A stretch of 64,000 nucleotides of DNA from Closterium sp. NIES-65 (Eukaryota > Streptophyta > Zygnematophyceae > Desmidiales > Closteriaceae). Numbering within the stretch: the stretch's first letter is position 1; every line of letters starts with the position of its first letter. The DNA lies in NCBI GenBank assembly GCA_948144175.1, contig CANXME010001453.1, forward strand, positions 3,596,001 through 3,660,000. The letters are read 5' to 3'. This document shows positions 1 through 64,000 of this stretch, in pieces. The notes beneath the pieces were generated by a model. That model did not search any database. It was not told where the DNA came from and was given only the letters and a program-made list of their open reading frames with translations. The position numbers were made by a program, and so were the translations under genes.

Positions 1-1792
1 GAGGGGGAATGTCATCCTCATTCTGCCCCTCTGGAATGCTCTCCAATCGCTGCCCAACGCAGCCACGCTCCCCTCTCATCCCCCCTTGCCCAATCGCCTC
101 AGGGGCCGAAGGAGTGGGGCAATCGAGCGACCCCTCAACCACCCCAAGTCCACTCGTCGATCGCCCTTGAGCGAACGGGCTCTCATGGACAGCCTCAGGG
201 ATAGGCGTAGGGGCACCGACGTCGTTGATCTCTCCTTTAGGCAGTGGCACCATGTCTTCCTCGAGCTCGAGAACCACTTCTTCTAAATCGCGATTAAGCT
301 GCCCCTCCGTTGGGGCATGTAGCCCTTCGGGCAATTCTCTTGATACAAACAAAATGGGGGGTAGTAATTGACAACTGACATTTCATAGTCACAACAGGAG
401 ACAGGGGATGGGCTCAGTAGACTGAGGGTGGGCAATAGGGGACAGAGGATGGACAAAGGAGACTGGGGATGGGCAAAGGAGACAGGGGATGGGCAAAGCA
501 GACAGGGGATGGGCAAAGAAGACAAGGGATGGGCAAAGGAGACAGGGGATGTGCAAAGTAGACAGGGGATAGGCAAAGGAGATAGGGGATGGGCAAAGGA
601 GACAGAGGATGGGCGAAGGAGACAGGGGATGGGCAAAGGACAGGGGATGGGCAAAGTTGACTGGGGATGGGCGATGGAGACAGGGGATGTGCAAAGGACA
701 GGGGATGGGCAAAGATGACAGGGGATGGGCGAAGGAGACACGGGATGGGCAAAGGAGACAAGGGTTGGGCAAAGGAGACAGGGGATGTGCAAAGGAAAGA
801 GGGTGGGCAAAGATGACAGGGGATGGGCGAAGGAGATAGGGGATGGGCATAGGAGACAGGGGGTGGGCAAAGATGACAGGGGATGGGCAAAAGTGACAGG
901 GGATGGGCAAAGGAGACAGGGGATGGGCAAAGATCACAGGGGATGGACGAAGGAGACAGTGGGTGGGCAAAGATGACAGGGGATGGGTGAAGGAGACAGG
1001 GGATGGGCAAAGGAGACAGGGGATGGGCAAAGGAGACAGGGGGTGGGCAAAGGAGACAGGGGTTGGGCAAAGGTGACAGGGGATGGGCAAAGGAGACAGG
1101 GGGTGGGCAAAAGTTCCACCTCTCCCAACCATATGCACACAAGTTCATTTCACACATTCTCACCCGTTTCTTTGAGATGCTTGTGTTTATCACCACGACG
1201 ATGCCCTCCATGGTTGAAACCGGTGACGTTTTGCAGGACTCCTTCGGTGTTGAAAAAACAATCCGCAAACTCATAGGTGACTAGGACAATCGCGCGCGAT
1301 GTTCGGGATAGGAGATTTTTAGCCCGGCCCACCACGTCCTCACCACCAAATTGCAACTCCTGGCCATGTGCACGAAGACGCTTGCGTGCAATCTCCAACG
1401 CCTCTGGTATGTCCGTTCCTGGATGATGATAAGGGCAACAGCTGGTGGTGAGTATTGGACCGACAATTGTGCGATGCGTATACTAAAGCCCGGCAAATAA
1501 AAGGCAGGCGGGCATAGCCAAACCAAACTCACGTACCGCTTGAGGCCCCTATCACCATAAGCCGTTTGGTGAGGCGCGGTGCCGCGAGCGTGTACAAGTA
1601 CATTAAGTCACCGCACGATGCTATCCGCTTCCCATCAAATAGAAGCATAGCCCCACTCCGCAAGAGTGCTATTGGCTCCTGGAGATGTCTCGAAATTGGC
1701 AATTGGGGTGTTCGATGACCTAGGGCGATTTCCTTCACCGCCCTCCCCATCACATCTCGGGGTTCGAAGCCGATGCTGGTACGAGACGCCAT
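1..1792 (-). CDS. Unrecognised three-exon gene, open at left edge
   Basis: I do not recognise this protein. Three exons read on the minus strand with matching phases: 1792-1537, 1418-1164 and 336-1, the last still open at the window edge. Donors are GTACGT (after 1537) and GTGAGA (after 1164); acceptors end in CAG and GAG. The first exon begins at an ATG (MASRTSIGFEPRD...) and ends in a segment containing LMVIGASSG, which continues across the splice into TDIPEALEIARKRLRAHGQ. The middle exon carries a hydrophobic AIVLVTYEFADCFF stretch. The third exon is acidic and proline-rich (DLEEVVLELEEDMVPLPKG). The intron 1163-337 is mostly minisatellite. Upstream exons may exist beyond 1792 but were not found. 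The sequence is neither low-complexity nor repetitive, which argues for a real gene, possibly lineage-specific. The splice choices are inferred. Confidence 0.4.
410..1112. repeat. 21-bp minisatellite inside an intron
   Basis: About 33 tandem, imperfect copies of a roughly 21-bp unit close to GACAGGGGATGGGCAAAGGA. Some units are shortened or carry variants such as GGATGTGC, GGGTGGGC or AAGATGAC. The array fills most of intron 1163-337 of the minus-strand gene. Long open frames across it (for example proline/cysteine-rich frames on the minus strand) are by-products of the unit length being divisible by three, not genes. Confidence 0.9.
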
Positions 1793-2109
1793 CGCACTCT
1801 GGTAGCAAATGGGGGAGTTCAATGGTGAGAGAATGATAGGAGGACACCGATGGGGGGGAGAGTAAGGGGCTGCAAAAGGGGGGGAGAATGAGTGGGGAGT
1901 TCTGTGGAGGGTACCATGAAAGGGCAGCACAAGGGAGGTTGAATGAAAGTGGGAGGGCGAACCACTGGTGGTGGTTGATGGAGGGAGGGAGATTGGGGGC
2001 GATCGTGAGGTTTATGATGGAGGCCTTGCCGCGAAAAAGGGAGAATACCCCCGGGAAATACACACAGGAGAATGAATGGGGGCTCTCGATGGATGAATGG
2101 GGGGAGGGG

Positions 2110-2260
2110 GGGACTTTGGCGGTGCCCACCGCTGCAATTGCCTTTGTACGCGCACTTATGTGCCGCTCCCCCCTTGGTACGTTGAGCAATCTGCGATGGT
2201 GGTTGGGGGGATGGGGTAAGACGAAGGAGGCAGCGGGCAGAACGTGGCAGGGAGACTGCG
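2110..2260. repeat. Diverged duplicate, copy 1 (partner 3470-3600)
   Basis: A segment with GCCCACCGCTGCAATTG, a CCGCTCCCCC-TTGGTACGT core and TTGGGGGGATG recurs in the same order at 3470-3600 with many substitutions. The two copies bracket the 2.4-3.3 kb satellite block, so the whole block looks like a segmental duplication that later filled with repeats. No coding function is evident. Confidence 0.55.
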
Positions 2261-2439
2261 GGAGTCCGATTGCGGCCGTGCGTGCGCACGGGGAGGACCA
2301 GGAGCCGGGGGAACGACACATCCGTAGCAAGGGTGAGAGGGGAAAGAGTGGATGACAGGGGTGGCAGGGGGGAGGAAGAAAGTTACAGGGTAGCAAGGGG
2401 AGATGTTGGGTGTGAGAATAATAGGGGCAGGTCGGGGGG

Positions 2440-3290
2440 AGGGAGAATGAATGGAAGGGGCAGGTCCTGGGGAAGAGAATGAATGGGGGAGATTGAGGGT
2501 GTGAAGAAGAAAGGGTAGGTCATGGGATGGAGAATGAATGGGGGAGATTGAGGGTGTGAGATTGAAAGGGTAGGTCATGGGAGGGGGAATGAAGGGGGGA
2601 GATTGAGGGTGTGAGAGTGATAGGGGTAGGTCATGGGATGGAGAATGAATGGGGGAGATTGAGGGTGTGAGATTGAAAGGGTAGGTCATGAGAGGGGGAA
2701 TGAAAGGGGGAGATCGAGGGTGTGAGAAAGAAAGGGGCAGGTCATGGGAGGGAGGATGGTAGGGGGAGCTCGAGGGTGTGAGAAGGAAAGGGGCAGGTCG
2801 TGGGGGGGAGAGAGAATGGAGGAGATCGAGGGTGTGATGAAGAAAGGGGCAGGTCATGGGAGGGGGAATGGTAGGGGGATCACGAGGGTGTGAGAAAGAA
2901 AGGGGCTGGTCATGGGAGGGAGGATGATATGGGGAGTTCGAGGGTGTGGGAATGAAAGGGGCAGGTCATGGGATGGGAGGGTGAATGAACGGGGGAGCTC
3001 GAGGGTGTGAGATTGAAAGGGGCAGGTCATGGGGGGGAGGAAGAATGGGGGAGATCGAGGGTGTGAGAAGGAAAGGGCAGGTCCTTGGATGGGGAATGAT
3101 AGGGGGAGATTGAGGGTGTGAGAATGAATGGGGCAGGTCACTGGGGGGAAGATGAATGGGGGAGATTTAGGGCGTGAGAATGAGAGGGGCAGGTTATGGG
3201 AGGGAGAATGAACGGGGGAGCGCAAGGGTGTGAGAATGAGAGGGGGAGGTCATGGGAGGGGGAATGGTAGGGGCTCGAGGGAGGTTGAAC
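2440..3290. repeat. About 55-60-bp satellite array
   Basis: Roughly 14 tandem, degenerate units. Each contains GAGGGTGTGAGAATGAAAGG followed by GGCAGGTCATGGGAGGG and a GGGGGAGAT linker. Unit length drifts by several bases. Minus-strand frames through it encode only Pro/Ser/His-rich periodic peptides and are rejected as genes. Confidence 0.85.
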
Positions 3291-3469
3291 GACAGTGGGC
3301 TGGTGAGAGCTACACAACCACGGAGGGAAATCGAGGGAGGGAGAGAGATATGGGGGAGCATGCGTGAGTGAGAATGGAGGCCTTGCCTCGAACAAGGGAA
3401 AATGAAAGGGGGAGATTGTGGACGGATTCAGGTGGGGTACCTCTCGAGGCATGTTATGTAAAAGGGGGA

Positions 3470-3600
3470 ACTAATGGTGATGCTCACCGCTGCGAATGTG
3501 TGGGTTAGATCCCTTCCACGCCGCTCCCCTGTTGGTACGTCGTCCAACCTGTCATTGTAGTTGGGGGGATGATGTGAGGAGGATGTGGCAGAGAGTGTGG
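3470..3600. repeat. Diverged duplicate, copy 2 (partner 2110-2260)
   Basis: Second copy of the segment at 2110-2260, recognised by shared CACCGCTGC, CCGCTCCCC-TTGGTACGTCG and TTGGGGGGATGATGTGAGG blocks in the same order and orientation. Confidence 0.5.
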
Positions 3601-3639
3601 ACGGGCGATTGTTTCGGCGCCATAGCCTTAGGGCGGCTT

Positions 3640-4080
3640 GTTTCAAAGCGCGTGTCCGGAGAGGCGAATGTGTGTGTGTGCGGAGAGGCGAATGCATGTG
3701 AGCGGAGAGGCGATTGAGTGTGTGCGGAGAGGCGACTGCGTTTGTGCGTAGAGGCGACTGCGAGAGGCGACTGCGTGTATGGGGAGAGTAGAATGCGTGT
3801 GTGCGGATGGCAAATGCGTGTGTGCGGAGAGCACAATGCGTGTGTGCGGAGAGTAGAATTCGTGTGTGCGGATGGCGAATGCGTGTGTGCGGATAGCGAA
3901 TGCGTGTGTGCAGATGGCGAATGCGTGTGTGCAGATGGCGAATGCGTGTGTGTACTGCGTGTGTGCGGAGAGGCGATTGCGTGTGTGCGGAGAGGCTTTA
4001 GCTGGGTGTGCGGAGAGGCTTTAGCTGGGTGTGCGGAGAGGCGATTGCGTGCGTGCGGATAGGCGAGTGCTTTGCGAACA
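3640..4080. repeat. GTGTGCGGAGAGGCGA minisatellite
   Basis: Tandem units of about 17-24 bp built from GCGTGTGTGCGGAGAGGCGA and a variant GCGGATGGCGAATGCGTGTG. The first variant dominates both ends and the second the middle (about 3790-3960), so two unit types have expanded as separate blocks. No gene is visible. Confidence 0.85.
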
Positions 4081-4630
4081 TGACTGCTCAGATGTCCGCG
4101 ACGCGCATGCACTGAGGTGGGCGCGATGTGTGGTTGGCACCACAACCCCTGTTTGGCCTTTCCCACGCCTCCCTCGAATCCCGCATATATAGTAAACGCG
4201 TTTCGAGATGTCCCCGTTGACGGCGGGTGTCATCGTGTTACGTTTTTTGTCGTCTAAAGCGTTAGGCGTTTAGTGGCCAACACACATTGACTTCACATTG
4301 CACCAGCCTTAGCCCTTGCGCGAATGTCGAATGACGTCGCTCTTCCTTGCGCCTAAAACCGCAATGTGCAACGCTCTGGCCGTTACAGTTGCGTACCTGT
4401 CGAATCTCGTCAGTCGCGTTCGCGTGCTACCCTAGTATGGTGGCTACTAGGATGGTTGATGGCGTATGGCTGGGAGTCTTAGAACTCGGGAATTTGCTCG
4501 GCCATTTTGGGACAAGTTTTTCCCCCTGGGTTCACATGTCAGGGTTGGTTGGAGTTGGGCGATCGAATTGTGCGATGGAAACCAAGGGGTTGGTGTCGTT
4601 GCTACAGTGTTTTTGTCCAGTGTTTGCAGG
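4081..4630. other. Unique spacer before the Gypsy element
   Basis: About 550 bp of unique sequence between the minisatellite and the left LTR. I see no convincing gene, RNA or repeat in it; open frames are short and not family-like. Confidence 0.4.
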
Positions 4631-4962
4631 TGTAAGGAAATTCCCTTTTCCTTACTTCGCGTCCCTGCTCAACGCGTACATCACTGTAGCACCTCAGTCA
4701 GCACCGTTACCACTCGCGACCATCGCATCATTCATCATCCCGCCCTTTTCGCACATCGCATCCCGACCTCACGGCTCGGCTGGTAACCCGCGCTCCGGGC
4801 CTACGCTTCGACACTTTCCCAACCTCAGTCCCAGGCTCGTCGCGCGACCATTACCGTTACCACTATACTTTCGCTATATAATGTTCGCTCATGCCTTCGC
4901 TCATTTGTATTCTTGCTTCGATAGTGCAATTCTCGTTCGTTCACTCAATTGCACTCGTAACA
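4631..4962 (+). repeat. Left LTR of the Gypsy element
   Basis: Starts TGTAAGGAAATTCCC and ends CACTCGTAACA, directly before the primer-binding site. It contains a TATATAATG box near 4875. The right LTR (18330-18606) shares the start and the end but is shorter and only patchily similar in between, as expected of an old copy. Confidence 0.7.
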
Positions 4963-7900
4963 CTTGGTATTCAGAGCCTACGATCTCATCTCGGACCGCA
5001 TCCACACCTTCGCTTCCCACTATCTCAATTTTTTGGGGGGGGTAGACGTCTCTCAGCGACACAGCACCGCCGCTCGTAGTGCTCTCTCGAAAGCACGCAC
5101 GGCCACGACCGAGGCTCTTGCTGAGCTTGCCCGACACCCCCGCCATGGCCGATTTCAATCTCGCCACGTTGACGCAGGAGCAACTCGATCGTCTCGTGCG
5201 TCAATTGGAGGATTCGGCGCTCGAAATCGCGACTCTCACGGCGGAACGTGACTCCGCCCGTCAACAGTCAACGGTGAACGTACCGACGACATCACACGCA
5301 CCAACCAATGCATCTGCACATTCGGAGGAGCCCATCGTCATCTCATCCGGCACACCAACGCAACACAACAGCACGGGACAGCGCTCAGGCGCAGCCAGTG
5401 ACGGCGCAGCCCAACCGATGCCCGGCATGGGAGGGAACAGGAGCGCATTAAGCCCACGGGAGCCCCGAGAAGCCCGTCGGCACGTGGAGTTTGCGGCGAC
5501 AAGTGGCGAGAACGCCATGATGGCCCCAATGCCACTCAAGCCGCAACGCCCGCCCTGCTTCGACCCAAGCCAACGCGGCGGCCCGACAGTTCAATCGTGG
5601 GTCTTCACGATGAATGTGTTTTTCGACGCCAACTACGTCGAGTCGGACGCCGTCAAGATCCGGTATGCGGTTTCACTACTCAGGGGCCCCGCCATGGACT
5701 GGTGGCGAGTCATTGTGACGTCGCCGCGCGCCTACGAGCCACCGTCGCACGAGGAAGGGCCCTCGGGTCCAGCTGTTACCTGGAGTTCGTTCTGCGAGAC
5801 CGCCCAATACAGCACGTGGGATGCGTGGTGCGCAGGGCTTCGGGCGCGCTTTGAGCCGATCGCGGCCTCGATTTTGGCGCGTCAGAAACTGCGCACTTGG
5901 CGCCAGCTCGGGTCAGTTCAAGACTACACCAGCGGGTTTCTCGCACTTTGCGAACAGGTCGGCTACATGCACGAGGCGGAGCGGGTGGACCGTTACGTCG
6001 GAGGGCTGAAGCCGGACATCTCGCACGAGATAATGCTACGCGGGCTCTCGAATTTCAACGAGATCCTCGCGCTCGCCGAGAAAATCGATATCCTACGCCG
6101 ACCGAGACCGGGGTCCTATTACGGACATCGTCCTCGGGGACCGACCGAGCACGCCACTGTACATGCCGTCGCAGCGAATGCAGCTGCCGCGCCGTTTAGA
6201 GGGCGCTGCTTTGCTTGCAACCGGCCGGGCCATCGCAAGAGCGAATGTCCAGAGGAGCTGAGGCGTCGAGGAGCAGAGCAGGGGAGGGAGTCTCGGAGGC
6301 AGGGAAACGCCAGCAGTCAGTAGAAGTTGGGCCAACTACTGACGAGACTGCCTGCTCGCCCAACCACACCGACCCTCACCGAGTCACAGTACCGATTCAC
6401 GCCATCGATCGGGCTCGGATGAATAAGGAGGGTACAGCGACGGATTGCCCGGTACTGATCTACGGGAAAATACAGGGAGCAGCAGTGAAGATCTTCATTG
6501 ACGGAGGAGCAAGCCACAACTTAGTTAATACCGCAACCGCACAAAAATTACAGTTAACGCTTAACCGATGTTTACCTGAGATAGATGCACGCTTAGTCGA
6601 CGGCACGCCCCTGGCCATACGGGAAAAGGTGGAGCGCGTAAAAGTCTGCTGCGGGGGGAACTTCGGGTTTACACAGGAAATGCTCGCGACGACACTGGAT
6701 GGGCACGACATTTTATTGGGACGTGATTGGCTGCGACGGTACAACCCACGGATCGACTGGACGACGGGGAGTTAATGACGACGCCACGCGTATTAATTAC
6801 GCAGTTTCGCTTCTTCGAGGTGCAGCGCTTGAGTGGTGGCGCCGAACCTTGGAAACAGGGACGCCGACAGGTGTGACACATGCGGCAGACGGGACCTCTA
6901 CAGCGACTAATCAAGTGGCAACGTCGATCTTCGGGGTGACCACGATACGCACGTGGAAGGAGTGGGGCGCAGCCTTACGAGGTCGCCTCGAGCACGTATC
7001 CGCCTCGGAGCAAGCTCGCATGAAGCTGCGTGCATGGTCGCAGATGGCTTCTGTCCAAGACTACACGGCGTCATTAATGAGCCTCGCCGACCAAGTCGAT
7101 GACATGTCGGAAGCTGAACGGCTGGATAAATACATCAGCGGCCTCAAATACGAGATACAGTACGAGGTTCGCAGGGGCCGTCCGACGTCATTTCTTGCAG
7201 CAGTACAGTTGGCGGAGTCCACAGATGCGCTGATGTAGTACGCGAGAGCAGCTTCCCGGGAGGGAAACCGTTTTCGTGGCCAGACCCATCGGACCACGAT
7301 CAACGCCGTCCATACACCCGACCGCCCTCCTAAGGGACCGTGTTTCCGGTGTGGGAAGACGGGTCACTACATCAAAGATTGCCACGAGAAAACGCCACTG
7401 ACGGGGAACGACAGGAAGGAGCAGGGAAATGGGAAGAGTCAGTAATTAGCGGGCCCTTTACTGACTGTGCTCCGTCGCCCGAACCCCACCATCCCCACCG
7501 AGTCGTGGTTCCGATTCATGCAATCGATCGCACTCGGCCGAATAACGGGGATAATCACGTGGATCACCCTGTGCTGGTCGCTGGTAAGGTGTTAAAAAAT
7601 AACCTGAAAATGTTCGTCGATGGAGGGGCCAGTCATAGCCTCTTCGATTTGGCGAGCGCAAAAAAATGCAAGCTGCAACTTGACAGGTGTCTGCCCGAAG
7701 TCGACGCTCGCCTCGTGGACGGGACGCCTCTGGCGATAACGGAAGAAACACGGACGGTCAGGATCGAATGCGGCGACAATTTCGGCTTCAGCATGAAGTT
7801 CCTCGCGACAACATTGGACGGCTGCGACGTACTGCTGGGACGCGATTGGCTGCGACGGCACAACCCCGTCATCGACTGGACAACGGGGACGTGCAGCATC

Positions 7901-8873
7901 AACAAGCACGAGGGGCTAATTAAGCTCCCTACATGGACCCCTGACTACATCCAAGCCCCGTGCGTCAAAGCCATCACTATAGCTCGCCACTTCAACAGGG
8001 GCGCGCAGCTGTTCGCCGTTTGTTTACGCGAGTTGGCAGTCGACCCCGAAGGAAAAGACATCGAGAAGCTGTGTGCAGCTGTACCCCCGGATTTAGCGGA
8101 GCTGATTCGGAGGTACCAGGAAATCTTCCCCGACGATCTGCCACCTGGACTGCCACCGGAGAGACCTCAGAACCACAAAATCAAGCTAGAACCTGGAGCG
8201 CAACCAACCATTCGGACACAGTGGCGGTTGACCCAGCCGGAACTCGAGGAGCTGCGACGACAAATCGACGCACTGTTAGAAAAAGGGCTCATTCGGGCCA
8301 GCACATCTCCTTTCGCAGCACCGATTCTGTTCACTCCGAAGAAAGACGGCGGGCTTCGCATGTGTATCGACTATCGCGCGCTGAACAGGGTCACCATCAA
8401 GTCTCGCTACCCAATCCCACGAGCCGACGACCTCCTCGACCAACTTCGTGGCGCTCGCTATTTCTCGAAAATTGACTTACGTGGCGGTTACCATCAAATT
8501 CGAGTCTTCGCCGACGATTGTCACAAGACTGCGTTTCGTACACGCTACGGGAGTTACGAATTCACAGTGATGCCTTTCGGCCTCACGAACGCGCCCTCAA
8601 CTTTTTAACTGACCATGAACAGGGTTTTTCGGGATCTTCTAGACCGGTGCGTTATCGTCTACTTAGACGATATCCTCATTTTTAGCAAGACAAGGGAGCA
8701 GCACCTCCGTGACCTGGACGCAGTGTTTAAGCGGCTGCAGGAGAACCAACTCATCACCAAGGGCTCTAAGTGCGAGTTTTTTAAGCAGGAGTTGGAGTTT
8801 TTGGGGCACGTCATCTCGCGCGACGGCATTAAAATCGACCCGGCAAAAATCAAGACCATACAGGAGTGGAAGT

Positions 8874-9006
8874 TGAGAAAATATGAACGAGAATGAAAAT
8901 GACTATGAACGAAGTGAGTACAAATAGGAAACCCTAATTTGGGTTGTACCCCCTATGGGATACCCCACTATAGCCTATAGAAACAAGTAAGCTATATGTT
9001 CTGACA
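8874..9006 (-). repeat. Copia 3' LTR
   Basis: 133 bp. Its partner at 16122-16254 has the same length and nearly the same sequence. Unusually short for a Copia LTR. The flanking GAAGT at 8869-8873 is the target-site duplication. Confidence 0.93.
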
Positions 9007-9218
9007 CACCCCCATTGGCAAAGTGGGGGAGAACAAGGGGTCACAAGACCAGTCAAGCAAAGCAAAGCAAAGCTCAGGGTGGATCACAAAGTCACCACGC
9101 ATTCCGAGCACAAGTTCAAAGGCCAGAAGGCCAGTTCACATGCAAGATCATATATAGAGATATACAAGAGTCAAGTAAGCAAGAGCAAGAGTATATATAG
9201 GCGAAGGTACAAGCAAAG

Positions 9219-12200
9219 TCAAGAGGAGAGCAAGTGAGGCAAGACAGGCACAAGACCCAACTGCGTGCAACAACGCTGATGATCACAAGGCGCAAGTGCC
9301 TTGGTGAAGACATCAGCAGTGTTGGCCTCAGAGGCCACGTACGCAAGTCGCAACTGTCCACGCTGCTGTAGGTCACGAGCAAGAAAGTAGCGGAGAGCAA
9401 TGTGCTTCGTTCTGTGCTCCAGTCGCTGCTCTCGACACAAGGCCAGCATGGCCTTGTTGTCTACGTACAGGACTGGAAGAGAACGAGGCTGCTCTCCAAG
9501 GTCGGTCAGCAGGTAGGTGAGCCAGCGTAACTCCTGTGGAGCCATAGCCCCAGCGTAGATCTCAGCCTCACAACTGGAGCCGAGAACAGAAGACGAGCGG
9601 GTAGCCCGCCACGAAACAGAGCCGGAACCAAGGCTGAAGGTGTAACCCTGTGACGACCGCTGCGTAGCCTGGTCGTCAGCCCAAGAAGCGTCTGCGTGCC
9701 CAGTGAGGACCACTGGACTGCGCCCTCCAAGCACTAGCCCCATGCCCGACGTACTGCACAAGTAGCGCAACACCCTCTTCGCTGCAGCCATGTGCTCTGG
9801 TCGGTGTCTCCCAGGAGCAACATAGCGTGCGAGAATGCTAAGGGGGTATGCAAGGTCAGGTCGTGTACAGGTCATCAGGTACATGAGGCAGCCAACAAGC
9901 TCTGCAAACGGGCCACTCGACTCTACGGACTCATCCGAAGGCAGAGCTGAGAGCGAGTGGCGAGTAGGCAGAGGAGTGGCCTGAGGCAAGGAGTACGTGA
10001 AGCCGAAGCGCTGAAGGACCTGCTGCACCATGTGTGACTGAGTCAGGGTAATGGTGCGGCGTGCTCTGTCCCGGGTGATCTGCAAGCCAAGGTAGCTACG
10101 CAGTTCACCCAGGTCAGTGCACGTGTGTCTCTTCTGCAGCTCGGACTTCACGTGGGCGAGTCCAGCAGTGTCAACTGTGGCAAAGACCAAGTCGTCGACG
10201 TACACGAGGATGTAGAACGGCGGCAGCGAGGTGTCGGTGCGCAGAAACAGCGACGGGTCGGCAGTAGAAGGAGCAAACCCAAGTGCCGCGAGCGTAGTCC
10301 TCAGTGTGTCGTGCCACTCACGTGGCGCCTGGCGGAGACCGTAGACTGGACGCCGGAGACTCCACTGGGTACCAGGAGGGAAAGACCCAGTGAAGCCAGG
10401 TGGGCGACGCAGCCAGATCTCCTCGTGCAGGCTGCCCTGCAAGAAAGCGGTGCTGAAGTCAAGAGAGTGGAGCTCGTAGTCACGGTGAGCAGCAACGTGC
10501 AGTAGAACCCAAAGAGTGGTCATCTTCGGGGTGGGGGAGAAGGTCTGAAAGTAGTCAACCCCCTGCCGCTGACTGAAGCCACGAGCCACGTAACGCGCCT
10601 TGAAGACAGGCGGAGAACCCGGCGGCCGCTTCACCCTGAAAATCCACATGCCACTGACTATGTTCGCCCCAGGAGGGGGAACAGCGTCAACGTAGGTGCC
10701 TGTGGACTTCCAGGAAGCCATCTCTGCATCCATAGCTGCCTGCCACTGAGAGGAGTAGGGACCCTCTATCGCCTCCGCGTAAGAGCGCGGAGTCGGGATG
10801 TCTGGTGCATCCGGGTCTCCCTCAGGGGCTAGCAGTACAGACGCGAGATGAGGTGAAGCGGCGGCCAGACACTGGAACTCCTCCTGCCTGTCCTCAAGGA
10901 TGTCCGTGCCAAGGGCACACTCACCCCCGACGGACGGAGGACAGGCAGACTCAGACTCAGCGACAAGACTAGCAGCGTAGTCTAGACGACAGCGCGCAGC
11001 AAAGTCAACGAGCTCAGTGACAAGCGCAGACGCAGCAGAAGACTCGAAAGAAGGGTCAGTGACAGCAGTAGCAAGAAGACGCGTGACAGTAGGACTGGCA
11101 GCACGAAGAGAGTCCGACTCCGGGTCGGCAAGAGCAGGAAGAGAGGAAGCAGGAGGAGAAGGCAAAGGGGCACGCAGAGGAGCAGTGGACGGACGCAGTG
11201 ACATCCGGTGCGTGCCAGGGACAGGAGGAGGACGCGGACGCGACCCACGACCACTAGCGCGCGCAGTACGAACAGGCGACGCAGGACGAGACGCAGGCTC
11301 ACGACGCTCAGTAAGACCTCCAGTCGGACCAGCGTAGGGAGAAGGAGCAGGCAAAGGGGAGGCAGGCTGTAGCGGTGGCTGTGACTGGACAGGCGGCGGA
11401 CCCTCTAAGGGAGGAGGAGGAGGACCAGGAGAAGGTGTAAGACCAAGAACCTGCTGCACGAGCGGAACGAAGTACGGTCGGGGCCGCGCGGCGACGTCAG
11501 AAACAGCAGGGACAGGACTAGTACCCCCAGCAGGAGTACCCGCTCCAGCAGCACCTCCAGCAGCACCTCCCGTAGCACCAGAACCTCCAGTAGCACCACC
11601 AGGAGCACTGACAGGCGGACCGCCAGCGGCAGTCCCAGCGCCAACACCCTCAGCAGCACCAGCTCCAGGAGAAACCGCAGACCCAGCAGCTCCAGTACTC
11701 CCAAGACGAGCACCTCCGGGACCCGCGGCAGTGGCACCCTCTGCAGGCGAAGAAACTCCAGCACCAGCAGCACGCCTCCAGCGCCTAGCAAACCACTCAC
11801 GCAGCTCCTGTGGGGAGAGTGGCTCACGGCGAGACGAAGCACCTCCAGGCACAGCACTCCCAAGCTCAGCACCCCCAGGCTCACCACCCCCAGACTCCGC
11901 AGTCCCAGGCTTAGCACCCCCAGGCTCAGCACCCCCAGTCTCAGCACCCCCAGACTCCGCACCCCCAGGCTCAGCACCCCCAGGCTCAGCACCCCCAGAC
12001 TCCGCACCCCCAGGCTCAGCACCCCCAGGCCCAGCACCCCCAGGCTCAGCACCCGCAGCAGCACCAGAGTCACCAGTGACCTCGACAGGCTCGACCGCGT
12101 CTACCTGGGACACACCTGAAGGGGCAGGACCCTGAGGGGGTAGGGGGTCTACCGGGGGGGGGCCTGGTACCAAGAAGAGCGGGGGCGGGGGGAGGGACGG

Positions 12201-15152
12201 AGTGCGGTAGGGGAAAAGGCGGTAGTAGGGTACCGACTCGTCGAACGTGACGTCCTGGGAGGACAGAACACGTCGAGAGGTGGGGTGGTAGAGCTGCCAC
12301 CCAGGGGCGTCGGGGGGGAACCCCAGGAAGACGCAGGGAGAAGCGCGAGGGGACAGCTTGTCCGCAGACAGGTCGCGGACAAACGCCCGAGATCCCCAGA
12401 CCCGGAACGCCGACGCATCGCCAACCTTCCCCGTCCACAGCAGAGCTGGGGAGGTCTCCGGCCAGGAGACCCTGGGGTGGAGGTTGATCTGATGCGCTGC
12501 GTACCTGACCGCAAACGGCCACAAAAAATGGGGGGCAGCCGCATGCATCATGGACGTACGAGCGACGTCCATGACCATGCCAATGCGGCGCTCAGCAATC
12601 CCATTTTGCTGCGGAGAGTCCGGAAGCGTGAAGGACTGGCGGATGCCTCGCGCACGACAGTAGGTACGTAGAAGGGTAGAGGAGAACTCTCCGCCTCTGT
12701 CCGAGTGCAGACGCAACACAGGAAAGTCGGTGCCAAAGCTCTGCCTGAGCTGAAGACGAGCCGCGCGGATCCAGTCGATCAGCACCCCAGTGACCTCACC
12801 CTTGCTGCGCAAGGGGAAGACTGTGGTGTAACGCGAGTAGTCGTCAACAACGAGCAGGAAGTAGCGCTCCTGACCCTGTCCACAGACGCGGGCTGGGCCC
12901 CACACGTCCATGTGAAGTGTCTGCAGCGGGGCCTCTGTCGGAGGAAACTGGGAGGAGTGAGGGGCAGCACGCTGGCGCCCCTCGACACAGGGGACACAGG
13001 CAGGGCCAGGGCCCTGAGGAAGGGGAGGTAGAGACCGGGGGAGACCAGACACAAGAAGACGGGAGGCCATGCCTCTGAGCCGAAGCAGAGAGGGGTGGCC
13101 AAGGCGGTGGTGCCAAAGGAGGGTCTCGTGAGACAGACGACGACAAGAACAGGGGGCAGACTCAGGGCCAGACCTGGACGCTGCAGCAAACACTTGACCA
13201 GACGAAGGGACCCTACCAGACTCAGTGCCTGGAGGAGAAGCAGTGGTCAGTGTGTAAAGGCTCGACCCCGGCCGACGTGTAAACGTAGCCAGGTGGCGAC
13301 CTGTGCTAGCCTCAGTGCAGTGTGTCACCCGCTGACGAGCAGGAGTGAACTGGTGGACACCCACATCCTGTAGGTCAGCACCACTCACCAGGTTCGTCGA
13401 GAACGAGGGGAGGTAGAGACCAGACAGGGTGCCAGAGGGGGCCGCCGGACACGGAAGGACCGTGGAGAAGCGAGACAGGACAGGCCCCCCAAAGGGGTCA
13501 GCCAGGGACACCGCAACCGGCCGATCCAGCGGCGTGAGAGTGGTGCAGTCCCGAAAGAAGGAGCGAGACGCTCCAGAGTCAAGGGTGAAGGTGTGAGAGG
13601 CCGAAGCCGACACAGTACCTGAGAGGGCAGACTCACCAGTACCTGAGAGCACAGACGCACTGGCACCTAGAGCAGCAGCCTCACGAGTACCTGACGCAGC
13701 AGTACCAATGCCCGGGTCGGGCGGGAAACACCGGTAACAGTCATCCTCATCACTACCAGTCACAACATACATAGCAGAAAGAATAGCATCAAAGTCAAGA
13801 TCATAAATAGCTACACCAGCCCTAGACAGCTCCCCCCAGCGGGGGATCTCAGCGGCCTCCGGAAACTGCTGACGCCAGGCGTCGGTCAGGCGGCCAAAGC
13901 AGCGGCGGGCTGTGTGGGTGCCTCCACACCTCTCCCCCGCACGGTCGCCGGTGCGAAGAACGTAGGGGCAGGGACCAAACGCACCACCACGCTGACGCTG
14001 CAAGTACCACTCACGGAGCTGCTGAGGGGCGGGGACGGTGCGAGAGCGCTGCTGCTGCTGTGGCTGCTGCTGCTGCTGCTGCTGCTGGCGCTGACCACCC
14101 CCAGAGCTGCTCCGCTGAGACGAGCCACCCCGACCCCCGCCGCCACCGCCACCCCCGCCTCCACCGCCACCCCCGTCTCCACCGCCACCGCCCCCACCGG
14201 CACCCTCACCCCCGCCTCCTCCGCTACCTCCTCCGCCGCCACCTCCGCCTCCACCGCCTCCACCAGTACCCCCACTCCCGCCACCACCTCCACCGCCACC
14301 CCCACTCCCCCCGCCACCCCCACCTCCCCCGCCACCGCCCCCTCTAGCTCCACCCGCTCCCTTGCCCCCTTTGCCCTTGCCATTGCGGCGTCTGCCGCTG
14401 GGGGCAGACGCCGCACCGACCGACTCAAAACCAGCGAGGTCGGCCGCAGCGGCAGAGGCGACAGAGGGCAGCAGGGGGGAAGGAGAACACCCCTCAAAAA
14501 TGGGGGTGCGAGGGTCACCCCGAGAGGCCCCTACAGCGACGATGCTCTTCTCAGCCGCTAGCAGGGACTCCTCAAGGAGGTCGACAGTGAGGGTGGTGGG
14601 ACAGATAGAGAGAAACTGGTCCCTGACTACACGAAGGGACTCAGGGAGACGAGTGACGAGAAAGTAGAGAGTGATGTACATGGGAGGAGGGTTTGCGGCG
14701 CGGAACTCAGCAGGAAGGGCAGCGCGGTAGCGAGCGTCACTAGCGCGGAGGTGGGTAACGAGGTCAGCAACAGTGGGAAAGGCAGCGAGGTTAGGGAAGA
14801 GAAACGGTAGCATGAGGCGGCTAAGCGTAGCGGAGGAAGGGGAGGAGTAGCGTGCAACTACAGCGTCGTACAAGGCCTGAGCGGTCTTGCACTGACTAAA
14901 GTGGGCACGCTCGGAGGAAGGGAGGTGGCGACGCACAGCAAGACGTGCAGCAGCATCGCGGGTCGCCCACTTGGAGCGAACGGCGGGGTCAGCATCAGCA
15001 GGAGGGGCAGGGACAGCGCCAGAGACAAAGTCAAAGAGAGAGACCTCATCTATCGCATCACACAGTAAGTACAGCTGCAGGTCCTCAATCCAGACTGCAA
15101 AGTCAATGGCTCTATCCTCAGCGTCAAAAGCTAGGACCGTGGGGGTGGCCAT
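9219..15152 (-). CDS. Copia gag-pol polyprotein
   Basis: One continuous frame of about 1,977 aa. A Met seven codons upstream (15173) is also open, but MATPTVLAFDAEDRAIDF is the more gag-like start. Order: gag helical region (residues about 1-230); a Gly/Ser tract of about 90 residues and a Gln tract (about 265-375); a Cys/His segment; an aspartic protease with LDSGASRSFF; integrase with WHHRLGHPS and the HMDVWGPARV core; a long Gly/Ala/Glu/Pro linker made of GGAEP-like repeats; RT with FKARYVARGF, FSTAFLQG and YVDDLVFAT; and RNase H with HADASWADD. Gag and pol share one frame, as is common in Copia elements. Oddities are the poly-Gly and GGAEP tracts, which match the low-complexity habit of the host genes. 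Confidence 0.92.
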   Translation of the reverse strand: MATPTVLAFDAEDRAIDFAVWIEDLQLYLLCDAIDEVSLFDFVSGAVPAPPADADPAVRSKWATRDAAARLAVRRHLPSSERAHFSQCKTAQALYDAVVARYSSPSSATLSRLMLPFLFPNLAAFPTVADLVTHLRASDARYRAALPAEFRAANPPPMYITLYFLVTRLPESLRVVRDQFLSICPTTLTVDLLEESLLAAEKSIVAVGASRGDPRTPIFEGCSPSPLLPSVASAAAADLAGFESVGAASAPSGRRRNGKGKGGKGAGGARGGGGGGGGGGGGSGGGGGGGGGSGGTGGGGGGGGGGGGGSGGGGGEGAGGGGGGGDGGGGGGGGGGGGGGRGGSSQRSSSGGGQRQQQQQQQQPQQQQRSRTVPAPQQLREWYLQRQRGGAFGPCPYVLRTGDRAGERCGGTHTARRCFGRLTDAWRQQFPEAAEIPRWGELSRAGVAIYDLDFDAILSAMYVVTGSDEDDCYRCFPPDPGIGTAASGTREAAALGASASVLSGTGESALSGTVSASASHTFTLDSGASRSFFRDCTTLTPLDRPVAVSLADPFGGPVLSRFSTVLPCPAAPSGTLSGLYLPSFSTNLVSGADLQDVGVHQFTPARQRVTHCTEASTGRHLATFTRRPGSSLYTLTTASPPGTESGRVPSSGQVFAAASRSGPESAPCSCRRLSHETLLWHHRLGHPSLLRLRGMASRLLVSGLPRSLPPLPQGPGPACVPCVEGRQRAAPHSSQFPPTEAPLQTLHMDVWGPARVCGQGQERYFLLVVDDYSRYTTVFPLRSKGEVTGVLIDWIRAARLQLRQSFGTDFPVLRLHSDRGGEFSSTLLRTYCRARGIRQSFTLPDSPQQNGIAERRIGMVMDVARTSMMHAAAPHFLWPFAVRYAAHQINLHPRVSWPETSPALLWTGKVGDASAFRVWGSRAFVRDLSADKLSPRASPCVFLGFPPDAPGWQLYHPTSRRVLSSQDVTFDESVPYYRLFPYRTPSLPPPPLFLVPGPPPVDPLPPQGPAPSGVSQVDAVEPVEVTGDSGAAAGAEPGGAGPGGAEPGGAESGGAEPGGAEPGGAESGGAETGGAEPGGAKPGTAESGGGEPGGAELGSAVPGGASSRREPLSPQELREWFARRWRRAAGAGVSSPAEGATAAGPGGARLGSTGAAGSAVSPGAGAAEGVGAGTAAGGPPVSAPGGATGGSGATGGAAGGAAGAGTPAGGTSPVPAVSDVAARPRPYFVPLVQQVLGLTPSPGPPPPPLEGPPPVQSQPPLQPASPLPAPSPYAGPTGGLTERREPASRPASPVRTARASGRGSRPRPPPVPGTHRMSLRPSTAPLRAPLPSPPASSLPALADPESDSLRAASPTVTRLLATAVTDPSFESSAASALVTELVDFAARCRLDYAASLVAESESACPPSVGGECALGTDILEDRQEEFQCLAAASPHLASVLLAPEGDPDAPDIPTPRSYAEAIEGPYSSQWQAAMDAEMASWKSTGTYVDAVPPPGANIVSGMWIFRVKRPPGSPPVFKARYVARGFSQRQGVDYFQTFSPTPKMTTLWVLLHVAAHRDYELHSLDFSTAFLQGSLHEEIWLRRPPGFTGSFPPGTQWSLRRPVYGLRQAPREWHDTLRTTLAALGFAPSTADPSLFLRTDTSLPPFYILVYVDDLVFATVDTAGLAHVKSELQKRHTCTDLGELRSYLGLQITRDRARRTITLTQSHMVQQVLQRFGFTYSLPQATPLPTRHSLSALPSDESVESSGPFAELVGCLMYLMTCTRPDLAYPLSILARYVAPGRHRPEHMAAAKRVLRYLCSTSGMGLVLGGRSPVVLTGHADASWADDQATQRSSQGYTFSLGSGSVSWRATRSSSVLGSSCEAEIYAGAMAPQELRWLTYLLTDLGEQPRSLPVLYVDNKAMLALCREQRLEHRTKHIALRYFLARDLQQRGQLRLAYVASEANTADVFTKALAPCDHQRCCTQLGLVPVLPHLLSS

Positions 15153-15173
15153 GACAGCAGCTGACAGTCTCAC

Positions 15174-16121
15174 CGGGCAGGAAAAGACGGGTAGGTCAGC
15201 GGCACAGTAACACAGCCCAGGAGCAGCAGTGGTCCCACAGGAGCATGAGCGCGGCTCCTCTGGCGGCTCGGGCGGCTCGGGCGGCTCGGGCGGTTCGGGC
15301 GGCTCGGGCGGCTCGGGCGGCTCGGGCGGCTCGGGCAGCTCGGGCGGCTCGCGCGGCTCGGGTGACGCAGGGGCTCACGGGCGGCGCGGGCGGCTGCACG
15401 GGCGGCGCACGGGCGGCTGGGGCTGCTCACGGGCGGCACATGGGCGGCTGCACGGGCGGCTGCACGGTGGCGCGGCGGGCTGCAGCACGAGCGGCGGGGC
15501 AGACGGCGGGCTGTAGTAGGGCCGGCGGCGGGCTGTAGCGGGGCCGACAGCGGGCGGTAGCGGGGCCGACGGCGGGCTGTAGCAGGGCCGACGGCGGGCT
15601 GTAGCGGGGGCGACGGCGGGCTGTAGCGAGGGCGACGGCGGGCCGACGGGGTCTAGGCGGGGCCGACGAGGGGCCGTAGCGGGGCCTAGGCGGGCCGACG
15701 AGGCCTAAACGGGGCCGACGCGGGGCCGTAGCGAGGCCTAAGCGGGGCCGACGAGGCCTAAGCGGGGCCGACAGGGCCTAAGCGGAGCCGACGAGGGGCC
15801 GTAGCGGGGCCTAAGCGGGGCCGACTGGGCCTTAGCGGGGCCGACTCGAGGTCGTAGCGGGGCCGACGGGGCCTACGCGGGGCCGACGAGGCCTAAGTGG
15901 GGCCGATTAGGGGCCTAAGTGGGGCCGACGAGGGGCCTAAGCGGGGCCGACGAGAGGCCTAAGAGGGGCCGACGAGGGGCCTAAGCGGGGCCGACGAGGG
16001 GCCTAAGCGGGAGCACGGCGGTAAGGGCGACACGGAGGGTCGCTAAAAAAAACGCGCGCCTCGGGGCGCGCTTCGGTGGGCCCTAGGAACAGTCCCTAGG
16101 AAGGGACCTGCTCTGATTCCA
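15174..16121 (-). repeat. GC-rich repeat leader of the Copia element
   Basis: About 950 bp between the primer site and gag. Two tandem arrays lie in it: a 9-bp GGCTCGGGC unit (about 15260-15360) and a 20-24-bp unit near GGGGCCGACGAGGCCTAAGC (about 15640-16010), with GGCCGACGGCGGGCTGTAGC variants at 15500-15640. No coding role is supported. Confidence 0.8.
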
Positions 16122-16254
16122 TGAGAAAATATGAATGAGAATGAAAATGACTATGAACGAAGTGAGTACAAATAGGAAACCCTAATTTAGGTTGTACCCC
16201 CTATGGGATACCCCACTATAGCCTACAGAAACAAGTAAGCTATATGTTCTGACA
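16122..16254 (-). repeat. Copia 5' LTR
   Basis: 133 bp. On the plus strand it begins TGAGAAAATATGAATG and ends TATATGTTCTGACA. It is followed by the GAAGT target duplication (16255-16259) and preceded, in element orientation downstream, by the primer site at 16121-16110. Confidence 0.93.
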
Positions 16255-18329
16255 GAAGTCCTCGACGAACGTCACGGAGCTCCAGAGTTTCCTCGGAATC
16301 GTAAATTACGTCCGGAGGTTTATCCCGAATATGGCGGGGATAACCGGCCCGCTGACCGACCTGCTGCACAAGGACAAGAATTTTGTGTGGGGGGAGGAGG
16401 CAGAAGCGGCGTTCCAGGAACTCAAGAATTTTCTCGTGTCCCCTCCTGTGCTGCGCATCGCCGACCCATCGAATCCGTTCGAAGTTGTAACCGACGCCTC
16501 AGATTTCGCCATCGGAGCTGTACTCCTCCAAGATTTCGGGAACGGGTTGCAGCCGATAGCCTACGAATCACGCAAGCTGCAGGCAGCCGAACGCAACTAC
16601 CCGATCCACGACAAGGAGATGCTCGCCATTATACACGCATTTAAACTATGGCGATGCTACGTGGTGGGCCCGACGTCACTGTTCGCACGGACCACAAATC
16701 CCTACAGTACCTGCGAGCCCAACCCAACCTCAACCCACGACAGATTCGATGGCTCGACTACATGGAGAGCCATTTCACCTACCGCATCACGTACAAAAAA
16801 GGGGCTAATAACATCGCCGACGCCCTGACCCGACCGACAGTACAATCCGCTGCAGTACTCATCACCCACTCGAACCCGCTACTTACCGGACTATTCACCC
16901 ACGGCTACACGACAGACCCCTTCTTCACAACGGGAAACCATCAGCAGACTACGACGCAGAAAGGGGACTATTACCTAAAAGCCGGAACCGACCGGATTTG
17001 GGTTCCCGCTTACCGTCTGCTGCGTGAGCTTCTCATCCAGGAGATACATGATTCAAACCTCATCGGACATTTCGGGGTCGATAAGACACAGAAACTACTG
17101 CACCGTCACTATTACTGGCCTGATTCCTCTAACGACGTGCAGCGCTATATGTCCTCATGCAGGGTGTGCCAAGCAATGAAGTCGACACGTCAGCGACCAG
17201 CTGGATTGCTGCTACCCCTCGAGCCACCCGAACGACCGTGGCAACAAGTGACGATGGATTTTGTCACGGGGATGCCAGCTGGGCCGACAGGCAACGATGC
17301 TGTTCTCGTCGTCGTCGACCGCTTCACGAAAATGGCGCACTTCGCACCATGCAGAACGACAATCACAGCCGAAGAAACTGCGCGACTTTTCATATCGACG
17401 GTCGTGCGACTGCACGGCATCCCTTCAGCGATCATCAGCGACCGCGACCCAAAATTCACATCCAAATTCTGGAAGGAGACATGGGCGCAATACGGCACGA
17501 AGCTACAGTTCTCATCGGCTTACCACCCGTAAACCGACGGTCAAACAGAGCGGACCAACCAGACCATGGAGCAGTTAATCAGGAGAAACTGCCCCGATCC
17601 TGCCCGCTGGGAAGACTCGCTCGCAATGCTGGAATTCGCTTTCAACAACGCACCATCCAGCACGACTAATCACTCCCCATTCTTCCTGAATTATGGGATG
17701 GACCCGGCGGTTCCGACGACAACTACACTCGACAATCCGGTCCCGCGTTCCCAGACTTTCGTGACGGAACTCCAGGAAGTCCGCGAAAAAGCCGCCGACG
17801 CAATTCGCAAAGCGAATATTACTTCCCGCAAATACACCAACCTTCTTCGCCGGGAACTCGTTTTGACTACTGGGCAATTAGTCCTCCTCGACACGAAAAA
17901 CCTGAACCTGCTCGGCCCTGCGAAACTTCGGCCACGATTTTGCAGACCGTTCAAAATCCTCAAGATGGTGACACCTGTCACCGCGAAGCTGTTGCTACCC
18001 GACGATTGGCGTATACATGACGCGTTCCACATCAGCCTTCTTCGGAAGTTCGTGCCTACCACGACCGACATCGCACGTCAGCAAGCGGCCCCGACAGCTC
18101 GCCCCGTCCCGGAGCCAACACTTGACCCTTCCAAGATTCTCGCTCATCGAATCCGCCTTGACGCCGCTGGACGCCACGTGGATTTCTTAATTCGCTGGAC
18201 CGACCGCACCAGTGAGGACGACACGAAGGTGCAATCCGCTTCAATGGACGCCTCGACACTTGTTGGTGATTATCTGGCGCGACGGCGTGTTTCGGCCATT
18301 GACTACCTTTCTTAAAGGGGGGGGGGTGG

Positions 18330-18606
18330 TGTAAGGAATTTTCCCGAATTCCTTATCGGGGTTGACTGCTTAGCGTACAACCCGATTTTCGGAGTTCGCA
18401 CGTTCGGCCGATTTCAACGCTGCCGAGGCTACTCCCGCCGCCTTCGGCTTTCCCATCGCCAAACCTGCACCCAACCTCGCTCGTCCGAGGTTTCCTCCTA
18501 GCTAGAGTAGTCCTACATTAGTCTGTGCATTCATTGTATTCGCAGTTGATTCAGTCACAGCTTCGTTATTCGTTTACCTGCGCACTCTCTTTTACAACTC
18601 ATAACA
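18330..18606 (+). repeat. Right LTR of the Gypsy element
   Basis: Begins TGTAAGGAATTTTCCC immediately after the G-rich polypurine tract and ends CTCATAACA. Shared termini with the left LTR identify it; the interior is diverged and about 55 bp shorter. Confidence 0.7.
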
Positions 18607-20561
18607 AACGTTAGGAAGGATGAACCAAATTTGGGCTTCTTGACCCACGGGTTTAACGTTGCAAATAGGACCTCGGAAATGCCTGACACCCGCGTGGTTG
18701 TAATATGTCCAAGGGATAGGCACAAAAGCGATACTCCCATACACGTCGTGCCACGTAGATTCCAAAACTGTCCTTTGAACCAACAACTGATAAGAAATTG
18801 ACCGATATTGGTCGGTTCATAGGCCATGGAGGTATCCATGGCGACCTTGGAGATTCAGTCATTGTCATTATCATCACCCATTCTGGTATTGGAAGGTTAA
18901 ATTATATCGAGTATCCTCTCTACTCGGAGTAGTATTTACTCTAATTTGCAAATATGATTTTAGTCAACCCTTCCACACCGTGTGAAGCGCATGGAAAGTG
19001 AGAAACCCAACAAGAAGTGCAAGTATGTAGGACTCCAATGGGAATAAGCTGTGCCACCTCCTTCAGAGCGATAGCCAGGTAGTCCAGAAATTAGCGAGTC
19101 ACGACGTGGTGCAGTCAGTCAGAGGAAGTCCAATTTGTCATGTCAGCATTCAGGTGTTTTTTGCGTCCACAACACCGCACCGCAGTGCCCCTGAACGTTT
19201 CGCGCTACACTGACATTGGCTGTATTGACAAGTCGGGTTTTCTGACATCAACGCTTCCAAAACGGTCCCCGAACACAGTCTGCCGGACTCAACCGTACGC
19301 ACTAGCTACGTTACGTTCATAGAACCGCTGTGCACCGTTCGCCTGGAGTGGATTTGCCCGCCACCTACCAGGGTTTCGGTTGCAAGCACCAGCCCGCTAA
19401 ATCCAAGCACACGTTCGCACTGTAGCCAGGCTCCCGACTGTCAGTACATAACAGACGGCACGAGTGACGATAATCTCTGTGTGGCTGGGGGTGCTTCAAC
19501 TTCCATCCCGAGCCACCAGACTCTTCCGAACCATGAAACAGCTCTGGTTCGAGGCCAGAAAGTGGGACCTTCGGCTTGGTCCCGAACCGATTTCCAAGCC
19601 TTGTGGACCAGCCTTGTGTTTGGTTGTCGCCTGCCCTTGGCTTCCCATCTCCGCTTTTGGTTTCTACGTTTGGGTTGGAAATACAAACCCTTCGTTGCGA
19701 GGCTTCTGCTGGAGTGAAGCTGCGTGTTTCGTCTGGCCAGGCTTCACCTACAGCTGCTCGTCTCGTCTCTCCTCGGGAAAAGATCAAATAGGGTCCGAAC
19801 AGTAGCAGGGAGGTGACCGAATTAGGGCTGGGTTAATCCCAACCGTTGGATACACACCCGGGTTTGCCCACGTGGTTAGGCCGAAAATTCGAAGCAAGAT
19901 TTGAAGGAAAAAAATAAAAGCTCGACATTCTTGGTTCAATGTTACTTTTACAGGTTATAATCGCCGCCTAACACAAAGCCTGCGTCGCTTTCCTTCGGAA
20001 GTACAGTTCATCATGTTTTTTTTTACAGAAATGCATTATTGATTTCCAGAAAAAACATCACTTTAGCTGACGTAAAAAAAAACCGTTCGGACACAGATGC
20101 GACTCGGGAGGCATCAACCCGTGTTTCCGTGTTTAGGGTTGATCCATCCCCAAAATGCGTCCAGATTTCCTATTGGTTTTAGATTTTTTGGGCTGCCTTA
20201 ACATTTCCCGGGTAGCGTCGGTACAGCCACTAGCGCTACCTGGCTCGCCAAACGAGGCGGAAAAAACAAATCATTTACGATTCCAAAGAAAATTGAGGTA
20301 TGAGTAAAAATGCAAGTCGTAACGAGCCTCTTTGTTAATCACTCCTCGCGCAGCTGTTTGGTCATTTCCGGACCTTCCGGCCCCTGGTCGAACACCTCTC
20401 TGGCACTGCACGGCTCCAGTTTGATCATTTCCTCTCCTCCACGTTCGCTCAACTCCCAACGCCATCCCCAGACACTCAACTCCTGCTTCGCTATCCATTC
20501 CGCTCGTAGTTTTCTGTTTTTTCCTTCTGATGTGAACATTTTTTAGACCAGAACTGACATC
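18607..20561. other. Intergenic, no gene recognised
   Basis: About 1.95 kb between the Gypsy element and the plus-strand gene. Minus-strand frames near 18560-18880 and 19365-19790 have varied, non-repetitive composition but no start/splice structure or family motif that I recognise. The last few hundred bases should hold the promoter and 5' UTR of the gene at 20562. Confidence 0.4.
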
Positions 20562-22262
20562 ATGTCGCCAAATGGCGGCGCACAGCCATCATCATCTCGT
20601 GCCGCCTACCTCGCTCTCCTAGCAACAAGCGTCAGACCAGCACCGCCAGTCTCCACACCAGCCCGTCCAACGAGCGCGCCGCCACGTTACGTCCGTTCCG
20701 AGCACAACACATCCGCGTCCGCTGATCGCCGTAGCTTCAACGAGGGAACAAGGCCTCTTAGATTCCCAAATGAACTGAAACCTCCGACCAATCTCAAGTC
20801 TCCAACTCGTTGTAATGAGAAACTCTTATTCTACACTCCGAAGGCTTCCACAACAAACAGCTTCTTATCAGTCCAGCCTCGCCGAATCCCCATCCTGATA
20901 TTTCTGTGCGCCAATTTCTTCGGAGCGATCGGGTTCATTGCTCACGGTGTCTGGGACTCCGTCGATTCGCCGTCCACCCGCGCAGCTGTCACTTCGATTC
21001 TCGTCAGAAGACGCCTCGCTGCAGTTCCTGTCACCGCGTCGCGCGACACGTTTTTTCGCGAGAAAAATGGCGGGCAGACATGGGTTGGGTTGCTCGCCAC
21101 TCAGCCGCTCGCAGCAAAGTTTCTCGGCCGGGATTTTTTTACTCAGCTTGACGAGAGGATTTATGGCGAATGGCCGGCGAACAACGATTGCCCCGGCGAT
21201 TTTCGCCTGGATAACGCTTTCGCGATCTGCACGGCCTTGGATCAGCACCGATCGGTGCGCAATATCGCGGATTTGAATGGCCACGCTAACGAAAACGGCG
21301 CGTATTCGCAGCACAACCAGAAATACGACTCTACTGGGGCGGGGAAGTGGTATATTGAGGAACAGTATTACGGGTTTCTGTTTATTCAAGCGGGTTTGGC
21401 GTTCAACAATTCCGAAGCTGCCCGAATTGGAATGAAAATATACGACTGGGGGTTCGATCAGCAGCGGGAAGATGGGTCTTTCGACTGCCCGGATGTGTAC
21501 CACAGCGCAGGCTTTTTCATGGAGTCCGCGGCGCGGGCAGCTCTGCTGCTAAAATCCTCGCGTTGGGCGGCGCATCCTGTCTTCCAGCAGTGGCTGCGGA
21601 AAGCGGAGAAGCACATCGCAGCGATGGCGGCGTGGTTTGTCCAACCTGACATCGAGCGCATCGGATGGAAAAACGACGCGGTTCACGCGCACAGGCGGTA
21701 CTTAACAGGTACGGCACTCGGCATGGCTGGGCTTCTAACGAACAACCAAACCCTAATCCTGAAATCGATCGAATACATCCGAAGCGGATTGGAGATGCAG
21801 GATCCAGCGGGTTTCAACTACGAAAGGCAAGGCTACGACTGCAGCTATCAAGGCATAGGATTGGTTTACGCGGCTCGGTACTATCTCTACGTAGCGCCGC
21901 ATATGAAAAACGGGTCCGAAACAGAGGAGATTAGATCGCGTCTGCTGGAGGCTGGGCGGCGCGGCACGGACTGGCTGATGATGCGGGTGGATGAGCGCGG
22001 GGTGCTGAACGCGACGGGCAACACGCGCACGGGGAGCGCGCAGGAGGTTGGGCGCAACGGCAAGCCCAAGGCGCTAGCGCGCAAGGACGTGTTTCACGCG
22101 CTGCTGTACTGGAGCTGGGTGCTCGGCGATCCCGAGGTGGAGCTCGTCGCGTGGCGCGTGGAGTGGGAGAGAACCCAACGGCTGCGTGACAGGCGGTGCG
22201 ATTGCCGTGGGGTGTTTCGTTGGGGGCTGAAAAATGCCGAGATTCGGAAAATGGTACAATAA
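20562..22262 (+). CDS. Intronless gene: membrane-anchored, alpha/alpha-barrel-like protein
   Basis: A 566-aa single-exon frame from ATG to TAA. Residues 1-105 are Ser/Pro/Thr-rich and cytosolic-like. One hydrophobic segment (IPILIFLCANFFGAIGFIA, about 109-127) suggests a type II signal anchor, putting the rest in the lumen or outside. The folded part (about 175-545) has helical repeats with conserved-looking aromatics and glycines: YIEEQYYGFLFIQAGLAF, DGSFDCPDVYHSAGFF, GFNYERQGYDCSYQGIGL. The spacing of these helical hairpins resembles six-hairpin (alpha/alpha) glycosidase or lyase folds. I cannot name the family or the catalytic residues. It lacks introns, while every other host gene here is spliced, so retrocopy or horizontal origin is possible. 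It points toward the fusion gene on the opposite strand (convergent). Confidence 0.75.
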   Translation: MSPNGGAQPSSSRAAYLALLATSVRPAPPVSTPARPTSAPPRYVRSEHNTSASADRRSFNEGTRPLRFPNELKPPTNLKSPTRCNEKLLFYTPKASTTNSFLSVQPRRIPILIFLCANFFGAIGFIAHGVWDSVDSPSTRAAVTSILVRRRLAAVPVTASRDTFFREKNGGQTWVGLLATQPLAAKFLGRDFFTQLDERIYGEWPANNDCPGDFRLDNAFAICTALDQHRSVRNIADLNGHANENGAYSQHNQKYDSTGAGKWYIEEQYYGFLFIQAGLAFNNSEAARIGMKIYDWGFDQQREDGSFDCPDVYHSAGFFMESAARAALLLKSSRWAAHPVFQQWLRKAEKHIAAMAAWFVQPDIERIGWKNDAVHAHRRYLTGTALGMAGLLTNNQTLILKSIEYIRSGLEMQDPAGFNYERQGYDCSYQGIGLVYAARYYLYVAPHMKNGSETEEIRSRLLEAGRRGTDWLMMRVDERGVLNATGNTRTGSAQEVGRNGKPKALARKDVFHALLYWSWVLGDPEVELVAWRVEWERTQRLRDRRCDCRGVFRWGLKNAEIRKMVQ

Positions 22263-23478
22263 TAGCTGGTTTGGTTGACGAGTTTTGAGGTGAGCTATAC
22301 AGTGTACACTGCGCACGAATTGGGCGGGAGGGGCGTGCCAGGGTGTGTTTCACGCTCGCTGTGATTGAGGTGAAGGTCTCCTGCAGCTCGCTGTACAGGA
22401 GATGTGATTCTAACGTGGGAATGGAAAAGGCAGAGTCCTTGGTTCAGGGGTTGGCACTGGGAAGGTTGGAGCAGAGGTGGCTGCAGCGAAGTAGCTGTTA
22501 CAGCTGTAGCTGAGACAATTGCTGCAATATTATTCTGAAGAAGCTGTTGCGGCCACACTGCGAGAGCAGTGAGACTGCAGGTGCAGCAGCTGTGGCATGC
22601 TAGCCCTTCTGCTGTGGCAGCAGTGAGATTGGCAGCTGTAGCCTGTAGCGGCAGCAGTTGCTGAGACGAGGCTACAGACTGCACTTGTTCTTTGCTACAG
22701 TTCTGAACACCAGAGCATGGGGGAAGGGACAAGCCTGCATTGTTACTCTTCAGGGTGGTGGTGCTGTACTAGTGGATGCAATAAATGATCAGACAAGCTC
22801 TCTTAATAGACTCATGCATGCACCACATATATTCATCATCGTCCCAATCATAGTGTAGTGGTCAACGTGCCGAGCTGAAGCAAGCTTTTAACATACGCTA
22901 CCGTGTTGTAGCTAGTCAACGTGGCCCTTTTTCAGCTGGATTGCCTAGCAACCACTATCAGGATCCAGGGAATTGCTAGGGAGTGCAAGTGCGATCGACA
23001 GCTCCCTGGCCGTTTTTGAGAATTCTCAAATGGAAGGGAGATCTGTTACGAATAGCAATGAATGAAGATTACAGTGCACTCCCGACCGCAGCTGAAGGAG
23101 CATGCAGTATCGAAAACGAATGTGAAGAGTCAGAATTGACTCGAACGGTTGAAATGCATCTGGACCGTCGAAGCAGACGGCATCGGGCAATTGCAGGCAG
23201 AAGGATTCTGGCGGGAACAGATTCGTAACTGTACGCGCCGCACGGATGGGAATGAACTTGAATAAGAGAATGTACCCCTTAGAGTACATGGCTAGCTAGG
23301 TCGATTCGTATTCCCCTGTACTCTTATTTATATCGTTGTATTTGCATGCTTTTATCATCTCAAGCATTTTACATTCACTCTGCTATTGAGGTCAAGGGCC
23401 CACCACCACCTAGACTAGAAGTGTGCGAACCTTCCTGAGGTGATCCTGGTTACGATCTACTTCTGATCGCAACAAGAT
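22263..23478. other. Convergent intergenic region
   Basis: Lies between the stop of the plus-strand gene (22262) and the stop of the minus-strand fusion gene (23479), so it should hold both 3' UTRs and terminators. It contains a CAG/CTG-rich patch (about 22440-22680) but no gene, RNA or mobile element that I can support. Confidence 0.5.
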
Positions 23479-26400
23479 CTAAAGCTCCCTGACCGTGAGA
23501 TTTAGTCTGCCCGGTCGGAGCCCGGTCACCTGAATCAACCAATCAGGCGCCGTGCCGCCATGCACACATGGCACGCCATGGAACATCAGCCGAGACGGGC
23601 CCCCAAACACCACCACATCCCCTGATTCTAACACCACCCTCGCTGCTTTCTCCGGGTCTCTTTGCCACCCGAATAGGAAATCCGCCGCATCTCCCACGGA
23701 GAAAGAGACGACTGGCGCCCCCCGGCGGATTGAAGCGGGCGGCTCGTCCTTGTCCTGATGCATGCCTAGGGCTCCGCGCCGGGGAGAGTAAAAATTTGCG
23801 ATGCAGACTGAGGGTGTCATGTCTGGGAGAATGTTTTTGTTGCTGCTGCCCGAGGTGGCTCGGGCAGCCGTTTGGGCAGCAGAGACGGCTTGTACGGCAA
23901 GGGAAGAGATGGAGGGGGGAAGAGCGGGAGGTTCGGCGTCATCTACATAGGTTCGGCGGGGCTGGTAGGTTCGGAGATTTGGCTCCCAGTGCTGCTGCCC
24001 AAGACACATCATGTGAAGTTTCATCTGCCCGCCGTTGAGGAATTTCGGGCGATAAAATCCTCCCGGTCCCAGGCCAAGGCGACGGCACTCCTTCACAATG
24101 TCAATCTGCAGGAAGGGTTAGTACACTCAAAAGAAAGGGTTACACCAGGTTTTAGAGTCTCAAGGCAAGTTCAGTATAGTCAATCAAGAGGATAAGCTTC
24201 ACAAGAATAACAAGGTTGACAGGTCATGACAGGCAGCAGGAAACATAAGGAAAATGACACGTGGATTAATGAAACGTGGAATCAGCCACTAATTTACCTG
24301 CTGCTCCCTTGTAAGCCATCCCTTAAGCAACACCACCCCATCCTGCAACACTCCCCCTCTCCCCCCATCAATCCCAGCTTTCACCCCCCTCCCTCCCCTC
24401 ACCCCCCCCACTCCTCTCAGCAACCCTCCCTGCTGGTCCATCTGCACACAGATGTCAAACCTCCCATCCACGTCAGCTTCATCGTCTGCCAGGTCAGCAA
24501 GCCCTGCCAGGTCAGCAGGGATACCACACGGGCCATCCCTATCTCGATTCTCCCGAGAATCCAATCCCCCTCCTGCCGCCCCTCTCCCAATCCCTCCCCT
24601 ACCCCCCCCTTCACCTACTGATACCCCTCTATACCCCACTCCGTGACTCCCCATCCCACCTCCTCTCGAACCCCTCTCCTTATCAATCCTTCTGTTCCCG
24701 CCCCACCCACTCCTCCCCCCCACCTCCTCCTCTATCTCTCTCATTGCTTCCATCAGTGGGGAGTCATGCTGAAGCCTCGCCATGCCCTCCTTATAAGCAC
24801 CTCTCCTTCTGTCACTCTCCTGTTCCTTCCCATGGTGCTGCTCCTGCTGCCCCTTCTTCCCCTTGCTCCCCTTCTTGCCCTGCCCAGTAGCATCAGTTGT
24901 ACTAGCACCACCAGCACCAGCACCACCAGCACCAGCACCATTGGTACTGCTATTAGTACTGCTTGGTTTAACAAACACCGGAGCTGCAATTGGAAGGTTT
25001 GGGCTCGGCATGAGCTGGGTTCGGCCCGAACCACCCGCTGCCGAACCTCCCCCTCCGCCACCTTCCCCCTTTATAAGCACTTTTATCCCTGAAACCACTT
25101 CCTGCTTCACTGTAGGGATCTGCTCCCTCTCTCCTTGCTCCTTGTCTCCTTGGCCTCCTTGACCTCTCATCAGGAAGATACTGCCTACACCAGTTCTACC
25201 TCCCCCTGGTTTCCCGTTCGCCCCCCTACTTGCACCCTTTGTCTGCTCCTCAGAACCTTCCTGCCCTGATTTGGCTCCCGCAGACCCTGCCGCGTCAGCT
25301 CCACCACCTGCCACGTCAGCCCCAGCGCTATCCGCCACGAGAACCCGTCGTCCAATCAGATCGAGCGTAACAACCACTCTCCTCCTCCTCTCCTCCTCCT
25401 CCCTCTCCCTCTCCTCCTCTCTCCTCCTCAAAATCTCCCTCTCCTCATTCGTCAGCCAAGCATCCCCATCCCCATCTGCCCCGTTGGATTTGAAATAATC
25501 ACTCTGATCGTCGATCACCACCGTCCGTTGGGCCGACGTACGATTATACTCCACCAGTCTATCCCTAAACGCTAGAGCCTTCGCCTCAGCTTCCGTTGTC
25601 CCTGTTGCTGCTCCTCCCACTCCTCCCACCTCATCCCATTCCTCCCATTCCCCCTCCATTCCCACCCCTGGAGCCGCATCCCCCATACTATCAGACCCTC
25701 TAAGCACCAAAAAGCCGCAGAACTTACACGGCCCTTCGCCCTCCTGCTCGCACACGATCTTGCCACACGCTAAGCAGTTGTTAACTAAGTGATGGATGGC
25801 CGCCTGGCACTCGCACGGCGCGCCTTGCTTAAACACCCGCCCTTGCTCTAGATCCGCCAACCCCACCGCCAATCCGCCCCTCCGCTTCCTTCCGCCCGCG
25901 GATTTCCCCCCGCTCGCGCTTCCTCCTGCCCCTCCGCCAACCCCTCCGCCAGTCCTTCCGCCAACCTTTCCGCCAGCAGCACCGCTCGCTGCCGCACCTT
26001 CCGGAGCCCCCGCGCCCCCTGCGCTTCCCCCTTCCCCCAACCCTCCCCCTGCGCCGGTCCTGCGCGAGGGCGCGGAGACAGATCCGGAAGCTTCGTCGAA
26101 CTTGGGCTTCACGTAGACCTCGATGTTAGGGTTCTCGTGACTGTATTTGGTGTGACTATAATCCTGCGCTTGTTGTTGTTGCTGCTGCTGCTGCTGCTGC
26201 CGGTGCTGCTGCTTTCCTCGAGCGTTTCGCGGAGGATTTTGCGGCGGCTGAGACGGCGAGCCGCCCTGCTTCATCTGACGTCTTCGTTCCAGATACCCGG
26301 AAACTACGGCCATGGACTGATCCGATTCGCCGACGATATTTGAAAGATACTCTGCCACGTCAGCATCGGAGGCATTAGGGCAGTAGCTGACTAAGCCTGA

Positions 26401-26496
26401 CACCATGTCAGAATCCAGGAACGGCAGCGCGTCGCGCATCGCTAGGAGCTGATTCTGCAGCCATGCCTCCGGCGCCGCGGATGCTGACGTGGCCAT
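23479..26496 (-). CDS. TRIP4/ASC-1 zinc-finger protein fused to a plant ALKBH1-type AlkB dioxygenase
   Basis: Two exons, 26496-24298 and 24105-23479 (intron 192 bp, CAG|GTAAAT ... CTGCAG), phase 0, 941 aa. Residues 1-75 match the TRIP4/ASC-1 N-terminal domain (LVSYCPNASDADVAEYL). Residues about 226-262 are the C2HC5 zinc finger (CECQAAIHHLVNNCLACGK, then VCEQEGEGPCKFCG). Residues about 300-390 hold the following TRIP4 block (LVEYNRTSAQRTVVIDDQSD, WLTNEEREIL). The same uninterrupted exon then enters the plant AlkB N-terminus (GRFDIC at about 677; DGVVLLKGWLTREQQ). Exon 2 completes it with GGFYRP, MHQDKDE (Fe-binding H and D), FHGV (distal His) and RPGRLNLTVR (2-oxoglutarate Arg). The expected activity is Fe(II)/2-oxoglutarate oxidative demethylation of nucleic acid, tethered to the ASCC complex. 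The ASCH domain of animal TRIP4 is absent. Poly-Gln and Gly-rich linkers separate the domains. The joining is read directly from the sequence; function is inferred. Confidence 0.88.
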
Positions 26497-27309
26497 GGAT
26501 AAAGCGGGAGTGGAGGAAAACTGGACTCTAAGCAGCGAAGCTTGTAGAAACGGCTATGTCACAGGAACGAAGTGGAAGCCGAGGACTGGTAGTTGCATTT
26601 ATTAGTTGGTCAGATTTGAATCAAGTTTCAAAATACCCTACCCAACCAGCCTAGGTATCAAGCTGACCGTTGTAGAATCAGCTGAACCGACAATTGTCCG
26701 AGACTTGAGAATCCGCCTGTACCCGATACGGGCAGATGCACGCTTGGCAACGGAGCTTGCGTGAACTACTGAGTATTCGCCACAGACCTACTCTGGTACA
26801 AACATAAGCCATAACTTTGCTACAATACTAAGAGTACATGGAATAGAAAACAAGTGAAGCTGCCTCTCCACATCCCTAAATCTGCCATCATCACCATCCC
26901 ATCCATCCCTCAACACTTTTGTCCAAACCTAATGACCAACCCATATCTGAAATAATTAATAAAAAAATCCTGGATCTTCAGAAGAAACTTACCCTTGCAT
27001 CCGCAAATAGCGCCACACAGCAGACAAATTATACCACCGCCACCACCCGCTGTATCAGCACATCGAACAAATCTTCTTCCAGTCTCCCAAATATCATCAT
27101 GCACTCTTCTTCTCAATTGCTGCCCTTAGTTGTTTCTTGATAAGGAATTGTCCTCACGCATCAACAGCACCACACCATACCATCCAAAACGCAACGTGAA
27201 AAGCTGTCTGTGTCGCTATTTTGCTTGCACTTGGATTTTGAGCTCGACTCAACGACAGCTTGAAGTTGAGAAGCTATCAGCTCGCGTGATAATGGAAGTG
27301 ATGATGGGA
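26497..27309. other. Spacer between two co-oriented genes
   Basis: Holds the promoter and 5' UTR of the TRIP4-AlkB gene and the 3' UTR of the Tubby-like gene, both on the minus strand. No further gene is visible. Confidence 0.6.
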
Positions 27310-30300
27310 TCACTCGCACGCCACTTTGGTATCAAAGCTGCTCAGGCAGATGGCAAACGCCTGGACATGTGATGCATGCAGGCACACACAGACACACCAC
27401 GGGGAAAGCACCCATATCGTGGGGACACACACACATGACATGAGAGATGTAGAGATGAGGTGAACTGCAGAGATGTGATATGAAGCAAGGAAGCAACGGC
27501 AAAAGGAAAACGCATCTGATCTGGGTACGCACAGAGAGAACATGGGAGAGGAGAGACTGGGAAAAGAATGTCAACACAATACCTGAGAACTCACCCGAGA
27601 AACTACCCACCTGAGAAACTACCCACCTGAGAAACTACCCACCTGAGAAACTACCCACCTGGGAAACTACCCACCTGAGAAACTACCCACCTGGAAGCTT
27701 GTGCATGGGCATCTGTAATCCATGGTGAGTGTATCCTTACCTAACCTTTCCTAAGTGCAGCAACACTGGCTATCAATACCTGAAAGCACACACTTTCATT
27801 CAGATAGAAGCACCCACCTGGAACGCTGTAAGAGGGTATCTGTAATCCATGGTGAACGTATCTTTCCCGATCTTGCCAAACTGCAGCAACACCGGCTTAT
27901 CAGAGTCGTTGCCCGGCCCGCCTCCTTCTATCAGCTGGAAATTCTTCACCGAAGCGACTGTGACTCGCCCTCGGAAGTTAAGGCACCAACACTGGCAGTG
28001 TGGGAGGGGGAGGGCAGGCAAGGGGAGGCAAGGGGAGCGGGGGCATGGAAGTTCAAGCACCAGCACTGGGAGCGGGGGAGTGGAGGTAAGCGGAGACAAG
28101 CGGGGATGAGGTCCGGCTTGTCCAAGTCGTTCCCTGGCCCGCCCCCTCTATGAGCTGGAAGTTCCTCACTGAAGCTACTGTCACTCGCCCACGGAAGTTG
28201 AGGCACCAACACTGCAAGTGAGTACGGGAAAGAGGAGGCGGGTAGGGGGTGGGAAAGGGGGAAGCAGCACCGGCTTGTCAGAGTCGTTCCCCGGCCCGCC
28301 CCCCTCTATGAGGTGGAAGTTCTTCACTGAAGCCACTGTCACTCGCCCCCTGAAGTTCAAGCACCAGCACTGGCAGTGTGGGAGGGGGAGGGCAGGCAAG
28401 GGGAGGCAAGGGCGGGATGAGAAGGGGGCTTGTCCGAGTCGTTCCCCGCCCCCCCCCCCCCCTCTATCAGCTGGAATTTTTTCACAGAAGCACCCCCGTC
28501 ACTCGCCCCTTGAAGTTGAGGCACCAGCACTGGAAGCGTGTATGGGATGGACAGGAAAAGGGGATGCAAGGGAGGATTGGAAGGGCCTTATCTGAGATGC
28601 TCCCCGGCCCGCCCCCCTCTATCAGCTGGAAGTTGTTCACCGAAGCAACCGTTACTCGCCCTCTGAAGTTGAGGCACTAGCACTGGAAGGCGAGGAGGGG
28701 AGGCGAGGGGAGGGGAGGGAGCGCTCGGCCCAATGTTTCATGACAGACTTCGCTTTCTAATCTGTAATTGCCTTCCTCAATACACACACCTGCAGCTGCG
28801 CGTGCCACCGGGGAGGCTTGTTCCTCGATACCACAGTCTCTAGGGGCGCTCGGCCCATGATAGAAAGCTTTACATTGCCCTATACCCCCTTATACTCCCT
28901 TATACTCCTTTGCACTCCTCCATATCCCCTTGTATCCCCTCACCTGCAGCTGCTCGTGCCATCTGCGAGACTTGTTCCGCAACACCATGGGCTCCAGAGG
29001 CGCTCGGCCTCATACTCCCTTGAACTACCCTGTACTCCCGTGCACCGCTTCCCACCCCCCAGCACCCACACACATACCTGTAGCTGCTCGTGCCATCTGG
29101 GAGGCTTGTTCTGTAACACCATGGGCTCTAAAGGGCGCTCGGCTTCATCTATTTCCATACTAACACCACTTAATACTCCCCTGTACTGCTGTGCACCGCT
29201 CCTCATTCCCCAATAAACACACATACCTGCAGCTGCTCGTGCCACCGGGGAGGCTTGTTCCTCAGCACCATGGGCTCTAGGGGCGCTCGGCCACCTTGTA
29301 CTCCTGTGCACCGCTTCCCACCCCCCAGCACCCACACACATACCTGCAGCTGCTCGTGCCATCTGGGTGGCTTGTTCCGCAACACCATGGGCTCTAGAGG
29401 CGCTCGGCCGATGCACCGCACACAGTCACACTCCGTACAGTCACCCTCCAAATCCCCCTCTGCATCTGCCTCTGCATTGAAAGCAGGAGGCGCAGCAGCA
29501 GGGGAAGGAGCAGCAGAAGCAGAAGGAGCAGCAGGAAGGGCGGCAGGAGACGGGGCAGACGAAGCAGCAAATGGGGGAGTCGCAGCTGCAGCAGGGAGAG
29601 AGGAAGGGGTGAATGGGGGAGTCAAGGGACCCGAGGGGAGAGAGGAGGAGGCGAATGGGGGAGTGACAGCCGCCGCAGCTCTGGCACCTGCTGCTGCTGC
29701 TTCTGGTGAAGCCACAGCTCTTGCTGCTGCTGCTTCTGACCATGCCGTTCTGCTTGCTGTTGCTGCTGATGCTGCTGCTGCTGCTGCTGTTAGTGCCGCT
29801 TCTAGTTCCAATGTGGGCAAGGGCAGGGGCAGGGGCAGGGGCAGGGGCAGGGGCAGGGGCAAGGGCAGGGCGGCAGGGGGAAGCTCAAGGGCAGCGGGGG
29901 GGAGGAAGGGGTCTGCGGAGACGGGAAAGGGGGAGATATGCACGTCTTCGCTGCTGCTTTCCTGGAAACCTCCGCCTTGCAACCAGCCCTGCTGCTGGCC
30001 CGCCTGCTCACTCCTCCTCTCTCCACTGCTCTCCTGCTGCTCACACGCACCGTCTGTCCGCCAATGCCCACACCCCTCCTGCCGATTCCCCTCCTCTAAA
30101 CTCCCGTCCTCTGGACTGCTTTCCTCTTGATTCCTCTTCTCCCACCTGCCCTCTGCTTGACTTCCTTCTTCCCGACCGCTCTGCTGCTCATCACTCTCCT
30201 TTCCACTGCGCCCCACCACTCCGTTTCCTGCGCTCATCTCTTCCCCACTCTCTGGGAACGAGACCAAGGGCTCTCTTGTGCAGATTGTGGGTGGAGACCT

Positions 30301-33300
30301 TGCCTCCCTCGCTTCCCTTGCTTCCCTCGCTTCCCTTGCTTCCTCCGCTGCTGTGCATTCTTGCTTCTCGCCCTCCCCCTCCTCTTCTCCACTCCCTGCG
30401 AGCCTCACCAGCAATCTCTCCTCCTCATCCCTCTCCTCCTTCTCTTGCCTCTCCTCAATCTCGTTCTTCCTCCTCTCCTCTCCCGTCCCCTCCTCCCTCT
30501 CTACCTCCCCTCTCTCCACTCTCTTCGCCTCCCCTCTCTCTCCCTTCCCCTCTTCCTCCCGCCCTCCCACTCTCCCTTCAGTCACTTCTTCTACAGTCAC
30601 CTCCTCTCTCTCCCCCCCTCCCCACTCAAACTCACTCACAATCCCCCCCGCCTCCCCCTTCCCCCCACTGAGCCTGTATGCGCAAGAACGGGCGGCGGGG
30701 GAGGCGGAAGACAGCGCGGAAGAGGGAAGCTTCGAGCAAGGGGGGAAGGCGGAAGCGGGGCAGGGGGGAGCGGCTGAGGCGGAAGCGGAAGGGGAGGGAG
30801 AAGCGGAGGAGCCTGTGGGGGCAATTAGCACGTCAGGGGGGGAAGCGGGGGAGTGGAGGGCGGAAGGGGCGGGGAAGTGGGGCGGGGCGGAGGTTGCGCC
30901 AGCAGGGTGGGCGGCGGAGGGGGAAGAAGCGGGGGATGAGGGCCAGGAGGGGCGGGGAAGCGGGGAAGGGGTGAAAGAGGAGGTAAACGTGGGAGGCTGG
31001 GATTGGCCAGGTGCTTGCTCATCCGATTTTTGTTCCTCTGGGAGATCGCACGAGTGGTTACTGTAGCGAGTGTGACTATAGCGGTTGGAATGGAAGAGGG
31101 AGGAGAGGAGCGGGGAGGTGGCGGCAGCAGCGGCAGCACCAGCGGCTAGGACGGCAGCAGTTGCGGGGGAAGGGGTAGCAGGGGGAGGGGTGCTAGGGGG
31201 AACTGTAACGGGAGGAGTTGAAACGGAGCTTCTATCAGAGGTTGTAACGGGAGGAAGGGTGGCAGGACGCGGGCTTCGTAACGTGCCTGTATCGGACGTG
31301 CCTGTAACGGGATCTAAGCCTAAAGCAGCGGCGGCGGTGCCAGCAACATCAGCTGCCGCTGCAGCTGCCCGCCTGGCCCCCTCCGCCGCTGCCTCCCCCG
31401 CTGCCTCCGCTACCGCGGAAGCGTCCCCCCATCCCCGCCCACTCCCCCCACTTGTCCCCCTTGCCAACGACCTCCCCTCCCCCCTTCCCCCCCCCGCTTC
31501 CTCCCCCGTTCCTCTCCCCGCCTTCCCTCCCGCGCCTCGCCCCGCGCCTGCCGCCCCGCTTCCCCCTCCGCCAGTGACCGCCGCGCCCGCGGGGACCTGG
31601 TGAAGAGTGCAGAGAATGCGCCTAGGTCCGCGCACCCCCAGCACGTTCAGCGCATATGCTACAGACACCACCGGCCCGCTACTCCCCCCGCTTCCCCCGC
31701 TCCCCCCGCCGCTTCCCCCGCCAATCCCCCCGCTGCTTCCCCCACCTGCGCCTCCCCCGCAGCTGTGCGCGCTGCTTCCGGGGAAGGGGCTGCCGATGCA
31801 GCTGGGTTTGAATTGGGGGGAGGCAAAGTCGGAGACGGCGGGGCAAGGGGAAGGCGCAGCGGAAGGGGGCGCGGAGGCGGAAGGGAGGCGCGGGGAGCGG
31901 AAGCCCTCGAGGTTGTTGGCGGAGCGGGAGAGGCAGGCGGTTAGCGCGCGGGCGGAGGCGGAGGGGGAAGCTGAGAGGGACGGGGAATGTGCGCGGAGGC
32001 TTGACGATACCGCTGCTGACGTGGCCGTGTCCGCGTCATTTGCGCCGTTACAATCGCCCCGACCACCAATTCCGCTGCCGCTGCCACTGCTGCTGGTAAT
32101 ACCTGCACCCAGTAATCCTATCCCGTCGCTACCCCTGCTACAGCTGGCGCCGCTACAGCCGGAACCGTTAAAGCTGCCCAAGTTACCGTTACACGCGACA
32201 GGGGTGCCGGCCCCGCTGCTGCCCGCGCTGCTGCTGCCACAGTTGTAACCACAATGGTGGTTACCACACCGAGTGCTACAGTGGTTACAGTGGTGGTAAC
32301 CGTTGGCGGAAAAAGCGGCTCCGCGGGGATGCACCTTGCGGCTGCTGCTGCTGCTGCTTCCGCCGTGCGCCAGCGACGCCGCGCCGAGAGAAAATGCGGG
32401 CTGCGCGGAGGAAGGCGCGGGAAACGCGTGGGGGTGGGGTGGGGAAGGGGGAAAGGGAGGATGAGGAGACGGAACGGGGGGATCAGCGCAAACAAAGAAT
32501 GACGAGAGAAAAAAAGGCATTATTCAGCTGGAGCTGGTTACTACGTTTCTGGGTGCTCAATCTTTCGCCAATGCAATTCGCGACGAACTTCTCACCTGTG
32601 CGTGTTGGGCTCTAAGGTAGCTGCGAACGATCCGCCGAGAACTTGCTCTGTTACAAAAAGGGATATTTGCAACGCTCACCTCGTGCGACGATTCAAAGAC
32701 GGCGAATCGCGTGCTGAGGAAATTCGCTCGCAGGCGACCGACGAACGAACTTCCGCCGCGCGAAAAGTCTTTCGGATCCAGGGAGACCACGTACTCCATG
32801 CTGGAATGATTTCGAAAGTTTTGCGAAACAGAGCGAAACGGATACAATAGGGTGACCAGCACAAACACTTTTTCCATGCAAACGTGAATTTGCGAGACAC
32901 AAACTCAGGTGTGCGATTTGGAGCGAACGAAGGCATTAGCGTAACCAGCAGAAACAAGGGTTTGTAAAACGGGCAGAATAGGGCTACAAGCACAAACACC
33001 AACTCCGGTTTAGGGTCAAAAGATTTGTTTTAAATAGCCGGCCGTCCGCTTACCTTGACGGCCGCCAGCCGCACTTGCGCGCCGCGAGCAGGAACTTGCC
33101 GTTCTCCGTCGAATTCGGCGGCACGCCCAGAAACAGCGTGAACGTGCCGGTCTTGCGCGAGCGGCGAATGAAGCACTCCACGCAGCGGTCGCGCGGCCCT
33201 GGCGTTCTTAACTCGTCGGGAAAGGTTATTTGCCCAGACGACTCGTACGAGCCCTGGGATTGCAGCAGCTCGCTGTCTCGGGCAGAAATGGGCGGAAGGT

Positions 33301-34111
33301 GGGATCGGGGGAAGGGCGGGATGCGCGGAAGGGGAGGAAGGGGGGAAATGGGGAAGCGGGAAAGAGGGGATGGGAGAAAGTGGGGATGGTGGATGCGCGA
33401 ACGTGCCGGCCCCGGCCGGGGCTTCCTCAGCTCGTCGGAGATCGTTATTTGCCCCGACGGCTCGTATGACCCCTGCGATTGCCGCAGCTCCCTGCGCGTG
33501 GGGGGGGCTGCGGGATGGGGCGGAGGGGAGTTTGGGGACGGGGAAACGAAGGGGAACAGACGGAGCGGGGCGAGAGAGGAGAGCAGAGAGGGGAGGTGCG
33601 CAGAGAACAAAGCGTACAGTGGTAGAGCACGGCGAATCTCGAGAGCGCCCTCCTTAAGTGAAATCTAATGATTTCTTGCCGCATCGTCGAGACGCTTCTG
33701 ATAAAAGCAAAGCGTACAGTGTCAGCTCCCGCCGACCGTGGCTGGCTTTCGTTAAATTGAAAGAAATATATGACACCAACGCATGTGGTACAAAGTCATT
33801 ACAAAGGTATCACGTAGCGAGTCGCTACAAGGTGGTACGTACCGGGTAAGCTCCCGCCAAGAGCGGCAGACACCCGCGCACGCAACGACGCTGCGCCGGC
33901 CGGGCCACGAGCTGTCGCTCGCCTCCACGCGTGCGATCACGTCGCGCAGCAGCTCGGGCGGCAGCGACGCCCACGTGCACTCGCCGGCGTCGTCGCCCGC
34001 ATCGTACACGTCGCACGCCGCCTCGCTCGTGCTGAAAATCGTTGCCTTGGGGCTCATGCGAACGCCGAGCCCGCACATCGCGCTGGTCGTCGTGCGAGGA
34101 CCCATCGCCAC
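27310..34111 (-). CDS. F-box Tubby-like protein (plant TLP)
   Basis: Six exons with agreeing phases: 34111-33843, 33272-33054, 32800-32680, 32400-29344, 27991-27818, 27360-27310 (1,296 aa). Exon 1 encodes the plant TLP F-box ([26 protein letters not shown]), which would bind SKP1 in an SCF ubiquitin ligase. The rest is the Tubby beta-barrel: [103 protein letters not shown] and the C-terminus [10 protein letters not shown]. TLPs bind membrane phosphoinositides and act in stress signalling. Plant TLPs are usually about 400-450 aa. The extra length is one Ser/Ala/Glu/Pro-rich insertion of about 900 aa in exon 4, between ILCTLHQVP and [10 protein letters not shown]. Several exons have extra tandem copies, listed separately. 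Unseen introns inside exon 4 are possible. Confidence 0.88.
27596..27690 (-). repeat. 18-bp minisatellite built on a splice donor
   Basis: About five tandem 18-bp units, on the minus strand near GTTTCTCAGGTGGGTA. Each unit carries CAG|GTGGGTA, nearly the same as the donor of exon 27991-27818 (CAG|GTGGGTG). The array starts straight after a partial copy of that exon's 3' half (27692-27745, encoding [12 protein letters not shown] and its own donor). It lies inside the last intron of the Tubby-like gene. Confidence 0.85.
28117..28690 (-). repeat. Four partial copies of Tubby exon 5 (5' half)
   Basis: Copies begin near 28211, 28369, 28531 and 28684. Each opens with an acceptor-like CAG and encodes versions of [18 protein letters not shown] plus [15 protein letters not shown], as in the true exon at 27991-27818. 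They stop before the [11 protein letters not shown] part, so they have an acceptor but no matching donor. The copy near 28369 is open ([20 protein letters not shown]). The farthest copy (28684) has TAG in place of the Trp codon, and the one near 28531 is shifted out of frame. They lie in the intron between exons 4 and 5 and look like decaying pseudo-exons. Confidence 0.85.
28790..29411 (-). repeat. Five tandem copies of the Tubby exon-4 end
   Basis: Copies of the segment encoding [20 protein letters not shown] end at donors 29344 (part of exon 4), 29227, 29078, 28944 and 28790, at steps of about 117-154 bp. All five retain CAG|GTATG, CAG|GTG or a close donor; one (29078) reads TACAG. Between copies lie short Pro/His/Thr-coding spacers. 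Copies two to five are downstream of the real exon end, and since each has its own donor they could act as alternative 5' splice ends if an upstream acceptor were used. Confidence 0.87.
33400..33485 (-). repeat. Extra copy of Tubby exon-2 start
   Basis: Encodes [20 protein letters not shown] and then KPRPGP, a near copy of the start of exon 33272-33054 ([20 protein letters not shown]). It lies in intron 1, about 210 bp upstream of the true exon, and lacks the rest of that exon. Confidence 0.85.
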
Positions 34112-35328
34112 GCGACGGCGAATCAGATAAGGTTCAGATTTAATAGATCGGATGAATTCGCAATCTAAAGCGCTCTGGCAGTTGCTATCGGCAATGAGTT
34201 ATCCGAGGAAGAGAAAGGATCGGACCGTTTGAGAGGCGTAAATGGTACGATAGTCAGGCCGTATTGATTCTCGTTCCAAACCGATAGCGACCTTCATCAA
34301 CAATTTTGCTGTCGCGTATTTTCTCAACAGTTGTGCTGTCAAGGAATTTCCACTCGCGTATTCTGGTAACTGGTGCTGGTAGCAGCACCAACGAGCGACG
34401 GATACTTCATCTCTACGAGAAAAAAACGCAACAACAATGACCGTAATAACAAAAAATTTCGGATTTCATAAACGTGTATTCTTGCAGTGTCCGACGCAGC
34501 GTGACCCTTTTAGGGTTCCTTCCTCATACAGATACTTGAACCAACATGTCAGAGAGTGTTGTGAGATGGAGCTTTCAGGATGTGATGAGATGGGGACTCC
34601 ATGCGGTGGCTGACAAGGGTCGGAGGTTGGGAGAACGGACCATGAATGGGTGCGTGTGCAGCTTCAAGCATAGCATCTGGGAGAGCAGGAAAAGAGAGCC
34701 TTGAAAGGGGAGGGAGGGTGGGGAGGGGTGGGAAGAACTATGGAATCCAAGAGTTTTAGTTTCGGTTGCTCCTGCCCTAAAAATTGCTCTGGGACTTCTT
34801 ATCCAGTCTGGTTTCGAGTGTTCTGAATCCAGTGTTGTGTTAGTCCCGAGACAGTCCTGGAGGGAAGTGTGGTGTGGAGTGGATACTGTAGGAAGAGACG
34901 AGACGAGAGGAGGAGAGGGGAGATGTGGAACTAGGGCTGGCTGGAAGGAGGGAAGACAAGGGCGGCGGCGGTGCGTCCTTTGCTGCATTGTCAGGGCATG
35001 TCGTCGTGACATGGTTCATGTTTGGTTGGTCATCAGGGTTCTGAAACACGGATTCTTTGAAACAAGATTTGTTCTGTCAGTCACTGGAGCATCAAAATCT
35101 GACGGCACGCGACCGGGCAGCCCGCCATACAAAGCACCAGGTTGGAGAAGTGGAGGTGGGGGGAAAAAGGGAAATGTGCAGGGCGATTGTGTCATTGCAG
35201 ATAGTGTCATTTGTAAGGGGTGCGCTGAGAGAAGTTGGGAACGGGGAACCGAACCTGACAAAGGTGGGAGTTTAGGCAGGCAAAAAGCAGGCTTCCATTG
35301 AGGCTTGCCAGAAGGAGGTGGAAAAGTG
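34112..35328. other. Intergenic, upstream of the Tubby-like gene
   Basis: Promoter side of the Tubby-like gene. Short frames here are not family-like. No RNA gene or mobile element is recognised in this part. Confidence 0.5.
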
Positions 35329-36300
35329 AGGACGCGGGCCCAATCGACTTTGATCGGATCGGATTGTTCGGGCTGGATTGGTTCGAATTGCTTGTGATCG
35401 CTTTTCCCGCGCCGCTCGATCAAAGCTGATATTCCTCGAAAACTCTACGAGCCTGTCTGATAAGTGTGACACAATTACCTGGTTTTTTCTTTCCATTTTT
35501 GGCGAGACTGGCGAGCGCAACTATCATGGTAACGTCGCGAAAATCGTGTTGCAGACAATGTCAGTCTAGAACCTTCGCATACTGCTCTCGCCATTCCGCA
35601 GGCAAGAGCGGAATATTCTCGAGACCTCTAGTCGATTGTGTAACCTTTCGCGAACGTCGTCCAGTCCCCCGATCGCATGCAACCAAGTGATCGGGACTGC
35701 TTGTGTCTGATCGCGATTGATCGGATTGTTGGAGGCGGTTGATCGAGTTGGGAGCGATCAGCTGATTGCGATCAGCTGATTGCCCCTGATTGCCTGAAAC
35801 CGGCTTCCTGCCTTCATACAAGTTATTGATTGCCTTTGATCGGCTCTGATCGGAGCGTTTTGGGTCGGATCGGATTGCTTGTGATCGTATTTCTCGCACT
35901 GCCCGATCAGAGAGGATTTTCCTCGAATGTTTTGCGCTCTTGCATGAAAACTGCTGGCCCATTACCTGGTAGTTGCATCCCAACTTTGGCGAGACGGACG
36001 AATCTCGCCGATGGCTATGGCATACAGTTCTCGCCGATCTGGGCGTACTCGCAAGAATTTTCAAGACCTCATGGCGAGGCATGTTACATTTCGCGTACAT
36101 CGTCCAGATCGCCGATCATATGCAATCAAGTGATTGGGGCTGATTGTGTCTGATCGGGTCTGATCGGGCTGTTTGAGGCGGTTGATTGAGTTGGCGCGAT
36201 CAGCTGATTGCCCCCGATTGCCTGAAATCTGCTTCCCGCCTTCCTCGAAGTTTTAATCGCCTCTAATCGCGCCGATCAAAGTCGATTGGGCCCACGTCCT
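35329..36300. mobile_element. About 970-bp terminal-inverted-repeat element, MITE-like
   Basis: The ends are inverted copies of about 29 bp, AGGACG(C/T)GGGCCC then AATCGACTTTGATCGG, at 35329-35358 and 36271-36300, with one mismatch. The inside is an imperfect direct duplication (about 35340-35830 and 35860-36290) sharing GATCGGATCGGATTG, CTTGTGATCG, TTGGCGAGACTGG-like and GATCAGCTGATTGCCCC blocks. There is no transposase frame, so it would be non-autonomous. Flanks AAAAGTG and AAGTTGC do not give a clear target duplication, so the superfamily is not assigned. Confidence 0.6.
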
Positions 36301-37069
36301 AAGTTGCCTGCCCGAGAACGCGCTTTGAGAAGAGGTTTCAGGTGCGCGACAGTTTTGGAACGTGTGACGACAAATTCCGAGAAAGCAGCGAGGTGCAGTG
36401 CATCCACCACAGAGGTGCGACCGACCCAGGCGACTTTCCCCAACGCAAACAAATCATCGTGCGACGCTTTCTTTCGGACTCCTGCCTGCATATCTGTGGG
36501 CGACATTTACAGGCGACGACGAGTGCGTGACTGCTGTTTTTCACTTCCGTTCGCCTCCCCAATGAGTTGGCGGCGACAGTCTGAAATCGAGGAGGCGGGA
36601 GATGGCGTGAATGGATGAGGAATCTGGCACAAGCTGAAAGGGTGATATGTGGTCAGCAGCAGCGGGCGATAGCGTAAAGCGAAATGATTGGCTGCAGGCT
36701 GCCCGAAGCAAGGGTCACGTCGTACAGCCAGCATCTTACGAGCTGATTGGCTGCTTGCCTGCCGACACAGCAGTCACATCGTACTTGCGACCCGGTCCGA
36801 GCCATTCCATTGGCGCAGGCTACGTGCGATGGCAGCGGCGACTAGCCTCAGCGATAAGAAAAGCCAACCTATCTGCCCCACATTCTTTAGGAATCATATG
36901 ATTGGTTCCGGTACTCTCGCCACAAATTTGATGTACTATATACTAGCAATATTCATCCTGTGAACATCAATGAGATGCATAACACCGAAGGCTATTTTCT
37001 AACAGAGTAGAAATCTGACCTATGTCAAATCACCTCTGGTGCAATATCACTACAAGGATCCCAACACTC
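36301..37069. other. Intergenic 3' to the glycosyltransferase gene
   Basis: Contains a small local duplication: a GATTGGCTGC motif followed by a TCACGTCGTAC/TCACATCGTAC motif recurs at about 36680-36725 and 36740-36790. Otherwise nothing recognised. It should include the 3' UTR of the gene ending at 37070. Confidence 0.45.
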
Positions 37070-40000
37070 TTAATGTCTACCCAGGGCTCCTTTTTGTGTG
37101 GTGGTAGCTTGCGATGGGCACGAGAGGCAAAGGCAAGAGGTTCCACTTGGATCAGCTCGCCATAAGCCAAACTCTTTAAAACGTTGAATCTTGGCCTGCA
37201 AAATTCCACAAGAAGTGCAGCAAGGATACAAGTGCTGGTAAGTAAATAAATTTGCACATGATGGAGCAGCCAAGTCTGCATGATTGCAAAAAGTCATCCA
37301 AACTTCCAAACTGGCACACCATAACCCACGTTCGCTCTTTACTCACCGGACACATACAGCGCCAGTCACGCTCGCATGCGCCACAGTCACATGCGCCACA
37401 GTCACATGCCCCACAGTCACATGCCCCACAGTCACATGCACCTTCTTCCCCTTGATGTAGTTGTTGTGAATCACCACAGGCGCCACCTCTGCTTGCTGCG
37501 GCGCGCGCTGCACAAAAAACTCCTTCCCGTTGGGAAACTTTAGCACGTCCAGCCCTCGCACCTGCACCTTGTTCCTCCGCTTCCCCAGCAGCTGGTTCAG
37601 ATACCGCTGCTCGTGCAAATGCTCGAATTGCTGAGGGGGCGGGGAGCAAATATTGGGGAAACAGGGGATGTATTGTTGAGGTGCTGTTGGGGAACTTGAG
37701 CATATCCAGCCCTCGCACCTGCACCTTGTTCCACCACTTCCCCAGCAGCTGGTTCAAATACCGCTGCTCGTGCAGATGCTCGAACTGCTGTGGTGGGAGG
37801 GAGGGAGAAGGGGGGTGGTGGGGATGAGGTTCGGGAAGGGGAGAGAGGGGGAACGGTGTTGTTGAGCCGCCCAAAATATGGCACAGGAATAGACTGGAGC
37901 GAGGCAAACCCTCAGAGAAATACCACAAGTCTACCTAAGAGTTACCACTGTTCAGAAGGTGGATGTAGGGTTACCACAAAGGGTTACAACTCACCTTGAG
38001 CCACACCCATCTCTTGGGTTTCATGTACAGTGCTTCCTCACCCATGCAGTTACCACAGTACGCAGGGTTACCACATGGTTACCGTACAGTTACAACTCTC
38101 CTTGAGCCATGCCCCGATCTCCTCGGGTTTCTTGCACAGTGCCTCCTTGGCCATGCGGTTAGAGGTAGGGTTACCACGTGGTTACCACAGTAATTAGGGC
38201 TACCATACAGTTACCACACGGTTTCATCTCACCTTGAGCCAGGCTCCCATCTCCTTGGGTTTCTTGCACAGTGCCTCGGCCATGCAGTTGAACGTGCGCG
38301 TGTACAGCAATGTAACCTGGTCCCATAGGGATATCACTACACTACTATGTAGGGTTCTGGTGTGGTTACCACACGGTTGCAACTCACCTTGAGCCATGCC
38401 CCCATCTCCTCGGGCTTCTTGTACAGTGCCTCCTTGGCCATGCGGTTACCACACTACATAGGGTTACATCTCACCTTGAGCCACGCCCCCATCTCCTCTG
38501 GTTTCTTGTAAAGCGCCTCCTTGGCCATGCGGTTGAACGTGCGGTGGTTACCAGAGGGTTACCATTGGTTACCACGCGGTTACAACGCACCTTGAGCCAC
38601 GCGCCCATCTCCTCTGGCTTCTTGTACAGTGCCTCCTTTGCCATGCGGTTGAACGTGCGCGTGTACAGGCCTGTAACCTGGTCCCATAGGGTTACCACAC
38701 GCGGCGTGGAGCGCAGGAAGAGGAAACCCCCGCACAGCTGACCAGAAGGCTCCAACTGAGAGGTGGGGAGGGAAGGGGGGAGATCAAAGAGGTGGGAGAG
38801 AGGAAATAGGGAGGGCATGTTGGTTGGTCCCATAGGGTTACCACACGGGGTGTGGAGCGCAGGAAGAGGAAACCCCCGCACAGCTGACCAGAAGGCTCAA
38901 GCTGAGAGGTGGTGGAAGCGTAGGGAGAGCAAAGAGGGAGGAAACACATATACAGACGGTTATTGTTGCCTAGATGTGCATATATGTACAGCCGTCTAAC
39001 ATGGTCCTTTAGGGTTACCACACGAGAAGTCAAGCAAGGAAGAGAAACGCCATGCGAGAATAGGGTTACCACATTTGGGGGGTTTACCACAGGAAAAGGA
39101 ACCTGCCTGCCGCACAACCCGTTGCCCACAGGCCACCGCCCCTCACTTGCGATATATGTCATTTTACTTGCCCGTGAATGGCATCTCACCTGCCCGGAAA
39201 TATCGGCGGATTTGTTGTCCATGTTGACGAACGGATCCGAAAGCCACACTGCGTCCACCCTTGACTGTGGCACAAGCAAGCAACCACCCCCGTTTTCCCC
39301 ACCGCCTCACCTCCCCCTGCCTCACCTCCCCCCTGCCTCACCTGCCCACTGCCCATTGCCCACCGACCCACCTGCCCGTCTATATCATCCCACCTGCCTG
39401 TAAATGTCACCTCACCTGCCTGTAAACATCCTCGCACCTGCCCGTAAATGTCCACGGATTTGTTGCCCATGTGGACGAACGGATCGGAAAGCCACACGGC
39501 GTCCACGTCAGCAAGCAACACATTGTACCCCATCTTGAGAATCGAGCCCACCAATCGCGTGCGCTTGAGCAGAAGCTGCAGAGGTGGCAAAGGGGGGGGG
39601 GGGGGGGGGGGGGAGAGAAAGGGGAAGGGGAGGGAAAGGGGGAAGGGGGGGAAGGGGTGGGGAGAGATGTAAGGGGAGAAACATTGATGTTGAAATGCAA
39701 GCCGCACATTGTACCCCATCTTGAGAATTGAGCCAACCAATCGCGTGCACTTGAGCAGCAGCTGTAGAGGTGGTGGAAGGAAAAGTGGTAGGAGGGGGGG
39801 AGAGGTGGGGAAGGGATGGGGAGGGGTGGAGAGGGATGGGGAGAGATGAAGGGGAGACACAGTGATGTTAGAAGCAAGGGCACATTGTACCCCATCTTGA
39901 GAATCGGGCCCACCAATCGCGTGCGCTTGAACAGCGCTGCAGAGGTGGCGGGGCGAGGCGGGGGGAAGGGGGAGGGGATGAATTGAGGGGCGATCAGGGG

Positions 40001-42465
40001 GAGAGAGGGAATGAGGGGCACGGCCATCTTTACCTGCTCTCATCCCTCCCTACCTGCTCTCATCCCTCCCTACCTGCTCTCATCGCTCCCTACCTGCTCT
40101 CATCCCTCCCTACCTGCTCTCATCGCTCCCTACCTGCTCTCATCCCTCCCTACCTGCTCTCATCGCTCCCTACCTGCTCTCATCCCTCCCTACCTGCTCT
40201 CATCCCTCCCTACCTGCTCTCATCCCTCCCTACCTGCTCTCATCCCTCCCTACCTGCTCTCATCCCTCCCTACCTGCTCTCATCGCTCCCTATCTCCTTG
40301 TACCCCATCCCCCCATATTTCATGGAGAAGGGAACAGTGATGTTGGGGGTGCATCTTGGTCCGGACAGATCCTCCCAACCTTCCATACAAGCACCCCCAC
40401 TTCTAACAACCTACCAGCTTATGCCTTCATCTATCCCTACCTGCTTGTACCCGATCCCCCCATATTCCATGGAGAACGGCACAGTGATGTTGGGGGTGCG
40501 TCTCAGACCAGACGCAGTCGCCGCCCGCCGTGCCGCCCGTTTCATTGCCTTCGCCGCTGCCACCAGCCTGAACCCCCACTTGGCCTTCCTGTCAACCTAC
40601 CTGCTTGTATCCGATCCCCCCGTATTCCATAGAGAACGGCACTGTGATGTTTGGAGTGCGCCTCAGACCAGATGCAGTCGCCACCCGCCTTGCCGCCCGT
40701 TTCATCGCCTTAGCCGCTGCCACCAGCCTGAACCCCCACTTGGCCTTCCTCCTCCCCCCCTGCCCTCCTCCTCCATCCCCACCCCCTCCATCCCCAACCC
40801 CTCCATCCCCAACCCCTCCAACCCCTCCAAACCCATCTCCACCGCTGCCACCAGCACTCATAAGCAGTCTGTTCCCATGTCTGCCTTCCATCCAGTCACC
40901 CAACAAACCGTCCCCTTCTGCCCTTGCCCCCTCCAACCCCAGCAACGTGCGCGTGCCATTGTAACGAGGTGACTTTTGAGTTGGCTCAAAAGTCACCACC
41001 AAACCGTCCCCTTCTGCCCTTGCCCCCTCCAACCCTAGCAACGTGCGTCCCACCTTCCCCCCCCCACGCTGCTCCTGCTGCGACCCCTGCTGCTGCCCGT
41101 CCCCTCCCGCACTCTGCAGATACGCCGCTGCTCTCAAGTGAGCCGCTTCAGCAGCAGCAGCAGCAGAGGAAGATGAGGAGAGGGTGCCGGGGAGGGAGGA
41201 GTTGAGGTGAATGAATGACGGCCGAAGGAGGAACACTGCGTGCCCTTTGGCGAACAAATCCAATGCCTGTTTCGCCGACGTGGTAATAATAAAGAAATTC
41301 GTAAACCCTAGCTCTCGCACATAACACAGCCAGTTGGTGAGCATATCTGCAAACCCTACGCTTGTCATCACGGCAACGACAGTGTTATTCGTCTGAATCA
41401 CCGACAGCATTTTCCGGAGCCCTTTCACATCTTGAGCGTACAGTCCCCTTCGCACCGGCCGCCCGCACATGTCCGTTCGGGGCGTTCTTAGCAAAGCGTC
41501 GGCACTTACTGCGCTTTTCTCCAGCGCTCTAACAACCCGGGGGCTCTCCTTTCCTAGCGCATACTGAGGATCATCAAACAGTCTCGCAAGCAACACCTCC
41601 TTGGCTTTCTTCGCCTTTGCTACCTCTGCAGCCTCTTTCGGGTTCAGTTTCCGTTTCGCTTTGGCCGCGGCTGCTACTAACCCTTTCGCCCGCTCCTCCT
41701 GCTTCCTGATTGGTGCGAGCGACACGCACATGCTACTCCCGTTAATGTCCGGTGCGAGCAGATTAAACCGCCCGTGGCTATCGAGTAACGAGTGTATTTG
41801 CTGCACCGGATCCGCCTGGCACGTCCTGGTGAAGTAATCCGTCCCCAGATCCGCCCTCCCCCGGCCCTGAAACTTCCCCTGAAGATTCACAGAACCGTCA
41901 CGGGAAGCCGCTACAGCTGAGATGGCAAAGGCGGCGTCTTTGAGGTGGGAAACGGTGGAGGAGAGGGTGAAGGAGGTGTTGGGGAAGGAGCGGCGCCAGA
42001 GGAGTATTTCCTCCCAGGGCGTTGGGAAGACGAACTGACAGTCAACGGTCAAAGCCTGGTGCAGGTGCCATGAGGGAGGGGGCTGCTGGGGCACTGGGAA
42101 GGATGAGGGAGATAGGGAGGGAAGAAGGCAGGGAGAGGGAGAAGGAGGTGTTGGGGAAGGAGCGGCGCCAGAGGAGTATTTCCTCCCAAGGGGTTGGGAA
42201 GACAAACTGGCAGTCGACTGTTAGCGACTGGTGCAGGTGCCATGCGGGAGAGAGCTGCTGGGGCACTGATGGGGGGAATAGTTAAGATGGGTAGGGGAGC
42301 ACGTAGGGGGAGGATGGAAAGGAGAGAGGAGCACAGGGGGTTGGGTTGGGAGGAGGAACTGACAGTCGGCGGTCAGTGAATGGTGCAGTGCAGGTGCCAT
42401 GCGGGAGGGAGCTGCTGGGGCACTGGGGAGGATAGAAGGGATGGAGTGGTTCGAGGGAGGAGATA

Positions 42466-42556
<91 letters not shown>

Positions 42557-44991
42557 ATGGGCGGATTTGTGGATGGGTGGGATTGGGATTGAAGGCTCAC
42601 CTGGTGTGGTGCCCGGGTCCAGTATATTGATCCCGAACAGCGTTGAGAACGGCGGGCTGGAATACAGCTCGCCAACACTGTCCCCCCCATCGTCACTAGG
42701 GGGAGCGGCCCCCGCCAGCATCTCAACGGAGTCAACCAGGAAGCGGTAGAAGAAGGGCGACACGCGCGCCGAATCCCGCAGGTAGAACGCGATCCCCAGG
42801 GCGGATTTCGGCCGCCACGCGTCCAGGAAGGTCAGCACCGCCAGCTCGCTGCTGCCGCCCCGTGCAGCGCCGGCTGTAGTAGATGTAGCGGCGGCTGTAG
42901 CGCTGGTGGTCTTAGCAGCAGCAGCAGCAGCAGCAGCCGCTGTTTTGGCCGGCTTGGTAACAGTTCCCGGTTTAGCTTTGCCGCTGCCTGCCTTGGCTCC
43001 TGCTCCTGCTTTGGCGCCTGTTGCAGCAGCAGCAGCTGCTGCATTCCCGGCTTTACCTCCTAGTTTAGAACCAGCCGCTGCGCCTGCGGCTGAACCAGCC
43101 TTTGCTGCTGCACCCTTACCCTTGCCCTGCGCCTGTCCACCCTTCACCGCAGCTCCTTTACCGGAAACCGCTGCCCCTTTCTTTGCCACAACAACTGCTT
43201 TTCCCAATAGGTGCCTTCCTCCGCCCACACCCGAACCCACATCTAAACCCGAAACCACATCCCCTTCTCGGCTCTTCCCCAAGAGAGCATCTCCCCTGCC
43301 CTGTGGAAACTCCCCAGGCGCCCATAACCCCTCTTCCCAGTCCGCCCTTTCGTTAAACCCAGACCCCGTTTCGTTAAACCCAAACCATCCATCCACAGGT
43401 TCCTCATCCAAATCACCTCTGTCACAACCACTTCCCCTGTCTGCAGTGACATTACACCCGAGCAGCCTCCTCCTCTGAAAGATAGCTGCCTTGACTTTGT
43501 CTCTTGGAAACACAACAGCCCATTCACTCTCCTCCCCATCACCACCACCACCACCACCACCACCAGCACCAGCAGCACCAGCGCCACCAGCAGCGGCGCC
43601 TTTCCCGCCCCTCAGCCCGGCAGCAGCAGCGGTTCTGGCAGTGGCAGTTTCAATGGTAGGGGCGTTGGATCGCACGGTGTAGGGCCCAAATCGCCACTGC
43701 ACGCGGCGAGTGGCGAGCATTATGGCTGACTCGTATTTGGGGTCACTGCGAGGGGAGTGGGAGGGGTTTTGAGGGGTACGGTATGGATTTGAGTGGTTCG
43801 GCTACAGAGGGACAGAGTGAGGGGCGTTATGGCTTTGTGATTGCAAATTGTAAGTGTACCATTTCGTGTATGTTTTACTCACTGGCAGTCCAGCAGGACA
43901 GTGAGCGTCGCGTAATGCTCGTCCCAGAGCTCTTTACTCTGCAGCATGCCCAAACTCTCTTCCACCGACTCCACATCTTGTGTGACACTACTGTACTTGT
44001 TACATATGATTCCCATTCAATCTTGAAACATAGACAACAGGTGTTTGTTTCACTCACTGGCAGTCCAGCAGAACAGTCAGCGGAACGTAATGCTCATCCC
44101 AGAGCACTTTACTCTGCAGCATGTCCAAACTCTCTTCACCGACTCCACATCATAAGCCACCACTTAGTAATTTCGTATTGAAAATGGTTAAAAGTGTACC
44201 ATTTCGTGTATGCTTCACTCACTGGCAGTCCAGCAGAACGGTGAGCGGGACGTAATGCTCATCCCAGAGCACTTTACTCTGCAGCATATCCAAACTCTCT
44301 TCCACCGACTCCACATCATAAGACGCTACTGTACTGGTATTTACTATTTCATATTAAATGTTAAAAGTGTACTATTCCTTGTATGTTTCACTTACTGGCA
44401 GTCCAGCAGGACAGTGAGCGGCACGTAATGCTCGTCCCAGAGAACTTTACGCTGCAGCATGTCAAGACTCTCTTCCACCGACTCCACATCGCACGACGCG
44501 ATCAGATGCACGTGCACGTGCAGCGAGTCGCTCTGATCGCCGGAATCCCCGCCGGACTCCTCCTCCCCCTCTCCGCCCCCCGCTCCCCCCGCTACCCCCG
44601 CTTCCGCTGTTTCCCCGCCGTCGGACTGGCGCGACCGCTGCTTCAGCTGCTCCGGTAATTCCTCCTCGTCTCTCGCGAGGTGCACGCCTAAGTCGTTGCT
44701 CGATCCCTTGCCGCCCTTATCGTCTTCATCTGCGCTCATCAGCTGTCGCGTGATCGCTTTCTCGACAGTGTCCTCCTCGATTTCGACAAAAGACAGACCA
44801 GTCAAAGTGATGAAAGAGAGAGCTAGAAGGACCACTAGGAGCCTGAAGAACGCAGGGGAGGTGAAGAGCGCGACTAGCGGAGGGGGTTTCGGCCGGAGGT
44901 TCTTAGGGACGGGCACGCGAGATGATAAGACGGCGCGAGTGGCGCCTACTCTTAAGGAGGCGGCTCCGCCTTTACTAGGATGTAGCCTCAT
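37070..44991 (-). CDS. Two-domain Golgi-type glycosyltransferase (GT2-like plus GT77-like)
   Basis: Seven exons in agreeing phases: 44991-44396, 43745-42601, 42093-40601, 39575-39438, 38755-38591, 37630-37442, 37195-37070 (1,283 aa). A single hydrophobic segment (FFRLLVVLLALSFITLTGL, about residues 48-66) marks a type II membrane protein. The N-terminal half resembles the plant GT2-like family: HVHLIASCDVESVEES, LDCHDPKYESAIM, RVSPFFYRFLVDS, LFGINILDPGT, FVFPTPWEEILLW. The C-terminal half resembles nucleotide-diphospho-sugar transferases of the GT77 type: VMTSVGFADMLTNWLCYVRE, LLADVDAVWLSDPF with a DxD metal site, SGQLCGGFLFL, HEQRYLNQLLG, VVIHNNYIKGKK and KIQRFKEFGLW. A cell-wall or glycoprotein sugar-transfer role in the Golgi is likely; donor and acceptor are unknown. 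Ala/Gly/Lys-rich insertions enlarge exons 2 and 3. Extra exon copies are listed separately. Confidence 0.8.
37375..37441 (-). repeat. 13-15-bp minisatellite starting at a splice donor
   Basis: About five units of GTGACTGTGG(GG/C)CAT run from the donor of exon 37630-37442 (AAG|GTGCATGTGAC) into the intron. The first unit overlaps the donor itself. Confidence 0.8.
37690..37795 (-). repeat. Extra copy of glycosyltransferase exon 6
   Basis: Encodes FEHLHEQRYLNQLLGKWWNK and VQVRGLDMLKFPN, a copy of the first two-thirds of exon 37630-37442 (which has GKRRNKVQVRGLDVLKFPNG). It starts after a CAG acceptor, lacks the last third, and lies about 165 bp upstream of the true exon. Confidence 0.87.
37998..39030 (-). 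repeat. Multiple partial copies of glycosyltransferase exon 5
   Basis: Around the true exon (38755-38591) lie at least five copies of its 3' part, encoding versions of NRMAKEALYKKPEEMGAWLK and keeping AAG|GTGAG or a similar donor, near 38530-38470, 38440-38385, 38310-38235, 38155-38095 and 38050-37998. One copy of its 5' part (LEPSGQLCGGFLFLRSTPR) is at 38915-38825 and a weaker piece at about 39030-38985. Spacers are rich in GGTTACCAC. Divergence rises with distance from the true exon. Confidence 0.82.
39190..39945 (-). repeat. Copies of glycosyltransferase exon 4
   Basis: The true exon is 39575-39438 (RTRLVGSILKMGYN ... VDAVWLSDPF). Copies of its first part (TRLVGSILKMGYN-like) lie at about 39945-39885 and 39770-39700, and a copy of its last part (VDAVWLSDPFVNMDNKSAD) at about 39265-39190. 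First-part copies lie on the acceptor side and the last-part copy on the donor side of the true exon. A run of about 20 G (from about 39592) precedes the true exon. Confidence 0.83.
40034..40290 (-). repeat. 20-bp array of splice-donor-like units
   Basis: About 13 near-identical 20-bp units. On the minus strand each reads GCAGGTAGGGAGGGATGAGA with CCC/CGC variants and so contains CAG|GTAGGG, close to the donor of exon 42093-40601 (CAG|GTAGGT). It lies in the following intron, just past two partial copies of that exon's end. Confidence 0.9.
40295..40565 (-). repeat. Two extra copies of the glycosyltransferase exon-3 end
   Basis: Copies of the segment encoding TPNITVPFSMEYGGIGYKQ lie at about 40560-40436 and 40365-40290, downstream of the true exon end (40601). 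Both keep the frame for most of their length. The nearer copy keeps CAG|GTAGGG; in the farther one this site reads AAG|GAGAT-like, and the 20-bp donor array follows. Confidence 0.83.
42130..42385 (-). repeat. Two extra copies of the glycosyltransferase exon-3 start
   Basis: Copies at about 42270-42130 (encoding SLTVDCQFVFPTPWEEILLW) and 42430-42340 (encoding LTADCQFLLPT) precede the true start at 42093. All three have a pyrimidine stretch and CAG before TGCCCCAGCAGC, so the acceptor was copied too. The farther copy has decayed after a few codons. Confidence 0.85.
42471..42550. repeat. (GT)n(GA)n microsatellite
   Basis: About 20 GT units followed by about 19 GA units, within the intron between exons 2 and 3 of the glycosyltransferase gene. 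Confidence 0.95.
43883..44328 (-). repeat. Three extra copies of the glycosyltransferase exon-1 end
   Basis: Copies ending at donors 44223, 44058 and 43883 encode versions of DVESVEESLDMLQ plus LWDEHYVPLTVLLDCQ, as does the true exon end at 44396. Each keeps CCA|GTGAGT, and at least the 44223 and 43883 copies follow a TACAG acceptor-like site, so each could be spliced as a cassette. The middle copy (44058) has a one-base deletion; the others are open. Period is about 170 bp. Confidence 0.87.
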
Positions 44992-46333
44992 TATGAGTGT
45001 AGATTACCTTCACAATCAGATGAGGGTTCGAATCGAATGCTACTCTAGACGGGGCGAATTTCGCGTAACGGAGGCAGGAAATTTTAAATCCGGCTATCAA
45101 AGTGCAAGCTCGATAGTGCTCGAATGCTCACGAAATCAGGAAGAAACTAGACGGTGCACGGGGAATTTAGGGTAATTCAAGCTCTTCAATTCTCGCACGT
45201 ATTCCCCACGATAAAATGGGGACAACTTTTGATTTCACTCGGGAGTCGCTTTATTTTCGACAGAGAAATTCAGGGTAATTTGCCTAAAAAGATCCGCTCG
45301 CGATCTGCGCTGCGATCATCCGCATTCCTAAAAAAAAAAGGCCCTACCGGAGGCCATTCGCATTGCGTCGTACGCGAAGGCTAAACACGAACGCCATAAC
45401 CGAGTCGCACAGACCAGTTCTGACTATTTCTTATGCCTCGTTACCAACCGGCGATCTGCCGAGTCTTACGCGAAAGAAGCGGGGCCTGATAAAGGCGTGT
45501 TGGCTAGAGTTTAAACTAGAGGACCAAGCAAGCCTCCAAGTTGCCGAGCGGAACGCCCTAACAGTCTAACTGCCGAGCTGTTTCGCAGCGAATGAGCTGT
45601 GACGGCTGTGGCACAGGACAATACTTCGCCTTGAGGCATGAACTCCTCAAAAAGTACTGACTTCATGATACGATTCCATGAGAGAATGATATAGAGATCA
45701 GGAGAAGAGGTAATGCACGGGCTGATCAGGAAAGGTAGCAGATCGCTGCAGCTACAAGCAGGACCACCACTAGCAGAACCAGAGCCACCAGCGCCACCAG
45801 CGCCACCAGCACCACCAGCACTACCCCACCAGCAACACAGAATTGTGTGCGAGTGTGGTGTGAATGTGGGTGAAAAATACCTACTTCCCAGGTGGTGGTG
45901 GTGATTGGTGAAATGGGAGACTGGAGCATGGGAGGCTGGAGCATGGAAGTCAAGTTTGTTCTTCAGAAGATCCCAAACCAAGGCTGCTGCTTTCTACAGC
46001 GCTTCCCATTCGCTGAGAGGAGCAAGAAATCAAGCTCCAACAATTTCGGGCCCCGAGATTGCCGAGCCAGCCTTCCCCGCTCACGTCGAAATTGCCGAGC
46101 CATTTTGGCCCCTCGAGATCGCCGAGCCAGCCATTGCTTGGGAAGGTACACGTGCAGCTCCCGCAGTTATAACGAGATTTATGATTCTGAGGGTGCGAGT
46201 GTAGTTGAGGTGGAATAGCCCCAGGGCTTTATGCAGAACAAACATTTGATTAAATAACTAGAAGCAATGAAAAAAACACTTGGAATGTCACAGAAAAACG
46301 CAACCTTCAAGCTGTTACCGGAATGCCCCTCTT
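44992..46333. other. Spacer between the TZP-like and glycosyltransferase genes
   Basis: Promoter and 5' UTR of the glycosyltransferase gene and 3' UTR of the TZP-like gene. It contains a short ACCAGCGCC repeat (about 45780-45830) and three copies of a GA(G/A)AT(T/C)GCCGAGCCA motif (about 46050-46130). No gene is recognised. Confidence 0.5.
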
Positions 46334-49300
46334 TCAGGTCCAGCTTCTTCTCTCACATATCTTGGCCTCGATATCCTTGCCACACAGAATAGGAGCAAGC
46401 AACGTGGCCCCACCTTTCTGCCATATCTTTTTACACCACTCAACAACCTCAACCTGCATCACAGACTCAGCGCAAAAGAGACGGCAAGATGATAAAAAAT
46501 AACAGTATAACATAAGAAACACGCTGACAGCGATTGAAGGAGACTGAAGGCTCAAAACAAGGCCAAACCAAAAACATAATTTTACTAACCTCAAGAAATG
46601 GTTTGTTGGAGACGTAATGGCCGTCTACAGTATATTCCCCGTCACCCATATCTACAGTGAGCGCCATTCCGCCCGAATCAGCCGATGAGGGTACAGACTC
46701 AACAGCTTGCTTGCGCACAACACCTGGACGAAAACACAACACATAATAAAGCGTGCAGAAAGATACAGAAAAATGACAACAATTGAACGCATTGAAGAAG
46801 ACAACAAAGAGGAGGAAAGGAAGGAGGGGAGGGGGGGGGGGGAGGGGAGGGATAGCATGGTTGCTAGCAGGTGCCAGGGCATTTGTTACAAACCTGTAAT
46901 TTTGGCCATGCGGTAACCCGTGCCGCCCAAATCCTCTTCTTTCTTTCCCAATCGGAGGCGGAGGAAGAAGCCAACCACTCGTTCTCTGACACCTGGATGG
47001 CTTTGAATCCTGCAGGCGCAGTGGGAGGACAGATAGACAGACCCTAGACGAGGTCAAAATGTTGAATGGCATCTGAGTTGGTGCCGCGCAGTGCGGTGCG
47101 GTATGATGTGGTTTGGTGTGGTGTGGAGTAGTGTGAACAGGGTTGAGAGGGAGGTGAAGGAGGATGCAGAAGGGAAAGGCGGTAAACTCACTTGACAATA
47201 TCCCTTCGGGAGAGGCGCAGCGATTCGATGGAAGCGAGCAAGGCAGGAGGCAGACTGATACCCCCTTATGAGCAGAGTGAAAAATCACCTTGTTACAATG
47301 TCACAAGCGAGAGGGAGCGGGTGGGAACACTCACTTGACAATATCCCTTCGGGAGAGGCGCAGCGATTCGATGGAAGCGAGCAAGGCAGCAGGCAAGCCG
47401 CTGCCTTCCTGTGCTGTGCCATGTGGGTCGAAGAGATCAAACCAGCCTGGGAAAACAGCAGGAGCGTTCCATGCGCCCCCAACTTCATCTTCCCGTTTCC
47501 CGGTCACATCAGTGCTTCTGCCAGCCTCCCGTTTTGCCAGGTCTGCTGCTGCTGCAGCACCTGTGCTTGCAGGTAAGCCGTTTTGAGACGTCTCAAAACA
47601 CGCCAGGTTAGCTGCTGCAGCACCTGCGCTTGCAGGTAAGCCGTGCGCAACAGCACAAGGAGGTGCTAACGCCTCGCCTGCTACACCTCCCAGTGCTGCC
47701 TCTCTTGCTGTCGCTACTGCTCCAGCTGCTCCTGTGTCTGCTACTGCACCTGTGGCTCTGTGCACTACAGAGACTGGCAAATCGCCTGCCGCAATCCGCT
47801 CTGCTAACTCTCTTGCTGTCCCTACGACTACTCCTATATCTGCCCCTACTAAACCTGCTCCTGCTTCTGCTGCAGGACCAGCGGTTCTGTGTGATGCAAA
47901 TGGTATGTCTATGGATGCCCCTACTGTAAACGTTGCTCCTGCTTCTGCTGCTGTATCAATTACACCAAGGCGATTTCCTAGCCTGCGCGTGTCCCTTCCC
48001 GTTACTGTACCTTCCCCAGCCTCTGCTTCTGCTGCAGCTGCTTCTGCCGTCGCTACTCCACCCCCTGCTGCTTCTAGCCTTGCTCCCCCCGCTGCCTCTG
48101 CTGCTGCTGCTCCTGCCGCTGCTGCTGTGTAAGAGTCAAGCAGGCTCAGAGGATTACCATACAGGGGTTTGGGAGGATCAAGAGTCCAGGAGATTAGAGG
48201 ACCAGCAAACGGACGGGCATCCCCTGCTGCTGCAAAATCACCTTCCACTGCGTGGACCCCTGGGATTTCACCTGGGATTTCACCTGGGGTTTCTCTGCCC
48301 AATGCAGCTGCTTCCCTGCCTGTGACAAGTGTGCCATCCCCTGCTGCTGAAACATTACCTTCCACTGCGTGGACCCCTGGGATTTCACCTGGTGTTTCCC
48401 TGTTTAGTGCAACTGCTTCCCCTCCAGTGCCAAGCTTTTCCCTACCTGATAACACCAGGCCTCTCAGAGTAACTGTGTTCGACACCTCTCGACCCATCCC
48501 AGGCCCCGTCAACGAAGTTCCTCCAACTCCCGTACCAATTCCCGTACCAACCCCCGTACCAACCCCCGTGCCAGCTCCCGTACCAATCGTGTCTCTTCCC
48601 GTACCTGTGGTATCCCTGCCAGTGCCTGTGGTGGCCCGGCCCGTACCTGATGTCTCCCTGCCAGCTGTCTCCCTGCTACTAGTCGCGTGCTTCGCTCGGG
48701 TTCTTGCCAGGTCAGTACACTCCGCCGCCCAATGACCTTCTGCCAGACACCACAGGCAGACGGGGGTCGGCACGTCTTTGTCTTGTTCTGACTCCATATC
48801 CTTATCCTTGTCTCCCATTCCCTTATTCTCATCCTCTCCTCCTTCGTCCCCCTCTGACCCACCTGCTCCCTCTCCCCCGACTCCTTCCTCCCCAGCATCC
48901 TCCCCTGCTGTCCTGTTATCAGTCCTGCCCGCATCCTCTCCCTCCTCCCCTCCCTTCTCCCCTTCCTCCTCCTCCATACGCTCATCCCCACCCTTCACTC
49001 TCTCCTCTCCACCCTCCTGCTCCTCCATACGCCCACCCACACACATCCCTCCTTCCTGTTCCTCCTCCTCCACCTCTTTCCCATCCCCCACTTCCTCCTC
49101 CTCACTACCTCCCTCCTTGCTCCCCTCCCCGTCCTCCAATCCCCTCATGCTGCTTCGCCCTCCTTCCTGCTCTCTCTCCCCACCTTTCACCCCACACTCA
49201 TCAGCCACTACCCTCATCTTATCCCCCTCTTTCCCAACATCCTCCCCTCCTCTTCCTTCCCCCACTGCTGCTCCACCAATCACCAAGTCATGAGGGGCTA

Positions 49301-52300
49301 GAAATTCGAACCCCCTTCCTCCTCCTCTTCCCATCCCCATCCCTGCTCCACCACCCACCAACTCATGGGGAGTTGAAATGCCACCCCCCACATTACAGTT
49401 CCCCATCTCAGTAGCACCTGCTCCAGCCACACCTGCTCCACTAAAGAGCGCTCCCATAACCGCATTACTGTTCCCCCCACAGCTCGACATACGCCCAGCG
49501 CTTTCGCTATTACTGTTCAGTACACCCAGTCCTCGTTTTAAGCCCAGGGCCTTTGCAAGTGCAAGCGGGACAGAAGAAGGTCGAGGGGTTCCATAGGGAA
49601 GATAGGAACCAATTCCAGCCAGACTTGCAACCACTCCCAACTCCTCTGTCTTACCTAACCCGTCCCCAACCCCACCTACAAAATCCTTTTCCCCCATAAT
49701 ATCTCCTCCTAAGGATTCTATACCACCTAATGCTGTAATACCTTCCCCTGTGTCCCCTGCTCCTTCTTTCACACCACCCAAGCCCACTCTTTCCTCCTTC
49801 TCCCCCCTCTTCCCTCGCCCCTCCTCCCCGTCTCCCGCTCCCCCTCTCCGCCTCTTCCCACCCCTCCTCCTCCTCTTTTCCTCCTCCCTCTTCCGCTTCC
49901 TCCCTTCTACCCGCCTGTCCACTTCCCCCTTGGCACCCAGCCGGCCAATCAGAGCCGAGGTTTCGGAGTCAAGAGTTTCAACGCAAGTCAACAGGGTGTG
50001 GCCGGGCAGCCCGCAAAAATCACAGCGGGGGCTCCAGCCAATGAGGGACCGGCCCAGGGCCAGGTAGCCGATTTCCAGGATGGGAAGGAGCATGCACCTG
50101 GCACTGGTTGCAGTTGGGGGGAGGGCAGTAGCATTGCTAAGAGCACCAGTAGCCGTAGCAGCAGCATCGGCAACAGCATCACCAGCACCAGCATCACCAG
50201 TACCGGCAGCAGCATCAGTATTCGTGGCAGCAGAGCCTTCCTCTCCTCCACCATCCATACCCCTTCCTGCTCCTTCTCTCCCCTCCTCTCCTTCCGCCCT
50301 TTCTCCATCATCCCCCTCTCTTACTCCCTCTCCTCTCTCTCCTCCCTCTATCCCCTCTCCACCCCCTCCTCCTCGATCCACTCTATCCTCTCTTCCCTCT
50401 CCACCCTCTCGCACCCCATTCAACTGCCTCACACCCATGCCCTTCCCAACAAGCCCTAGGCTCCGCTCCTGCCAGCCAATCTCCTCGCGCCACCTGGCGG
50501 CGTCCTGTCGCCACCTCCGCAGCGCTGCCAGCTTGGCAGATTGCTCATCTGGCAACAAACCTCCTACCGCCGCCCGCTCCTTCTCCCTTATCCTCCTCTC
50601 TCTGTCCTTTTCCTGCCTCTCACCGTCTCTCTCCCCTCGGTGCCCCCTCCTCTTCCCCCGCCCCTCCTCCCTCTCATGCCTTGGAGCAACACCGTCGTCA
50701 CATTCATTCTCTTCTCTCGCTCTCTTCCCTCGCCCCTCCTCCTTCTCATCACACAGGATTCGTACCACATCCCTCTTATCACACCCACTCGGCCCTTCTT
50801 GCCTCACCCGCCCCTGCCTTCCTCTGCCGTGCTCTAATCCTTCCCCTCGTTCCCCTCTTCTCCCTCCATCTGCTCTCTCGCCTTCTCTTTCCCTACTCTC
50901 ATCATGCTCCACCCGTTCCTGCCCCATATGCATATCTGGTAACAGCTGCCCCACTCCACCTCTCAAGCCTATCCTTTCCCCCTCTCCCAGCTCTTCCAGA
51001 CACCTCCCTTCTGTTCCCATCGCTGCAGCATCAACCACTCCGTACCGCATGTAACCCATTCTCCCTACGCCATCCAGCCTGTCATCCTGCCTCCCCTCCT
51101 GCCACACCTCCTTCCCTTTCTCCTGCCTCCTCTCCTGCGGTCCCTCCTGCCCTTTCTCCTGCACTCCATATCCCGTTCTCCCTATGCAAGGCCCCACCCT
51201 GCCCACCACTCCATCCAGCCTCCCCTCCTTCCTCTCCTCCTGCCTCTCCTCCTGCCTTCCCTCCTGCACTCCTGCCCCATACCCCCCTCTCCTCCACGTG
51301 TCCCCTCTGCCTATTCCACTTCCCATAAGACGACCCTGCTCCTCTCCTGCTGCTTCAACTGCCCGCCCGTCCCTTGCCCTGAACAGCTGCTCTACCTGCG
51401 TCTCTCTTTGTGCTTCTGCCGCCTCCCCCTTCCTCTCACCCCTCGCTGCTAAAGCAGCATACCCCCCTTGTGCCTCCCCTCTTTCTCCTTCCCCTTCCGC
51501 CTTCCTTGCACCCTTCTCAACTGATGGAATATACCCACCTTGGACGTCCCCTCTTTCTTCCTCCCTCTCTTCCCCCCTCTCCCCGTCCTCATCCCCTTCC
51601 CTCGCGACCTCTCCTCCCCTCTCCCCCTGCCACCTTCCACGCACCTTCCTCCCTCCCTTACCTCCAGGCACTGGCCCTCCCACACACCTACTTGCAGCAG
51701 CAAGGGAGTCCGAGCCTGCAGGTGCGTGAATAGCCGAACCTGCTGCGTCAGGTATGGAAACAGCAGGGAAGGTTTTCGTCCCAGCAAACCCCCTGGCAGC
51801 AGCAGCACCACTACCCACAGCAGACAGAGCAAAAGTGGCAGAAACAGCAGCAGCAGGAGCTGCAGCAGCAGCGCCAGCAGCGACAGCAGCAGCAGCACCG
51901 CCACCGCCACCACCCATCACTGCACTTGCACCAACACCAGCACTAATTGCCTGCTTGCCCGAATCCGCCCGAGCAGTCAGATTAGGGTTTCGCAAGGTGC
52001 CCAAGTCAGGGATATGGGTTGACCAAAGCCGTAAGGCCGAATTGGGGTTTGTCGTGGGCCTCGGATTAAGGTCAGGGTTCCCAGCGGCTCCCAGCAAAGC
52101 AGCAGGTCTCATATTAGAGTTAGGATTTCCAGCCGATCCCAGCATAGCAGAACCTAAAACAGCTTCTCCCGCCGCGGCTCCCGGCACACCTGCTGCAGCT
52201 GCTCTTCCTGCTACAGCCGCCCCCATTGTTGCTCCTGGCGTAGGTACCGCTATAGCTGGTCCTCCTGCTACAGCCCTTGCTCCCGAGCCCGAGAGCCCCT

Positions 52301-55300
52301 GATACTGAAGGAGGGAGAGAGGACGGGGGGAGACTGCACGGGACTCTGGAGCTTCTGCTCCCTGTCTGTCCCCCCTGTCCGCCCCCTCAGCTCTGTCCAC
52401 CCTCTCAGTCTTATCAACCCTATCAGCCCTATCATCCCTTGCTGACGAGTGTTTCTGATACTGAAGAAGGGTGAGAGGACTGGGAGAGGCTTTGAGGGGT
52501 TGGCACTGAGACATCCCACGAGGTTCCGGTATTTCTGCTCCTGGTCGGTCTGCTCCTGGTCGGTCTGCTCCTCCTCTGTCTCCTCCCTTTCCTATGATCC
52601 TATTCCCTCCAACAGAAGCCTTAGGCTTGATCAATCGTGCAAACCACTGCCCACCAGGGGTCGAGCTCACCCCTTTGAAACCACTTCCTTTGGAAGCATC
52701 CCCCTTAAAAGCAGCTCCTTTGAAGGCATCCCCGTTATAAGCACATCCTTTAGAAGCACTCCCTTGAAAAGCACCTGGGTACAGTTGACTTCCCTTGGTT
52801 TCGATCCTGGGTGGTCGGGGAGAAACATCCCGACCTGTTGCTGTGCTAACCAGAGGCCGAGGCTCGGCACCGAACCTGTCCGCGCTTCGGCCCAAGCCTC
52901 GAGGCGAGGTTTGGGGGAGTGGAGGTAGGGAGGTAGGCAAGGCTTGCGCTTCAAGGCGTGCTGGCGTGGCAATGGCTGCTGGAGCCCCTGTTGACCCTGC
53001 TTCAGCTCCTACCAGCCCCCCTTGATGCGTCTGCTGCTGCTGCTGCTGCACCTGTGGATATTCACCTTGCTGCAAGCTGAGCATCTCAAATCCCTCTGCA
53101 CGTCCCTCCTCCTGCTTTTGGCGTGGCTGCTGCTGTTGCTCGCCCTTTCCTACCCTCCCCTCATCTCCTTCCTCCCCTTCCCTCTGTTCCATCACTACCC
53201 ACTCCTCCTCCCGTTCCCTCTCCTCCCCCTCTTCCCTCTCTTCCCTCTCCTCCCTCCCTCCTCGCACTTCCCTCCCCTCCCTCTCCTCCCTCCCTCCTCT
53301 CCCACCTCTCCAATCCCTCCCATCCCTCACCTCTCTCCCCCACTCAATCCCATGCAGAGACGACCCTCGGCCAAGGAAAGGCAGCTGAGAGGCAAGGGAG
53401 GAAGCAGGGGATGAAACAGACACCCCAGCGGCAACAGTAGACGTGGGGGAGGACACACGGGCAGCCACAGCTGCAGAGACAGATGCAAGCCCACCCCTAG
53501 CAGCTATAGCAGCTGTCACACCTGCATGGAAATCCAGAGTGGAGATTTCCTGGGGGATTCTCCTTTCTGCTTGGAACGATGCTGCACCTGGCTCCAGGGC
53601 GACTCCCAGACCTAGTTCCAGGCCTAGACCCGGACCTCCTGCCGAGCCTGCGCGCGGCTTGGCTCGGTTTCTGCCTGTGGATTGCCAGAGCGAAATCTGC
53701 TTTGGTATGGGAGACCTCGCCCGGGGGAAACCATTCCCTCTCTCGCCAGCTGCGTGTGCTTCACCCCCTTCTCCTACTGCTCCCCATCCTCCCCCTCCTC
53801 CCCCTCCCCCCCCCCCCCCTCCTCCTCCTCCTCCTCCTCCTCCTCCTCCTCCTCCTCCTCCTCCTCCTCCTCCTCCTCCTCCCCCCTCCTCTAATCCACA
53901 CCCTCCACCTCGCCCAACGCCACCTACTGTTCCTGGTCTTTCCCTACCCCTCCACACATAGCGCTCCTCCTGGCTGAACCCTGCAACAGCTTCCTCCTCC
54001 TCCCCCAACTCCTCCTCCGCCTCTTCTCCTCCCCCTCCTCTCCCTCCTCTTCCTCCCTTCCGCCACAGCAACCCAGCTTCTCCCCAGCTACCTCTCAAAT
54101 CCCCCCAATTCCTATCAACCCTTAACACCTCCTCTCCTCCCCATCTCCCTTCCCTGCCCCCCCCTCTCCCTTCCTCTGATGCCCTTATCACGTCAGCTGC
54201 ATTTTCCATACCTGCACCTCTCCCCGCCCATACCCCATTTTCCACCCCTACCCCGTTCCCAGATCCCACCCCTCGCGCTACCCCCAACCCATTCTCCCTT
54301 CCCTCCCCTCTTTCCGCCTCTACCCCTCTCTCCATCCCAGTACCTCTTTCCACACCTCCTCTCTCCGCCCTTCCTCTCTCTGCCCCTCCTCTCTCCTCCC
54401 CTCTTCTGTTCGCCTCCGCTCTCTCCGCCCCTCCTCTCTCCTCCTCTCTTCTCCCCCCTCCTCTCCGCTCCCCCCTTCCTCCCTCCTCCCTAACCATACC
54501 AGTCCTAAGGTCGCTAGCCTCCCCATCCTCAGTCCCGCCTTCCCCAGTTCCACCCTCCCCGAGGCTCCCCCTCAAGCTCAGGAGCAGGGAGCCTGCAGGT
54601 ACAACCTGTAGCACCTCCCTTCCTCTCCATACTTGCCCCTCAAGAGCGTGCTGACTCGGCTGCAGGTGCTGTTGGGGGTGTTGCTGCTGTTGCTGCAGTT
54701 GATGGTGTTGCTGTTGCTGCTGCTGCTGTTGCTGCAACTGGTGCTGCTGCCGCTGTTGCAGAAATTCGTAGGGTGGACGATTTTCCTCCTGCTGCTGCTG
54801 GTGGTGCTGATGCTGATCCTGGTGTTGCAACCGGGATGGATGTTGCTGTTGAGTCTGATGATACTGCTGCTGACGCTGGTCGTGATGATGATGCTGATCG
54901 TGATGATGTCGACGGTGCTGATCGTGCCACATGTGCCAGGGTTGTGGAAACTGACTCGGCAGCTGCTGGTGATGAGCTGGCAGCTGCAGATGATGTGGCA
55001 GCTGCTCTTGCTGACGACGATCGGGAAGCTGCTGCTGCTGACGTGGCAGCGCAATCCCTACAGCAAGGCGATCATCAGAATCTGATTGGCCCAGGAGGAT
55101 CCTATCCTCTGTTCCGCAGCTCCCACTGTTTAACCCACTGTGTAGCGCTGGCACCAGCAGTGCCTCCTCTGACCTCTCTGCACCACCCCCAACACCTAAA
55201 GTGACTCGAGCAGCAGCACCAGCAGCAGCAGAAACGCCCCCAGCACCGGACGAAGCAGCAAGAGCAGCAGCAGCAGCATCAGCAGCAGAAGCAGCGGCAG

Positions 55301-56567
55301 CACCACCAGTAGCAGGAGGTGCACCAGAAGCACCACTAGCAACAGCAGTCGGAGCGGAGATCGCAGTTGCAAAGGCAGTGGCAGTGGCAGTGGCAGTAGC
55401 GGTGGCAGGAGCAGCAGCGGCGGCCGCGGCAGCAGTGGCAGTGGCATTCGCAGTGGCAGCAGAGACAGCAGGATTCAAGGCAGCGTTGATGGTTAGATAT
55501 GCAACAAGAGTTGAGTCTGAATTCAGGGTTTGACCAGCAGTAGGAGTTGAGTCTAAGTTTGAAAATAGACCAGCAGCAGGCGTCAAGGCAGCGTTTGGAA
55601 TGAGGCCGGCAGCAGCAAGGTGTGGAGCGAGCCACCCACCAGCTCCTCCCATTCTTGCCCATCTCCCTGCTCCGCCATGGCCACTCCTAGCTGACCCACG
55701 CCTCCCTCCTAAGCTGCTTCTCTCCGTTGGATCAATCTGTCCTGGTTCATTCCTGGACGTCGGATTTCCTCTGTCAGACCCACCTGCAGAGCCTGCTTCA
55801 CAAAGTGTTCTGCCCCTGGTTACCACCGTATCTCCGGTTACCACTGCATTTCCAGTTACCACTGCACCCCTAGTTACCACTGCAGTCCCAACTACGAGCT
55901 CACCTTCGGTAACCTCCGCATCTGTGGTTACCACAGGCCCTTGCAGCTCAGCAACTGTCTGAGAACCGTCTGGTTCATTTTCCTCTAAGAGCCTAAAGCC
56001 CGCAGAGCCGATTTTTAGGCATTGGCTTGCGCCAGTACGCCATGAAACTAGGCGTGCACGAGAGCTTGAGATTGGGCCTGCGGGTTTGTGAGAAATTCCT
56101 AACGGCCTACCCTCCAGGCGATGATTATGCGTCAGGCGCTTTTCCTCCAGCTGCTCCTGATGTTGCTCCTCCTCCTGCCCTTGCCCCTCCTGTTGCTCCT
56201 GCTGCTGCTCCTTCTCCTGCCTCTCCTGTCGCTCCCCCTGTTGCTCCTGCTGCTGCTCCTTCTCCGGGCACTGTTCGTCCTGCTTCCTAGGTTGCTGCTG
56301 TTGGAGCGACTCATTAAACCTCCTCTCCGTGCTCCTCTCTCCCAACATATCCTGAGGCCTTTCCAAATAGTCAAATCCACCTTCAATTTCCCTCCCACAT
56401 TCCAGTCCTCGTTCTGCTGCTCCCCCTCCTCCTCCTAATCTTCCAGCTCCGAGACTGCACTCGCCATCCCCGATATAAGCGTATTCTCGAACTCTCACTG
56501 CATCGCATCGCTCCTGAGACTCGAACGAGGAACCACCGCCAGCCGTGGTTACAGTCTTATCCTTCAA
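46334..56567 (-). CDS. Giant TZP-like protein (tandem zinc knuckles plus PLUS3 domain)
   Basis: Four exons with agreeing phases: 56567-47335, 47009-46894, 46723-46590, 46453-46334 (3,200 aa). Two CCHC knuckles, CDFCGLPGHTLLTC (about residue 2180) and CLWCLAEGHWAAEC (about 2603), precede a C-terminal PLUS3 domain built from all four exons: SIESLRLSRRDIVK, VVGFFLRLRLGKKEEDLGG, GYRMAKITGVVRKQ, YTVDGHYVSNKPFLE, VEVVEWCKKI. This order is that of the plant nuclear regulator TZP, which works in phytochrome light signalling and binds nucleic acid. Arabidopsis TZP is about 830 aa; here some 2,200 residues of disordered sequence lie before the first knuckle, including a His/Gln-rich prion-like stretch and a run of about 30 glycines, and acidic Glu/Gly/Lys blocks lie between the knuckles. 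Naming it TZP-like rests on domain order. Hidden introns in the 9.2-kb first exon are possible, though the frame is open throughout. Confidence 0.8.
47187..47245 (-). repeat. Extra copy of the TZP-like exon-1 end
   Basis: Nearly identical over about 50 bp to the true exon end (47335-47390), including the donor CAA|GTGAGTT. It encodes LLASIESLRLSRRDIVK-like sequence in the matching frame and lies 145 bp into the intron. Confidence 0.9.
53775..53890. repeat. (CCT)n/(GGA)n tract coding for poly-glycine
   Basis: About 22 CCT units plus a C-run, read on the minus strand as a run of about 30 glycines inside the TZP-like protein. In frame and inside an otherwise open exon. Confidence 0.9.
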
Positions 56568-58760
56568 CTAAATTCTTCAGATTCTCGTTCTATTCAATTA
56601 CTACAACCTTTGTAACGACTCACTTCCTTCTCACGCGGTTCAATTGTCGCGACCGTAATTATTAACTTCCGACTCAGCCGCTGCTTCTTACAGCTGGTCC
56701 TCTAACCTCCACTCGAAACGTCGCGTGCTCTGATTGGTCATTCGCAACAGCGCCGTCGATACTTATCTTAATCGCTCAGCACGCCATAGATGTCGAGCGA
56801 GCATACAAATCAATAATAGTAACTGAAACGAGCTCCAAGATAAGCTCTAAAACGACAAAGCCGTAAATCTAGCAGACAGCTTTTCAAGAGCCTGGAATAT
56901 ACGCTCTGAAAAACAACATACTAGTAGTGCAATTCGTCATGTGCTATCCCCGTACTAGAAGCGTCGTGCCTAACGCCAGAAACTCAGTTTCCATCACGCT
57001 TCCGAGGTCCACTCGTCTATGCTAGCTGTACCCTTGCCATCATAAGCCTATCATAAGCTCCCAAGCTCTGCCCTATCACGAAGCACTAAATTCCGAAAGC
57101 GACTGATGCCTGTGGGCTGGATACCTGGAAATATCAAGGGAAAGGCTCGACTTTTGGAGATGCAATGCAACAAAGAAGTTGCCTGCTCTGTTTTTGTTTC
57201 TGTGCACCTGGATATTTTCGGCCGATGGCTGCCAGGCTGGGCTTGAGGGACACATCCTTCGATATTCCCGAGGGTCAGCAAGGGGATTCATTATAGTGCG
57301 ACTACGAGGACTTCCAAAGAGCACTCCACTTTGGTCATCCAGTTCACTCTACGAAAGTAAGAAATAGGGCAAAGAAAATGGAGAGAGCAAACATGTCTAA
57401 ACTTCTGATATGCACCCATCCCATTGGTTCAACACACAATGTATTATTTTACGCTGTCTATATACTTAGAATAGCATATGTCGATCTAGTCGGCATTACT
57501 AGCCATGGAATTTGATAGTCGTGTCATGTTGTAAACTCTGTACATGGGAAAATGACATGTGATGTGCAGGGCAAGCAGTCTACCACACACCGCTGCAGTG
57601 GCCCAGGGTCGCCCTTGCTGTCACTCCCAAGGCGTTGTATATGGGCAGCTGTACGTTCAGTAGGGAAGTGAGGGGTCGACAAGGCTGGGGAGTGGGGAAA
57701 TAGTAATTTGGACGTCATCGATTTGATCTGCTGCCCACTGCTGCAATAATGGTACACATCAATCCACTTATATCCCCAACATATTCATGGTATTCAAAGA
57801 GCAGCATGCGTTGTTTTCATAATACCAGTGGAATCAGGTGACAATTGAAATTGAGAGAACAATTGCAGATAGATTCTACAAATATCCTCCCCACCTTCCC
57901 TTTCCTCCACACTCAAGTTAACCGCCTTATGCCCATTTGGCCTCACAAACAGTTTGTCTTACCGAGTTCTCAATAAATATGCATAAATCAGTAACAGATG
58001 CAGGAGCATCCAAGCATAGTTGTCAGTGCACCAAACTGCAATCCCACTCATCAGCTTGCGATCCTAGCGCAGCTTGTTTAACACGCACATGAAAAGAAAC
58101 ATGACAAGCACTTCTAAAAGTAGGTGCAGCTGCATATGCAGCAATCAGAATCTTCTTCTGCCAAAAATATGCAGACACCCGCCCCATAGGCGCGTGCTGG
58201 ATAATACAAAAGTTCCCTTGGTCGCCCTTCACCCATGAAACCCCTGATTGATTTCCCCTGTACAACAACATCCTTTTCAACGCTCACGTGAATTTTAGCT
58301 CAAGGCAGGTCTTAATGGCACCCACTCCCCCCTACTTCTCCCTGTGCCCCTATCCAAAGGAAGCTCACTTTTATTGAAAAAAATCATGGAGACATGGACG
58401 AAGCAGTAACTCCATTGTGTCCTTGAACATGTCTTGATGGCACTTGCCTTCGCCGGCACAAAGGCAGTGAGAAATATGACAGCAGAGAAACAAATGGATA
58501 TGAGGGAAGGCAGTGAGAGACGCCTCAGAAGCAGCCTGGCATTTTATTGTCTTGATGATGTCACCCTTGCCATTATGGCGTTCAAAACGAATCCCATGGA
58601 CGTATAAGACAACAAGAAGCACCAGCGGGAGAAGCAGTGCAGCAGCAGCAGAAGCTCAGGCCGCAGCAGCAACAGCAGGAGCAGCAGCAGCATAAGCAGG
58701 AACACAGAAACAACATTAGAAGCAGCAGAATCAGTAGCAGGATCAGGAGCCACAATATCA
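56568..58760. other. Upstream of the TZP-like gene; no gene recognised
   Basis: The first few hundred bases should contain the TZP-like promoter. Minus-strand frames at 57051-57324, 58023-58280 and 58371-58622 have mixed composition and could be exons of an unrecognised gene, but I found no family motif or consistent splice chain. Confidence 0.4.
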
Positions 58761-58765
58761 GCAAC

Positions 58766-58781
58766 AAGTGGAGGAGGAGGA

Positions 58782-58813
<32 letters not shown>

Positions 58814-58960
58814 GAGGAGGAGGAGGAGGAGGAGGAGGAGGAGGAGGAGGAGGAGGAGGGGGGAGGAGGAGGAGGGGTAGGGGGGGGAGGAGGAGGAAGA
58901 GGAGGAGGAGGAGGAGGAGGAAGAGGAGGAGGAGGATGAGGATGAGGAGAAGAAATAGCA
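58766..58960. repeat. (GGA)n microsatellite
   Basis: About 195 bp of GGA/AGG units with GGGGGG and GAAGAG interruptions. The frames through it (poly-Glu, poly-Gly, poly-Arg) are not genes. Confidence 0.95.
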
Positions 58961-59444
58961 GAGGAGAGTGAAGAAGTCTGGGGAGGGAGAGGATGGAGGG
59001 GGAGAAGTGAGGAGTGGTGAGAAGGAAAGAGAGGGCTTGAGGAGTGGAGAGGGGGGATTACGAGGGGAGAGGACAGGTGGAATGGAATAAGAGGCATGTG
59101 CGGAGGGGCATTGAGGGAAAGAAAATCATAGACTATTTTCTAGATTGGATTTCTGGAAAAGGGGGCTTGAGAAGGGAGAGAGGTGGAGAGGAGAGAGTGC
59201 AAGATGAGCTATTTGTGAAGGGGCTAGTGGGGAACATGTGAGAGAATGAGGGTAATATCTTTCAAGGGATAGAGTGTCACACGCTTGGGAATGAATACCC
59301 TTTTGCAAGCTTACTACACGAGGTGGAGGAATATTGACCATACCGTTAAACACTCCATAAAGAAAGTCAGGATTGAAGGCCTAGTAGTGGGTACAGGTTG
59401 GTAGTTGAAATAACATCCTTATTTGAATATCTGTAACAAAAACA

Positions 59445-59600
59445 AGGATTGTACAATACAATCCATATAAGCAATACAAGTATGAAACACATAATCAGAA
59501 CTCAACTAGTGTTACAGACTGAGCACTTTCTGCCTCCACTATTCCTGTGCTACATGTGCAGTCACCTAGTGGCTTGCATCAATCGCGGCAGCAGCAGCGC
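59445..59600. repeat. Segmental duplicate, copy 1 (partner 61480-61620)
   Basis: Shares CAATACAAT, AAGTATGAA-ACACA, TGTTACAG, CACTTT and GCCTC blocks, in the same order and orientation, with 61480-61620, about 2 kb away. Each copy is followed by a GCAGCAGC-type patch. No coding role seen. Confidence 0.6.
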
Positions 59601-59930
59601 CTGAATGACTCTACCCAACTACTCCCATTGCCAGTACGTCATCTATTATGAAGCCCATGGGGATAGAAGACGGCAGGGCAGCATCGGCGGGAGAAGACAC
59701 TGGGGAGTAGTAGCAGGGGAAGCAGCAACAGCAGTGAGGGACTGCTCAGGAGCCTCCAAGGTCAGTTATGTTCTTCATGTTGGTCCTGTTCCCAGGATGG
59801 CACCCATTGTGGATGAGAGGGAAGGCAGTGAGGGGTGCCTTGCTGCCTGGCCTGTTGATGGCATGTTAATTTCGTGGTGATGCCCCTGTTGCCAGTATGC
59901 ATCCATTATGGAGCCTATGGAAGTAGAAGT
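59600..59930. repeat. Three diverged tandem units around CCAGTATGCATCCATTATGG
   Basis: Related segments at about 59625-59665, 59785-59825 and 59880-59925 share GTTGCCAGTA(T/C)G-CATC-ATTATGGAGCC-TGG. A plus-strand frame crosses part of it but has no family features. Confidence 0.45.
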
Positions 59931-59979
59931 GGGTGGGGAAGCAGCTGCAGCAGGAGGAGGAATACGAGTTGCAGAAAAG

Positions 59980-60011
59980 GCAGCAGGAGTAGGAGCAGGA
60001 GCAGGAGCAGA

Positions 60012-60043
<32 letters not shown>

Positions 60044-60121
60044 AGCAGGAGCAGCAGCAGGATCAAGATCAGGAGCAGGAGAAGGAGCAACAGCAGGAGC
60101 AGAAGCAGCACCAGCAGCAGC

Positions 60122-60161
<40 letters not shown>

Positions 60162-60203
60162 TGAGCAGGAGCAGGAGAGCAGGAGAAGCAGCAGGATAAA
60201 GAT

Positions 60204-60253
<50 letters not shown>

Positions 60254-60320
60254 AGAGCAGGAGCAGGAGCAGGAGCAGGAGCAGCAGAAGGAGCAGGAGC
60301 AGGAGCAGCGGCAGGAGCAG
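59980..60320. repeat. (GCAGGA)n microsatellite
   Basis: Hexamer GCAGGA array with GAGAGCAGG and AGCAGCAGC interruptions. It leads directly toward the CAG array and probably shares its origin. Confidence 0.92.
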
Positions 60321-60396
60321 AGGCAATTGCGACAGAATCAGAAGCAGCAGCAGCAGATAGAGCAGAAGCAACAGCATCATCATCAGCACTCGCAGC

Positions 60397-60860
<464 letters not shown>

Positions 60861-61479
60861 CAGCAGCATCTTGAGGTGCGCAGGGAGGTGGCGCAAGCTG
60901 AGACAGGAGAGGAAAACGAGCTCACCCTCATCTGGAGCACGAGGAGTTTGAGGAGGGAAGAGGACGGTTGAAGTGGGGAGAGGAGGGGAGATGAGAGGAG
61001 AGGAGGGGAGGGGAGTTGTGAGAAGTTTGGAGGAGGGTCGAGGAAAGGAGAGGAGTGTAGAGGAGGAATGAGAATGGGTGGAATGGAATAACAGTAATGT
61101 GAGGAAGTGAACTGTTTCTTAGGGAAGAGAATCCTAATGCAAAGTGGGAATGAAGACAATACGGCCTAAAAGAGACAGAGGCACATGCATGGAAGGAATA
61201 GTGCTCTATGAGGAGGACGTATGTGTGGTGAGTCGATTTTTTAGCCGACTCATCACACGCGGAATAGTGATTCATAAGGACGTGCTATGATTCGACCCAA
61301 ATTTTACCTTGGTTTGGCCAGAGCATTAATGCATCTACACTTACCATTACGTTACAGCACACGTCACCTTGTTTTGATCAAAGCTCCAAAGCTTAAAGCT
61401 TTACCGAAGGTGACTATTCGTACAGGTGACCGAGTTTAATGAGCACAGAAACCATGCAAACCAATCTGCAGAAGCAATA

Positions 61480-61620
61480 CTATGCAATACAATTAATAGA
61501 AGCAATAAAAGTATGAATGAAACACAGAGATAGTCACAATGAACTAATGTTACAGCTTGACCACTTTGGCCTCTTTTGCTCATGTGCCATCTGCGGATTA
61601 CATCAAAAGAAGCAGCTGCT
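61480..61620. repeat. Segmental duplicate, copy 2 (partner 59445-59600)
   Basis: Second copy of the approximately 150-bp segment at 59445-59600, followed here by AAGAAGCAGCTGCTTCTG. Confidence 0.6.
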
Positions 61621-61692
61621 TCTGTGTCTAAATCAAACCATCTAAACAGCATGATCTGCAATGTCTGCTACTTCAGCAAGTCTTCTCTTGTG

Positions 61693-61780
61693 GCAACAGC
61701 ACACAGTGGCAGCACACAGTGGCAGCACACAGTGGCAGCACACAGTGGCAGCACACAGTGGCAGCACACAGTGGCAGCAC
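61693..61780. repeat. 12-bp minisatellite CACACAGTGGCAG
   Basis: Seven tandem units of GCACACAGTGGCA with almost no divergence. Confidence 0.92.
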
Positions 61781-61859
61781 CTACCATACCAGCTTCCACA
61801 CTCTCTGCTGCTGCTTCAACCACTTTTGTCTCGCACCTGCAACACACAGATTCACTTAC

Positions 61860-62125
61860 TGCCGCTGCTCCTCCCATACCTGCTTCTGCTCCTCCCGTAC
61901 CTGCCTCCGCTCCACCCGTACCTGCTTCCGCTCCTCCCGTACCTGCCACTGCTCCTCCCGTACTTGCCACTTCTCCTTCCATACCTCCTAATGCTAATCC
62001 TTCCATTGCCACAGCTCCGCCCGTACCTGCCTACGCCATTTTTCTCTTACGCCTAAAGCTGCAGTGGCTGCCACTGTTCCTGCCAGTGCTGCCACTGTTC
62101 CTGCCAGTGCTGCTACTGCACTCTC
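61860..62125. repeat. CTCC(C)GTACCTGC-type minisatellite
   Basis: Imperfect 24-bp units near GCTCCTCCCGTACCTGCTTC (about 61865-61985), then shorter CTGCCAGTGCTGCCACTGTTC units (about 62070-62120). Alanine/proline-rich frames here are repeat by-products. Confidence 0.75.
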
Positions 62126-62264
62126 CCCAGCAGCACCACTTCTGAGGCGCCGCAAAAGACTACCAGCCACTGCCCCTGCCGTTGCTGCATCTGCCAGTTT
62201 TCTCTTGCGCCTACATCCCAGCTGCAGTGCCTGCCACTGCTCCTGCCAGCCCTGACTTTGTACT

Positions 62265-62405
62265 CTCCGCCGCAGCACCCCTTCTCCCTTGCGCCCACAG
62301 CACCCCTTCTCCCTTGCGCCGACAGCACCGCTTCTCCCTTGCGCCCACAGCACCACTTCTCCCTTGCGCCCGCAGCACCACTTCTCCTTTGCGCCCACAG
62401 CACAC
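62265..62405. repeat. 26-bp minisatellite
   Basis: Five units near CAGCACCACTTCTCCCTTGCGCC. No gene. Confidence 0.88.
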
Positions 62406-62743
62406 ACACAGCTGCACCTGCAGCTGCTTGCCAGCCCAAATCCGCTCTGAGCACTTTGTTTTACACAGAGCGAATTCTAAGGCTTATGCCTACTACACGA
62501 CTGTAGCTCTTTGGGAAATGACTGAACATTGCACACACAGCTGCACCTGCAGCCGCTTGCCCCTATCTGCCTCTACGCTGGCCCCTCACTGCTCCCCCTC
62601 CCATATTTTGAGGCGCCTCAAAACGAAATCTGCGAGCAGCTGTCCCTCCTATCTGCCTCTACGCTGTTCACTGCTGCCCATCCCATGCCTGCCTCTGTGC
62701 TCTGTGCTCTGCATCTCTGAATTACCTGCTGCATGCGACACAC

Positions 62744-62855
<112 letters not shown>

Positions 62856-63424
62856 GCTGTGGCTGCATGCGATGGTGCTGCATCCACCAATTCTTTCATC
62901 TCCCTCCTCTCCTCAGCTCCTGCTGCTGCCACTGCAACTGCGTCTGCATAACCTGCTGCATGTGACACACCACTGCTGCTGCTCTATGTGATGCCAGGTG
63001 CAGCTGCTGTCTTGATGTATCCACCGCTGCTCCTGCTGCTCCGGCTGCCACTGCAACTGCGTCTGCATAACCTGCTGCATGTGACACACCACTGCTGCTG
63101 CTGCTCTGTTTCCACCACTTGCAGTTGCGCTGCTCTGCTTCTACTACATCTGCTTCTATTCACTGCGGCCCCTCCCATGCCTGCTTCTACACTCTCTGCT
63201 GCTGCTCTGTTTCCACCACTTGCAGTTGCGCTTCTGGTAGCAGTTGGAGTTGCATTTCTGATTGCACCTAAAAGGTTGCCGTTACCCCCCTCGTTTCATT
63301 TGTGCACCTGCCCTGGTTCACCCACCTCCCCTGGTTCCCACACGCTATGCCTCCTTTGTTCAAACATCCGCACCCCAAATCTGATACACTCAACCCACCG
63401 CCCGGCTTATTTTTTGAGGTGCCT

Positions 63425-63585
63425 CCCTTGTTCGGACATCCACACCCCGAACCTGAGCTCAGCACCCCGAATCTCAGCTCAGGAACCCGAACCTGAGCTC
63501 AGCACCCCGAACCTGAGCTCAGCACCCCGAATCTCAGCTCAGGAACCCAAACCTGAGCTCAGCACCCCGAACCTGAGCTGAGCAC
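63425..63585. repeat. 22-bp minisatellite GAACCTGAGCTCAGCACCCC
   Basis: Seven or so tandem units containing the GAGCTC palindrome, with AATCTCAGCTCAGGAACCC variants. Confidence 0.88.
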
Positions 63586-63704
63586 CCCCATGTGTTTTTA
63601 TAGGTGCCTTAATACTCGCACACCCACGCCCTAAATTCACTGTTGAATTTGGCACATTCCATGATGAAATGACCTGCATGGCACATCACACAAGGCAGGC
63701 ATAC

Positions 63705-64000
63705 CTTCAGGTGTTTTCTCAGGTGGAATTACCAGTGATTTGTCAGGTGGATTTCCAGGTAGATTCTCCGGTGGATTTCGATCCCCGTCCTTTGCTGCCA
63801 CATCAGCATCGCCCTCATTATAGTCACACTTAACATGAGGAGCATTAATCAGGGAACATTCCCCAAATCTTGCCTTCCCCTCTCCCTTTGGCTCTCCCTT
63901 TTCCCCTCCCTTTCTCCCTCCCGTTCGCTCTCCCTTCTGCTCTTCCTTTCCCTCTCCCTCACCCTCGCCCTTTCCCTCTCCCTTTCCCTCTCCCCTTGGC
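63705..64000 (-). CDS. Possible exon of a minus-strand gene open at the right edge
   Basis: A minus-strand frame is open from the window edge. It begins with a Lys/Gly/Glu repeat (KGEGKGEGE), then non-repetitive sequence FGECSLINAPHVKCDYNEGD and PPENLPGNPPDKSLVIPPEK, and reaches a good donor CTGAAG|GTATGC at 63705. Just past it, in another frame, lies a zinc-knuckle-like CVMCHAGHFIMEC (spacing C-x2-C-x3-H-x4-C, one short of the usual x4). I do not recognise the protein. The exon end is inferred from splice consensus only. Confidence 0.3.

What the first reader, a model, noticed from the sequence alone, without database searches (positions are those of the whole stretch)
23479..26496. Natural fusion of TRIP4/ASC-1 with an AlkB dioxygenase
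Seen directly: one uninterrupted 2.2-kb exon carries the TRIP4 N-terminal domain, the C2HC5 zinc finger and the N-terminal part of a plant ALKBH1-type domain (GRFDIC, VVLLKGWLTREQQ). A clean phase-0 intron joins it to the catalytic part with MHQDKDE, FHGV and RPGRLNLTVR. Known: human TRIP4 is a subunit of ASCC, which works with ALKBH3 in alkylation-damage repair. Inference: the fusion hard-wires a demethylase to the ASCC scaffold, replacing the ASCH domain, and suggests a plant-lineage ASCC-AlkB repair or RNA-surveillance unit. I do not recall this domain pair being described.
Basis: partly seen in the sequence, partly recalled or inferred. Interest (0 to 1): 0.9.

Follow-up and report, generated by a model that had tools for sequence, protein, structure and literature searches.

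The report
Ancient ASC-1 and AlkB gene fusion
A green alga makes one protein that joins a helicase-docking adaptor (ASC-1/TRIP4) to an enzyme of the AlkB family that strips methyl groups from nucleic acids; the same joined gene occurs from green algae to conifers, while the flowering plants seen here carry the two halves as separate genes.

Summary
The fusion is real. In a Closterium sp. genome (proteins 99-100% identical to Closterium sp. NIES-65) one two-exon gene, 23479-26496 on the minus strand, encodes 941 aa: TRIP4/ASC-1 N-terminal region, C2HC5 zinc finger and TRIP4 third domain, then a complete AlkB 2OG-Fe(II) dioxygenase where human TRIP4 has its ASCH domain. It is not a local oddity: 33 of 242 proteins returned by three searches carry both halves (chlorophytes, zygnematophytes, liverworts, mosses, a clubmoss, a fern, gymnosperms). 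The only TRIP4_3rd matches in this genome are this gene on two near-identical contigs; no ASCH match was found. Trees favour the fused form as ancestral in green plants, with flowering plants carrying it split into stand-alone TRIP4 and 'ALKBH1B/C/D'; AU tests do not exclude another root (p about 0.3). One premise needs correcting: in human cells TRIP4 and ALKBH3 bind ASCC3 mutually exclusively, so the fusion unites two normally alternative partners. Proposed mechanism (inferred): the zinc finger docks on ASCC3 and the tethered AlkB works on the threaded strand. One passing mention (Ginkgo, 2026) was found in print. Weak points: no RNA reads for the junction, ASCC3 not tested here, 4 of 7 deposited Closterium models lack AlkB.

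The parts
23479..26496 (-). whole coding region of the TRIP4-AlkB fusion gene (two exons, 941 aa)
24298..26496 (-). exon 1: TRIP4 part, linker and first 54 residues of the AlkB module
   Evidence: open frame, ATG to CAG|GTAAAT
24106..24297 (-). phase-0 intron, 192 nt, 41% GC, GTAAAT...TACTAACCCTTCCTGCAG
   Evidence: identical on the second contig
23479..24105 (-). exon 2: catalytic part of the AlkB dioxygenase, ending TAG
   Evidence: 2OG-FeII_Oxy_2 E 7e-41
26287..26496 (-). N-terminal TRIP4 region (residues 1-70)
   Evidence: by its homologues, not tested on the window itself: their profile aligns with human TRIP4 from residue 26 and a moss homologue is modelled with four confident helices here
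25702..25818 (-). C2HC5 double zinc finger, all eight ligands present
   Evidence: ligand list from PMC10076317
25339..25509 (-). TRIP4 third domain (VIDDQSDYF...LIGRRVLV)
   Evidence: PF23134 E 2e-15
24745..24777 (-). conserved motif RLQHDSPLMEA; its R-x-Q aligns, weakly, with human residues 425-427 at the lasso/ASCH boundary
24298..24459 (-). start of the AlkB module (FDIC ... VVLLKGWLTREQQ)
23752..23760 (-). HQD, the HxD iron ligands
23578..23580 (-). third iron ligand, His of FHGV
23488..23508 (-). RLNLTVR, the conserved R-x5-R motif (role of the arginines recalled from E. coli AlkB)

Best explanation
The gene encodes one polypeptide: an ASC-1/TRIP4 (yeast Rqt4)-type adaptor that carries, instead of an ASCH domain, an AlkB dioxygenase with intact catalytic motifs. 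Shown here: the architecture, the zinc and iron ligands, its wide occurrence in green plants, and that it is the only TRIP4_3rd match of this genome. Inferred: the double zinc finger docks on the C-terminal cassette of the ASCC3 helicase, and a flexible linker holds AlkB near the place where human TRIP4 puts its ASCH domain beside the exiting strand, so that RNA (or DNA) drawn through ASCC3, for instance at ribosomes stalled on methylated mRNA, is demethylated at 1-methyladenine or 3-methylcytosine by the same complex. The fused gene is probably the ancestral green-plant form; in the seed-plant line it was duplicated, one copy lost AlkB (stand-alone TRIP4) and the other let its TRIP4 part diverge (gymnosperms) and lost it (flowering plants, ALKBH1B/C/D).
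For: Architecture and motifs. Fusion in 33 of 242 returned proteins. A transcript-style EukProt record (P0024) and nine unnamed contigs of 2.1-3.1 kb holding whole or nearly whole fused reading frames. One profile of 13 green-plant proteins matches human TRIP4 residues 26-427, yeast RQT4 and rice OsALKBH1. Fold of homologues. Genome: TRIP4_3rd only at this gene on two contigs, no ASCH match. Human ZnF docking, lasso, ASCH near the presumed exit: PMC10076317 passages. Trees: stand-alone and gymnosperm fused AlkB rows of seed plants group at 100/100 and 100/98 with bacterial root; 13 of 14 stand-alone TRIP4 rows form one clade (100/98) and gymnosperm fused TRIP4 halves sit on a branch of 1.44.
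Against: No RNA reads of this strain; 4 of 7 Closterium models lack AlkB. AU tests do not reject a tree with all 27 fused AlkB rows as one clade against stand-alone and bacterial rows (p 0.32; 0.28 with Acidobacteriota only), nor one clade of all 11 stand-alone AlkB rows (p 0.34). In the bacterial-rooted tree the chlorophyte rows branch first but with weak support (90/77, 87/67). In one human system ASC-1 had no effect on ribosome disassembly, and ALKBH3 is said not to influence stalling (PMC7447978, passage). The 8 fused proteins of the chlorophyte group lack the full eight-ligand pattern, so docking may differ there. Of three human ZnF residues mutated in PMC10076317 (L174, L180, I190; effect not seen by me) L174 is Q here. 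ASCC3 of this genome was not tested (search unanswered). Activity and substrate are not measured.
Confidence: 0.55

Rival explanations
1. The locus makes two products by regulated splicing: a TRIP4-only protein when the intron is kept (stop after two intron codons) and the fusion when it is removed. The fusion would be a minor or conditional form.
For: Deposited models of three Closterium strains end two residues into the intron (P0003, P0006, P0007); seed plants have a TRIP4-only gene.
Against: The intron has GT, TACTAAC and CAG signals; P0005 reads across the junction; the AlkB half is kept in the fused proteins of the other lineages listed; automatic gene models often stop wrongly (general knowledge).
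Confidence: 0.15
2. The fusion is real, but the AlkB half works apart from ASCC3, for example as a general mRNA, tRNA or DNA demethylase that uses the TRIP4 part only for localisation or stability.
For: Flowering plants have separate AlkB-half and TRIP4 genes; gymnosperm fused copies have a fast-evolving TRIP4 half; the chlorophyte group lacks the full zinc pattern.
Against: The eight zinc ligands are kept in 23 of 34 fused proteins including the window's; the joint architecture is found from chlorophytes to gymnosperms.
Confidence: 0.25
3. Assembly or gene-model artefact: two neighbouring genes read as one.
For: Some automatic models of this locus do merge neighbours: P0001-P0004 also carry the Tub domain of the upstream gene.
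Against: Exon 1 itself runs from TRIP4 into the AlkB module without a break; two contigs agree; fused proteins from many lineages, some on transcript-sized contigs.
Confidence: 0.02

Closest known systems
Human TRIP4 / ASC-1 (PDB 8alz)
   Same: N-terminal region, double zinc finger, third domain: profile match of 13 green-plant proteins over human residues 26-427; the window itself matches the finger and third domain
   Different: The human protein goes on into an ASCH domain at 425-578; here a linker and an AlkB domain follow, and no ASCH match was found in the genome
Yeast Rqt4 (PDB 7zpq, chain CC)
   Same: Matches the green-plant profile at E 3e-11, best stretch in its TRIP4 part (positions 88-260)
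   Different: Its match lies in the TRIP4 part; of two stretches only the best was listed, and no AlkB domain is reported for it
Rice 'OsALKBH1' of PDB 5xeg/5xoi and the plant ALKBH1B/C/D group
   Same: Closest solved structure to the AlkB half: E 3.5e-63, TM to target 0.94 for a moss homologue; rice-type and ALKBH1C/1D-like named proteins group with gymnosperm fused forms
   Different: The flowering-plant proteins listed lack the TRIP4 half. The rice gene tested as a DNA 6mA demethylase is LOC_Os03g60190 (PMC10469495, passages), which I take to be another gene
Ginkgo GbALKBH1B
   Same: One sentence in PMC13296198 notes a zf-C2HC5 domain beside the AlkB domain (passage)
   Different: The passage does not link it to TRIP4 or ASCC; 'trip4' occurs 0 times in its main text
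Human ALKBH3-ASCC3 complex
   Same: Pairs an AlkB enzyme with the ASCC3 helicase
   Different: Separate proteins; ALKBH3 and TRIP4 exclude each other on ASCC3 (PMC10076317, passages)

Membership tests
ASC-1/TRIP4/Rqt4 adaptor | C2HC5 double zinc finger with ligands spaced as in human C171/C173/H178/C184/C187/C192/C200/C203 | tested here: met
   window CECQAAIHHLVNNCLACGKIVCEQEGEGPCKFC
ASC-1/TRIP4/Rqt4 adaptor | TRIP4 third domain (PF23134) | tested here: met
   57.4 bits against cut-off 27.7
ASC-1/TRIP4/Rqt4 adaptor | C-terminal ASCH domain (animal form) | tested here: not met
   no ASCH match in the gene, the genome (exon by exon) or 55 green-plant proteins; so an ASC-1-type adaptor without ASCH
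ASC-1/TRIP4/Rqt4 adaptor | binding to ASCC3 | not testable with these tools
   needs biochemistry; the search for the helicase family PF02889 in this genome stayed unanswered (last tries)
AlkB 2OG-Fe(II) dioxygenase | 2OG-FeII_Oxy_2 domain | tested here: met
   141.1 bits against cut-off 31.2
AlkB 2OG-Fe(II) dioxygenase | HxD...H iron triad and R-x5-R motif | tested here: met
   HQD, FHGV, RLNLTVR
AlkB 2OG-Fe(II) dioxygenase | AlkB fold | tested here: met
   on homologues P0012 and P0009, not on the window protein: TM to 5xoi 0.93 and 0.94
AlkB 2OG-Fe(II) dioxygenase | oxidative demethylation activity | not testable with these tools
   no assay
Mammalian ALKBH1 | closer to ALKBH1 than to other AlkB folds | tested here: not met
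   TM to target 0.34-0.49 against 0.77-0.86 for AlkB (moss homologue); sequence E 1e-9 against 8e-18 (window exon 2)

The most novel reading that the evidence does not exclude
Green plants inherited a one-protein ASCC3 adaptor-demethylase: AlkB sits where animals put ASCH, so the ASCC3 motor feeds stalled, alkylated RNA straight into a repair enzyme. Flowering-plant ALKBH1B/C/D and TRIP4 are the two split halves of that protein, which predicts that they still act together on methylation-stalled ribosomes.
Probability: 0.35. Interest if true: 0.85.

Novelty: new variant of a known kind. Interest (0 to 1): 0.62.

Why it matters
Domain fusions often show which proteins work together. Here nature joins counterparts of two factors that compete for the same helicase in human cells, and keeps them joined over much of green-plant history. 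That gives a direct, testable link between AlkB repair and the ribosome-rescue helicase, suggests a function for the plant ALKBH1B/C/D enzymes, and offers mosses and Marchantia as laboratory systems in which the joined gene can be edited to test it.

Tried and rejected
Considered and rejected: (a) two neighbouring genes or an assembly join: exon 1 is open from TRIP4 into the AlkB module and two contigs agree. (b) A fusion peculiar to Closterium: found in many lineages. (c) A three-part Tub-TRIP4-AlkB protein, as some deposited models suggest (P0001-P0004): in P0003 the Tub profile runs to its last position (256/256) at residue 796, and the window has an in-frame stop after [16 protein letters not shown] at 27310, some 0.8 kb before the TRIP4 ATG; I read the merge as a gene-model error, not proven. 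(d) That the flowering-plant members are the published rice 6mA demethylase: that gene is LOC_Os03g60190, which another paper lists as ALKBH1A, apart from ALKBH1B/C/D. (e) An internal promoter: the scan tool covers bacterial promoters only and says nothing here.

Searches for a description in print: TRIP4+AlkB+plant+fusion (1 paper), ALKBH+C2HC5, zf-C2HC5+2OG-FeII, ALKBH1+zf-C2HC5, TRIP4+Arabidopsis+ASCC3+ALKBH, AlkB+TRIP4+domain architecture, AlkB+activating signal cointegrator+Arabidopsis. Of these hits I looked inside PMC13296198 and PMC7447978 only (passages). The library holds open-licence papers only.

Led nowhere: the ASCC3 search (PF02889) did not complete; the first structure model (8 rows) was poor outside AlkB.

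Limits of counts: searches list 120 of 436 and 120 of 544 hits; searches scored only the 7978 and 7995 candidates sharing most words. Trees used 27 of 34 fused sequences (left out: P0001, P0002, P0014, P0019, P0025, P0028, P0034), 14 of 95 TRIP4-only, 11 of 114 without the TRIP4 motif, 18 of 76 bacterial loci. The motif counts use regular expressions, so odd copies can be misfiled. P0032 and P0034 are two records of one Edaphochlamys gene name; P0033 is unnamed and is called chlorophyte by its place in the trees.

Full report
What is there. The minus strand of 23479-26496 holds one two-exon gene. Exon 1 (24298-26496) is open from ATG to CAG|GTAAAT; the 192-nt phase-0 intron ends TACTAACCCTTCCTGCAG; exon 2 (23479-24105) ends in TAG; the product has 941 residues. 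Pfam finds zf-C2HC5 (E 4e-10) and TRIP4_3rd (E 2e-15) in exon 1 and 2OG-FeII_Oxy_2 (E 7e-41) in exon 2. The AlkB module begins inside exon 1 (FDIC...VVLLKGWLTREQQ), so the two halves are joined within one exon, not only by splicing.

Where it comes from. Deposited proteins of Closterium sp. NIES-65 (P0003, P0004) are 100% and 99% identical over 72% of the searched part, residues 215-941. The window is G000:C1450:3596001-3660000 of an 874-Mb assembly in 2400 contigs. A second contig (C697) has the same gene: over 3122 aligned columns, 4 mismatches and 3 gap columns, all in exon 1. TRIP4_3rd matches only these two places in the genome; the zinc-finger family PF06221 was asked twice and not answered. 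ASCH has no match (a search exon by exon, so a split domain could be missed). Of 8 matches to 2OG-FeII_Oxy_2 only these two cover positions 17-194 of the family; the other six are shorter.

How far it reaches. Three protein searches returned 242 distinct proteins: 33 with both motif sets, 95 with the TRIP4 motif only, 114 without it. Named fused proteins come from Closterium, a Mesen-labelled record (Mesotaenium, name expanded from memory), Ceratodon, Sphagnum, Riccia, Marchantia, Calypogeia, Diphasiastrum, Ceratopteris, Cryptomeria, Taxus, Haematococcus, Volvox, Astrephomene, Edaphochlamys, Dunaliella and Gonium. No named flowering plant among the listed hits was fused (the lists are capped). 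P0024 bears a transcript-assembly style name, and nine unnamed fused proteins sit on contigs of 2141-3094 bases, about the size of the reading frame, which I take as cDNA (inference). One passing mention was found in print: GbALKBH1B of Ginkgo carries zf-C2HC5 (PMC13296198, passage).

Anatomy against known structures. One profile of 13 green-plant proteins matches human TRIP4 8alz over residues 26-427 (E 2e-52), yeast RQT4 7zpq (E 3e-11) and rice OsALKBH1 5xeg (E 1e-91). In human TRIP4 the lasso peptide is 375-424 and ASCH 425-578 (PMC10076317, passages), so the homology ends where ASCH starts; the last aligned residues are weakly aligned. The window has all eight zinc ligands; 23 of 34 fused proteins (window included) keep the full pattern, as do 95 of 95 TRIP4-only proteins; the 11 without it are 8 of the chlorophyte group, P0002, P0023 and P0025. 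The HxD...H triad and the R-x5-R motif are present in the window (P0014 and P0025 miss one or more of these by the pattern, P0014 being cut short). A model of the Ceratodon homologue (55 rows, mean pLDDT 67.5) has a confident N-terminal helical domain, a moderate zinc finger, a disordered middle and a confident AlkB domain whose best PDB match is 5xoi (TM to target 0.94), then AlkB (0.77-0.86), then ALKBH1 (0.34-0.49) and ALKBH3 (about 0.55).

History. AlkB-half tree of 38 rows, rooted on chlorophytes: zygnematophyte fused, then land plants; seed-plant stand-alone and gymnosperm fused forms together at 100/100. With 18 bacterial rows as root the same grouping holds (100/98); the chlorophyte fused rows branch first, with weak support (90/77, 87/67) and long-branch warnings. 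The six best bacterial matches are Acidobacteriota. TRIP4-half tree of 41 rows: 13 of 14 stand-alone forms in one seed-plant clade (100/98), the Selaginella one unplaced; gymnosperm fused halves on a branch of 1.44. Cryptomeria has a fused protein (P0029), a TRIP4-only protein (P0067) and an AlkB-only protein (P0216). The plainest reading is an ancestral fusion, duplication in the seed-plant line and loss of one half in each copy. Against it, AU tests do not reject all fused AlkB rows as one clade (p 0.32; 0.28 with Acidobacteriota alone as outgroup) nor all stand-alone AlkB rows as one clade (p 0.34). Fission is therefore the preferred, not the proven, history.

How it probably works. In human ASCC3-TRIP4 the zinc finger alone gives stable docking, the lasso and ASCH lie on the C-terminal cassette near the presumed strand exit, and TRIP4 and ALKBH3 exclude each other; TRIP4 knockout did not change MMS survival (PMC10076317, passages). 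A protein that keeps the zinc finger and carries AlkB in the place of ASCH would put the demethylase at the exit of the motor and end that competition. Substrates m1A/m3C are inferred from bacterial AlkB (structure titles; activity recalled). Whether the task is ribosome rescue on alkylated mRNA, DNA repair or both is open. ASC-1 had no effect on ribosome disassembly in one human system (PMC7447978, passage), which speaks for caution.

Correction of names. The rice gene studied as 6mA demethylase is LOC_Os03g60190, while LOC_Os11g29690 is listed as OsALKBH1A there and as ALKBH1B elsewhere (PMC11779730, passages). That 5xeg is the Os11g gene, and which of At3g14140, At3g14160 or At5g01780 P0197 is, I did not check. 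Papers seen: PMC13296198, PMC10076317, PMC11779730, PMC10469495, PMC8118384 and PMC7447978 in passages; all others in search listings only.

Noticed in passing
27310 to about 34078 (-): Neighbouring upstream gene with a Tub (tubby-like) domain and a weak F-box match below Pfam's cut-off, same strand. Four Closterium records (P0001-P0004) carry Tub together with TRIP4 domains; I read this as merged gene models.
   Followed up: partly
5046-8605 and 16645-18312 (+): Retrotransposon pieces, Ty3/Gypsy-like by their domains: gag with zinc knuckle, aspartyl protease, reverse transcriptase, integrase, Tf2-1-like SH3.
   Followed up: no
24289-24297 (-): Deposited models of three Closterium strains end two residues into the fusion gene's intron (...EQQVN, VM, VI), so a TRIP4-only isoform by intron retention is conceivable.
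   Followed up: partly
related proteins P0027, P0029, P0127, P0132: Gymnosperm fused copies have a fast-evolving TRIP4 half (branch 1.44) beside a conserved AlkB half.
   Followed up: yes
related proteins P0015, P0030-P0036: Fused proteins of the chlorophyte group keep NCxxCG and C-T-[FY]-C but lack the full eight-ligand C2HC5 pattern.
   Followed up: partly
G000, e.g. C1450 and C697: 6 of 8 AlkB-family matches come in near-equal pairs on different contigs, as in an assembly that keeps both haplotypes or duplicates.
   Followed up: partly
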